From: Emergencia sp.
GTDB lineage: Bacteria; Bacillota; Clostridia; Peptostreptococcales; Anaerovoracaceae
DNA length: 42,102 bases
Direction: 5' to 3'
NCBI GenBank assembly: GCA_022767345.1
Contig: JALEOD010000068.1
Span: 1 to 42,102 of the forward strand
Under the pieces are notes generated by a model. The model worked only from the letters and a program-made list of their open reading frames with translations, was not told the DNA's origin and did no database searches. Numbering within the stretch: the first letter of the stretch is position 1; the number at the start of each line of letters is the position of its first letter. A program made the position numbers and the translations under genes. Shown one piece after another: positions 1 to 42,102 of this stretch.

Positions 1-1
1 G

Positions 2-190
2 GAGAACGAGCAATCCGTAGACGCATGGCTGGACATGGTGCAGGATTACTACGATTTACATGAGCTTGATCGTCCCACCCTCATGCGGCTCATCCAGAAA
101 ATTGAGATCAGCGAGAAATATACGGTGGACGACCATGAGGAGCGGGACATCCACATCTACTACAATTTCGTCGGTTACATCGAAGTTTGA
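2..190 (+). CDS. Large serine recombinase, C-terminal end only (cut by window start)
   Basis: The reading frame is open from the window edge and stops with TGA at 188-190, giving the last 62 residues. They end in RDIHIYYNFVGYIEV, and a LMRLIQKIEI stretch lies before that. Both are the pattern of the DUF4368 domain that closes the large serine recombinases of integrative elements (TnpX/Tn4451-like). The catalytic resolvase domain would lie to the left, outside the window. Such recombinases usually sit at one end of the element they move, so the boundary of an integrated element is probably within the few hundred bases to the right. No direct repeat or attachment site could be identified. The family call rests on the C-terminal motif alone. 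Confidence 0.72.
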   Translation, partial: ENEQSVDAWLDMVQDYYDLHELDRPTLMRLIQKIEISEKYTVDDHEERDIHIYYNFVGYIEV

Positions 191-373
191 ACTTGTCATT
201 CTTTATGCGAAGTGAACTAAGAAATGAGTGAGGCCTGATCGGTTGTCCTGAAATGGTGATTGGCAGCCCGGGAACTTTGCAGCATCTCATTGTAAAGTCT
301 AAAAATATATTTTGATGTGATATATCGAAAATCCCACGAAATTACAGGCACAGATGCGCGCCGCATTCACTCG

Positions 374-790
374 TTTTTTCTCAAGTTATGGCACATGCCC
401 CTTTCCGAACGCCATTTTTTAATTGCTTTTTTGAAGTTGTGGCGCAGGCACCTGAGAAAACGCCATCTTGGGGTTACTTTTTTGAAATAATGGCGCGGCA
501 GAGGGCGGTATATCGCGTGAACGGTATTAATGGCTTTCAAATCAAGATGTTTGCACGCCGCAATTTCTTGAAAATAATTTCAAGATGGCGCTTGGCGCCG
601 CTTTGCAGGCAAAACTCTTATAATAATGGCGTTTTTCGAATGATTGCCGCCGTAAAAAGGAAAAAATCTCTTCAATATGGCGTTTCGGAAAGGGGCGTGT
701 GCGCCGTAACTTCAAAAAAATTAGCTGAATGTGGCGCGGTCAAATTCAAAGTAGCGTTTTCCGAAAGACCTGCGCCATATGAAAGCCATT
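374..790. repeat. Mosaic of short direct and inverted repeats in a gene-free stretch
   Basis: Bases 191-1030 carry no convincing gene; an open frame at 388-849 merely reads through these repeats. A motif of a T tract, GAAGTT, then GGCGCA and a closing CGCCAT recurs with a period of 51 bases: GGC cores at 390, 441 and 492, CGCCAT at 410 and 461. An inverted copy lies at 677-720, where ATGGCGTTTCGGAAAGGGGC answers GCCCCTTTCCGAACGCCAT of the first copy. Partial copies in both orientations fill 540-790. It resembles a dispersed intergenic repeat family or a decayed non-coding mobile element next to the recombinase. Confidence 0.55.
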
Positions 791-863
791 CTATTAGTGG
801 GATTTTGGTGAAACAAAAATATATTCTTATCTGCTATTTTTCGCCATAGCTATAACAATAGTT

Positions 864-892
864 TTATGATTTTAAATATTTGTGGTTATAAT
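864..892 (+). promoter_or_regulatory. Weak candidate promoter for the small-protein genes
   Basis: A perfect TATAAT at 887-892 lies 17 bases after TTATGA (864-869), a poor -35. The surrounding 850-960 is very AT-rich. It is the only plausible promoter seen before the gene at 1031. Confidence 0.28.
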
Positions 893-1030
893 ATGATAGA
901 CAAATTTATGATAAAGTGATATGATTTAGAAAATAAAATATAAAATTTCATATATCACATGAGTATTAGAATCTGTTAGAGAACGGTATCCTTAAGAAAA
1001 CTGTAAAAGTGTGACAGGGAAAGTAAAGAG

Positions 1031-1648
1031 ATGAAGAAGAAAACGAACAGAGAAATGCTGGTAATCTGGATTATTATTGCGATAATCCTACTGGTTTTAA
1101 ATGTTCCATGGCCGGTACACAAGGAATTGACTGGTATTATGATAAAAATGGATGACCCGGAATTTTGTGAAAAGGTTTCCGTTGAACTTGATGGAAGCTA
1201 CTACGTTAATCTCCTGAAGGAAGATGAATACTGGGGATATTTTCGCCTTTCCAATGATAAAATGACGCAGAACGAGCAGGTCACTTTCAATCTGTCAATT
1301 GGTGCGGATTATGAAGAGGATCTGAGCTATCGATTTTACGAAAAGGAAAATCCGTGGGAATTCGCACAAGCCGGCAATGAGTTAGGCGCATATGAGTCGG
1401 GGCGGCTTCTGTCCAAACGATTCCTTCGCAAAATCTGCATAGAGGTGCCGGATTATGTGAAAAATGGATGTGGTGTCTATGCGGGGTTAGAGGAGCGTAC
1501 CGGATATATGATTGTCACCGGCGTAAGTAATTATAAAGAGGCGATGAATAGGATAGATGTATGCTACAGCGATATCGTATTCATGCCGGAGCATTTGAAA
1601 GAGCGGCCGAATCGAGTAAAAATTTCCCATAAAGTTCATACTTTGTAG
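1031..1648 (+). CDS. Membrane-anchored protein of unknown function
   Basis: The 205-residue product starts with a lysine-rich end and one hydrophobic helix (about residues 9-25, VIWIIIAIILLVLNV). It then continues as a polar, acidic extracytoplasmic domain rich in aromatic residues, with no Cys lipobox. I recognise no family. The start ATG is preceded only by a weak purine stretch (AGGGAAAG, with AAAGAG closer), but no better start exists. A second anchored small protein follows 69 bases downstream, and both lie between a recombinase end and a broken DUF3990 gene, so they are probably cargo of, or debris beside, an integrated element. The product could be an immunity or surface protein; nothing in the sequence settles that. 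Confidence 0.6.
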   Translation: MKKKTNREMLVIWIIIAIILLVLNVPWPVHKELTGIMIKMDDPEFCEKVSVELDGSYYVNLLKEDEYWGYFRLSNDKMTQNEQVTFNLSIGADYEEDLSYRFYEKENPWEFAQAGNELGAYESGRLLSKRFLRKICIEVPDYVKNGCGVYAGLEERTGYMIVTGVSNYKEAMNRIDVCYSDIVFMPEHLKERPNRVKISHKVHTL

Positions 1649-1717
1649 TGTGTTTTTTAGGCATGTGACAGGAAGTATATGAAAAGACCGGAAATTCGGT
1701 AAAGGAGGATAAATCCT

Positions 1718-2095
1718 ATGAACAAAAGCACCACATCTATGTTTGCTGTATTAGTCATCGTTTCCCTGCTGGCGTCAGCTTTTGCAGCGTATGACATATT
1801 TTGGAAAGAAACGGTAAAAGAAAAAGAAATGGGAAAACTCGAAAACGGCGAAGTTTTTAGTATGCGGACGAACAAGAAACTGGTCAGCGGCGTGGCAAAT
1901 GAAGCGAATCACAGCATTGTTCTTTCTATCAGATATAATAAAAACAGAAACCGGACTTTTGAATGGCAAATAAAGGATTATCCAACGGAAAAGTTTGCCC
2001 CAGAGGAAGAAAGCTTTTGGCATGATGTGATTGACTATGCGGAGAAAAGGATTACCGAGGCCAGTGTAATCGAAGTACGACATTTCCTTTTGTAG
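1718..2095 (+). CDS. Small signal-anchored protein of unknown function
   Basis: The 125-residue product has an N-terminal hydrophobic segment (residues 8-24, MFAVLVIVSLLASAFAA) that could be an anchor or a cleavable signal (SAFAA at its end). A short, mainly charged domain follows, ending in EVRHFLL. The start is firm: AAAGGAGG lies 7-8 bases before the ATG. It follows the gene at 1031 in the same direction and precedes the DUF3990 fragment by 14 bases. No family is recognised. Similar topology to its upstream neighbour suggests the two work at the cell surface, but that is inference. Confidence 0.6.
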   Translation: MNKSTTSMFAVLVIVSLLASAFAAYDIFWKETVKEKEMGKLENGEVFSMRTNKKLVSGVANEANHSIVLSIRYNKNRNRTFEWQIKDYPTEKFAPEEESFWHDVIDYAEKRITEASVIEVRHFLL

Positions 2096-2109
2096 TAGGA
2101 GATTGGAAA

Positions 2110-2328
2110 ATGGAATCAATGCTGTATTTGGACGGAAAATATGATATTGTAATTGGTCCGGTGGCAGATGATGCAATCGCTGCAATCATTAGGCGATACA
2201 TGGGAGAAAAGTTAGATGAGGAAGGCCTTAAGAGAAGGTTGACATATAAGGAACTGAGCAATCAGTACTCTTTTCATTCAGATAAATCTATACAATATCT
2301 GAGAAAGGCAGGCACTTTAAATGAGTGA
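2110..2328 (+). pseudogene. Truncated DUF3990 protein (C-terminal half only)
   Basis: The 72-residue product contains YDIVIGPVADD near its start and then RRLTYKELSNQYSFHSDKSI. From memory of the family, both belong to the C-terminal half of DUF3990 proteins, which are about 140-170 residues long and are thought to be ADP-ribosyltransferase-like toxins of toxin-antitoxin style loci. The N-terminal half that would carry the NAD-binding part is absent; the unrelated small gene ends 14 bases upstream, so the join lies there. A good ribosome binding site (TAGGAG) precedes the ATG, so the remnant may still be translated. It overlaps the next gene by 8 bases, as an intact pair would. Loss of the N-terminal half should abolish any toxin activity. 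Confidence 0.6.
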
Positions 2329-2551
2329 TAGGGAGTTTCTTGTCGAAACCAATACACAAGACGTAATAAAGTATATTGTGGAAGAAAAAAACATATCTAT
2401 TATGAATGCGTTGCGGGAATTTTACGTTTCAGAAGTTTTTCAAAAGCTTCAGGATTATGAGACGGGGTTGTATCTTGAAAGTCCTTCGTATATATATGAT
2501 TTATATAAAAATGAATTACTTCATTCGGGAATTATTCAAGATGAGATTTAG
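2321..2551 (+). CDS. Small partner protein encoded with the DUF3990 remnant
   Basis: The 76-residue product is acidic and mostly helical in appearance, with a KLQDYETGLYLESPSYIYD segment. Its ATG overlaps the end of the DUF3990 fragment by 8 bases, which indicates translational coupling. Small proteins of this size and style commonly accompany DUF3990 genes (along with DUF3791 proteins) and are suspected antitoxin-type partners; that assignment is by context and recollection, not proof. The gene appears intact although its upstream neighbour is truncated, so it may be an orphan. A strong terminator follows 76 bases downstream. Confidence 0.5.
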   Translation: MSDREFLVETNTQDVIKYIVEEKNISIMNALREFYVSEVFQKLQDYETGLYLESPSYIYDLYKNELLHSGIIQDEI

Positions 2552-2627
2552 CAGTGATTTACCCATCAAATCTATCTTGACTTTGTCATAAAATCACAGT
2601 AAAATATAACTAGAGTGTTGGCTTTAG

Positions 2628-2680
2628 CCGCACGAAGGGGCACACCACCGCGGGTGTGAACTTTTCGTGCGGTTTTTTGT
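2628..2680 (+). terminator. Rho-independent terminator
   Basis: CCGCACGAA (2628-2636) pairs with TTCGTGCGG (2664-2672), enclosing a second hairpin CACACC/GGTGTG, and six T follow. It closes the accessory small-gene run. Confidence 0.85.
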
Positions 2681-2681
2681 T

Positions 2682-3059
2682 TAGGAAAAGAAAGCGCTAT
2701 AGAGCGTGTGGGCATTTAATCTGAAACCTGGCACTTGAGACTTAACCTAAAATGTAATTTTTTCAAAAAAGTGTATAAGGGATTTTAAGAAATGGTGGAG
2801 TTTGCCTTTGAAATCAGCGAAGCAATGGGGATTTTCCGCAGAAAACAGCAATATTTACGCAGAAATCCCGCATCAGGAATGAAAAATGGCGAGAGGTTTA
2901 TACATTTTTTGGGGATTTCTTTGATTTCGGTTAAGTTTACGAAGTTCTCTTATACATAAAAAATGATTTTTTGAGATTTCGGTTAAGAGGGAGCAGGAAC
3001 CAAAGGCCATCACCCGGCACTGTCCGGTGGACTTAATACATTTGAGAAGGGAGAAAACC
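2682..3059 (+). promoter_or_regulatory. Long leader before the thiazole operon
   Basis: About 380 bases between the terminator and thiS hold no gene. I could not find the conserved boxes of a TPP riboswitch (no CTGAGA box and no TGGATAATRCCAGC-like box). Two things are visible: an imperfect direct repeat at 2898-2987, described separately, and a small hairpin just before the ribosome binding site (CACCCGG at 3011-3017 with CCGGTG at 3024-3029). TATACAT, a possible -10, occurs in each repeat copy without a clear -35. Control of the operon therefore remains open. Confidence 0.35.
2898..2987 (+). repeat. Imperfect tandem duplication, 52-base period
   Basis: Both copies begin TTATACAT and end GATTTCGGTTAAG (2923-2935 and 2975-2987), exactly 52 bases apart. 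The middle parts are AT-rich and diverged. It lies in the leader of the thiazole operon and may carry a duplicated protein-binding site. Confidence 0.6.
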
Positions 3060-3254
3060 ATGGTAAGAATCAACGGTGTTGATGTCTGCGCAGACGGAAA
3101 AAGCCTGGCGGCATATTTAGAAGAAAATGATTTTCCCATGGCACGCATTGCCGTAGAGCGCAATGGGGAAATTGTACCAAAGGCAAAATATGAAGAAACC
3201 ATATTGGCAGATGGCGACAAAATAGAAATTGTAAGTTTTGTAGGAGGTGGCTGA
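3060..3254 (+). CDS. thiS: Thiamine biosynthesis sulfur carrier ThiS
   Basis: This 64-residue beta-grasp protein ends in the diagnostic Gly-Gly (SFVGGG). The C-terminal glycine is adenylated by ThiF and then carries the thiocarboxylate sulfur that ThiG puts into the thiazole ring. The ATG at 3060 is chosen over an in-frame upstream ATG at 3027 because GAAGGGAG lies 6-7 bases before it and the shorter length fits the family (about 65 residues). The stop TGA shares one base with the thiF ATG. It is the first gene of the thiazole operon. Confidence 0.92.
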
Positions 3255-4042
3255 TGACGGAGAATAACAGAAAACTGCCGACCGAAGCGGAAATCAGAGA
3301 ATGCCTTGAGCTGCGCCACACGAAAGCGGTGCAGGACAAACTGGCGACAGCAAAAGTTGCTGTTTGCGGACTGGGCGGACTTGGCTCAGCTATTGCCATT
3401 GCGCTGGCGCGAAGCGGTATCGGACAGCTTCATCTCATTGATTTTGACAGGGTGGATTTGTCTAATTTGAACAGACAGCAGTATGCGGTCAGCCAGCTGG
3501 GACAGCCAAAACCCGAAGCCTTGGCTGATGAAATCCGAAGATTTTCCCCTTATGCAAAAATTGTCACTGACTTTGTAAAGCTGACAGAGGAGAATATTCC
3601 AAAGTTGCTGGCGGAGGATATGTACATCTGCGAAGCCTTTGACAAGGCGGAAGAAAAGGCGATGCTGACCAACTGCGTACTGACGGAATTACCGGGGAAA
3701 TACCTGGTAGGCAGCTCAGGCATGGCGGGTTATGGCGACAGCAACACAATCCAGACAAGAAAAATTACAGAACACTATTACCTTTGCGGTGACGGTGTTT
3801 CAGAAATCAGTGAAGGCCGGGGGCTCATGGCGCCGCGGGTTATGATTTGCGCGGCGCATCAGGCCAATATGATTATCAGGTTGATAATAAGCACTGAATT
3901 GGAAACGTTGCTAGAGCCGCAGCACAAACTACAAAAAACAGGAGAAAAATATGGAAAAGAAAGACACATGGAATTTAGGCGGGAGAGAGTTTTCTTCCAG
4001 ATTTATTTTAGGCTCAGGAAAGTATTCCATGGAGCTGATTAA
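3254..4042 (+). CDS. thiF: ThiF-family ThiS adenylyltransferase, with abnormal C-terminal run-on
   Basis: ThiF activates the C-terminus of ThiS with ATP as the first step of sulfur transfer. The nucleotide-binding GLGGLGS motif lies near residue 40 and the ThiF-type [17 protein letters not shown] follows; the region near residue 200 ([18 protein letters not shown]) is where short clostridial ThiF proteins normally end. Here the frame runs on for about 50 residues after residue 212 and overlaps thiG by 92 bases in another frame. The added residues (for example [18 protein letters not shown]) do not resemble a domain. Stops lie in both other frames just after residue 210 (TGA at 3882 and 3895), so a small indel near 3880-3900 may have removed the original stop. 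The core is complete and probably active. Confidence 0.85.
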
Positions 4043-4724
4043 AGCAGCGGTAGAGCAGGCGGGTGCTGAAATCATCACCCTTGCAGTGCGCAGAACCAAC
4101 ACAAAACAGAGCGAAAATATTCTGGATTTTATTCCGGAACATGTAACGCTGCTGCCAAATACCAGCGGCGCGAGAAATGCAGAAGAAGCAGTGAGAATTG
4201 CTCGTATGTCCAGAGAACTGGGCTGCGGCGACTTTGTGAAAATCGAAATCATGAAGGACAGCAAGTACCTGCTGCCGGATAATGTGGAAACGGTAAAGGC
4301 TACAGAAATTCTGGCAAAAGAGGGCTTCATTGTAATGCCGTACATGTATCCGGACCTTTACACTGCAAGAGATTTAGTAAATGTCGGTGCTGCTGCGGTT
4401 ATGCCGCTGGCTGCGCCGATTGGTTCCAACAAAGGTCTGGCGACCAGGGAATTTCTTCAGATTCTCATCGATGAAATCGACCTGCCGATTATCGTAGACG
4501 CTGGAATTGGAAAGCCGTCACAGGCATGTGAAGTCATGGAAATGGGAGCGGCGGCAGTGATGGCAAATACTGCCATTGCAACAGCCGGAGATATCCCTGC
4601 CATGGCGTCAGCTTTTAGAAAAGCTATCGAAGCAGGGCGAAGCGCGCATCTGTCAGGTCTTGGAAGAGTACTGGAAAGAGGCGCAAGCGCCTCCGATCCG
4701 CTGACGGGATTTTTGAGAGATTAG
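3951..4724 (+). CDS. thiG: Thiazole synthase ThiG
   Basis: ThiG condenses deoxyxylulose 5-phosphate, dehydroglycine and ThiS-thiocarboxylate sulfur into the thiazole phosphate carboxylate. The 257-residue length is normal. The (beta/alpha)8 signature segments are present: [10 protein letters not shown] at the start, DFVKIEIM with the Schiff-base lysine near residue 97, [11 protein letters not shown] and [13 protein letters not shown]. The start ATG has AGGAG eight bases before it, although this lies inside the run-on end of thiF. thiH follows 12 bases after the stop. Confidence 0.95.
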
Positions 4725-4736
4725 GAGAGGGAAGCC

Positions 4737-5990
4737 ATGAAAGAAAACCAGTTTTTTGTAGACTCGGAAAAGCTGAGTCCACAGGCTCTAGCGAGAAAGC
4801 ACCAAATAGAAGAAGACCCGTCGGCGAGAACCAATCACATGGAATATATGGAAGGCATGGAGCAGATTAATTCCGATGTGATGGAGAAAGTGCTGAGTCA
4901 AATGAACGACTACGATTATGACAGCTATACAGAAAGCGACGTGAAGCGGGCGCTGGCTCATCAGACCTGTACCATAGAGGATTTCAAGGCGCTCCTTTCG
5001 CCATCGGCGCTGCCGTTTCTCGAACAGATGGCGGAAAAAGCTAAAATCGAAACCAGCAAACACTTCGGCAATACCGTGTACTTTTTTACACCGATTTACA
5101 TTGCGAATTATTGCGAGAATTATTGCATTTACTGCGGTTTCAACTGCTACAATGATATCCGCAGGAAAAAGCTTTCTTTTGAGGAAATCGAAAAAGAAAT
5201 GCAGGTTATTGCGGATTCCGGTATGGAGGAAATCCTGATTTTGACCGGCGAAAGCCGCAAGGTCAGCAGTGTGGAATATATCGGTGAAGCGGTGAAAATT
5301 GCCCGCAAATATTTCCGCAATATTGGCATTGAGATTTATCCGGTCAACGTGGACGAATACCGCTATCTTCATCAGTGCGGCGTAGACTATGTGACCGTTT
5401 TCCAGGAGACTTATAACTCTGATAAGTACGAGACTCTTCATTTAATGGGTCATAAGCGGGTGTTCCCGTATCGTTTTGAGGCGCAGGAGCGGGCTCTCAT
5501 GGGAGGCGTGCGGGGTGTTGCCATGTCGGCGCTTCTCGGTCTTTCTGACTTCAGAAAAGACGCCCTGGCGTCGGCGCTGCATGTGTACTATCTGCAGCGG
5601 AAGTACCCCCATGGGGAGTTTTCTCTATCCTGTCCGCGGCTTCGTCCTATCGTAAACAATGACAAAATTAACCCACTGGACGTGGGGGAACGTCAGCTTT
5701 GTCAGGTGCTGTGCGCGTACCGTATTTTCCTGCCGTATGTGGGGATTACCGTATCTACAAGAGAGGAGGAGCATTTCCGCAACGGTATCGTAAAAATTGC
5801 CGCAACAAAGGTTTCCGCCGGCGTTTCCACCGGAATCGGAGATCACGAAAGCAAATATGACGGAAAGGACGCAGAGGATGCCGGTGACGAGCAGTTTGAA
5901 ATTGCAGACGAGAGAAGTTTTGCGCAGATGTACATGGACATCGAAAAAGAAGGACTGCAGCCGGTAGTCAACGACTATATTTATGTGTAA
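4737..5990 (+). CDS. thiH: 2-iminoacetate synthase ThiH (radical SAM tyrosine lyase)
   Basis: ThiH splits tyrosine into p-cresol and dehydroglycine, which ThiG uses; this is the anaerobic alternative to ThiO glycine oxidase. The radical SAM cluster motif CENYCIYC (CX3CX2C) lies near residue 130, followed by the glycine-rich and ILILTGESR regions typical of ThiH. The length (417) is somewhat above the usual 370-ish because of an N-terminal extension of about 60 residues. The ATG has GGAGAGGG before it. The last codons overlap the tenI start by 8 bases. Choice of ThiH over the ThiO route agrees with an anaerobe. Confidence 0.94.
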   Translation: MKENQFFVDSEKLSPQALARKHQIEEDPSARTNHMEYMEGMEQINSDVMEKVLSQMNDYDYDSYTESDVKRALAHQTCTIEDFKALLSPSALPFLEQMAEKAKIETSKHFGNTVYFFTPIYIANYCENYCIYCGFNCYNDIRRKKLSFEEIEKEMQVIADSGMEEILILTGESRKVSSVEYIGEAVKIARKYFRNIGIEIYPVNVDEYRYLHQCGVDYVTVFQETYNSDKYETLHLMGHKRVFPYRFEAQERALMGGVRGVAMSALLGLSDFRKDALASALHVYYLQRKYPHGEFSLSCPRLRPIVNNDKINPLDVGERQLCQVLCAYRIFLPYVGITVSTREEEHFRNGIVKIAATKVSAGVSTGIGDHESKYDGKDAEDAGDEQFEIADERSFAQMYMDIEKEGLQPVVNDYIYV

Positions 5991-6552
5991 AAAAATTGCA
6001 ATTACAAATCGCCATCTGGTTCATGGCGATTTTTTAACCCAAATCGAGAAAGTCCTGCAAACAAATCCTGCGGCGCTGATTTTAAGGGAAAAAGATTTAC
6101 CAAAGGAAGTGTATGAGAGGCTGGCAGAAAGGGTGCTGATTCTTTGCAGAAGATACAACGTGCCATGCCTTTTCAATAACAGAACGGAACTTGCAGAAAG
6201 GCTGCGCCCGGACGGGCAGCAGCTGTCTTTTGCTGCATTTTGTGACATGGAGGAAGTGCAAAGAGAAAAAATCGGTGCTGCTGGTCTGCTCGGTGTATCG
6301 GTGCATAGTTTAGAAGAGGCAAAGGAGGCAGAGAACCTTGGCGCAGCCTTTGTCATTTTCGGTCATGTCTTTGAAACGGACTGCAAACCGGGTCTGCCGC
6401 CGCGGGGCCTTTCCGCGCTGAAAGAAATCTGCGCCGGCGTATCGATTCCCGTTTATGCCCTTGGCGGCGTGAATGGGGAAAATTCCCCATTGTGCGTGGA
6501 AGCCGGTGCAGTGGGGGTGTGCATGATGAGCGGATTTATGGAGATGGAGTAG
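5983..6552 (+). CDS. tenI: TenI-type thiazole tautomerase (ThiE-like fold)
   Basis: The 189-residue protein belongs to the ThiE/TenI superfamily. It matches TenI better than ThiE: VSVHSLEEAKEAE followed by FGHVFETDCKPGL is close to Bacillus TenI, including the histidine of FGHVFETDCK that acts in tautomerisation. The magnesium-binding Asp residues expected in ThiE (in the ND and QxD motifs) are replaced by Asn and Ala/Ser around residues 65-90. I therefore expect aromatisation of the ThiG product rather than thiamine phosphate synthesis, though automatic annotation may say thiE. There is no separate ribosome binding site; the start lies inside the end of thiH, implying coupled translation. 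Confidence 0.8.
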   Translation: MCKKIAITNRHLVHGDFLTQIEKVLQTNPAALILREKDLPKEVYERLAERVLILCRRYNVPCLFNNRTELAERLRPDGQQLSFAAFCDMEEVQREKIGAAGLLGVSVHSLEEAKEAENLGAAFVIFGHVFETDCKPGLPPRGLSALKEICAGVSIPVYALGGVNGENSPLCVEAGAVGVCMMSGFMEME

Positions 6553-6611
6553 TTCAGCGCAAACATTTTGATAAACCAACAAAATATTTTGACGAAAAAG
6601 GAAATATGTGC

Positions 6612-6640
6612 GTGACAAACGGCAGCAATTGGTATAGAAT
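6612..6640 (+). promoter_or_regulatory. Candidate promoter for pckG
   Basis: GTGACA (6612-6617) is separated by 17 bases from TAGAAT (6635-6640), in the 187-base gap before pckG. The transcript would have an untranslated leader of about 95 bases. Confidence 0.5.
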
Positions 6641-6739
6641 GAAATTGTATACACAAATTCCAGCGTGTATCGCTAAATTGAATAGACTGCTTCCGCCGAA
6701 GCGGCCTAAGTTATAAAAAGAGAAAAGGAGAAAAACTTT

Positions 6740-8503
6740 ATGACTATGGTAACCAACCGATTGGTAAACGATTGGGTAAAAGAAATGGCGGAATTAACCA
6801 AACCGGACGAAGTTGTCTGGGTTGACGGAAGCAAGGAACAGCTTGATGAAATCAGAAAGCTATCTCTAGCAACCGGTGAGATGATTGAGCTGAATCAGGA
6901 AAAGCTGCCTGGCTGCCTTTATTACCGCACGAACCCGAAAGATGTAGCCAGAGACGAAAAGAGAACGGTCATCTGTACCCGCAGAAAAGAAGATGCCGGT
7001 CCGACTAACAACTGGGTGGACCCACAGGAAATGTATGATAAGATGGGAAAACTTTTCGATGGCTGTATGAAAGGCAGAACCATGTACGCAATTCCATTTT
7101 CCATGGGCGTACCGGGAACAGAATTTGCCAAAATTGGTATTGAACTGACAGATTCCATTTATGTAGTACTGAGCATGGCAATCATGACCCATGTAAATCA
7201 GAAAGTAATTGATTTGCTCAATGAAGGTGCGGACTTTACCAAGTGTCTGCATTCCAAAGCACAGATTAATGAGCAGGAAAAGTACATTGCACATTTCCCT
7301 GAAGACAATACAATTTGGTCCATCAACTCAGCTTATGGCGGAAACGTGCTGCTGGGTAAGAAGTGCCTGGCACTGCGCATCGGTTCTTATCTGGGGAAAC
7401 AGGAAGGCTGGATGGCAGAACATATGCTGATTCTTAAGATTGAAAACAAAGAAGGCGAAGCGAAGTATGTTTGCGGTGCTTTCCCAAGCGCTTGCGGAAA
7501 GACCAATCTGGCAATGCTGACGCCTCCTGACTATTTCAAGAAAAAAGGATATAAGATTTCCACTGTTGGTGATGATATTTCATGGCTGCGTATCGGAAAA
7601 GACGGAAGACTCTATGCAGTTAATCCGGAAAACGGTTTCTTCGGTGTTGCGCCGGGAACTAACGAAAAATCCAATCCAAACGCCCTTAGAACTACACACA
7701 AGGATACCATCTTTACCAACGTGGCAAGAAACTTAGATGACAACACCGTATGGTGGGAAAAACTGGATAAGAATCCTCCTGAAAACGGTGAGGACTGGCT
7801 GGGCAACCCTTGGAACGGAAAGACTTCCGAAGAAAAAGGTGCGCATCCAAATTCAAGATTTACAGCGCCTGCCGCGAACTGCCCAACCATTGCTGATGAA
7901 TTCGCTACCGGAGAAGGTGTGCCTATTTCCGCAATTATCTTCGGTGGAAGAAGAGCAAAGGCTGAGCCGCTTGTTTATCAGGCAAAGGATTGGAACCACG
8001 GCGTGTTCATCGGTTCTGCTATGGCGTCTGAAACGACAGCTGCAGCCAACGGAAAAGTTGGTGTCGTGCGTCATGACCCGATGGCAATGCTGCCGTTCTG
8101 CGGATATAATATGGCAGAATACTTCCAGCACTGGATTGATATGGGCAAGAAGATGACCAACCCGCCGCAGATTTTCCACGTAAACTGGTTCAGAACTGAC
8201 GAAAATGACGAGTTCATGTGGCCTGGATTCGGTGATAACCTGAGAGTAATCCTTTGGATGCTGAACCGCTGCGAAGGCAGTGTAGATGCAGTGGAAACAC
8301 CGCTTGGTTATGAACCGAAGGCAGAAGATATCGATACCAATGAACTGGATATCGATCCTGAAACCTTAGAAAAGCTTCTCCGCGTAGATAAAGACGTTTG
8401 GAAGAACGAAATCGCAGGAATTGAAGAATTCTACAGTCAGTTTGAGTGGTTGCCTGAGGAGATTACAGATAACCTGAACAAACTAAAGGAACAGATTTTA
8501 TAA
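6740..8503 (+). CDS. pckG: Phosphoenolpyruvate carboxykinase (GTP)
   Basis: It interconverts oxaloacetate plus GTP with PEP, CO2 and GDP. The 587-residue length and the motifs are those of the GTP class: the kinase loop FPSACGKTN near residues 248-256 with its reactive cysteine, the SMGVPGTEFAKIGIELTDS block, IFGGRRAKAEPLV, and NWFRTDENDEFMWPGFGDN near the end. AAAAGGAG lies before the ATG. The gene is monocistronic, with its own candidate promoter and a strong terminator. In an anaerobe that makes oxaloacetate from aspartate (see the aminotransferase and decarboxylase operon in this window) it may serve gluconeogenesis or, in reverse, GTP formation from PEP. Confidence 0.97.
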   Translation: MTMVTNRLVNDWVKEMAELTKPDEVVWVDGSKEQLDEIRKLSLATGEMIELNQEKLPGCLYYRTNPKDVARDEKRTVICTRRKEDAGPTNNWVDPQEMYDKMGKLFDGCMKGRTMYAIPFSMGVPGTEFAKIGIELTDSIYVVLSMAIMTHVNQKVIDLLNEGADFTKCLHSKAQINEQEKYIAHFPEDNTIWSINSAYGGNVLLGKKCLALRIGSYLGKQEGWMAEHMLILKIENKEGEAKYVCGAFPSACGKTNLAMLTPPDYFKKKGYKISTVGDDISWLRIGKDGRLYAVNPENGFFGVAPGTNEKSNPNALRTTHKDTIFTNVARNLDDNTVWWEKLDKNPPENGEDWLGNPWNGKTSEEKGAHPNSRFTAPAANCPTIADEFATGEGVPISAIIFGGRRAKAEPLVYQAKDWNHGVFIGSAMASETTAAANGKVGVVRHDPMAMLPFCGYNMAEYFQHWIDMGKKMTNPPQIFHVNWFRTDENDEFMWPGFGDNLRVILWMLNRCEGSVDAVETPLGYEPKAEDIDTNELDIDPETLEKLLRVDKDVWKNEIAGIEEFYSQFEWLPEEITDNLNKLKEQIL

Positions 8504-8556
8504 GATAAGAAACAAAGGTACTTTAAACTATTTGTGGGTACTGAAGTAGAAAAAGA

Positions 8557-8600
8557 AGAGCACTGAAAGCCTGATAACAGGTTTAAGGTGCTCTTTTTGT
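8557..8600 (+). terminator. Rho-independent terminator after pckG
   Basis: AGAGCAC (8557-8563) pairs with GTGCTCT (8588-8594) around an inner GCCTG/CAGG stem, followed by five T. The following 200 bases up to 8796 hold nothing recognisable. Confidence 0.88.
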
Positions 8601-8796
8601 GTTGCTATTGCCGGATTTTCTGTACGCTCCTTCTGTATGCAAAACCTCTAAAAGTCACTGATTACCTTGGATACTGTCAAATATGTTCTGATTCTTCCAT
8701 GCATGTTCTCTGTAAATTCGTTAAGCTGTTTAATTTTGGCATTTCAAAATTTCTCTGCGATGACAGGAAGCTGTTCAACTGCCTGTTCCTATTATT

Positions 8797-9531
8797 TTAC
8801 AAATTAATACGTGATATTTCTGATGAAATAATATCCGGATTTACCGACACAGAATTATCATAGTCCAGCATAACCATGGTCTCCAAAAATTTTATCGCAT
8901 TCACCATAGGTTCGATAATGGTTACGTTTATATGCTCCTGTCTTAGCCTTCTATTGAGACTATCAGCGATGTAGAACATTCCTGTGCATCCTAAGCATAT
9001 TGCTTTTATTCCCTGTTTTTCCGACATTTCCCTGCAGATTAACACTAATCTGTCAACCAGAAGTTCAGGCTTTTCACGAATCTCGTCAACTTCTAAATCA
9101 GCGGGTACAATGGATGTGATGTTTCCCATGATTCCTGCTTGCCTCGCTTTCCTTTCCTCATGAATAATGCCTGCTTTATCAGTAGTAATGATACCGATTT
9201 TATCTGCAAGTGTTAAGGCAGAGTGTATTGCTGGCTGATACGGACCAATCACAGGAACAATGCTCAATTCTCTGCACGGAGATACTCCCGGATCATCAAA
9301 ACAATTTATATACACACCGTCATAGGACTTGCCCAGCACTTTTACTAAATTTACGATTTGACACCCATTGTAAATTCCCTGCAAATCTGATTCGATTGAT
9401 GTAAAGCCTTCTGAAATCTGGGCAAATTCAACAATTGTATCAGGATTAAGATATCTGTGAAGATACGCCTTAATTTCATCTTTTCGATGTTGATACTCGG
9501 CTGTTACCGGGATTAAAAATAAAAGTTTCAT
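8797..9531 (-). CDS. Asp/Glu/hydantoin racemase family protein
   Basis: The 244-residue product has the two-cysteine layout of the cofactor-independent racemases: NCFDDPG near residue 79 and LGCTGMFYIAD near residue 180. These cysteines normally take and give the alpha proton. The N-terminal half (LIPVTAEYQHRKDEI and GFTSIESDLQG) is closer to hydantoin and Asp/Glu racemases than to MurI. It lies 11 bases downstream of the DUF917 gene on the same strand, so the two are one operon. DUF917 proteins are linked to hydantoin-type ring substrates, so racemisation of a hydantoin or amino acid derivative is a reasonable but unproved role. Confidence 0.82.
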   Translation of the reverse strand: MKLLFLIPVTAEYQHRKDEIKAYLHRYLNPDTIVEFAQISEGFTSIESDLQGIYNGCQIVNLVKVLGKSYDGVYINCFDDPGVSPCRELSIVPVIGPYQPAIHSALTLADKIGIITTDKAGIIHEERKARQAGIMGNITSIVPADLEVDEIREKPELLVDRLVLICREMSEKQGIKAICLGCTGMFYIADSLNRRLRQEHINVTIIEPMVNAIKFLETMVMLDYDNSVSVNPDIISSEISRINL

Positions 9532-9542
9532 GCAATCTCCTT

Positions 9543-10631
9543 TCAGTCAAGAAAAATTTCGTTGACATATTTCTGCATCTCAATTTCTAAAATCTTTTCT
9601 ATTCTTTCATATACATCTCGATACATGAGCCCTTTTCCCAGCAGCATTTTCTCCTTAGGAGCCGCGACTACTATAATATTGCATCCATTTTTAATTTGTG
9701 CTGTTGTCAAAATTTCTCCAGTTTCCCAATCTATCGTTGTAATCAGATCAGGGAATGTATGCAGCCTGTCTTTATTTTTTTCCACTGCCATATACTCATT
9801 GAAGAAATATAATTTGTATTTATCATTTTCGCTGCAAACTGTAAAAGAGCCATGATCCAAAGCATTCTCTGTATTGAGAATATAATTTTCCACTCTGCCC
9901 CGGCAAATCACAGTGCCTCCCACCACTGAACATACTGCAGTGATTTTATCCATAACGGTTTTTCCTTTTAGGTATGCTTCTCCAATCTTATATGCCAGAT
10001 CATAAGCCCCTGTGGCTCCGGCATTCTCAATCCAGAAAGGTGAAACTGGATTTCTTGCAACAGCCACGGCGCCTCCTGCCTTTGCCGCCGCATTTCTAAT
10101 TAGATCAGAGGTGGTTTCTATAGATCCGGTTAAAAGAATTTCTACGTACGTATTGGTTTCTTCTTTACCTCCTGCGCCTGCCTGAATTGTAATGTTGTTT
10201 CCACTCTTTTCTAATCCCAGTGAACCCATAATTCCAAATGGATGAGCCCTGCCGTCACAGGCAGAATTAATTACCGGAATATTAAGGCGGGCAGCTGGAA
10301 TAAAAGGCTCAAATGAGGATGAACCTCCCATTTCACATGGAATAAGCCCTATGATCTCTCGTTTTTCTTGTGATTGTATCAGTTTGAGAATTCTTTCGTA
10401 GACGTCCTCTGAATAATAAGCGGTATCTGATGCGGGAGAACCAACGCCGGATATGGTAAGAATTACGCCATCCTTTTTTCTGATTTCAGATAAGGGGACA
10501 ATCTGCACCTCGCCTAATTCCAGGGCTCTTTTTGCTGCAGCAAGACCTTCGCGAATATCTCCGCCGCCACCGCCGCCAAGAAAAAGGCTTCCGATTGCAA
10601 TTTTTTTTATATCGTCTAGATTAACTAACAT
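9543..10631 (-). CDS. DUF917 (S-methyl-thiohydantoin desulfurase-type) protein
   Basis: The 362-residue product belongs to DUF917/COG3535. It has the glycine-rich start SLFLGGGGGGDI followed by the IPCEMGGSSSFEPF block and the conserved NSACDGRAHPFGIM segment. Members are associated with hydantoin or thiohydantoin metabolism and often annotated as hydantoinase-like. The ATG at 10631 is chosen because GGAGGTA lies ten bases before it on the minus strand; the in-frame ATG at 10649 begins immediately before that Shine-Dalgarno sequence and would translate it, so it is unlikely. The gene has its own strong promoter and is divergent from the OPT transporter. Substrate unknown. Confidence 0.85.
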   Translation of the reverse strand: MLVNLDDIKKIAIGSLFLGGGGGGDIREGLAAAKRALELGEVQIVPLSEIRKKDGVILTISGVGSPASDTAYYSEDVYERILKLIQSQEKREIIGLIPCEMGGSSSFEPFIPAARLNIPVINSACDGRAHPFGIMGSLGLEKSGNNITIQAGAGGKEETNTYVEILLTGSIETTSDLIRNAAAKAGGAVAVARNPVSPFWIENAGATGAYDLAYKIGEAYLKGKTVMDKITAVCSVVGGTVICRGRVENYILNTENALDHGSFTVCSENDKYKLYFFNEYMAVEKNKDRLHTFPDLITTIDWETGEILTTAQIKNGCNIIVVAAPKEKMLLGKGLMYRDVYERIEKILEIEMQKYVNEIFLD

Positions 10632-10662
10632 TTTTTCTAGTACCTCCATATTGTAATGAAAG

Positions 10663-10677
10663 TACCGGAATTGCACA
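10663..10677 (-). promoter_or_regulatory. Shared element A at the DUF917 transcription start
   Basis: The 15 bases TACCGGAATTGCACA (plus strand) recur exactly at 13894-13908 in the other control region of this locus. Here the element starts where the DUF917 promoter would begin transcription. It is a likely binding site for the PucR-type regulator or another shared factor. Confidence 0.55.
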
Positions 10678-10682
10678 GTGCC

Positions 10683-10711
10683 AGTATAACCTCTTCAAAA
10701 ATAAAAGTCAA
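10683..10711 (-). promoter_or_regulatory. Promoter of the DUF917-racemase operon
   Basis: On the minus strand TTGACT (10711-10706) and TATACT (10688-10683) are separated by exactly 17 bases. Element A begins six bases further on. Confidence 0.7.
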
Positions 10712-10741
10712 CCCATATATTTTGAAAATTTTAAAATCTGC

Positions 10742-10770
10742 TTGACACTAATTTCCCTTCATGATAGACT
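10742..10770 (+). promoter_or_regulatory. Promoter of the OPT transporter gene
   Basis: A consensus TTGACA (10742-10747) lies 17 bases before TAGACT (10765-10770). Element B covers the bases immediately downstream, where transcription would start. Confidence 0.72.
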
Positions 10771-10777
10771 AATCCTA

Positions 10778-10805
10778 GTTAAAATGTCAATATTCATAAT
10801 TGTTC
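10778..10805 (+). promoter_or_regulatory. Shared element B at the transporter transcription start
   Basis: The 28-base element contains GTTAAAATGTCAATATTC, three variable bases and ATTGTTC. Its reverse complement occurs at 13943-13970 with 25 of 28 bases identical, in front of the DUF1177 operon. Its place just after the transporter -10 suggests an operator where a bound protein would block or gate transcription. Confidence 0.6.
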
Positions 10806-10854
10806 TCGCTTGCAATTTGATCTGCAAATCAAATCAAAAGAAAAGGAGAAAGTT

Positions 10855-12561
10855 ATGAATAACACAGAAAACAAGCAGAATGATATTTTGCTTGAAGAAC
10901 GAAAAGAGTTTGATAAGCATAAAATTACTGCAGATCAGATGCCAAACGTGAAAGAACCTGCAGTATTTGTTGTATCTATTATTGTTGCAATTTTAGGTTG
11001 TATCGTAGGGCTTCAGGTACAGATTCATACAGGTACTACCCCGGATACTTCCATCGTCGGCGCTATTTTTGCTATTCTAATTGCTCAGATTCCACTCAGA
11101 TGGTTAAAATCATTCAAAAACATTCATCGCCAGAATCTGGTGCAGACAACCATTTCCGGCGCAACTTTTGCTTCTGCAAATTGTATGTTTTTAAGTATAG
11201 GAATTCCTGTTATTATGGGCTGGCCTCAGCTGATGGTTCCTATGTTAATCGGTTCAACTCTTGCTACCGTTATCGATGCAACCATCTTGTATAAATCTTT
11301 TGGTTCCCCAATGTTTCCTGCTGAAGGAGCATGGCCGCCGGGAATTGCCGTGGCCGAATCCATCTATGCTATGGCCGATCGTGGAAAACGCGCAATTTTA
11401 TTACTGGTTGGCGCTGTAGGCGGATGGTGCGGCGCAATGATTGGAATTCCAATGGATTTAGTCGGTGTAGTATGGGTCGGAAGTTTAGTTGCCATGGGTG
11501 CCTTTGGCGTCGGTGCGCTGGTGAAAGGTATTTTATCCACGAATGGATTTTCTCTGACCTTTGCCGGTCATACTGCAACTTTTGCGACTGATATTTTTGG
11601 AGCAGACTTCTCATTTGCTGACAGCCTCTCGCTTTCCTATCTTGGTCATGGAGCTATGATTGGTGCCGGAATTATTTCTTTATTACAGTGTGCGAAAATT
11701 CTGTTCAGAAAAGAGGAGAATGGTTCTTCCGCTGCTTCAAATTTCGGAACAAGCCTTTCCGATATGAAGAGCGCTCTTGGAAAAGGATTCATCGCTTATA
11801 TTGTCATCGCTATCATCCTTGCTGTTTCCACTGGACTATATTACGAAATGAGCGTCGGCAAACTGATTACCTGGATCATTTTTGCTGCAATCGCAGCCCT
11901 GGTATCTGAACTCATCGTAGGCGTTTCCGCAATGCACTCCGGATGGTTCCCAGGTTTTGCTACAGCGCTGCTGTTCCTGATTATCGGCATGATGCTCGGA
12001 TTCCCGCCACTTCCATTAGCCATTCTCGCCGGATTCACAGCCTCTACCGGCCCGGCTTTCTCTGATATGGGTAATGATTTAAAGGCCGGCTGGATATTAC
12101 GAGGCAAAGGCGCCGACATGGAACTTGAGAAGGTCGGCAGAAAGCAACAATATTATGCAGAACTTCTTGGTTTTGCCGTTGCTTTCGTCATGGTTGCGAT
12201 TTTTGCAAAGAGTTACTTCAATCAGGGAATGTTTGCACCAATTAATTACGTATATCAGTCAACCATTGAAGCTGGCTCCACCATGGAAGTTATGAAATGG
12301 CTCGCCATCTGGGCTATTCCAGGCGCGTTAATCCAGATTCTCGGTGGAAATCATCAGGCAGGTATTCTGTTTGCAACCGGATTCCTTGTCGGATGGACCG
12401 AAGCTGGAATTGTAATTCTGATTGCAATTCTAATCAGAGCAATCGTTATCCGTAAACATCCTGAAAGAGATAGTATCTTTGCGATTCTCGGTGCAGGTGC
12501 ACTCGTAGGTTCCGCACTTCGCGATTTCTCTACCTCTATGCTCGGGCTGTTTAAAAAATAA
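10855..12561 (+). CDS. OPT/YSL-family oligopeptide transporter
   Basis: The 568-residue integral membrane protein has a short polar N-terminus and then more than twelve hydrophobic segments. It carries OPT-family features such as QIPLRWLKS, the FPAEGAWPPGIAVAE segment and the late GGNHQAGILFATGFLVGWTEAG region. OPT proteins import oligopeptides or metal chelates by proton coupling. The ATG at 10855 is preferred over one at 10810 because AAAAGGAG lies seven bases before it. It is divergent from the DUF917 operon and convergent with pucR, 14 bases apart. As the only transporter of the locus it probably imports the substrate that the DUF917, DUF1177, AroM and aminopeptidase proteins break down. 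Confidence 0.85.
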   Translation: MNNTENKQNDILLEERKEFDKHKITADQMPNVKEPAVFVVSIIVAILGCIVGLQVQIHTGTTPDTSIVGAIFAILIAQIPLRWLKSFKNIHRQNLVQTTISGATFASANCMFLSIGIPVIMGWPQLMVPMLIGSTLATVIDATILYKSFGSPMFPAEGAWPPGIAVAESIYAMADRGKRAILLLVGAVGGWCGAMIGIPMDLVGVVWVGSLVAMGAFGVGALVKGILSTNGFSLTFAGHTATFATDIFGADFSFADSLSLSYLGHGAMIGAGIISLLQCAKILFRKEENGSSAASNFGTSLSDMKSALGKGFIAYIVIAIILAVSTGLYYEMSVGKLITWIIFAAIAALVSELIVGVSAMHSGWFPGFATALLFLIIGMMLGFPPLPLAILAGFTASTGPAFSDMGNDLKAGWILRGKGADMELEKVGRKQQYYAELLGFAVAFVMVAIFAKSYFNQGMFAPINYVYQSTIEAGSTMEVMKWLAIWAIPGALIQILGGNHQAGILFATGFLVGWTEAGIVILIAILIRAIVIRKHPERDSIFAILGAGALVGSALRDFSTSMLGLFKK

Positions 12562-12575
12562 ACGAAAAGTATGTT

Positions 12576-13739
12576 TTATACAAATGCTTTTATTTTCATA
12601 ATTTTATAGATGAAATACAGCGTTTGATTAAAATCAAGAGAGCTTTTTCCATACGGAATGAGCTCTTTGATTTTATTCAAACGGTACCGTACTGTATTGA
12701 CATGAATGTGCAGGTGTTTTCCTGTTCTCACATGATCGAGATCGCATTCAATAAAGGTTACCATCGTCTCAATCAAATTAGAATGATGCGCTTTATCATA
12801 TTCCGCAATAGGCGTATACACTTCGTTAAAGTAATCCTCGAGAATCGGATTCGATGTCAGTTTAACCAAAAGTTTCGATAACCCGATATCTCTAAAGTGC
12901 ACCGTGCCGTTTATATCATGTGCGCCGGTTAAACCGGCCATCGAAGCCTGAACAATCGCTTCGTCCATCTTTTCCAGCGGCAGAAGTTCACTGATTCCGA
13001 TTACGGCATTAGGGAGGATTCTTCGAATAAACTCTATTTCATCTTCACAGAATTTCGTATTTGTTATGCTGTGATAAGACCAGATGATCAGCATTCCCTT
13101 CTTATAATGGCACCCTGATGCAAACTTGTTCTCCTTGATTTTGCTCAACAGATAAACCTCGTTACTGATGGCGGCGATTTTATTCGATGAAAGATCTGTA
13201 TTAACACAATAAAAAACTCTGATATTGGAATAAAAATTCTTATTAAGCAGAGAAATAATCTCAGCCTTTCTTTCTTCCTGACATTGCGAAGAAACCAGCT
13301 CGTGTACCAGATTTTCATGGAGTTCAGATTCTTGATAGGATAATTTTAACTCCATGATGGAAGAAATAATTAATGCGTACGGCGTGTTGCTGTCAATAAA
13401 AATAATGGGAATCTTGTACGCATCTGCCAGCGCATATGCACTAGCCGGAAGATCTCTTAAATATTCATCAATGATGCAGACTGCAGAAACCTTCAAATCA
13501 GCAAAATGATGGATCAAAGTATGGACATACTTTTCATTATTCACCCCATAGGCCATAGAAGTCAGATAAAAGTTCTGCCCAAAATTGATCGGTGTAGATT
13601 CCGCCGCTGTCTCATCATAATAGTTATCCAGTACGTTTACGTAGGATACGATGTTAGATAGCCCATTCTGACCGGCCTTTAATTCTGCATTAGCCATAAT
13701 CGGCAGCTGTAAAATATCCAGTACTGTAATATCCTTCAT
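12576..13739 (-). CDS. PucR-family transcriptional regulator
   Basis: The 387-residue protein starts with a PucR-type sensory domain (TVLDILQLPIMANAELKAGQ) and ends in the PucR C-terminal helix-turn-helix (HLHIHVNTVRYRLNKIKELI). A GGDEF-like middle domain is weak or degenerate. Such proteins usually activate catabolic genes in response to the pathway substrate. It sits between the two halves of the locus, has its own promoter, and is divergent from the DUF1177 operon. The two repeated elements A and B in the flanking control regions are the obvious candidate binding sites. AAGGTAGGG stands before the ATG as a moderate ribosome binding site. Confidence 0.88.
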   Translation of the reverse strand: MKDITVLDILQLPIMANAELKAGQNGLSNIVSYVNVLDNYYDETAAESTPINFGQNFYLTSMAYGVNNEKYVHTLIHHFADLKVSAVCIIDEYLRDLPASAYALADAYKIPIIFIDSNTPYALIISSIMELKLSYQESELHENLVHELVSSQCQEERKAEIISLLNKNFYSNIRVFYCVNTDLSSNKIAAISNEVYLLSKIKENKFASGCHYKKGMLIIWSYHSITNTKFCEDEIEFIRRILPNAVIGISELLPLEKMDEAIVQASMAGLTGAHDINGTVHFRDIGLSKLLVKLTSNPILEDYFNEVYTPIAEYDKAHHSNLIETMVTFIECDLDHVRTGKHLHIHVNTVRYRLNKIKELIPYGKSSLDFNQTLYFIYKIMKIKAFV

Positions 13740-13773
13740 AGTGCTTCCCTACCTTCCAGAATTGTATAATCAT

Positions 13774-13801
13774 ATTATAACAGTATTTTCTATACACGCA
13801 A
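13774..13801 (-). promoter_or_regulatory. Promoter of the pucR-type gene
   Basis: On the minus strand TTGCGT (13801-13796) and a perfect TATAAT (13779-13774) are 16 bases apart, 35 bases before the start codon. Confidence 0.6.
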
Positions 13802-13893
13802 ACTGTTTTGTATGATAATATATTTTTTCAATGCTTTTTTTATATTCCCATACAGTTCATTCTTGTTCTCCGCTTTGCTAAAATGAATTTCAA

Positions 13894-13908
13894 TACCGGA
13901 ATTGCACA
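13894..13908 (+). promoter_or_regulatory. Shared element A, second copy
   Basis: Exact 15-base match to 10663-10677. AATGAA lies shortly upstream of both copies with different spacing. Located between the divergent pucR-type gene and the DUF1177 operon. Confidence 0.55.
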
Positions 13909-13942
13909 AACGGAAAAAACGCAGGTCTTATATTCCAGACAA

Positions 13943-13970
13943 GAACAATCCCGAATATTGACATTTTAAC
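13943..13970 (-). promoter_or_regulatory. Shared element B, second copy (inverted)
   Basis: GAACAAT, three variable bases and GAATATTGACATTTTAAC: the reverse complement of 10778-10805 with 25 of 28 identical. It lies 30 bases before the DUF1177 start codon. It contains TTGACA, but no -10 follows at the right distance, so I read it as a protein site rather than a promoter. Confidence 0.6.
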
Positions 13971-13999
13971 AACAAATTAAAAACTTCAGGAGGTACATA

Positions 14000-14938
14000 A
14001 TGGTATTCAAACAAATGCTCGAGGTCTTTGATATTCTCGATGATATACATGCAAACGGCAGTAGAATGGAAGATTATCTCAAGTCCATTAAACCGGATGC
14101 AGATATCGAAGTAAAAACACTTTATGGTGATAAAGGAAAAACAGACCTGATCAAGGTTACTATCCCGGGAACCAACGGTCGTATAAAGGGTGGCGACGCA
14201 CCGACCCTTGGTTTAATTGGACGACTGGGAGGTCTGGGGGCAAGACCGGAAAGAATCGGCTTTGTATCCGATGGAGACGGTGCACTTACAGTATTAACTG
14301 CAGCTGCAAAGCTCCTTGACATGCAAAACAAAGGAGACTCTCTGGAAGGCGATGTAATTGCAGTTACTCATATTTGCAGTGATGCCCCGACCGAACCTCA
14401 TGAACCTGTAGACTTTATGGATTCTCCTATTAGCATGAAACAGTGTAATGATGAAGAAGTCTTCGATGAAATGGAAGCAATTCTGACCGTTGATACAACA
14501 AAGGGAAACAGAGTCATCAACACCATGGGCTTTGCCATTTCTCCGACAATAAAAGAAGGATACATTCTGAGAACCAGTGAAGATCTTCTGGATTTAATGC
14601 AGATGACAACAGGACGCCTTCCAAAAGTTTTCCCTGTTACAACACAGGATATTACCCCTTACGGAAACGACCTATACCATTTGAACAGTGTTTTGCAGCC
14701 GGCTGTTGCAACAAATGCACCTGTGGTAGGTGTTGCCATCACCACTGAAATACCTGTTCCGGGCTGCGGTACGGGTGCAACACACGGTGCAGATGTAGAT
14801 ATGACAGTAAGATTTGTCCTGGAAGTTGCCAAAGCCTATGGAAGAAAGCAATGTAGCTTCTACGATGAGATAGAGTTCAATCATTTAGTCGAACTCTATG
14901 GGCCTATGACACAGTTACAAACCATGGGGATGAAGTAA
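14000..14938 (+). CDS. DUF1177 family protein
   Basis: The 312-residue product matches DUF1177. Visible features are ILDDIHANGSRMEDYLKS at the start, a glycine-rich LIGRLGGLGARPERIGFVSD block, the acidic THICSDAPTEPHEPVDFMDS stretch and GCGTGATHGADVDMTVRF near the end. The His/Asp-rich motifs suggest a metal-dependent hydrolase related to zinc peptidases, but no reaction is established to my knowledge. CAGGAGGT precedes the ATG. It opens a tight operon with the AroM-family and aminopeptidase genes (1 and 9 bases between them). Its location in a peptide-transport and aminopeptidase locus suggests a role in peptide or cyclic amide breakdown. Confidence 0.82.
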   Translation: MVFKQMLEVFDILDDIHANGSRMEDYLKSIKPDADIEVKTLYGDKGKTDLIKVTIPGTNGRIKGGDAPTLGLIGRLGGLGARPERIGFVSDGDGALTVLTAAAKLLDMQNKGDSLEGDVIAVTHICSDAPTEPHEPVDFMDSPISMKQCNDEEVFDEMEAILTVDTTKGNRVINTMGFAISPTIKEGYILRTSEDLLDLMQMTTGRLPKVFPVTTQDITPYGNDLYHLNSVLQPAVATNAPVVGVAITTEIPVPGCGTGATHGADVDMTVRFVLEVAKAYGRKQCSFYDEIEFNHLVELYGPMTQLQTMGMK

Positions 14939-14939
14939 A

Positions 14940-15611
14940 ATGAAAAAGATAGGGTTTATTACAATAGGCCAATCTCCCAGAGATGATATTATGCAGGACA
15001 TCTTCCCCCTCATCGGCAACGACACGGAGATTTTGCAAAAAGGGGCCTTGGACGGCCTTTCCGAAGAAGACCTGAAAGCGATTGCGCCCAAGCCCGGCGA
15101 TACAGTTCTCGTCTCATCTCTTAGAAACGGACAATGGGTTTCCATGGCAGAAGAAAAAATTATAAGTCTTCTTCAAAAATGTATTGATGAACTAGAGATA
15201 TGCGGAGTCAGTGGAATCATGTTCTTGTGTACAGGGGATTTCAAGGATCTTCTTTCCTCTCATGTTCCTCTGATTTATCCGAACCGCCTTTTAACCGCTC
15301 TGATTCCTGCAATATGTACGAGAAAAAAACTTATCGTCCTCGTTCCTGAAGAAGCACAAAAAAATGAGGCCATCGCACAATGGGAAGGTATCGGTATGCA
15401 TACGGAGGTCTTTTCGATCTCACCCTATGCGTCTACCGAAGAAGAATTTACAGCACTGAGCCTTACTTTAAAAGACATGGACTGTGACTACATCCTTATG
15501 GATTGTATGGGCTACTCATCAGCCATGAAAAATATTCTCTGTCATGGCAGCAATAAAAATGTCCTACTTCCTCGCACTTTTGCTGCTTCTGTGCTAAAGG
15601 AACTTATTTAA
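14940..15611 (+). CDS. AroM family protein
   Basis: The 223-residue product begins KKIGFITIGQSPRDDIMQDI and later has FLCTGDF and ILMDCMGYSSAMK, the AroM-family pattern. The fold is related to the Asp/Glu racemases: two cysteines sit in CTGDF and DCMGY, positions comparable to the catalytic pair. The name comes from an E. coli gene next to aroL and says little about function. One base separates it from the DUF1177 stop. In this operon it may be a second racemase or isomerase acting on the imported compound; that is inference. Confidence 0.85.
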   Translation: MKKIGFITIGQSPRDDIMQDIFPLIGNDTEILQKGALDGLSEEDLKAIAPKPGDTVLVSSLRNGQWVSMAEEKIISLLQKCIDELEICGVSGIMFLCTGDFKDLLSSHVPLIYPNRLLTALIPAICTRKKLIVLVPEEAQKNEAIAQWEGIGMHTEVFSISPYASTEEEFTALSLTLKDMDCDYILMDCMGYSSAMKNILCHGSNKNVLLPRTFAASVLKELI

Positions 15612-15620
15612 GGAGGAAAT

Positions 15621-16565
15621 ATGAAATCACTCGTAGAAATATCAAAAAATATTTTAACAGATTGCATGGGCCTGAAAAAGGACGAAACACTGTTAGTTAT
15701 TACTGATACTTTAAAATATGAAATTGGAAAAGCTTTATACGAAGCCGGTCTTGAACTGGGTTGTGAATCCCTGCTCATGTCTATGCAGGTTCGTTCAGTC
15801 TCCGGTGAAGAACCTCCTGCAGCTGTAGCAAACGCAATGCTAGGAGCAGATGTTATCGTCTGCCCTACAGAAGAATCTCTGACCCATACCAATGCAAAGA
15901 TCCAGGCAGTCAAAAAAGGGGCTCGTGTAGGTACTATGCCGGGTATCACAGAAGAAATGTTTACAAAGGGCGCCATTACCGCCGACTTTAAGGAGGTCGA
16001 AAAGCGTACATTAGAGCTTACACAGATGCTCACAGATGCAAAAGAAGCTGTAATTGAAAAAGACGGTCTTTTGATGAAACTGAATCTGCAAAATAGAGAA
16101 GGTGTTCCAAGTACCGGTGTCTATAAAAATTCCGGGAACAGTGGAAACCTACCTTCCGGCGAAGCATATATTGCTCCGCAGGAAGATGGATGTAATGGAG
16201 AAACACGTATTGACGGTTCTATGGTGGGCGTCGGCACACTTACCGGCTCTCTTCATGTTACTGTAAAAAATGGTCAACTTCAAACAATTACAGGTCCCGG
16301 TTCTGAAGAGTTAGACATTTTATTTGCCAAACCGGAAAATGGAATTGTTGCAGAACTTGGCATCGGGACCAACGAAAAAGCGCTTCTTTGTGGAAACACC
16401 TTAGAAGACGAAAAAGTCTATGGTACTGTACATATTGCATTTGGCACAAATTCTTCCTTTGGAGGAACGAACAAGGCGGATTGTCATATGGATGGTATCA
16501 TTTTAAAGCCTACCCTATATCTGGACGGAAAAAAGATTATTGAGCAAGGCGAATTTGTTTATTAA
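15621..16565 (+). CDS. M29-type (thermophilic-aminopeptidase-like) metallopeptidase
   Basis: The 314-residue product has the pattern of the compact M29/aminopeptidase T relatives: SGNLPSGEAYIAPQE near residue 175 provides a metal-binding Glu, GIVAELGIGTN follows near residue 240, and HIAFGTNSSFGG with a later CHMDGII gives His and Asp ligands. All expected ligands appear present. GGAGGAAAT lies just before the ATG, nine bases after aroM-like stop. As the last gene of the operon, before a terminator, it probably releases an N-terminal amino acid or opens an amide in the pathway. Confidence 0.85.
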   Translation: MKSLVEISKNILTDCMGLKKDETLLVITDTLKYEIGKALYEAGLELGCESLLMSMQVRSVSGEEPPAAVANAMLGADVIVCPTEESLTHTNAKIQAVKKGARVGTMPGITEEMFTKGAITADFKEVEKRTLELTQMLTDAKEAVIEKDGLLMKLNLQNREGVPSTGVYKNSGNSGNLPSGEAYIAPQEDGCNGETRIDGSMVGVGTLTGSLHVTVKNGQLQTITGPGSEELDILFAKPENGIVAELGIGTNEKALLCGNTLEDEKVYGTVHIAFGTNSSFGGTNKADCHMDGIILKPTLYLDGKKIIEQGEFVY

Positions 16566-16620
16566 AAATCTTATTATCACGTCCACCCACACGATTATTT
16601 AGAGCGCCATAAGAAAAAAC

Positions 16621-16656
16621 AGAGACCTTGCATGATTTTGCGGGGTCTTTGTTTTT
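16621..16656 (+). terminator. Rho-independent terminator
   Basis: AGACC (16623-16627) pairs with GGTCT (16644-16648), with GCA/TGC inside and a T-rich tail. It ends the DUF1177 operon. Confidence 0.75.
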
Positions 16657-16720
16657 CTGGGTCTTGCCGAAAACTTCGAGGTAAACTTTGCAGTTATGAT
16701 TTGCGGAAGCAAAACTTTTG

Positions 16721-16749
16721 TTGGGAATTTCTTAGAAGTGTGGTATACT
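16721..16749 (+). promoter_or_regulatory. Extended -10 promoter for the transglutaminase-like gene
   Basis: TTGGGA (16721-16726), 17 bases, then TATACT (16744-16749) preceded by the TGn extension. The start codon lies 38 bases further. Confidence 0.6.
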
Positions 16750-16787
16750 GTATTTAATTTGTTACAACCGAGAGAGCAGGAGGCATT

Positions 16788-18212
16788 TTGAATTACGAAA
16801 TGAAGCATGAAGACCTTAAGTACCTGGCAGTTGCTTTGCCGGAGGACATTTTGAAAGAAAAGTGGAGCGGTCACTTCGACCGTGTGAGAGAAATTATTGC
16901 AAGACGGCTGGCAGGAGAGTTGACCTATGCTATGCGCTGCCGCCTTGAAATAGAGCTTACCAATCTGGAGCATTTGGAAAAATGCTATAATCGCACAGAG
17001 GAGGAGGCCCTGGCAATGATTCAGGAGAGAATTCCGTCCTTTACGGCGGAAGAACTCGATGAACTGCGCCTTGAAAATAAAGTGGATTTCATTTATCTGA
17101 ACGGAGAAGTCCGCTATCTGAGAAGTTTCTGCAGTACTCTTTTCAACGTATATCCGGAGATGGAGGAAAGAGAAGCGAAGGAAAAGGGCGATGCCTATGA
17201 GAAGACGAAGGCAAGGTCTGAGGATGTCGAGGTTATCGATGAATTTATTGAGAACTTAGAAGATGGGCAGGAGACCTCAGCCCATATTCACATTCGCCAG
17301 AAGGTGTGGATCAATGACGAGGCACTGGAAGAGGGCAAAACGGTGCATGTTCATGTGCCCCTTCCTGTGGAAAGACAGCAGATGAAAAATGTGAAAATTA
17401 TAAGCGTAACACCGGAGCCGAAGGCAATGCCGTCTCTTGAAGATGGTCACCCGGTTGCATACTTTGAGGAGAAAGCAACGGCAGGGCAGACTTTTGCTGT
17501 GGAATACAGTTTAGACCATGTGACGCATTTTGTGGATTTATCTTGGGCAGCCATTGAGAAACTGGGCGAAGACAAGGGTGAGATTCCGGCAGAAGCAGCC
17601 TGCTATCTTGACGAGCAGCTGCCGCATATTCAGTTCACGCCATATCTGGAAGGTCTGGCAGAAACCTTAAAGGAGCCGTCGGGAGATTTACTGAAAACAG
17701 CTAGAAATATTTATGATTATGTAACGACTAAAGTGACCTACCGCTTTGTCAGAGATTACGCGGCAATCGATAACCTCAGTGAATACTGTGCAGTAAATCT
17801 GCGCGGCGACTGCGGTATTCAGGCACTGCTGTTTATCACCCTCTGCAGAATCTGCGGCATTCCGGCAAGATGGCAGTCGGGGCTGGACACCAAACCGGGA
17901 AGCCTGGGGCAGCACGACTGGGCGCTGTTCTATCTTCCGTCCAAAGGCTGGCTGGGCGCAGACCTGTCCTACGGCGGAAGTGCTTACAAGAAAGGTAAGA
18001 TGAAGCGCTGGGATTATTTCTTTGGAAATGTTGATCCGTTCAGAGTGCCTATTAACGATTCGTTCCAGTCGGAAATGGTTCCCGCAAAAAAATTTCCTAG
18101 AGAAGACCCTTGCGATAATCAGTGCGGAGAATTGGAATACGAAGACCGCGGCTTGTATGGAAGTGACTGGGGCTGCGACTATGAGGAAATCGATATTCAT
18201 AGGATTAAATAA
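16788..18212 (+). CDS. Transglutaminase-like cysteine protease-fold protein
   Basis: The 474-residue cytoplasmic protein (no signal peptide) carries a transglutaminase-like domain in its C-terminal half. The catalytic triad is visible: Cys342 in RGDCGIQALLF, His376 in GQHDWALFYL, and the Asp in LGADLSYGG about 15 residues on. The N-terminal 270 residues are helical and then beta-rich, as in other bacterial proteins of this type that may act as peptidases or amidases. The start is TTG at 16788: AGGAGG ends only four bases before it, whereas the next in-frame ATG is 16 bases away. It is transcribed alone between two terminators. Substrate unknown. Confidence 0.82.
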   Translation: MNYEMKHEDLKYLAVALPEDILKEKWSGHFDRVREIIARRLAGELTYAMRCRLEIELTNLEHLEKCYNRTEEEALAMIQERIPSFTAEELDELRLENKVDFIYLNGEVRYLRSFCSTLFNVYPEMEEREAKEKGDAYEKTKARSEDVEVIDEFIENLEDGQETSAHIHIRQKVWINDEALEEGKTVHVHVPLPVERQQMKNVKIISVTPEPKAMPSLEDGHPVAYFEEKATAGQTFAVEYSLDHVTHFVDLSWAAIEKLGEDKGEIPAEAACYLDEQLPHIQFTPYLEGLAETLKEPSGDLLKTARNIYDYVTTKVTYRFVRDYAAIDNLSEYCAVNLRGDCGIQALLFITLCRICGIPARWQSGLDTKPGSLGQHDWALFYLPSKGWLGADLSYGGSAYKKGKMKRWDYFFGNVDPFRVPINDSFQSEMVPAKKFPREDPCDNQCGELEYEDRGLYGSDWGCDYEEIDIHRIK

Positions 18213-18235
18213 ATATAGTTTTATGGCTTATTTGG

Positions 18236-18280
18236 AAACTGCATGGAGGGTAATTTACCGCCTATGCAGTTTTTATTTTT
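18236..18280 (+). terminator. Rho-independent terminator
   Basis: AAACTGCAT (18236-18244) pairs with ATGCAGTTT (18264-18272) with an inner GGTAA/TTACC stem and a T-rich tail. Confidence 0.88.
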
Positions 18281-18311
18281 CATTAAGGACGGCTATTACC
18301 TTAAAAACAAC

Positions 18312-18341
18312 TTGCCAAAATCTATCGGGGGGGGGTATAAT
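18312..18341 (+). promoter_or_regulatory. Promoter with a G9 tract in its spacer (possible phase variation)
   Basis: TTGCCA (18312-18317) and a perfect TATAAT (18336-18341) are 18 bases apart, and the last nine spacer bases (18327-18335) are all G. Slippage by one base would bring the spacer to the optimal 17 or to 19. The start codon of the YfcC-type transporter is 30 bases downstream, so this is very probably its promoter. Confidence 0.65.
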
Positions 18342-18370
18342 ATATATGTATTTTATAGGGAGGTAAACAA

Positions 18371-19768
18371 ATGGAACAAAAGAAAAAGAAATTTGCGGTG
18401 CCTCATGTATATATCCTGCTGCTAGCACTTATTCTGTTATGCAGTATTCTTACGTATATTATACCAGCAGGAACATATGACATGATGACACTGGAAGACG
18501 GAAGAGAAGTTGTTAATGCAGAAACTTTCCACAATGTCGATTCGACACCGGTCAGCTTTATGCAGTTCTTGACCGCAGTACCCCGTGGTATGCAGGAATC
18601 TGCGCAGATCATCTTCTTCATCTTTATCGTTGGCGGAACTATGGCTGTGGTACAGGAAACCAGAGCGATTGAAGCCGGCATGGGAAGATTGATTAAGGCG
18701 CTGAAGGATAAGTCTATCATAATCATTCCGATTATCATGATTCTGTTCTCTATCTGCGGCTCTGTATTCGGTATGGCGGAAGAGACTATTCCGTTTATTC
18801 CGATCTTCGTATCGCTGTGTATCGCCATGGGATTCGACTCCATCACAGGTACAGCTATTGTGCTGTGCGGTGCAGGTGCAGGATTTGCAGGTGCTTTCAT
18901 GAATCCGTTTACGGTTCAGGTTGCACAAGGTATTGCAGGCGTGCCGCCGCTTTCAGCAATGGGCTTCAGAGTAGTTTTATACATCTGCTTCGTATTGCTG
19001 GCAGTCGTATTTGTAATGAGATATGCGCTGAAGATCAAGAAGAACCCGCAGCTTTCCAGCATGCATGAGTTTGACAAAAACAGAGAAGAGTCTGTAGATT
19101 TGGACTCCTTACCTGAATTTGGTGGCAAGGAAAAAGCAATTCTGCTGGTTTTCATCGTTTCCATTATCATATTAGTATACTGCGTTATTCAGTATGGATG
19201 GTATATGGACGAAATTGCAGCGCTGTTCCTGTGTATGTCTTTCATCGTTGCAGCAATCGCAAGAATGGGATTCAACAATTACGCAAATGTACTTGGAAGA
19301 GGTATGGCTGATATCGCTTCTGGTGCGCTGGTTGTAGGTTTTGCAAGAGGTATCCTGGTTGTGATGAACGATGGACAGATTTTACATACGATTCTGCAGG
19401 CTGCAGCTTCTGGACTGAGCAAACTGCCGTCTATGGTATCCGCTATCGGAATGTACATTTTCCAGTGCCTGCTCAACTTCATTGTTCCTTCAGGTTCTGG
19501 ACAGGCTGCCGTTTCTATGCCGATTATGGCACCTCTGGGTGATCTGGTAGGTGTAACAAGACAGACTGCTTGTCTTGCATTCCAGATGGGTGATGGTATC
19601 TCCAATATCTTCACACCGACTTCCGGCTACTTTATGGCTGGACTGGCTATTGCAAAAGTGCCTTGGAGCAAATGGGCAAAATGGATTCTGCCTTTAATCG
19701 GATTAGAATATCTGTTAGGCGCAATTTTCATTGTTGTTGCACAGGTAATGCAGTTAGGACCATTCTAA
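18371..19768 (+). CDS. YfcC-family transporter (C4-dicarboxylate/peptide-carrier type)
   Basis: The 465-residue membrane protein has about twelve hydrophobic segments. It shows the YfcC/COG1288 pattern: HVYILLLALILLCSILTYII then PAGTYDM at the N-terminus, GSVFGMAEETIPFIPI, and the re-entrant VPSGSGQAAVSMPIMAPLGD near residue 380 with FTPTSGYFM after it. YfcC proteins are annotated as anaerobic C4-dicarboxylate carriers or basic amino acid antiporters, but substrates are poorly known. GGGAGG precedes the ATG. A terminator separates it from an M20 peptidase and a D-aminoacylase-like gene in the same direction, so uptake or antiport of an acylated amino acid or small peptide is a fair guess. Confidence 0.85.
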   Translation: MEQKKKKFAVPHVYILLLALILLCSILTYIIPAGTYDMMTLEDGREVVNAETFHNVDSTPVSFMQFLTAVPRGMQESAQIIFFIFIVGGTMAVVQETRAIEAGMGRLIKALKDKSIIIIPIIMILFSICGSVFGMAEETIPFIPIFVSLCIAMGFDSITGTAIVLCGAGAGFAGAFMNPFTVQVAQGIAGVPPLSAMGFRVVLYICFVLLAVVFVMRYALKIKKNPQLSSMHEFDKNREESVDLDSLPEFGGKEKAILLVFIVSIIILVYCVIQYGWYMDEIAALFLCMSFIVAAIARMGFNNYANVLGRGMADIASGALVVGFARGILVVMNDGQILHTILQAAASGLSKLPSMVSAIGMYIFQCLLNFIVPSGSGQAAVSMPIMAPLGDLVGVTRQTACLAFQMGDGISNIFTPTSGYFMAGLAIAKVPWSKWAKWILPLIGLEYLLGAIFIVVAQVMQLGPF

Positions 19769-19782
19769 ACAAATGTTGACAG

Positions 19783-19815
19783 AAAAAAGGGCATATTGAA
19801 TGATATGCCCTTTTT
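19783..19815 (+). terminator. Rho-independent terminator after the YfcC-type gene
   Basis: AAAGGGCATAT (19786-19796) pairs with ATATGCCCTTT (19803-19813) over a six-base loop, flanked by A and T runs so that it may work in both directions. Confidence 0.9.
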
Positions 19816-19922
19816 CATAACCTAGGAAAGTACCTAGAGAAGTATCGCCCTGTAGTGGGCGGCATATGTGCATAGGAAGCTTTGCTTTCGTTATGTACAT
19901 TTTTCTTATAGGAGGAAACAAA
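19816..19922 (+). promoter_or_regulatory. Structured leader before the M20 peptidase gene
   Basis: Three possible hairpins follow in close order: CTAGG/CCTAG (19822-19837), CGCCC/GGGCG (19846-19861) and a longer imperfect one, ATGTGCAT with ATGTACAT (19866-19900) with GGAAGC/GCTTTC at its top. The last is followed by five T and then by the AGGAGG of the M20 gene. This could be an attenuator or cis-acting RNA element. It matches no riboswitch class that I recognise. Confidence 0.4.
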
Positions 19923-21095
19923 ATGAATTATGGGGAATTAAAAGAGAAAATTTTTTCGGAGATTGAAAAATATAGGGAAGAATTGACCGTGCTGAATGAC
20001 AATCTTGCTGATAATCCGGAAATTTCCGGAGAGGAGTATGAAACTTCTAAGAAAATCGTCAAGCTGCTTAAGTCTCACGGTTATCAGGTAGAATATCCCT
20101 TCGCTGGACGTGACACGGCGTTCAAAGGTGTTTACGGGGAAAACCAGCATACGCATAAGGTGGCAATTTTGACCGAATACGATGCACTGCCTGAGATTGG
20201 TCATGCCTGTGGTCACTGTCTGTCAGGTTCCATCAGCATTTTAGCAGGTTTGGCAACGAAAGAGCTGCAGGACGAGCTGGACACGGATATTCACATTATA
20301 GGTACGCCCGTGGAGGAAACGGATGGGGCTAAGTGCCAAATGGTAGAAGATGGTGTATTCGATGGATACGATATGGCAATTATGGTGCACCTGTACAATA
20401 CCAGTCTGCTGACACCAAAGCTGCAGGGGTTGGCATCCTATATGTATTGTTTCCATGGTAAAGCAGCCCACGCTTCAGCGGCACCTTGGGAGGGACAAAA
20501 TGCGTTTAATGCAGCGCAGCTGATGTTCCATGCGATTGATATGCTGCGACAGCATAGTACACCGGATGCGCAGTTTCACGGCATTATCAGAAATGGAGGA
20601 GAAGCACCAAATATTGTTCCTGAGGAAGTTACAGCAGAAATTTTTATTCGTGCTCTGGATAAGCATTATCTAAGAAGTCTGATTGACAAGGTAGACGATT
20701 GTGCTGCAGGTGCGGCTATTGCGACCCAGACGACTTGGGACAAATATCCTACAGCAGCCATTTATGATAATATGAAGCCGAATCCTACAGGTGAGGCAGC
20801 GCTGGCTGAGATCTATGATGAACTGGGGATCGAAGTAAACGGGGATCACGTTAAAATCTTTGGCTCTTCCGACGCTGGAAATGTCAGCTTTGCTTGCCCG
20901 GGTTTCCACCCTTGTCTGCAGATTGTCGATGAGAATGTTCCGATTCATACCAGAGAATTTGCAGAGGCAATGAAGAGTGAACGCGCCCATCAGGGACTGG
21001 TAGACGGAGCTAAGATTATCACACTGCAGATCGCAAAGATTTTTGGTGATGAAGAACGGCTGAAAGCCATGAAGGCAGATTTTGCGGAGAAGTAA
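19923..21095 (+). CDS. M20 family metallo-amidohydrolase (AbgB/PM20D2-like)
   Basis: The 390-residue enzyme has the two-zinc pattern of M20 amidohydrolases: GHACGHCLSG near residue 100 supplies ligands, GTPVEETDGAK near residue 135 the catalytic Glu, and a late HAS/HTREFAEAM region completes the site. The DNA-encoded dimerisation insert (about 180-300) is complete. Relatives cleave aminoacyl dipeptides or p-aminobenzoyl-glutamate. The ATG at 19923 has AGGAGG at a good distance; an in-frame ATG at 19866 lies in the hairpin region and is rejected. It is followed after two bases by a small membrane protein and then by a D-aminoacylase-like gene, an acyl-amino-acid or peptide salvage set. Confidence 0.9.
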   Translation: MNYGELKEKIFSEIEKYREELTVLNDNLADNPEISGEEYETSKKIVKLLKSHGYQVEYPFAGRDTAFKGVYGENQHTHKVAILTEYDALPEIGHACGHCLSGSISILAGLATKELQDELDTDIHIIGTPVEETDGAKCQMVEDGVFDGYDMAIMVHLYNTSLLTPKLQGLASYMYCFHGKAAHASAAPWEGQNAFNAAQLMFHAIDMLRQHSTPDAQFHGIIRNGGEAPNIVPEEVTAEIFIRALDKHYLRSLIDKVDDCAAGAAIATQTTWDKYPTAAIYDNMKPNPTGEAALAEIYDELGIEVNGDHVKIFGSSDAGNVSFACPGFHPCLQIVDENVPIHTREFAEAMKSERAHQGLVDGAKIITLQIAKIFGDEERLKAMKADFAEK

Positions 21096-21097
21096 AT

Positions 21098-21343
21098 ATG
21101 GGATATCTATTATTCTTTCTGCCGCCGGCATTGGCGCTGATCGTTTTCATTGCAGCAATGAAACATGGATTTAACAAAGCAGCTTTTTTTGTATCTGTTG
21201 GCATCACAATGATCATCAATATGTTTGCCATACATCATTTAACCTGGTATGGTCTTCTCTGCACGCTGACTATACCCCTTGCAGGCATATACGTTGTCAT
21301 CTGTCTGGTGTTGTCTATTCAAGAGCATCGCAGCGGACAGTAA
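21098..21343 (+). CDS. Small two-helix membrane protein of unknown function
   Basis: The 81-residue product has two clear hydrophobic helix regions (about residues 3-21 and 28-72, the latter long enough for two passes) and a polar C-terminal end, EHRSGQ. Its ATG lies two bases after the M20 stop, which implies coupled translation (GGAGAAG within the end of the M20 gene). No family is recognised. The tight link suggests an accessory or anchoring role for the peptidase or its transporter. Confidence 0.6.
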   Translation: MGYLLFFLPPALALIVFIAAMKHGFNKAAFFVSVGITMIINMFAIHHLTWYGLLCTLTIPLAGIYVVICLVLSIQEHRSGQ

Positions 21344-21468
21344 ACCGTTAAACATGGGAGATGAAAATAAAACCATTTGCATGGCGGGGAAAAAAGTTGT
21401 ATAAAGATTATAGAGGAGTATGATGTAAAAGCGAGTTGCATCTAAATCGTTATAGGAGGTGTTTGCAC

Positions 21469-22824
21469 ATGTTGGACTTATTAATAAAGAACGGACAGTA
21501 TCCGGACTTTGCAGCCGGAGAGATGAGAAACGGCAACATTGGAGTTGCTGACGGTAAAATTACCTATATCGGGGCTGCTTGCCCTGAAGCTGCCAATATC
21601 ATTGATGTTGAGGGAAATGTAGTTTCTCCTGGCTTTATCGATATTCATATGCACGAGGAAGATTTTAAGCAAGAAGGAGAACACTACGTCATTGCACAGA
21701 TGATGTTAAATATGGGTGTCACTACGGCGGTAGGCGGCAATTGTGGTATGCAGAAACAGGATTTGTCGCATTTTAAAGAAGTGATCGACAGACTGGGCGG
21801 TTGCCCGATTAATTATATCATGCTAGCTGGGTATAATACCTTCCGCTATCAGCTGAACATTGGAAGATATGAAGCTGCGACACAGGAGCAGAGGGAACAG
21901 ATCCGAACCCTGCTGAGAAGAGAATTAGATGAAGGGGCATACGGGATTTCTTTTGGTATTGAATACGATCCCGGTATTACAACAGAGGAAGTTCTCTATG
22001 CTATCGGTTGTACTGATGACCCGAATTTGCTGGTATCTGCGCACTACAGAGAAGACTGCCTGCAGAATATCAAACCGATTGAAGAGATGATTAAAATTGC
22101 AGATGCCATCCCGATGAAATTCCAGATTTCTCACTTGTCCAGTTGTTCGGCTATGGGCTTGATGCAGGAATCTCTTGATGCGATTAATCAGGCGATGGAG
22201 AAGAACCCGAGATTGAATTATGATACTTATCCGTACAATGCTTTCTCTACGCATATGGGTTCTGCGGTCTTTGAAGACGGCTGCATTGAAGGCTGGCACA
22301 AAGATTACAGCGACATACTTCTGACGGACGACCCTTACAAAGATGTTCGCTGTGATAAAGAAACCTTTGAAAAAGTTCGGGAAGAATACCCTGATATGCT
22401 TGCAGTTGCTTTTGTCATGAACGAGGAAGAAATCGCCGCCGCTATTGCCAATAAAAACGGCATGGTAGGCAGTGACGGTATTATCAACAACGGCAATGGA
22501 CATCCACGAGCAGCCGGTACATTTCCGAGAGTGCTGGGTAAGTATGTGCGGGAGGATAAAGTTCTGCCGCTGATTGACGCAATCAGAAAGATGACGCTGG
22601 AACCGGCGAAGCGGTTGAATCTGGACAATAAAGGAAGAATTGAAATCGGCTGTGATGCGGATTTGACAATATTCAATCCGGATACCATCAGAGACGGCGC
22701 TACTTTTTCTGACCTGCATATTTTGCCGGAAGGGATTGAGTATGTATTTATCAATGGAGAAAAAGCAGTAGATCATAAAAACGTTGTCAATGACCGGCTG
22801 GGCAGATTTATCAGCTATAAGTAA
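21469..22824 (+). CDS. D-aminoacylase-like amidohydrolase
   Basis: The 451-residue protein is of the amidohydrolase superfamily, N-acyl-D-amino-acid deacylase branch. It starts with MLDLLIKNG and then shows HMH at residues 60-62 (PGFIDIHMH). The later signature NGNGHPRAAGTFPRVLGKYV, then MTLEPAKRLNL and a C-terminal ADLTIFNPDTI, are typical of the D-aminoacylases. These enzymes deacylate N-acyl-D-amino acids using one or two zinc ions. The ATG at 21469 has AGGAGGT nine bases before it; the upstream in-frame ATG at 21436 has none. With the M20 peptidase it suggests use of acylated or D-amino acids, for example from peptidoglycan or peptides. Confidence 0.9.
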   Translation: MLDLLIKNGQYPDFAAGEMRNGNIGVADGKITYIGAACPEAANIIDVEGNVVSPGFIDIHMHEEDFKQEGEHYVIAQMMLNMGVTTAVGGNCGMQKQDLSHFKEVIDRLGGCPINYIMLAGYNTFRYQLNIGRYEAATQEQREQIRTLLRRELDEGAYGISFGIEYDPGITTEEVLYAIGCTDDPNLLVSAHYREDCLQNIKPIEEMIKIADAIPMKFQISHLSSCSAMGLMQESLDAINQAMEKNPRLNYDTYPYNAFSTHMGSAVFEDGCIEGWHKDYSDILLTDDPYKDVRCDKETFEKVREEYPDMLAVAFVMNEEEIAAAIANKNGMVGSDGIINNGNGHPRAAGTFPRVLGKYVREDKVLPLIDAIRKMTLEPAKRLNLDNKGRIEIGCDADLTIFNPDTIRDGATFSDLHILPEGIEYVFINGEKAVDHKNVVNDRLGRFISYK

Positions 22825-22862
22825 CTTTAGCATCTATAATTCATATGCCTTCTTTTAGGTTC

Positions 22863-22907
22863 AAAACGCCCCTTTTTGAAGCAGAACTGCTCCAAAGGGG
22901 CGTTTTT
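22863..22907. terminator. Strong, probably bidirectional terminator
   Basis: AAAACGCCCCTTT (22863-22875) pairs with AAAGGGGCGTTTT (22894-22906), A run before and T run after. It lies between the plus-strand deacylase and the minus-strand regulator, and can serve both. Confidence 0.9.
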
Positions 22908-23093
22908 ATTAGATGAAAATGTATAAATATGACATATTTATCGATTAATAGAAATTATAAAGGGCTTAAATGACCATTAAATGCAAACAACTCCCAGATG
23001 ATTCAAAATCAGGGAAGAATGCCCCCCGCTTTTTTTCGCAGCAGTTTTCCACCCACCCTTTTTCCTTATTTTGAGTCTAAAAGGGGCAGATTC

Positions 23094-24797
23094 CTATTTT
23101 CGGCTTTCCAGAATCATCAGACCCTTGTCGGTCAGGGACATGCCGTATTTGCCATGGGTAGCGGAAATCAGTTCCTGCTCAGCCAGCATGGAGATATGTT
23201 TACGAATTTTGTATTCGGAAATGCCATAGCCCGCATCGTGAAGGAACCAGTAGATTCGATTTCTGCCGGCGATTTCACTTCTCTGGTTAATTTCTCGAAT
23301 TGCTGACAAAATAAGGTTAGAGATATCGTCTGTTTTTTCAGCCGCTGCAAAATGCAATCCACTTTCTGCGGAGGCGGCATTGTCATAAGGGAAATCCTCT
23401 GGCGTGATGGTATCACTTTCACAAACTGCCAGGGTAAATTTTATGGTAGTAAAAAGTTCGCGGATATTGCCCTGCCATTCCCTTTGCATCAGAGCCTCCA
23501 TGGCAAGAGGGGTAACTTCTTTATTGGTGCAGAACAGCGTGTTCAGCCAATGGGTGACAAGAAGGGGGATATCTTCCTTATGCTGAGAAAGAGGAGGAAG
23601 ATAGAGATAGCCTTCTTTTAAGCGGTAGAGTAAATCCTTGCGGAACGTTTTTTCAGCAGTCATTTCTTCTAAATTGTGATTGGTGGCGGCGATGATGCGA
23701 ACATCGACGGGAATGTGGCGCTTGCCGCCGGCCTTTATAATCTCGCCGGTCTGCATGACCTGAAGAATTTGCGCCTGCACCTTTAGAGAAGCCTCACCGA
23801 CTTCATCAAGGAAAACAGTACCGCCTTCGGCCAGTTGAAAAAGTCCGATTGTACCGTCTTCTTCGCAGCCAAAAAGCTCTGACTCAATCTGGTCATCGGA
23901 CAGCGCAGCAAAGTTGATAGATACAAAAGGGGCGTCTTGTCTTGCGGAAGCGTGGTGAATTGCACTTGCAAAAATGGATTTTCCAGTTCCGCTGTCACCC
24001 TCGATGAGAACAGACATGTCTGTAGCGGCAATTTTTTCGGCGGTGGATTTCGCCTTAGAAATACAGGAACTTTGTCCAATAATATCTCGGAATTTATATT
24101 TTGCATAGCAGTTAGGACCGCAAAGCGCGGTACGTACTGCTCTGGAAGTTTTGCCTGCTTCGTTGGCGGCATCCGAAATTCGCCTTGCAAAGATTAAAAG
24201 GTCGTCGAGATACTGTTTTGCGTAGGACTGGAGACTGGATTCCAGAAGGTGATAGTATTCCATAATCTGTATGATTGTGGAAAAATCAAAGTTTTTCGCG
24301 CCGATATTATAGACGTTTTCAACGCCGGCAGGCACGTGAATCATGGCGTCGGCGGTGATAGCGATAGGCCTTGCTTTTGCGGAAAAATCACAGTCCGGGG
24401 AATAGGGTACAAATTGGTAAAAGTTAAAGCCGCTTCTCTGTAAATCGCTGATGATTTCCTCAGCAGAAGCGCGGGATTCCATAACAACGAGGATTTCCCG
24501 GTCGCGAGGCAGGAAGAGGATCTTGTCCAGCTTGTGACTGGTAATGGTTCGACTGCCAATTAAAGATTCTTCCAGATGGTCCGAAAGTTCGCTGTCAAGA
24601 AATTGCTGATAAACTTTCTCGCTGGAAAAAACGCCGAAATACTGACCGCTCAAGGCAGCGGAATCTCCGGCGGAGACATTATATAAAGTAATCGAAACAT
24701 CTTCCGGCAGAAAAGTCCGGAGCTGCTCCTCCAGGGTACGTAATGTGAAGAAGTGGTCTGCAACTAACAGCAGACGAGAATTCATTTTGAAAGCCAT
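23094..24797 (-). CDS. AAA+ sigma-54-activator-like regulator without a GAFTGA loop
   Basis: The 567-residue protein has an N-terminal sensory part of about 240 residues, with an LLLVADHF start, an activator-type AAA+ domain and a C-terminal winged-helix end. The Walker A motif GDSGTGKS lies near residue 267 and the Walker B GGTVFLDEVGE near 330. Between them the conserved ELFG is followed by CEEDGTIGLFQLAEGG: the GAFTGA loop that contacts sigma-54 is deleted. The C-terminus (IRKHISMLAEQELI) is a winged helix, not a Fis-type helix. It may therefore act on ordinary promoters, as TyrR does. The start at 24797 is supported by GAGGAG. It is divergent from the decarboxylase operon, its probable target. 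Confidence 0.85.
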   Translation of the reverse strand: MAFKMNSRLLLVADHFFTLRTLEEQLRTFLPEDVSITLYNVSAGDSAALSGQYFGVFSSEKVYQQFLDSELSDHLEESLIGSRTITSHKLDKILFLPRDREILVVMESRASAEEIISDLQRSGFNFYQFVPYSPDCDFSAKARPIAITADAMIHVPAGVENVYNIGAKNFDFSTIIQIMEYYHLLESSLQSYAKQYLDDLLIFARRISDAANEAGKTSRAVRTALCGPNCYAKYKFRDIIGQSSCISKAKSTAEKIAATDMSVLIEGDSGTGKSIFASAIHHASARQDAPFVSINFAALSDDQIESELFGCEEDGTIGLFQLAEGGTVFLDEVGEASLKVQAQILQVMQTGEIIKAGGKRHIPVDVRIIAATNHNLEEMTAEKTFRKDLLYRLKEGYLYLPPLSQHKEDIPLLVTHWLNTLFCTNKEVTPLAMEALMQREWQGNIRELFTTIKFTLAVCESDTITPEDFPYDNAASAESGLHFAAAEKTDDISNLILSAIREINQRSEIAGRNRIYWFLHDAGYGISEYKIRKHISMLAEQELISATHGKYGMSLTDKGLMILESRK

Positions 24798-24858
24798 AGT
24801 AACTCCTCTTGCGTTTTGATTGCGGCACTGCGGCAACGCCGATACAATCTATGCGTTC

Positions 24859-24876
24859 ATTATACCATAGCTATGG
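24859..24876 (-). promoter_or_regulatory. Extended -10 promoter overlapping a 12-base palindrome
   Basis: On the minus strand TGG precedes a perfect TATAAT (24864-24859). The palindrome CCATAGCTATGG (24865-24876) abuts it. A regulator bound there would control its own gene, the AAA+ regulator. Confidence 0.5.
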
Positions 24877-24976
24877 ATAGGTGAATATGGATTTTAAATT
24901 ATTCTTCTGGAAAAATTTAAAAAAATTAATTGAAAGTATCGGTATTCTTAAAAAATCAAGTAGTTTTTTTGAAGTA

Positions 24977-25005
24977 TTGCAATTGGAACGCCGCCTATAT
25001 AGAAT
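24977..25005 (+). promoter_or_regulatory. Candidate promoter of the decarboxylase operon
   Basis: TTGCAA (24977-24982) and TAGAAT (25000-25005), 17 bases apart, 38 bases before the start codon. I saw no -24/-12 (TGGCAC...TTGC) sigma-54 promoter in the divergent region, in line with the missing GAFTGA loop of the regulator. Confidence 0.5.
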
Positions 25006-25043
25006 AAAGAAAAATTCCAAAAGAAAGATGGGGAAATGAAATC

Positions 25044-26402
25044 GTGAGCAACAAAAAAGAATTTACCGGTGCACAGAAAATGATTTGTCAGATTTTGGAT
25101 CCGGGCAGTTTTATGGAAATTGGAGAGGCGGTCACTGCCAGACTGACCGACTTTTACACACCGGATACGCAGGACAAACCATCCGATGGTGTTATCACAG
25201 GATATGGAACCATCGGCGGACAGCTGGTTTATATATTCAGCCAGGATGCGGAAGTACTGGGCGGCACCTACGGCGAGATGCACGGCCAGAAAATTAACAG
25301 GCTTTATCAGCTTGCAATGAAAGCGAAAGCGCCGATTATCGGGCTTTTGGACTGCCATGGATTCCGTATTGAAGAGGGCCTTGACAGTCTGGACAAATTT
25401 GCAAGACTGTATGCGCTGCAGGCACAGGCTTCAGGTTTAATTCCGCAGATTATGGCGGTAGTCGGTATGTGCGGCGGTGGTATGTCCATCGCTGCGAATA
25501 TGGCGGACTTTGTCTTCGTGGAAAAAGAGCACGGACAGCTCTTTGTTAATTCGAGCAGTTCCATCGACCGCAGTTTTGATGAAATTGTGGATCAGGCGGA
25601 TTTTACCGATGCCAGCATGAGCTTTGATGAAATCAAAGATTCCATCAGAACTCTGGTGCACACGCTGATTCCTGCCAATACAGAAAGAAAGCCGCGTCAG
25701 AAACCGTGCAACGATGATTTAAACAGGCTTTGTCCAAATCTGGCCGGACTTTCCGGTGACGGCAGAGCGATTTTGAAAGAAATATCAGATGACGGTTTCT
25801 TCTTTGAAACCAGAAGAGATTGTGGTGAGGACATGGTAACCGGTTTTATCATGCTGGACGGCATTGTAATCGGTGCGGTGGCAAATCAGAAGTCAAAGGC
25901 CGGTACGAGAAGAATCAGCGCGGAAGGCTTTGATAAGGCCGCAACTTTTATTGAACTGTGCGACAAGTTCTCCTTCCCGATTTTGACACTGACTGATACA
26001 GAAGGTTTTGATACATCTGAGGAGCAGGAAATTTATCTGCCGAAAGCAGCAGGCCGTATGATTAAGGCGCTGACAAAGGCAAAAGCACCGAAAGTAAACC
26101 TGATTACCGGAGAAATTTATGGAAGTGCGTACAGCATTATGAACAGTAAAGGTCTGGGGGCTGATTACGTATTCATGTGGGACGGCGCAAAGGTAAACTT
26201 GATTAACGCGAAACAGGCGGTAGAAATTCTCTATCCGCAGGCGGATTCCACGTTGATTGAACAGCGTATCGCTGACTATGAAAAGAGCCACAGCAGTGCA
26301 AGAGCGCTGGCAAGACATGATTATGTAGATAGAGTCATTGATCCGGCAGACAGCAGAAAATATCTGGTCGGAGCTTTTGAAACCTTTGCTAATTTGTATT
26401 AG
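25044..26402 (+). CDS. Acyl-CoA carboxyltransferase (MmdA/12S-type) subunit
   Basis: The 452-residue product has the two-crotonase-fold layout of biotin-dependent acyl-CoA carboxyltransferases. DGVITGYGTIGGQLVYIFSQ and GGTYGEMHGQKI lie in the first half; GAVANQKSKAGTRRISAEGF, FPILTLTDTEGFD and YGSAYSIMNSKG are in the second. It is 50-60 residues shorter than usual methylmalonyl-CoA decarboxylase alpha chains, so its acyl-CoA is uncertain. The start is GTG at 25044, overlapping a four-codon frame ATG-AAA-TCG-TGA; no ATG start fits. It opens an operon that also encodes a biotin carrier, the sodium pump and a second, pyruvate/oxaloacetate-type transferase. Confidence 0.82.
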   Translation: MSNKKEFTGAQKMICQILDPGSFMEIGEAVTARLTDFYTPDTQDKPSDGVITGYGTIGGQLVYIFSQDAEVLGGTYGEMHGQKINRLYQLAMKAKAPIIGLLDCHGFRIEEGLDSLDKFARLYALQAQASGLIPQIMAVVGMCGGGMSIAANMADFVFVEKEHGQLFVNSSSSIDRSFDEIVDQADFTDASMSFDEIKDSIRTLVHTLIPANTERKPRQKPCNDDLNRLCPNLAGLSGDGRAILKEISDDGFFFETRRDCGEDMVTGFIMLDGIVIGAVANQKSKAGTRRISAEGFDKAATFIELCDKFSFPILTLTDTEGFDTSEEQEIYLPKAAGRMIKALTKAKAPKVNLITGEIYGSAYSIMNSKGLGADYVFMWDGAKVNLINAKQAVEILYPQADSTLIEQRIADYEKSHSSARALARHDYVDRVIDPADSRKYLVGAFETFANLY

Positions 26403-26413
26403 GGAGGACGTCA

Positions 26414-26758
26414 ATGACAATCGCAGAAATATTTTCAAAAGCAGGGATGAATACGCTGCTTGGTATGGGCACCGTGTTTGTCATGCTGATTTTAATCAGC
26501 TGCATTATTTCCCTGTTCAGATTCATACCGGAGCCGGGAGCTTCTAAAAAGCAGAAAGAAAAAACGGCGAAAGCATCCGCAGCAAATGGCGCGGCGCCTG
26601 CTGCAGTGCCGCCAGGCGCCAGTCAGGATGACGGTGTTCTCATTGCGGTTATCACTGCTGCCATCGCAGCGTCAAAAGCCGCCGAAAACAGCACGGCGTC
26701 TTCTGAAGAAAACGAAGGCGAATATATTGTTCGGTCTATTAAGAGAAGAGGAAAGTAA
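26414..26758 (+). CDS. OadG-like gamma/delta subunit of a sodium-pump decarboxylase
   Basis: The 114-residue product has one N-terminal transmembrane helix (about residues 13-36, NTLLGMGTVFVMLILISC) followed by a charged and Ala/Pro-rich linker and a C-terminal YIVRSIKRRGK. This is the OadG/MmdD plan: a single-pass subunit that ties the soluble transferase to the membrane pump. The helix with its GMGTVFVML pattern is the family hallmark. GGGAGG precedes the ATG, 11 bases after the carboxyltransferase stop. Confidence 0.85.
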   Translation: MTIAEIFSKAGMNTLLGMGTVFVMLILISCIISLFRFIPEPGASKKQKEKTAKASAANGAAPAAVPPGASQDDGVLIAVITAAIAASKAAENSTASSEENEGEYIVRSIKRRGK

Positions 26759-26770
26759 GAGAGGAAAACC

Positions 26771-27136
26771 ATGGAAACATATATGATCAAAGTCAATGGA
26801 GTGACATACGAAGTAGAAGTAGAGAAGAAGAGCACAGGTACGGCACCGGTAGCACAGCCTGCAGTCTCAGCCGCAGCGCCTGCACCTGCTCCATCTGTTT
26901 CAGCAGCTTCTCCTGCCGGAGAAGGGGAAGCCGTAACCACAGGAACTGCGGGAAAAGTATGGAAAATCTCCGCAAAAGTGGGCGATAACCTGAAAAAAGG
27001 CGACACGATTCTGATTCTGGAGGCAATGAAAATGGAAATTCCGGTAGTAGCGCCGAGAGACGGCAAGCTGACTTCCATTACTGTTGCAGAGGGAGACAGT
27101 GTAGAGTCCGGACAGACTGTAGCAACCATTGCATAG
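26771..27136 (+). CDS. Biotin carrier subunit
   Basis: The 121-residue protein has a short N-terminal beta segment (MIKVNGVTYEVEVEK), an Ala/Pro-rich flexible linker (about residues 24-50) and a biotinyl domain with the AMKME motif. The biotin would sit on Lys87. It is the MmdC/1.3S-type mobile carrier that moves the carboxyl group from a transferase to the membrane pump. One carrier appears to serve both transferases of the operon. Confidence 0.95.
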   Translation: METYMIKVNGVTYEVEVEKKSTGTAPVAQPAVSAAAPAPAPSVSAASPAGEGEAVTTGTAGKVWKISAKVGDNLKKGDTILILEAMKMEIPVVAPRDGKLTSITVAEGDSVESGQTVATIA

Positions 27137-27151
27137 ATGTAGAGGAAAAAC

Positions 27152-28276
27152 ATGGAATATATTATTACAACATTAGGAAATTTAATCCACCAGACCGCCT
27201 TCTTTGATTTGACCATAGGCAATTTGGTAATGCTCGCGGTGGCGTGTGGATTCTTATACTTAGCTATTGCCAAGCAGTACGAACCGCTGTTGCTGCTGCC
27301 GATTTCTTTCGGCATGCTGCTTGTCAATATTTATCCTCCTATCATGGAAGAAGGGGGACTGCTCCACTACTTCTACATGCTGGATGAGTGGACGATTCTG
27401 CCGTCGCTCATATTTCTGGGCGTTGGCGCACTGACAGACTTCGGGCCGCTGATTGCAAATCCAAAGAGTTTCCTCTTGGGTGCGGCGGCACAATTCGGAA
27501 TCTTTGGCGCATATATGCTCGCTATGTTAATCGGGTTCAATGACATGGCAGCAGCTGCGATTGCCATCATCGGCGGAGCCGACGGCCCGACTTCTATATT
27601 TTTAGCGATGAAGCTTCACCAGACTGACATTATGGGACCGATTGCAGTAGCAGCATACTCCTACATGTCGCTGGTTCCAATCATCCAACCTCCTATTATG
27701 CGAGCGCTGACTACAAAGGAAGAGCGTTCTATCAAAATGGAACAGCTTCGTCCGGTTTCCAAGAGAGAAAGAATTCTTTTTCCTATTGTAGTCACCATCG
27801 TCGTGTGCGGCCTGCTGCCGTCCACTACGCCGCTTGTAGGAATGCTCATGCTGGGAAATCTCTTTAGAGAAAGCGGCGTTGTAAGACAGCTGACAGAAAC
27901 AGCTTCCAACGCGCTGATGTATATCGTTGTAATTTTGCTGGGAACTTCCGTAGGCGCTACCACAAGCGCAGAGGCGTTCCTCAACTGGGATACACTGAAA
28001 ATCGTAGGCGTAGGTCTTGCGGCATTCTGCTTTGGCACAGCTGCAGGGGTACTCTTTGGAAAACTGATGTGCAAGCTTTCCGGCGGAAAAATCAATCCGC
28101 TCATCGGCTCAGCAGGCGTTTCCGCAGTACCGATGGCTGCTCGTGTATCACAGAAAGTAGGCGCAGAGGAAGATCCGACCAACTTCCTGCTCATGCACGC
28201 TATGGGACCTAACGTAGCAGGCGTAATCGGCACAGCCGTTGCAGCAGGTGTATTTATGGCAATCTTCGGCGTATAA
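27152..28276 (+). CDS. oadB: Sodium-pumping decarboxylase beta subunit (OadB/MmdB)
   Basis: The 374-residue membrane protein decarboxylates carboxybiotin and moves sodium ions outward. It has about nine hydrophobic segments and the family signature GGADGPTS near residue 140, which holds the Asp essential for sodium transport in the Klebsiella enzyme. Another signature is ISFGMLLVNIYPP near the start, and GPNVAGVIGTAVAAG closes the protein. It follows the biotin carrier by 15 bases. Confidence 0.95.
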   Translation: MEYIITTLGNLIHQTAFFDLTIGNLVMLAVACGFLYLAIAKQYEPLLLLPISFGMLLVNIYPPIMEEGGLLHYFYMLDEWTILPSLIFLGVGALTDFGPLIANPKSFLLGAAAQFGIFGAYMLAMLIGFNDMAAAAIAIIGGADGPTSIFLAMKLHQTDIMGPIAVAAYSYMSLVPIIQPPIMRALTTKEERSIKMEQLRPVSKRERILFPIVVTIVVCGLLPSTTPLVGMLMLGNLFRESGVVRQLTETASNALMYIVVILLGTSVGATTSAEAFLNWDTLKIVGVGLAAFCFGTAAGVLFGKLMCKLSGGKINPLIGSAGVSAVPMAARVSQKVGAEEDPTNFLLMHAMGPNVAGVIGTAVAAGVFMAIFGV

Positions 28277-28288
28277 AGGAGTAATAAA

Positions 28289-29692
28289 ATGAGTGACAGA
28301 AAGTTAAAAATAACAGAAACCATTTTGAGAGACGCTCACCAGTCTCTCATCGCAACAAGAATGAAAACAGAAGATATGATTCCGATTTTGGAGAAGATGG
28401 ATCAGGTGGGATATCATTCCATCGAATGTTGGGGCGGTGCGACTTATGACGCTTCCCTGAGATTTCTCAATGAAGATCCATGGCAGCGTCTTCGGACTTT
28501 GCGCCGCAGAATCAAAAATACCAAGCTGCAGATGCTCCTTCGTGGACAGAATCTTCTGGGATATAGACACTATGCCGATGATGTGGTAGAATATTTCGTA
28601 CAGAAATCCATTGCAAACGGTATTGATATCATGCGTATCTTTGACGCATTTAACGATTTGCGCAATGTGGAGACTGCCGTGCGTGCCGCAAAGAAAGAGG
28701 GCGGCAACGTGCAGCTGGCAATGTCCTACACCACAGGAAGCGCATACACTTTAGACTATTGGAAAAAACTGGCCTCAGATATGGAAAGTCTTGGTGCGGA
28801 CTCAATCTGCATTAAGGATATGGCAGGCATTTTAACCCCGGACATGGCTGACCGCCTGGTAAGAGAACTGAAAACCCAGGTGAAAGTTCCCATCTCTCTG
28901 CACAGTCACTGCACCAGCGGCGTCGCGCCGATTACTTATGTAAAAGGTGTGGAAGCAGGCTGCGATGTGATTGATACAGCAATTTCCCCATTCTCTATGG
29001 GAACCAGTCAGCCGGCAACCGAGGTTATGGTGGCAACCTTTGCGGGGACACCATACGACACAGGTCTTGACCAAAATCTTCTGGCAGAGATTGCAGACTA
29101 CTTCAGACCGCTCCGTGACAGCTCTATTGCAAGCGGACTTCTCGACCCGAAGATGCTGACCGTCGATGTAAAAACGCTGCTCTATCAGGTGCCGGGCGGT
29201 ATGCTGTCCAATCTGGTTTCTCAGCTGAAAGAGCAGGGTGCAGAGGATAGATTTTACGAGGTGCTGGAAGAAATTCCAAAGGTTCGCGCGGACCTTGGAG
29301 AACCGCCTCTGGTAACGCCGTCTTCTCAGATTGTGGGAACCCAGGCGGTACTCAACGTGCTGACCGGAGAGCGCTATAAAATCATGTCACAGGAAACAAA
29401 GGCGATTTTACACGGTGATTATGGAAGAACCGTAAAGCCGTTTAACCCGGAAGTGCAGAGAAAGGCCATCGGTGACGCAAAGCCGATTACCTGCCGTCCG
29501 GCAGATTTGCTGGAGCCGGAACTGGAGACCTTAGAAAAAGAAATTTCCGTGTTCAAAACTCAGGACGAAGATGTACTGTCCTACGCACTGTTCCCAAAGG
29601 TGGCAACAGAGTATTTCAAGTACAGGGACGCAAAGGCGCATAAAATCGATCCGGATAAATATGATTTGACAAACAGAGCCTATCCGGTATAA
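28289..29692 (+). CDS. oadA: Oxaloacetate decarboxylase-type carboxyltransferase without biotin domain (OadA/5S)
   Basis: The 467-residue product has the pyruvate/oxaloacetate carboxyltransferase TIM barrel: ETILRDAHQSL at the start, ECWGGATYDASLRF, MRIFDAFNDLRN, CIKDMAGILTP and the metal-binding HSHCTSG near residue 210. It ends before a biotin domain would begin, as in the 5S subunit of transcarboxylase. The biotin is supplied by the separate carrier. With the upstream acyl-CoA transferase the set could act as a transcarboxylase between an acyl-CoA and pyruvate, or as an oxaloacetate decarboxylase that pumps sodium. Confidence 0.92.
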   Translation: MSDRKLKITETILRDAHQSLIATRMKTEDMIPILEKMDQVGYHSIECWGGATYDASLRFLNEDPWQRLRTLRRRIKNTKLQMLLRGQNLLGYRHYADDVVEYFVQKSIANGIDIMRIFDAFNDLRNVETAVRAAKKEGGNVQLAMSYTTGSAYTLDYWKKLASDMESLGADSICIKDMAGILTPDMADRLVRELKTQVKVPISLHSHCTSGVAPITYVKGVEAGCDVIDTAISPFSMGTSQPATEVMVATFAGTPYDTGLDQNLLAEIADYFRPLRDSSIASGLLDPKMLTVDVKTLLYQVPGGMLSNLVSQLKEQGAEDRFYEVLEEIPKVRADLGEPPLVTPSSQIVGTQAVLNVLTGERYKIMSQETKAILHGDYGRTVKPFNPEVQRKAIGDAKPITCRPADLLEPELETLEKEISVFKTQDEDVLSYALFPKVATEYFKYRDAKAHKIDPDKYDLTNRAYPV

Positions 29693-29741
29693 CATAGAAA
29701 GCATATAGTAAAGATAGAAATTTTTAGGAGGTATGTGCGAA

Positions 29742-30980
29742 ATGATTATGGCACAGCAAAATGGAAGAAAAACCATTGGAGCACCAGATAAGCTCTTCGG
29801 TGTTTCTTCCAAAGCAAAAGCAAGAATTGCAGAAAAAGGAAAAGAGAATGTAATCGATTCCACCATCGGTGTGCTGCTCAATGATGAAGGAAAGCTGGTT
29901 GTTCTGGAATCTGTAATGGAATGTATCAGAGACCTGCAGCCGGAAGATTACGCGGCTTACGCGCCGATTCTGGGGCTGCCTGAATACAGAGAAGCAGTAA
30001 AGAAGGCTGTTTTCATGGACGATATGCCGGAGGGCGTATTTGTAGAAAGCTGCTATACACCGGGCGGCACCGGCTCCATCAGAAATGCCATTTCCGCATA
30101 TACAGCGTTCGGAGATAAAATTCTGGTCAGTGACTGGCACTGGAATCCGTATAATCTGATAGCTGCTGAAATCGGCCGCAGCGTTTCTACTTACAGACTC
30201 TTTAACGAAGAATTGAAGTTTGACAGCGCGTCCTTTGAGAAAGAACTGGCAGCGATTTTAGCAGAGCAGGATGAAACCCTGATTATTATCAATACGCCGG
30301 CACACAATCCAACCGGCTATACTTTCACAGAGGAAGACTGGAATCAGGTGCTGGCTGTGCTGAATTCTTACGAAGGAAAAGGCAAAAAGATTGCCCTGCT
30401 GGTCGATATCGCATATCTGGACTTCTCCGGCGACGCAGTGGAATACAGATTTTTCTTGAAGAAACTGGCAGGTCTTCCTGCGCACATTCTGCCGCTGATT
30501 GCGTTCAGTGCGTCTAAGGGTTACACCATGTACGGCATGCGCTGCGGCGCGCTTTTGTGCATGGCACAGACCACTGAAGTTGCAAAGGAATTCGTGGATG
30601 TCATGAGCGTAGAATGCAGAGCATCCTGGTCCAACGGCAACAGAGCTGCTATGAAGGTTCTGGCAAACATCGTGGAGGATCCTGCGCTGATGGCGAAGGT
30701 AACGGAAGAAAGAGAACACTATTTGCAGATTTTGAGAAGACGCGGCGCAATCTTTATGGAAGAAGCCGAAAAAGCACGTCTGACAGCTTGCCCTTACGAC
30801 AGCGGATTCTTTATCACAATTCCTTGTGAAAAGCCGGAAGCAGCAGGTGAACTGCTGCAGGAAATGGATATTTTCTGCATTCCGATGGGCGGAGGAATTC
30901 GTGTATCCGTAGCTTCCAACACAGAAGCTGAGTGTAGAGTAATGCCTGCAAAAATTAAAGAAGCAATCACCAAAGCATAA
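29742..30980 (+). CDS. Pyridoxal-phosphate aminotransferase, class I/II (aspartate or aromatic type)
   Basis: The 412-residue enzyme has TPGGTGSIRNAI in the cofactor phosphate region, NTPAHNPTGYTF with the conserved Asn-Pro-Thr-Gly, and the Schiff-base lysine 259 in SASKGYTMYGMRCG. The ATG at 29742 is chosen because it lies ten bases after AGGAGG; the in-frame ATG at 29733 is only one base away from it and too near. It follows the oxaloacetate-type transferase by 49 bases with no terminator, so aspartate plus a keto acid to oxaloacetate is an attractive role. The lysine-proximal sequence does not exclude tyrosine or other substrates. Confidence 0.85.
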   Translation: MIMAQQNGRKTIGAPDKLFGVSSKAKARIAEKGKENVIDSTIGVLLNDEGKLVVLESVMECIRDLQPEDYAAYAPILGLPEYREAVKKAVFMDDMPEGVFVESCYTPGGTGSIRNAISAYTAFGDKILVSDWHWNPYNLIAAEIGRSVSTYRLFNEELKFDSASFEKELAAILAEQDETLIIINTPAHNPTGYTFTEEDWNQVLAVLNSYEGKGKKIALLVDIAYLDFSGDAVEYRFFLKKLAGLPAHILPLIAFSASKGYTMYGMRCGALLCMAQTTEVAKEFVDVMSVECRASWSNGNRAAMKVLANIVEDPALMAKVTEEREHYLQILRRRGAIFMEEAEKARLTACPYDSGFFITIPCEKPEAAGELLQEMDIFCIPMGGGIRVSVASNTEAECRVMPAKIKEAITKA

Positions 30981-31003
30981 TAATAGTTCCTAATAATCGA
31001 AAG

Positions 31004-31044
31004 CAGAACCTAAAAAGTTTTTCAACTTTTGGGTTCTGTTTTTT
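31004..31044 (+). terminator. Rho-independent terminator
   Basis: CAGAACC (31004-31010) pairs with GGTTCTG (31032-31038), enclosing AAAAAGTT/AACTTTT, then six T. It ends the decarboxylase-aminotransferase run. Confidence 0.9.
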
Positions 31045-31094
31045 GTGGAGTTGTGGTATAGTTAGTATTGAAATTTGATGAAGGCAGGAGTTTT

Positions 31095-31523
31095 ATGAGA
31101 AACTTAGATGATATTGATATTAAGATTTTGAATCAGCTTAGAAAGAATGCGCGTACACCGATGAAGGAGCTGTCAGCTCTGGTATATCTGACAACCCCTG
31201 CGGTTTCCGCCCGAATCGATAAACTGGAAAAGGACGGCTATATCAAAGGCTACCACGCCAATCTGGATTTGGAGAAACTGGGTTATGGAATCAAGGCGTT
31301 CATCATGATTACTGTGGAGCCGGAGGATTGTCCGAAATTTTATGACTTTGTCAAGTCGGAGAAAAGCGTGCTGGAATGCAATCACATCACAGGACCGTAT
31401 TCTATGATTTTAAAGGTGGTCTTTTCCTCCACCAGTCTTTTGGACGAGTTCCTCGGAAAACTGCAGGTCTTTGGAAAGACTGAAACGCAGGTGGTCTTTT
31501 CTACCGCTCTGGAAAGGCATTGA
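31095..31523 (+). CDS. Lrp/AsnC family transcriptional regulator
   Basis: The 142-residue protein has an N-terminal winged helix (DIKILNQLRKNARTPMKELS then TPAVSARIDKLEKDGYI) and a C-terminal amino-acid-sensing RAM domain (ITVEPEDC, then ECNHITGPYSMILKV). Lrp proteins form octamers and respond to amino acids such as leucine. The ATG at 31095 is favoured over one at 31068 because GCAGGAG lies just before it and the shorter length fits. It follows the aminotransferase and may regulate it. It is transcribed alone, with a terminator on each side. Confidence 0.92.
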   Translation: MRNLDDIDIKILNQLRKNARTPMKELSALVYLTTPAVSARIDKLEKDGYIKGYHANLDLEKLGYGIKAFIMITVEPEDCPKFYDFVKSEKSVLECNHITGPYSMILKVVFSSTSLLDEFLGKLQVFGKTETQVVFSTALERH

Positions 31524-31546
31524 CTGAATCAGGATTTTGAGATGAT

Positions 31547-31585
31547 AAGAACCGTTTGCAGCTGAACTGCCTCGCGGTTCTTTTT
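31547..31585 (+). terminator. Rho-independent terminator after the Lrp-type gene
   Basis: AAGAACCG (31547-31554) pairs with CGGTTCTT (31575-31582), with GCAG/CTGC inside and five T. Confidence 0.88.
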
Positions 31586-31594
31586 GTTTGAACG

Positions 31595-31709
31595 ATACCG
31601 CAAAAGTGTCCGGCAAAATACCACAAAATCACTCGATGAAATACCACAAAAGTGTCCGGAAAAATACCGCAAAGTTACTCGATGAAATACCGCAAAAGTG
31701 TCCGATTTT
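31595..31709 (+). repeat. Five 23-base tandem repeats, two alternating types
   Basis: Units begin with ATACCRCAAA at 31595, 31618, 31641, 31664 and 31687, exactly 23 bases apart. Odd units continue AAGTGTCCGG; even units carry ACTCGATGAA, so the longer period is 46 bases. The array ends two bases before the -35 of the ATPase promoter. An open frame on the minus strand is only a read-through of the repeat. The spacing of about two helical turns suits a row of protein-binding sites. Confidence 0.8.
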
Positions 31710-31711
31710 GC

Positions 31712-31740
31712 TTGACTTTTTTGAAGAAGTAGAGTAGACT
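31712..31740 (+). promoter_or_regulatory. Promoter of the DUF4143 ATPase gene
   Basis: TTGACT (31712-31717), 17 bases, TAGACT (31735-31740), directly after the 23-base repeat array. Confidence 0.7.
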
Positions 31741-31757
31741 TGAATTGAGGTGAAAGC

Positions 31758-33047
31758 ATGAAAAATCAATATCTTCCAAGAATTATAGATGATGTTTTAG
31801 ATGAATATCTGGACGCTTTTGGAGCAGTGCTTATTGTAGGCCCAAAATGGTGCGGAAAAACGACATCTGCTGAACAGGCAGCAGCAAGCATTATTAAGCT
31901 GCAGGATAGGAAACGGTCAAGACAGTATATGATGATAGCGGAATTGAATCCTGCAAAGCTTTTGGAGGGTGAAGCACCAAGATTAATCGATGAATGGCAG
32001 ATGGCTCCTGTTTTATGGGACCCTGTCAGAGATGAGGTAGATGAGCGCAGACAGTCCGGGCAGTTTATTCTGACTGGGTCCGCAGTGCCAAAGGACGATG
32101 GAATCAGTCATACGGGAACTGGCAGAATCGGTCGATTAAAGATGTATCCGATGAGTTTGTTTGAATCAGAGGAGTCCAATGGACGGATTTCTTTGCGTGA
32201 CCTGTTTGAGGGAGACGCCGATATTGATGGAATTATGTCGGACTTGGATATTGAGCACCTTGCTTTTGCGATTTGCAGAGGAGGCTGGCCCGAGACAGTA
32301 AAGAAGACCGGCAGAAGTGCGCTTTTGGCAGCGGAAGGCTATATACAGGCACTTTGCGAAACTGATATATCCCGTGTGGATACGACCTTGCGCAACCCCA
32401 AGAGAATTCGGGCAATTTTACGTGCTTATGCCAGAAATATATCCACTTTGGCAAAGAAAACGTCAATTCTTGCAGATGTGCAGGCTAACGATATGAGCTT
32501 TTCATCCAGTACCTTTTATGAGTATCTGAATGTTTTGCAGAGGCTGTTTGTGATAGAGGATATTCCTGCATGGTCACCGGCAATTCGCTCAAAATCAGCC
32601 GTTCGCTCAGGGGATAAAATTGGATTTACAGACCCGTCCCTTGCGGCCGCGGCAATGGGACTCACGCCGGAGAGAATGCTGGGTGACCTGGAATCCATGG
32701 GATTTTATTTTGAGGCACTTTGTATAAGGGATTTGAGGATTTATTCCCAGCGTCTCGGCGGAGAAGTTTCTTATTATCATGACAGATACGGCCTCGAAAG
32801 TGACTGCGTACTGCACTTGAAAGATGGACGATATGCGCTCATAGAAGTGAAACTGGGCGGCAGGCAAATTGACGAAGGCGCGGCCCATTTATTGGAGTTA
32901 AAAGCGCTGGTGCAGAAATACAACCAGAGCGGAAAGGGAAGCAAACTGGAGGAGCCGACTTTCTTAATGGTCCTTACAGGGGGAGAATTTGCATATCAGA
33001 GAAAAGATGGTGTGTACGTAGTGCCTGTTGGGTGTTTGAGAGACTGA
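31758..33047 (+). CDS. AAA+ ATPase with DUF4143 C-terminal domain
   Basis: The 429-residue protein has a Walker A GPKWCGKTT at residues 28-36, a Walker B RLIDEWQ near 77 and a FILTGSA sensor segment near 97. The DUF4143 part follows, ending in a restriction-nuclease-like core (SDCVLHLKDG then YALIEVKLG) with Asp and Glu-x-Lys residues. Proteins of this family are widespread in gut anaerobes and are of unknown function; links with defence or toxin-antitoxin systems have been suggested. GAGGTG precedes the ATG. A tandem repeat array sits directly upstream. Confidence 0.88.
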   Translation: MKNQYLPRIIDDVLDEYLDAFGAVLIVGPKWCGKTTSAEQAAASIIKLQDRKRSRQYMMIAELNPAKLLEGEAPRLIDEWQMAPVLWDPVRDEVDERRQSGQFILTGSAVPKDDGISHTGTGRIGRLKMYPMSLFESEESNGRISLRDLFEGDADIDGIMSDLDIEHLAFAICRGGWPETVKKTGRSALLAAEGYIQALCETDISRVDTTLRNPKRIRAILRAYARNISTLAKKTSILADVQANDMSFSSSTFYEYLNVLQRLFVIEDIPAWSPAIRSKSAVRSGDKIGFTDPSLAAAAMGLTPERMLGDLESMGFYFEALCIRDLRIYSQRLGGEVSYYHDRYGLESDCVLHLKDGRYALIEVKLGGRQIDEGAAHLLELKALVQKYNQSGKGSKLEEPTFLMVLTGGEFAYQRKDGVYVVPVGCLRD

Positions 33048-33156
33048 GAGTGGGCTACAATAGTGCTGATAAAACAGCTTTTGTCCAATGGCTGTAGGGA
33101 TAGAAACAGAAAATGTGAATTGTATTGAACTAATTATATAAAAGGGGGTACTACCA

Positions 33157-33522
33157 ATGAAACGAGAACTGGAATTTGGAAGATGTGGGCTTGCCTGCTG
33201 TTTATGCTCAGAAAATGTGAACTGCAGAGGATGCAATTCAGAGGATTGTCTGGGTAACGACTGGTGTAAAAACAAAAAATGTTCCCTCGAAAAAGGATAT
33301 AGTCACTGCTATGAATGTCCACAGGAATGTAGGATTGGACTTTTGAGCAAAATCAAGCCATACGGTTTTACGCAGTTCATAAAGCGGTATGGAAAAGATG
33401 AGCTGCTTGATTGCCTGGAGAGAAATGAAAAAAACGGCGTCGTTTATCATAGAGAGGGGATCAATGGTGATTACGACGACTTTGACGATGTGGAAGAATT
33501 GATAGATTTTATAAGAAAGTAG
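33157..33522 (+). CDS. Cysteine-rich DUF3795-type protein
   Basis: The 121-residue product has about thirteen Cys in its first 60 residues, in the order FGRCGLACCLCSEN, CRGCNSEDC, WCKNKKC and HCYECPQEC, as in DUF3795. The cysteines probably bind zinc or an iron-sulfur cluster. The C-terminal half is helical (FTQFIKRYGKDELLDCLE). AAAGGGGG precedes the ATG. A terminator lies 114 bases beyond its stop with repeats between. Function unknown. Confidence 0.75.
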   Translation: MKRELEFGRCGLACCLCSENVNCRGCNSEDCLGNDWCKNKKCSLEKGYSHCYECPQECRIGLLSKIKPYGFTQFIKRYGKDELLDCLERNEKNGVVYHREGINGDYDDFDDVEELIDFIRK

Positions 33523-33554
33523 ACTGCGCCGATATAAGGTGAAGAATTACAAAT

Positions 33555-33630
33555 TACATATTTTCGAGAAAAATCCCCGAAATATGTACGAAGCTCTACA
33601 TATTTTTGAAAAAAACCCTAAAAATATGTA
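33555..33630. repeat. Two 34-base palindromic units, 42 bases apart
   Basis: Units at 33555-33588 and 33597-33630 each begin TACATATTTT and end AAATATGTA; the second has eleven-base arms. They lie between the DUF3795 gene and its terminator, so they would be in the transcript as two hairpins. This is the gene-free stretch 33523-33865, together with the next entries. Confidence 0.7.
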
Positions 33631-33635
33631 CAAAC

Positions 33636-33679
33636 AAAGCTGCTGAAGGACTATTTTACTGTTCTTTTGGCAGCTTTTT
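33636..33679 (+). terminator. Rho-independent terminator
   Basis: AAAGCTGC (33636-33643) pairs with GCAGCTTT (33670-33677) and continues in T. Bases inside form a second weak stem. Confidence 0.75.
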
Positions 33680-33694
33680 CGATTTTAATAAGAT

Positions 33695-33777
33695 AAATAT
33701 GCATATTAAAGTCGGTTTCCTTAAAAATATGCACACGGTTGTACATATTATCGACATAATTCGCTAAAATATGCACA
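33695..33777. repeat. Further ATATGCA repeats, again with a 42-base step
   Basis: AAAATATGCACA occurs at 33724-33735 and 33766-33777 (42 bases apart), and AAATATGCATAT at 33695. A TGTACATAT lies between. They look like relatives of the palindromic units upstream. A minus-strand open frame here is judged not to be a gene. Confidence 0.55.
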
Positions 33778-33835
33778 GAGGAAGATCTCATAGCCTCGCA
33801 ATGTAGGGGAGCTACGGAGAACGAGTGAAAGGAAA

Positions 33836-33862
33836 ACAACCGGAGCATTTAGCCCCGGTTGT
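33836..33862 (-). terminator. Terminator of the DUF4430 gene
   Basis: ACAACCGG (33836-33843) pairs with CCGGTTGT (33855-33862); on the minus strand a T run follows, just after the stop codon. Confidence 0.75.
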
Positions 33863-33865
33863 CAA

Positions 33866-34285
33866 TTACTTCTTATAAACCCATTCCAGTACATCGCCTT
33901 CCTGCAGGATATACTCACCGGCAGGAGATGCGGATAGTTCGCCGTTGACTTTGTACTGCCAGATTCTGTTCGGATGAAAATCCCCGTTATTCAAACCGTT
34001 AATGCCGACGATGGTGCCATCGGTGGTTTCTACATTGATCGGCATATCGTTGACATTGCAGTAGAGCTGGATGGCTTCCAGAACAGAGGAATTTTCTTCG
34101 ATTTTAAAGTCAGTATTTTCCACATCGGGAATTTCCGACTTCTTTGGGTAGTCGATACTGATTGTAATTGTAATTGGATTGATGATTTCCAGCGGTTCGT
34201 CCTTTTTTCCGCAGCCAGTCATACATAAAACCGATGCGATGAAACAAAGGCATAGGATGAAACAGATAAATTTCCTCTTGTTCAT
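33866..34285 (-). CDS. DUF4430 lipoprotein
   Basis: The 139-residue product has a lysine-rich N-terminus, a hydrophobic stretch and a lipobox-like MTGC with Cys25, so it is probably a lipid-anchored surface protein. The rest is a DUF4430 domain, the fold also found in the cobalamin-binding transcobalamin and intrinsic-factor C-terminal domain: SVLEAIQLYC, then WQYKVNGELS, PAGEYILQEGDVLEWVY. GGAGAC precedes the ATG. Ligand unknown; surface adhesion or cobalamin-type ligand binding are possibilities from the family. It follows the amidohydrolase-like gene on the same strand. Confidence 0.85.
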   Translation of the reverse strand: MNKRKFICFILCLCFIASVLCMTGCGKKDEPLEIINPITITISIDYPKKSEIPDVENTDFKIEENSSVLEAIQLYCNVNDMPINVETTDGTIVGINGLNNGDFHPNRIWQYKVNGELSASPAGEYILQEGDVLEWVYKK

Positions 34286-34354
34286 GAAGTCTCCTTTAAG
34301 TTTGTTCTATAGACGTGATGTTATCATTTATATTCTATCACAAAACGCCGCTGA

Positions 34355-35761
34355 TTATAAGCGCATTGTGACAAGAAGGTCGTACATTTCTTCGTCGCAG
34401 GCATTTTCCAAATCATAGACCACCTGACTGTCAACGATGGTCATGGAGGCGTGCATGGAGGAAAAGTACTGCAGACTTTTTTCCAGTGGATTTTCTGCAA
34501 AGACTGTAAAGTCAGCACGCTTGCCTTGTTCAATACTGCCGTATTCTTTGGAGCAGCCCAAAAGTTCGGTAGCGCCGATGGTCAGCATATCGATAGCCTC
34601 AGAAACACTCTTTGCGCGGGAATAAACAGACTGATTCAGGCAGTCAGTGGACCATGTAGTAAGGAATTCATCGTCCTTATCATCGGCGTCACCACCCAGC
34701 GCGCGGTCCGCTGCGAGAACCAGCGTATTGTGTTTGCAGCCCTTTGCACGCAGATAGGAAAAAACTGCGCGGGCTTTATCGACAGAAGCCTGATCCAGCG
34801 CGTCCAGATGAATATTGTAGCCTTTGTCGCAAGCTGCCTGACAGATGGTCTTCAGTGCGTCCTCGGAGAAATAAGCAAGGTTTTTGTCATCGCAGACCTC
34901 TAATTTCAGGAAGTCATAGGAAATCAGGTGATCCAGCTCGATGCAGGCGGTCTTTCCCGCGGTCAGCTTGTGCAGAATCAGTTCCGGCGCAATGGGGCGG
35001 TTCACATAAAGGCTGGAAAAGAGACGCTGTTTGACAGGGATGCTTTCACCGATGAGGGCAACCAGACAGTCCCGATACAGGCGCTGAAAATAGTCCGGCG
35101 TATTCAGCGGGAAAAAGGAAGTGATACCTCTGTCACAAAGCATATTGGCAGAGTTTACTACAGCTTCTTCCACCTCCTCAAAATCCAGAGGGCTCAGCAC
35201 ATTCATCACATAGTCAGGGGAAATATACTGCATGCCGTCGTCTTCTGCGGATTCAGCTACCATGTCCATGGCCAGTGAGTTAAGCCAGCAGTGCACGCCG
35301 CTGTTTCCAAGGAGAAGAACAGGCTTGTCCAGAAGGATATCGTCCAGAAGCTTCTGCACTTCCGCGGCTTCCTCATAGTCAGCGAGAATATTTTCGTTGT
35401 AGCCATAGGCAAAGATGATATCGCGGTCCGTATCTTCGGCATAGGCCGCCACCTCTTCTAAAACTGTATCTAAATCCCATACCGGGTCAATTTCCAGATA
35501 AAGATCCTCAAAAGCCTTGAGAATATCCGTGTTATGCACTTCCATGAACCCCGGAAACAAATATTGCTCCGCAAGGTCGACAACCTGCGTGTCAGAAGAT
35601 ACAATTTCGTCCATTCCCTCAAAATCGCCTACGGCGATGACTTTGCCGTCTTTGCACGCTACAGCGCTTGCCCAGGGAAAAGCCGGGTCCTGTGTATAGA
35701 CGTGACCGTTCATGTAAATGATATCAGCTGTGCTCTTTTTCTTAAATAATCCAAATGCCAT
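34355..35761 (-). CDS. YtcJ-like amidohydrolase-fold protein with altered metal site
   Basis: The 468-residue product has the N-terminal and C-terminal composite beta domain of the amidohydrolases (DIIYMNGHVYTQDPAFPWA at the start; GSIEQGKRADFTVFAENPLE near the end) and a YtcJ-type barrel. The usual HxH metal motif after PGF is here VHNTD at residues 75-79: His76 is kept but the second His is Thr. Later positions also deviate, for example HLDALDQAS. It may be a non-metal enzyme, a binding protein, or have a different metal site. The ATG at 35761 is chosen because GGAGGT precedes it; the in-frame ATG at 35776 has none. It is divergent from the DUF2284 gene. Confidence 0.8.
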   Translation of the reverse strand: MAFGLFKKKSTADIIYMNGHVYTQDPAFPWASAVACKDGKVIAVGDFEGMDEIVSSDTQVVDLAEQYLFPGFMEVHNTDILKAFEDLYLEIDPVWDLDTVLEEVAAYAEDTDRDIIFAYGYNENILADYEEAAEVQKLLDDILLDKPVLLLGNSGVHCWLNSLAMDMVAESAEDDGMQYISPDYVMNVLSPLDFEEVEEAVVNSANMLCDRGITSFFPLNTPDYFQRLYRDCLVALIGESIPVKQRLFSSLYVNRPIAPELILHKLTAGKTACIELDHLISYDFLKLEVCDDKNLAYFSEDALKTICQAACDKGYNIHLDALDQASVDKARAVFSYLRAKGCKHNTLVLAADRALGGDADDKDDEFLTTWSTDCLNQSVYSRAKSVSEAIDMLTIGATELLGCSKEYGSIEQGKRADFTVFAENPLEKSLQYFSSMHASMTIVDSQVVYDLENACDEEMYDLLVTMRL

Positions 35762-35789
35762 GTGTAACCTCCGCAAGAATACTATATAA

Positions 35790-35824
35790 CCAGTTTACCA
35801 CAAAATCATTTTATGGTAAACTGG
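35790..35824. promoter_or_regulatory. Near-perfect 35-base palindrome between divergent genes
   Basis: CCAGTTTACCA (35790-35800) mirrors TGGTAAACTGG (35814-35824), with AAAAT/ATTTT mirrored around the centre at 35807 and one mismatched pair. It ends four bases before the DUF2284 start codon, leaving no room for a separate ribosome binding site. It may be an operator for both genes, or an RNA hairpin covering the start of the DUF2284 message. Confidence 0.75.
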
Positions 35825-35828
35825 AACT

Positions 35829-36353
35829 ATGAAAATTGAGACATTTACAAAGACAATTGACGTACCGACCTATGTCGAAGGGTATGTCAACGTAGAAGAA
35901 TTTTTAGAATGCTGCAAAGTCTGCGGGAATTATGACAGGAAATGGTCCTGCCCATCCTATGACTTTGACCCTGTAGAGGACTACTGGAAACGGTTTGATC
36001 ACTTATACGTAGTCGGCAAGAAAATGATTCTCACAGAGGAGGAAAAAGATAATTGGAAGAATCTGATGACAGAGGTCAAGGCGCAGCTGACAGCGGAGCT
36101 TTTTGAAGAGGAAGAAAAACATCCGGGCAGCAAGTCACTAAGCGCGGGCAGCTGCCATATTTGCGGGGAAGATAACTGCAGTAAGCCTCTGGGACAGCCG
36201 TGTCGTTTTCCGGATAAGATGCGATATTCGGTAGAATCTCTCGGCGGCAATGTAGGGCTTACCGCAAGCAAACTTTTGGGAATAGAACTACAGTGGATTG
36301 AAGAAGGAAAAGTACCGGACTATTTTGTGCTGGTAGGCGGTCTGCTGTATTAG
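35829..36353 (+). CDS. DUF2284 metal-binding protein
   Basis: The 174-residue product has the DUF2284 pattern: CCKVCGNYDRKWSCPSYDF near residues 28-46 and SCHICGEDNCSKPLGQPC near residues 108-125, eight or nine Cys that probably bind an iron-sulfur cluster or zinc. Function is unknown. No normal ribosome binding site is visible: the palindrome ending at 35824 occupies that place and only a GGA is left. A MATE exporter follows after ten bases, so the two are an operon. Confidence 0.88.
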   Translation: MKIETFTKTIDVPTYVEGYVNVEEFLECCKVCGNYDRKWSCPSYDFDPVEDYWKRFDHLYVVGKKMILTEEEKDNWKNLMTEVKAQLTAELFEEEEKHPGSKSLSAGSCHICGEDNCSKPLGQPCRFPDKMRYSVESLGGNVGLTASKLLGIELQWIEEGKVPDYFVLVGGLLY

Positions 36354-36363
36354 GGGAGGAAAT

Positions 36364-37728
36364 ATGCAATCAAAAGAAGTAGATTTAGGCGTAACTCCGG
36401 TGAAACGCCTGCTTTTTGTGCTGGCAGTTCCGGCGATTACGTCTCAGGTAGTCAACGCACTGTACAATATGGTGGACAGGGTATACATCGGTCACATCCC
36501 CGGAGAAGGCGCTGCGGCGCTGACCGGCGTGGGAATCTGTTTTCCCATTATCATGATTGTATCGGCCTTTGCGTACCTGATGGGCATGGGCGGTGCGCCC
36601 AGAGCCAGTATTTTTATGGGAAAACAGGATAAAGAGACGGCAGAGAAAATATTGGGCAACTGCTTTGGCGCACTGGTGATAACGGCGGCGATACTGACGA
36701 TACTGCTGCTGCTGTTCAATGAACCGCTGCTGTATCTGTTTGGCGCCAGCGAAAATACTATTGGTTACGCCGGCGCATACCTTACGATTTATGCGCTGGG
36801 AACTGTATTCGTACAGGCAACTTTGGGACTCAACGCGTTTATATCGGCCCAGGGTTTTGCCAAGGTCAGCATGATGACTGTTGTAATCGGCGCGGTAACC
36901 AACATCGTGCTGGATCCGATTCTTATCTTTATCTGTCACATGGGAGTGCGGGGCGCGGCAGTGGCAACGGTCATATCTCAGGCAATCAGCGCGCTCTGGG
37001 CGTTCCAATTTTTGCGGGGAAAGAAAACCATGCTCAGGCTGAAAAAAGAACACCTTCGTTTACAGAGGCAGATACTGCTGCCTTGTATCGGACTGGGTGT
37101 TGCGCCTTTTGTGATGATGTCAACGGAAAGCCTTTTAACGTTGTGTTTCAATACCTCGCTGCTGAAGTACGGCGGAGATCTGGCAGTTGGCGCCATGACA
37201 ATTCTGGCCAGCGTCATGCAGTTTGCTATGATGCCGATGCAGGGACTGACCCAGGGCGGACAGCCGATTATCAGCTACAGTTTCGGCGCAGGAAATATGG
37301 ACAGGCTGAAACAGGCGGTCAGGCTGCAGGTGCTCTGCTGCTTTATTTATGCGGCAGCAGTATGGGCGCTGTCAGAGCTGGCGCCGCAGATGTTCGCGGG
37401 GATTTTTACCAGCGATCCGGAGCTTGCGGAATTTACGGCATGGGGGCTGCGTATCTATATGGCGACGTCTGTCCTGATGGGATTGCAGGCGGGATGCCAG
37501 CAGGCGTTTATCGCCCTTGGAAATGCAAAAACCAGCGCTTTTCTTGCCATTTTCAGGAAGATTTTAGTTTTAATTCCGTTGATTTATATCCTGCCGCTGT
37601 TTTTTGAGGACAAAGTCTTTGCGGTGTTTCTGGCAGAACCGGTGGCGGATGCCATTGCAGTAGCGACAACCGTGGCACTGTTTACGCGGGAGATGAAACG
37701 ATTGCTGCGGAAGCATGGGGAGAATTAA
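36364..37728 (+). CDS. MATE-family multidrug efflux transporter
   Basis: The 454-residue protein has twelve hydrophobic segments in two homologous halves. The family motif PAITSQVVNALYNMVDRVYIG is in the first half and PMQGLTQGGQPIISYSFGAG in the second. MATE proteins expel cationic compounds in exchange for sodium or protons. GGGGAGG precedes the ATG. It follows DUF2284 by ten bases and precedes a two-component system, which may control it. Confidence 0.92.
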   Translation: MQSKEVDLGVTPVKRLLFVLAVPAITSQVVNALYNMVDRVYIGHIPGEGAAALTGVGICFPIIMIVSAFAYLMGMGGAPRASIFMGKQDKETAEKILGNCFGALVITAAILTILLLLFNEPLLYLFGASENTIGYAGAYLTIYALGTVFVQATLGLNAFISAQGFAKVSMMTVVIGAVTNIVLDPILIFICHMGVRGAAVATVISQAISALWAFQFLRGKKTMLRLKKEHLRLQRQILLPCIGLGVAPFVMMSTESLLTLCFNTSLLKYGGDLAVGAMTILASVMQFAMMPMQGLTQGGQPIISYSFGAGNMDRLKQAVRLQVLCCFIYAAAVWALSELAPQMFAGIFTSDPELAEFTAWGLRIYMATSVLMGLQAGCQQAFIALGNAKTSAFLAIFRKILVLIPLIYILPLFFEDKVFAVFLAEPVADAIAVATTVALFTREMKRLLRKHGEN

Positions 37729-37810
37729 GTTTTTTTTAAGAATTTCATCAAGGTTTTTCTAAAGGGAATTGTGTAAAGTAATGACAGGATATGGAGGAGG
37801 TTAAACTGAT

Positions 37811-38521
37811 ATGGAAGCAGAGACAATTTTGATTGTAGACGACAACCGGGAAATTGTAGATTCTTTAGGCAAACTCCTGAAGCTGGAGGGATATTTTATC
37901 CTGACTGCCTATGACGGCATGGAGGCCCTTGCTGTACTGGAAAAAAATCCTGTGGATTTGATTCTGCTGGATGTGATGATGCCGCGGCTCAACGGTCTTT
38001 CCGCACTGATGAAAATTCGGGAACATCACAAGATTCCCTGCATTATCTTATCTGCGAAGACGGAGGAAAGTGACAAAGTGTCAGGCCTGGTGCTGGGCGC
38101 TGATGATTACATCAGCAAGCCTTACAACGCGGCGGAGCTGATTGCCCGCGTGAAAGCCCAGCTGCGCAGGTATCACATGTGGGGCGACAGCGCGCCTAAA
38201 TCCGACGAGGACAGAGTGGTAAACGGCGGGCTGGTTCTGGACAGAAATCAAAAGAACGTCATCGTAGAAGGAGAGGAAGTCAAACTGACCGCTACAGAGT
38301 ATAAGATTTTGAAGCTGCTGATGGAGAACGCGGGGCGGGTCTTTCCTGCGGAGCAGATTTACGAAAATGTCTGGGGTGAAGAGGCGACTTTCGCTGTGGA
38401 AAATACAGTCATGGTACATATCCGCCATATCCGTGAGAAAATTGAAATTGATACCAAGAATCCAAGGTATATAAAGGTGGTGTGGGGAATTGGATACAAA
38501 ATGGAAAAGTTCAACCAGTAA
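37811..38521 (+). CDS. OmpR/VanR-type response regulator
   Basis: The 236-residue protein has a receiver domain with the acidic pair D10/D11, the phosphorylation site Asp54 in LLDVMMPRLNG and Lys in YISKPYNAAEL, followed by an OmpR-type winged helix (VKLTATEYKILKLLMENAGRVF). GGAGGAGG precedes the ATG. AT-rich direct-repeat-like sequence upstream (37735-37770) may be its own binding site. The partner kinase overlaps its end by 32 bases. Confidence 0.94.
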   Translation: MEAETILIVDDNREIVDSLGKLLKLEGYFILTAYDGMEALAVLEKNPVDLILLDVMMPRLNGLSALMKIREHHKIPCIILSAKTEESDKVSGLVLGADDYISKPYNAAELIARVKAQLRRYHMWGDSAPKSDEDRVVNGGLVLDRNQKNVIVEGEEVKLTATEYKILKLLMENAGRVFPAEQIYENVWGEEATFAVENTVMVHIRHIREKIEIDTKNPRYIKVVWGIGYKMEKFNQ

Positions 38522-39770
38522 AATAAAAAAGACACTGAAAGAGAAGCGTAAGTTGATTTTTGGAGTTTTTCTGGCCGCACTGGGCGTATTTTCAATGTGG
38601 ATTATACTGCACAATATGGGGGCGCTCAGCACCAGTCAGGTCTGGACGGTGGGGCTCATTGGCTATGTGCCTATGGTTGGCGCCGGGAGGCTGCTGGTGC
38701 CGGAGGTACTGAACCAGCTTTATCGGAACTGGATTCCCGAAAACGGGGATTTTTATGAAGAATGGAATCAGAAGCGGAACAGGCAGCAGAAAACGCTGGG
38801 AATTTTGTTTGTAGTACTGATGATTGTTGCGCTGCTGTTTTACCGTTTTCAGAGAGTCACGGCCTATTATTACTATTACATGAATCTGGCGACCAGTTAT
38901 TATATGATTGCCACGGTGGTGGTTATCTATATGGTGTGTCAGGCGTGTGTCAGCAGGTTTATGCGGCAGCGTCTGGACATGATGATGGAAAAGGTGACTG
39001 ATATCAACAAAGCAAGGCTATTAGAGGCCATCGAACTGGAGCGGAAGAGTCTTGAGAAGGAAGCCAAGAGCGAGCAGCTGAAGGTGGATCTGATTTCCAA
39101 CGTATCCCACGATTTAAAAACGCCGCTGACCTCTATGGTCGGCTATCTGGAACTTTTGAAAAAAGAGGAACTGGACGATGTGGCAAGGGATTATGTGGAC
39201 GTCATTTCTGATAAGGCGCAGAAGCTGAAAGAAATGATAGAAAGTCTGTTTTCTCTTGCAAAGGCCAGCAGCGGTAATATTCAGATTCATCCGGAACCGG
39301 TGGAACTGAATATGCTCATCGAGCAGATTTTCGCTGACATGGATAACCAGATTCAGGACAGCGGGCTGTATTTTGTTACTTCCATGACGGAAGAAGATAC
39401 CCATTTGATGACAGACAATCTGCATCTGTACCGGATTTGTCAGAATCTCATTGAAAACGCACTGAAATACTCCGCGAAGGGAACGAGAGTTTTTGTACGA
39501 ACCTATTTTGCGGAAAGAGCTACGGAAAAGAGACTTTATCTGGAGATTACCAATACAGCAGGGTATTTTATGGACTTTAATGCGGAAGATATTGTGGAGC
39601 GGTTTGCCCGCGGCGATAAAGCCCGTTCCAGCGAAGGAAACGGGCTGGGACTTGCTATCGTCAGCACCTATGCCGGAGCCCTTGGCGGCGCTTTTGACAT
39701 CAATATTGACTGCGACCAGTTTAAGGCGACTTTGAGTTTTCCTGTCGAAGAAACCCGGTGCGAAGAATAA
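38490..39770 (+). CDS. Membrane sensor histidine kinase
   Basis: The 426-residue protein has four hydrophobic segments in the first 170 residues with no large extracytoplasmic domain, then a dimerisation and phosphoacceptor region SNVSHDLKTPLTS (His207), an N box ICQNLIENALKYS and a G box GNGLGLAIVSTYAG. The G1 loop around VERFARGDKARSS is normal. The start is TTG at 38490, inside the response regulator gene, with GTGGGGA before it; no ATG is available before the first membrane helix. The two products form one VanRS-like pair. Short periplasmic loops suggest sensing within the membrane. Confidence 0.9.
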   Translation: MDTKWKSSTSKIKKTLKEKRKLIFGVFLAALGVFSMWIILHNMGALSTSQVWTVGLIGYVPMVGAGRLLVPEVLNQLYRNWIPENGDFYEEWNQKRNRQQKTLGILFVVLMIVALLFYRFQRVTAYYYYYMNLATSYYMIATVVVIYMVCQACVSRFMRQRLDMMMEKVTDINKARLLEAIELERKSLEKEAKSEQLKVDLISNVSHDLKTPLTSMVGYLELLKKEELDDVARDYVDVISDKAQKLKEMIESLFSLAKASSGNIQIHPEPVELNMLIEQIFADMDNQIQDSGLYFVTSMTEEDTHLMTDNLHLYRICQNLIENALKYSAKGTRVFVRTYFAERATEKRLYLEITNTAGYFMDFNAEDIVERFARGDKARSSEGNGLGLAIVSTYAGALGGAFDINIDCDQFKATLSFPVEETRCEE

Positions 39771-39774
39771 GGGG

Positions 39775-39825
39775 AAATGCACCATTTCAGGCGAAAATAA
39801 AGCCGATGGTGCATTTGGATTTTTT
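39775..39825. terminator. Terminator after the kinase gene
   Basis: AAATGCACCAT (39775-39785) pairs perfectly with ATGGTGCATTT (39806-39816), and a T run follows at 39820-39825. Confidence 0.8.
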
Positions 39826-39833
39826 GAATGATA

Positions 39834-40135
39834 TTATTTTGCAAAGAGCGGCGTGGACAGGTATCTTTCACCGATATCGGGAAGCAGTACTGCGATGGTT
39901 TTGCCTTCATTTTCGGGACTCTTTGCAAGGGTTACAGCAGCGTGCAGGGCTGCGCCGGAGGAAATGCCGACAAGCACACCTTCCTTGGCTGCGATGAGTC
40001 TGCCTGCCGCAAAAGCATCCTCGTCCGATACGGTGATGATTTCTTCATAAATTTCGGTATTCAGTACCTGCGGAACAAAGCCTGCACCGATTCCCTGGAT
40101 TTTGTGAGAGCCGGCAGTGCCGGTGGATAATACCG
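39834..40135 (-). pseudogene. cysK: Cysteine synthase cysK, C-terminal third only
   Basis: From about 40125 down to the TAA at 39834 the minus strand encodes [18 protein letters not shown], then [19 protein letters not shown] and [17 protein letters not shown], the C-terminal third of O-acetylserine sulfhydrylase. The normal length is about 305 residues; only about 100 remain. The PLP lysine and the first two thirds are missing. The frame before 40135 reads antisense to the rrf2 remnant and is not cysK sequence. It cannot be functional. See the rrf2 remnant: both genes were cut by one event. Confidence 0.88.
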
Positions 40136-40326
40136 TGGGAGAGATTTTAGAACTGGCGGAAGGCACACTGGCGATTGTAGCGTGTTTGCAGAAGGGCGCG
40201 GAAAACTGCCCGCAGAAGAGCAAATGCAAAACGCTGCCGATGTGGCAGCGTTTTGATGATATGGTATATGATTTTTTCTTTCATATTACTTTAAAAGATT
40301 TGGTCGAAGGAAATTTTAAGGACTAG
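40126..40326 (+). pseudogene. Rrf2-family regulator, C-terminal half only
   Basis: The plus strand from about 40126 encodes [18 protein letters not shown], then [13 protein letters not shown] and an ending ITLKDLVEGN, typical of Rrf2 proteins (CymR, IscR). The three cysteines of the iron-sulfur type (C-x7-C-x5-C) remain, but the N-terminal winged helix (about 65-75 residues) is gone. A perfect inverted repeat AAAACGCTGCC/GGCAGCGTTTT (40228-40254) lies in this part. The gene is divergent from the cysK fragment and its product could not bind DNA. Confidence 0.82.
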
Positions 40327-40332
40327 CTTTAT

Positions 40333-41361
40333 TTAGCTGGTCTTTTTCTTTTTCATAGCGAAAAATACTAAAACGATGACAGCGATTGCTGCGACGGCAA
40401 TGCCTCCGATGAGAAGCGGACTAACTGGCTTTTTTAAATCATCAGCTGTTAATCCCTCGGTCTGTTCATAAAGGGCAATGGTATCGATGAAGTCGCCCTG
40501 CAGGATTCGACCGTCGCCGTTATCCAGTTCGTCTCCGCCCATGACAACGGTGTACCACACCAGGCCGTCTTTTTCCATGCAGCTGGAAAGACACCATCCG
40601 GCGGCAGGGGTATAGCCGGTTTTGATACCTGTTACATACTGGGAGTAAGGGCTTTCGTAGCGATCATCGGGGTACTTGACATAGTTGGTGGTGTAATAGT
40701 CAAAGCCTTTTTCTCTCACGTTTGAAGCAGGGACTGCACCGTCTTCCATAGCGACAATTTCGCGGAACTTATCAAACTGCATTGCATATTCGCAGATTTT
40801 CACCATATCGCGAGGTGTGGTGTAATGGTCGCTGGAAGATAGTCCGACGGGATCTTTGAAATTGGTATTTTCGCAGCCGAGTTCCTTTGCTTTTGCGTTC
40901 ATCATATCGATGAATTCAGAAAAAGTATCGCACAGCTCAAAGGCGAAAGCGGTAGCGGCTTCGTTTCCCGATGGAATCAGAAGGTACTTCATACACTCTT
41001 CGTAGGATATGACTTCGCCGGCGAGGAGATGTCTCTGCGGTTCCATGTAACTGCAGTAATAGTGTCTGACCGCGTTTTTGTTTACTGTAAGCTCGCCCTC
41101 AAGGGTAGGATTTTTCTCCAGAACCAGAATGGCAGTCATCACTTTTGTCATGCTGGCAGGAGGAAGCTGCATATCTGCATTTTTCTCGCAGACCACGGTT
41201 CCTGTTGTCGCTTCGTAAAGAATGCCTGCTTTGGAGTTTTTGATGATGTCCTCGCCGGAAAGTTCGGCAGCAAAGCTTTGCTGACTGCCTGAGAGAAGGG
41301 TGAGGATAGTAAAGGCTGCAATCACAAGGACTGCGGAAAATTTCTTTCTTACATTGATCAT
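40333..41361 (-). CDS. dacA: D-alanyl-D-alanine carboxypeptidase (DacA/PBP5 type)
   Basis: The 342-residue protein has a signal peptide (to about residue 32, SFAA), the serine active site SMTK (Ser70, Lys73), SGN near residue 130 and KTGYT near 245, and a C-terminal hydrophobic anchor with KKKKTS, rather than the usual amphipathic helix. It trims the pentapeptides of peptidoglycan. AAAGGAA lies before the ATG. It is downstream of the sigma-54-activator-like gene on the same strand. Its stop faces the rrf2 remnant six bases away. Confidence 0.93.
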   Translation of the reverse strand: MINVRKKFSAVLVIAAFTILTLLSGSQQSFAAELSGEDIIKNSKAGILYEATTGTVVCEKNADMQLPPASMTKVMTAILVLEKNPTLEGELTVNKNAVRHYYCSYMEPQRHLLAGEVISYEECMKYLLIPSGNEAATAFAFELCDTFSEFIDMMNAKAKELGCENTNFKDPVGLSSSDHYTTPRDMVKICEYAMQFDKFREIVAMEDGAVPASNVREKGFDYYTTNYVKYPDDRYESPYSQYVTGIKTGYTPAAGWCLSSCMEKDGLVWYTVVMGGDELDNGDGRILQGDFIDTIALYEQTEGLTADDLKKPVSPLLIGGIAVAAIAVIVLVFFAMKKKKTS

Positions 41362-41420
41362 GGTCGTGGTTCCTTTCGTAAATTTAATCGTTTATATCTA
41401 TAACATTCTACGGGGAAAAG

Positions 41421-42102
41421 TTACATAGCGTCGTTGGACTGGGCGAGGAAAGCAAGACCGGTTTCGGTGATTTTTGTGCCGAAACGGCCTTTGCCGATTT
41501 CGATGTAACCTTTTTCCTGCAGTGCAGATAATTCGCTGCGCAATTTGAAATCACTGATTTTGATGCTGCGTCGGCTCAGACTTTGAATCAGTGTGCCTCT
41601 GCCAATGCCGTGAGACAGCTGTGTATGGTCGCTGATTTCTTTCAGAATGGCGAGATCGATGCTGGTGCCGGATAGTCTGGTTGAGATTCCATCGCTGCTC
41701 TGGTCTTTAATCTGGTCAGGTAAAGCAGAAAGGGTTTGGTAATAAGTTGCGATATTCTCCAGCTCCCTGATATTGCCGGGCCAGTTGTAATCGGTCAGCT
41801 GGCGCAGCTGTGCAGGGGGAATGCTCTTGAAAGTGGTGCCGAGAAAATGCTGCAGCAGGGGCAGAATATCTTCCTTTCTCTTTCGCAGGGGTGGTATGGT
41901 GATGGGCAGCACGTTGAGTCTGTAAAACAAATCGCTTCGGAAACTGCCCTCTCTGACAGCGGCTTCCAGATCCCGGTTGGTTGCTGTAATCAGGCGGATA
42001 TCGATGTCGATGAGTCTGTCGCTGCCAACTCGCATAACCTGTCTTTCCTGGATGGTTCTGAGCAGTCTTGACTGCAGCTTTGGGGAAATGTCCCCTATCT
42101 CA
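41421..42102 (-). CDS. Sigma-54-activator-like AAA+ regulator, 3' part (cut by window end)
   Basis: The frame is open to the window end, giving about 227 residues of the C-terminal part: PKLQSRLLRTIQE, then LITATNRDLEAAV, RSDLFYRLNVLPI, LRKRKEDILPLLQHF and NWPGNIRELEN, the second half of a sigma-54-activator AAA+ domain. A C-terminal winged helix (ALQEKGYIEIGKGRFG) follows, as in the regulator at 23094, instead of a Fis-type helix. The Walker motifs and GAFTGA region lie outside. GTP-like sensors cannot be judged. Any ATG inside, such as at 42035, is not the start. Confidence 0.88.
   Translation of the reverse strand, partial: EIGDISPKLQSRLLRTIQERQVMRVGSDRLIDIDIRLITATNRDLEAAVREGSFRSDLFYRLNVLPITIPPLRKRKEDILPLLQHFLGTTFKSIPPAQLRQLTDYNWPGNIRELENIATYYQTLSALPDQIKDQSSDGISTRLSGTSIDLAILKEISDHTQLSHGIGRGTLIQSLSRRSIKISDFKLRSELSALQEKGYIEIGKGRFGTKITETGLAFLAQSNDAM

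Follow-up and report, generated by a model that had tools for sequence, protein, structure and literature searches.

What compound would be handled by seven genes, arranged in two divergent arms, that encode a racemase-family protein, a DUF917 protein, an OPT family transporter, a PucR-type regulator, a DUF1177 protein, an AroM protein and a short M29-like protein? We address this question for a stretch of 42,102 nucleotides from Emergencia sp. (contig JALEOD010000068.1, referred to as the window). The seven-gene set probably imports and degrades a small ring-shaped or modified dipeptide, and we give a probability of about one half to the reading in which the locus forms a single catabolic module acting on a small, most likely cyclic, compound derived from a peptide, with the roles proposed below and under PucR control.

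Locus organization and shared promoter words

The initial annotation had placed seven families together at 8797-16565, which was confirmed by ORF calls and Pfam profiles, except that two genes likely start later than their ORFs: GGAGG lies upstream of ATG 10631, the likelier start of the DUF917 gene, and AAGGAG precedes ATG 10855, the likelier start of the OPT gene. The features of the locus are as follows:

8797..9531, minus strand: Asp/Glu/hydantoin racemase family protein (referred to as RAC), 244 aa; PF01177, 91 bits
9543-10676, minus strand: ORF of the DUF917 / S-Me-THD protein, likely start ATG 10631; PF06032, 83 bits, and PF20906, 92 bits
10632-10854 and 13740-13999: intergenic regions with the core CCGGAATT
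10663..10677, plus strand: shared promoter word 1, copy 1, TACCGGAATTGCACA
10779..10795, minus strand: shared promoter word 2, copy 1, GAATATTGACATTTTAA, towards DUF917
10810-12561, plus strand: ORF of the OPT family transporter, likely start ATG 10855; PF03169, 67 bits
12576..13739, minus strand: PucR-type regulator, 387 aa; PF07905, 60 bits, and PF13556, 47 bits
13894..13908, plus strand: shared promoter word 1, copy 2
13953..13969, plus strand: shared promoter word 2, copy 2, towards DUF1177
14000..14938, plus strand: DUF1177 protein with a predicted zinc-exopeptidase (clan MH-like) fold; PF06675, 439 bits
14940..15611, plus strand: AroM protein; PF07302, 229 bits
15621..16565, plus strand: short M29-like protein, probable metallo-aminopeptidase, 314 aa; PF02073, only 38 bits (cut-off 27)

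Gaps of 1-11 bases separate the genes within RAC-DUF917 and within DUF1177-AroM-M29. The genes of the locus may be co-expressed. The upstream flank is a 587-aa ORF that looks PEP-carboxykinase-like by eye, and downstream are transglutaminase-like, YfcC-like carrier and M20 genes, the M20 protein being encoded at 19866-21095. In L080 and L081, both near relatives, these flanking genes were not seen with the cluster within reach of their contigs (that of L080 stops about 300 bases past the M29 gene), and matches to the transglutaminase and YfcC profiles were confined to the window among all loci searched. The borders 8797-16565 therefore fit the unit.

The promoters of the two arms share words of 18 and 15 bases, while the longest word shared in 300 shuffled pairs was 13. 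Word 1 is exact at both promoters and has no match with up to three mismatches elsewhere in the window; copy 1 of word 2 includes the TTGACA of a minus-strand promoter-like match. In L080 and L081, word 1 occurs at both promoters with one or two mismatches, and word 2 is identical at both places in L080 and absent in L081 and L117; Emergencia timonensis keeps one of the two words. A search allowing up to three mismatches found neither word in L117, which is closely related and shares the divergent gene order. Genome-wide, word 1 matches exactly at two sites and with two mismatches at 13, compared with 2 for its backward control. Word 2 has 27 sites with three or fewer mismatches against 15 for its control, so these looser matches are uninformative. 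Two matches with three or fewer mismatches appeared in the shuffled window in 30 of 100 shuffles for word 1 and in 1 of 100 for word 2; two such matches to word 1 are not rare on their own, and the shared-word argument rests on exactness and placement. PucR would bind the shared words and control both arms.

Recurrence of the gene set and two versions of the cluster

Among 398 evenly sampled genomes, DUF1177 was found in 46, DUF917 in 64, and AroM in 41 (after excluding G052, G088, G200 and G226, the four weak genomes among 45). DUF1177 and DUF917 occur together in 24 genomes versus 7.4 expected (p 9e-10, with relatedness ignored), at least 19 of which have the pair within 10 kb (positions entered by hand), and DUF1177 and AroM occur together in 36 versus 4.7 expected (p 1e-36). 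We further compared 78 non-redundant DUF1177 neighbourhoods, drawn from 126 loci after removal of 7 in which no DUF1177 ORF was called, 36 that had under 4.5 kb to one side, and 5 near-duplicates. All six partners of DUF1177 are present in nine neighbourhoods, eight of them in one direction, and the full sets include Emergencia, Blautia, Anaerococcus, Paenibacillus and Jeotgalibacillus. Based on the genome counts, the shuffles and the neighbourhoods, both the set and the words are beyond chance. Co-occurrence in other genomes, the check proposed in the initial annotation, is thus borne out, as the families both co-occur and adjoin there.

The DUF1177 loci carry the labels Firmicutes, Spirochaetes, Synergistes, Proteobacteria, Aminicenantes and, in one case, Bathyarchaeon, and several are metagenome bins. 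No viral copy of DUF1177 was confirmed, and a megablast search for plasmid copies of the locus gave no match. A protein family of about 280 aa lies near DUF1177 in 12 loci.

Two transporter/peptidase versions sit on the DUF1177 (often DUF1177-AroM) core. OPT is present in 27 of the 78 neighbourhoods, together with DUF917 in 22 and a racemase in 21 of these; a Dpp/Opp-type ABC transporter is present in 19, together with M20 in 17 and DUF917 in three. In 50 of the 78 neighbourhoods no DUF917 was detected, and ring opening by DUF917 is therefore not the core step. A Serratia version contains a peptidase S51 gene without DUF917; S51 peptidases have a dipeptidase role, so a linear Asp-dipeptide fits at least as well there. 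More generally, these clusters may catabolise a linear, damaged or D-residue dipeptide (e.g., isoaspartyl or D-aspartyl), with the racemase-fold proteins repairing stereochemistry, peptidases finishing the degradation and no ring being opened. This is a possible, if on balance unlikely, explanation, consistent with the peptide transporters and the exchangeable peptidases M29, M20 and S51 that accompany DUF1177, with the neighbourhoods that have no visible DUF917, and with the exopeptidase-like predicted fold of DUF1177. However, the frequent DUF917 in clusters of the OPT type, to which the window belongs, argues against it, as do the hydantoinase A/B and cyclodipeptide oxidase (CDO) genes that adjoin some clusters.

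Candidate activities of the encoded proteins

The two cysteines of PF01177 racemases are their catalytic bases, and RAC has both, C77 and C182 being present in all 46 aligned rows, window included (here and below, only rows of 0.8-1.25 times the length of the window protein were kept in residue counts). Its closest PDB relatives are 3qvj, labelled as a putative hydantoin racemase or allantoin racemase, and the allantoin racemase 5lfd. Together with the PucR domain of the regulator, this likeness would suggest purine or allantoin catabolism, as would L079, a second DUF917-M29 locus in the same genome adjoined by a PF02133 cytosine/purine/allantoin-type permease and a PucR-like gene, and the M20 protein downstream of the cluster, which weakly matches allantoate amidohydrolases, below cut-off and among many others. 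In the window, by contrast, the transporter is of the peptide type and a peptidase-like gene is present, and none of the seven genes matches an allantoinase or allantoate hydrolase, leaving this explanation with very little probability.

The AroM protein is a second candidate isomerase. C97 and C189 are conserved in 73 of 73 aligned rows, and its AF2 model (pLDDT 95.2) gave 62 Foldseek matches at E<=0.001 (TM about 0.55-0.7), the best being the hydantoin racemase 2eq5 (E 1e-7). AroM is thus predicted to have the Asp/Glu/hydantoin racemase fold, with the two cysteines of the PF01177-fold superfamily. By sequence the link is weak (E 0.008 to 2eq5; 40% over 18 columns in an hhalign comparison with RAC).

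M29 aminopeptidases bind metal through Glu, Glu, His, His and Asp, and the short M29-like protein keeps these five positions (E181, E245, H271, H289 and D291), in common with PepS (4icq), AmpT (2ayi) and AmpS (1zjc). In 57 aligned rows, E181 is present in 44, E245 and H271 in 45, and H289 and D291 in all, while 12 rows have Gln/His/Glu at the first three positions. The protein matches its family weakly. With 314 aa, it is about 100 residues shorter than the proteins compared (408-418), and the best PDB match of its profile is the dioxygenase NicX (7cn3), followed by PepS.

For DUF1177, searches by its name and by PF06675 found no paper on its function; among 5.39 million papers searched, a single one has the word, and its title concerns DUF1996. 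Its AF2 model (pLDDT 87.7, pTM 0.90) gave 155 Foldseek matches at E<=0.001 with TM about 0.5 and rmsd about 6-8, the best being 1qq9 (E 9.4e-8, TM about 0.5, rmsd 5.9). In the predicted model, DUF1177 therefore has the exopeptidase fold of zinc exopeptidase clan MH; this fold resembles that of glutaminyl cyclases and of M28-, M20- and M17-type zinc exopeptidases, but no sequence similarity was found: phmmer at E 0.001 detected no PDB relative, and a profile search up to E 10 returned unrelated weak matches. A relationship with M20 by sequence was rejected (hhalign probability 0.6%), the link coming from the fold prediction. All 42 aligned rows have D93, H124 and D165, while D91 and C126 each occur in 41 and H262 in 40; an Arg apparently occupies the expected position of the first His ligand.

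The closest curated models of the DUF917 protein are thiohydantoin desulfurase (NF058529, 252.5 bits) and S-methyl-thiohydantoin desulfurase (NF058532, 246 bits), and 2o3i is a remote PDB relative. Catabolism of a thiohydantoin or an ergothioneine-type compound, in which DUF917 would be the desulfurase, would account for this likeness, which is greater in a relative (346 and 307 bits in L037). None of these scores nevertheless reaches its curated cut-off (440 and 450, respectively), and the window protein was rejected as a true thiohydantoin desulfurase; it belongs to the same family but keeps different gene company. In addition, the Pfam and NCBIfam scan of ten window proteins (8797-21095) gave no ergothionase or thiourocanate hydratase match, and, to our knowledge, neither OPT nor peptidases would be expected in such catabolism. 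We consider this explanation improbable.

Relation to cyclodipeptide oxidase clusters and a proposed route

The initial annotation knew of no described pathway joining these families. This point is not supported: in PMC11055893, PF01177, DUF917, AroM, OPT and peptidases are enriched around CDOs that are not linked to cyclodipeptide synthases (CDPS), and DUF1177 occurs zero times in that paper. Other points of the interpretation are supported, as the families do co-occur, the two arms share promoter words and cyclic-amide chemistry fits. Searches on neighbouring topics found nothing on the seven-gene set beyond this paper. According to PMC11055893, non-CDPS CDO clusters share with the window a racemase, DUF917, AroM, an OPT or ABC peptide transporter, and peptidases, and CDOs occur in anaerobes too, whereas the window set also includes DUF1177 and PucR.

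The five accompanying gene kinds are thus all present in the window, while the CDO subunit CDOB (PF19585) was not found in its genome (G000). CDO-subunit homologues lie near DUF1177 in three of the 78 neighbourhoods, of which L149 counts solely through an A-like ORF, so labelled by likeness to ORFs adjoining CDOB; across the loci, the B subunit lies near DUF1177 in L052, L085 and L076. In the 398-genome sample, three of the ten CDOB genomes have DUF1177 versus 1.2 expected (p 0.10, not above chance), and eight have DUF917 versus 1.6 expected. The locus looks like an oxidase-free, DUF1177-centred variant of CDO-type clusters.

A role in making or tailoring a peptide secondary metabolite, which PMC11055893 weighs for CDO-like clusters, has little probability here: no assembly-line family was found among the ten proteins scanned, peptide importers and PucR would point to uptake, and a CDPS search of the genome gave no match, although its control gave none either.

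Hydantoin utilisation comprises a hydantoin racemase, a hydantoinase and a carbamoylase. The window shares the hydantoin-racemase-like protein and the cyclic-amide logic, but its seven genes have no match to hydantoinase A/B (HyuA/HyuB) or carbamoylase; two PF01968 matches are present elsewhere in the genome. HyuA/HyuB genes adjoin the cluster in L124, and a pair in L128 groups with them by BLAST. Cyclic-amide chemistry fits because of these genes, the model likeness of DUF917, the CDO genes, and the PF02133 permease of L079.

In our best reading, a putative dipeptide-derived cyclic amide, such as a diketopiperazine, a hydantoin-capped amino acid or a cyclic imide, would be taken up, epimerised, ring-opened and hydrolysed, in this order. 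OPT would import the compound, and RAC and the racemase-fold AroM may invert or isomerise the stereocentre beside the ring carbonyl via their paired cysteines. The thiohydantoin-desulfurase-like DUF917, the exopeptidase-fold DUF1177, or both may then hydrolyse the ring or a neighbouring amide, and the short M29 aminopeptidase would cut the linear product to amino acids for fermentation by the anaerobe. PucR would sense the compound or its product and act on both arms through the shared words. A broader proposal, that DUF1177 as an exopeptidase-fold hydrolase and AroM as its dedicated epimerase open cyclic dipeptides or imides in a widespread, oxygen-independent route of bacteria and archaea, is tentative and rather unlikely.

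DUF1177 is widespread (46 of 398 sampled genomes), yet nearly absent from the papers searched, and the recurring gene set, the fold prediction and the two candidate promoter words make this orphan family assayable. Should the substrate prove to be a diketopiperazine, the locus would explain how these very stable compounds are used by anaerobes and by soil bacteria.

The DUF1177-centred locus and its gene order

The seven ORFs and family assignments initially proposed for this locus were borne out by ORF calls and a Pfam scan, with M29 the weakest of the seven (38 bits). The features discussed here are:

8797-16565, both strands: seven-gene locus with a RAC (PF01177 Asp/Glu/hydantoin racemase family)-DUF917 arm (-), a DUF1177-AroM-M29 arm (+), and the OPT transporter (+) and PucR regulator (-) between them
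10663-10677 and 13894-13908: word 1, 15 bases
10779-10795 and 13953-13969: word 2, 18 bases, 17 of them placed

Sequence inspection places the likeliest DUF917 start at ATG 10631, with GGAGG 5' of it (listed start, GTG 10676), and that of OPT at ATG 10855, preceded by AAGGAG. Downstream (16788-21095) lie a transglutaminase-like protein, a YfcC-like carrier and an M20 amidohydrolase, outside the conserved set. Among the named matches listed, which may omit records from the window's own genome, the DUF1177 protein is closest to those of a Eubacterium MAG (95% identical) and Emergencia timonensis (87%), which suggests an anaerobe akin to Emergencia as the source.

Across 398 genomes drawn evenly from the phylum, the window's own included, DUF1177 is present in 46, DUF917 in 64 and AroM in 45 (41 without four weak matches). 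Co-occurrence of these families elsewhere had been proposed as a check and, in tests that treat the genomes as independent and ignore kinship, each pair exceeded expectation: DUF1177 with AroM in 36 genomes (4.7 expected), DUF1177 with DUF917 in 24 (7.4 expected), and AroM with DUF917 in 24 (6.6 expected). Of the 24 genomes with both DUF1177 and DUF917, at least 19 have the two no more than 10 kb apart.

We examined two sets of DUF1177 loci: 46 (L033-L078) from the other 45 sampled genomes carrying the gene, and 80 named ones (L080-L159), which are biased towards the window protein because they were chosen for similarity to it, as the best 80 of at least 586 relatives. A DUF1177 ORF was called in 119 of the 126; 83 of these extended 4.5 kb or more to either side, and removing loci with DUF1177 at least 95% identical left 78. 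Within 8 kb of DUF1177 we found AroM in 46, PucR in 32, M29 of the window type and M20 peptidases in 29 each, DUF917 in 28, RAC and OPT in 27 each, Dpp/Opp ABC transporters in 19, IclR in 14, cyclodipeptide oxidase (CDO) in 3 and hydantoinase A/B-like genes in 2; these counts are lower bounds, since the simple ORF caller loses genes overlapped by longer reverse frames, and the IclR, ABC and hydantoinase labels are BLAST groups with one representative scanned each (for ABC, the binding protein only). Two cluster versions are apparent: the OPT version carries DUF917 in 22/27 and RAC in 21/27, whereas the Dpp/Opp version carries M20 in 17/19 and DUF917 in only 3/19.

All six DUF1177 partners are present in nine of the 78 neighbourhoods (L034, L035, L049, L075, L081, L083, L090, L136 and L158). 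In eight, all genes run in the same direction, as PucR-RAC-OPT-DUF917-DUF1177-AroM-M29 or a near permutation, while the ninth (L081, E. timonensis) has the divergent order of the window. So does the Eubacterium MAG locus L080, which also has all seven genes and falls outside the count because a contig end truncates it. The strongest argument that the two window arms belong together is that other genomes carry these genes as single operons. The seven-gene locus is real and conserved.

Several neighbourhoods show further variation. In L075 (9228-10171), DUF1177 is broken into two overlapping ORFs by a frameshift or assembly error, the rest of the operon being complete. The Serratia locus L116 reads IclR-OPT-DUF1177-AroM-S51-RAC, without DUF917; its peptidase S51 gene (11634-12326) lies between AroM and RAC, a position filled by an ORF of similar size in Brenneria (L145) and Biostraticola (L153). 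A family of about 280 aa occurs near DUF1177, AroM or M29 in L049 (8422-9282) and 11 further loci, and the four members scanned gave no Pfam match above cut-off.

Shared promoter words

Word 1 is common to both intergenic regions in direct orientation, and word 2 in inverted orientation; the longest word shared in 300 pairs of dinucleotide shuffles was 13, against 15 and 18 observed. Allowing up to three mismatches, word 1 and the 17 placed bases of word 2 each occur in the whole window only at the two intergenic sites. L080 keeps word 2 identical at both sites and word 1 with one and two mismatches. L081 has lost word 2 and keeps word 1 at both sites with two mismatches each, plus a third site inside OPT with three. 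In the window, as in L080 and L081, CCGGAATTNCAC is found at each of the two promoters; elsewhere in the fetched loci it has one match only, in L108. On this sequence evidence both arms may be under joint control. Of the two words, the first is the more promising candidate operator, which we infer PucR would bind. Neither word was found, even allowing three mismatches, in L117, an uncultured Eubacterium locus with the same divergent order, which speaks against a strict rule.

Predicted enzymes

The closest solved relatives of RAC are hydantoin/allantoin racemases, and both cysteines are kept in 46/46 aligned rows. AroM is weakly related to racemases at the sequence level; its confident predicted model (pLDDT 95.2) has hydantoin racemase 2eq5 as top Foldseek match (E 1e-7), and two cysteines and a nearby Asp are invariant (73/73 rows). 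DUF1177, for which sequence search found no PDB relative, yielded a model (pLDDT 87.7, pTM 0.90) matching zinc exopeptidases (M28, M17, M20) and glutaminyl cyclases with E down to 9.4e-8, at TM values near 0.5 and an rmsd of roughly 6-8. Asp91, Asp93, His124, Cys126, His134, Asp165, His227 and His262, conserved in 40-42 of 42 rows, could form a metal site, but Arg apparently occupies the expected first-His ligand position.

The window M29 (314 aa), whose best solved relative is NicX, has Glu181, Glu245, His271, His289 and Asp291, which we take to be the metal ligands of M29 aminopeptidases; the alignment to these was partly visible. Twelve of 57 M29 rows deviate at three of the five metal positions, with Gln/His/Glu replacing Glu/Glu/His. 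These paralogues (from L037, L038, L041, L042, L046, L052, L085, L091 and L096) exceed the window protein in length, where length was seen, and possibly catalyse another reaction.

The nearest models of the window DUF917 are thiohydantoin desulfurases, with scores under their cut-offs; a second DUF917 of the same genome reaches only 80 bits against the thiohydantoin desulfurase model. In its locus (L079, contig C46, 5830-11092) it stands, divergently oriented, in line with a PucR-like gene, a PF02133 cytosine/purine/allantoin-type permease and a window-like M29, as if M29, DUF917 and PucR were a unit with a swappable transporter. Two hydantoinase A (PF01968) matches lie elsewhere in this genome (contigs C56 and C39).

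Relation to cyclodipeptide oxidase clusters

The initial annotation knew of no described pathway joining these families. This was not supported: in PMC11055893, PF01177, DUF917, AroM, OPT and peptidases are grouped around CDOs. There, the majority of CDO loci lack a cyclodipeptide synthase; the synthase-free loci are enriched in PF01177, DUF917, AroM and transporters (e.g., ABC peptide, OPT), many contain peptidases, and a racemase-type fold was already inferred for AroM. That paper makes no mention of DUF1177. The locus type was partly anticipated in print.

In our sample the CDO B subunit (CDOB, PF19585) is present in 10/398 genomes, 8 of them with DUF917 (1.6 expected) and only 3 with DUF1177 (1.2 expected, p 0.10). 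The distance between CDOB and DUF1177 is about 1.2 kb in G045 (L052) and some 8 kb in G215 (L076); homologues are also present in L085, and L149 has an A-like ORF. Four fetched CDO loci (L176-L179) collectively contain relatives of the window DUF917, M29 and RAC, of other clusters' PucR and of peptide ABC transporters, and none of the window's own PucR at E 1e-5. As CDO loci have relatives of several cluster genes while DUF1177 is missing from PMC11055893, the window locus, oxidase-free and DUF1177-centred unlike the clusters described there, is best seen as a variant of the synthase-free CDO-type clusters.

A linear modified dipeptide is a real alternative as the substrate. What the analysis shows is the gene content, its conservation and the predicted folds; for the oxidase-free variant, we infer the substrate class and each reaction as follows: OPT would import the substrate, RAC and AroM would epimerise it, DUF917 and DUF1177 would hydrolyse a ring or amide, and M29 would cleave the dipeptide, with PucR controlling the locus. 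AroM joins DUF1177 more often than DUF917 does, which suggests that DUF1177 and AroM carry out the key step.
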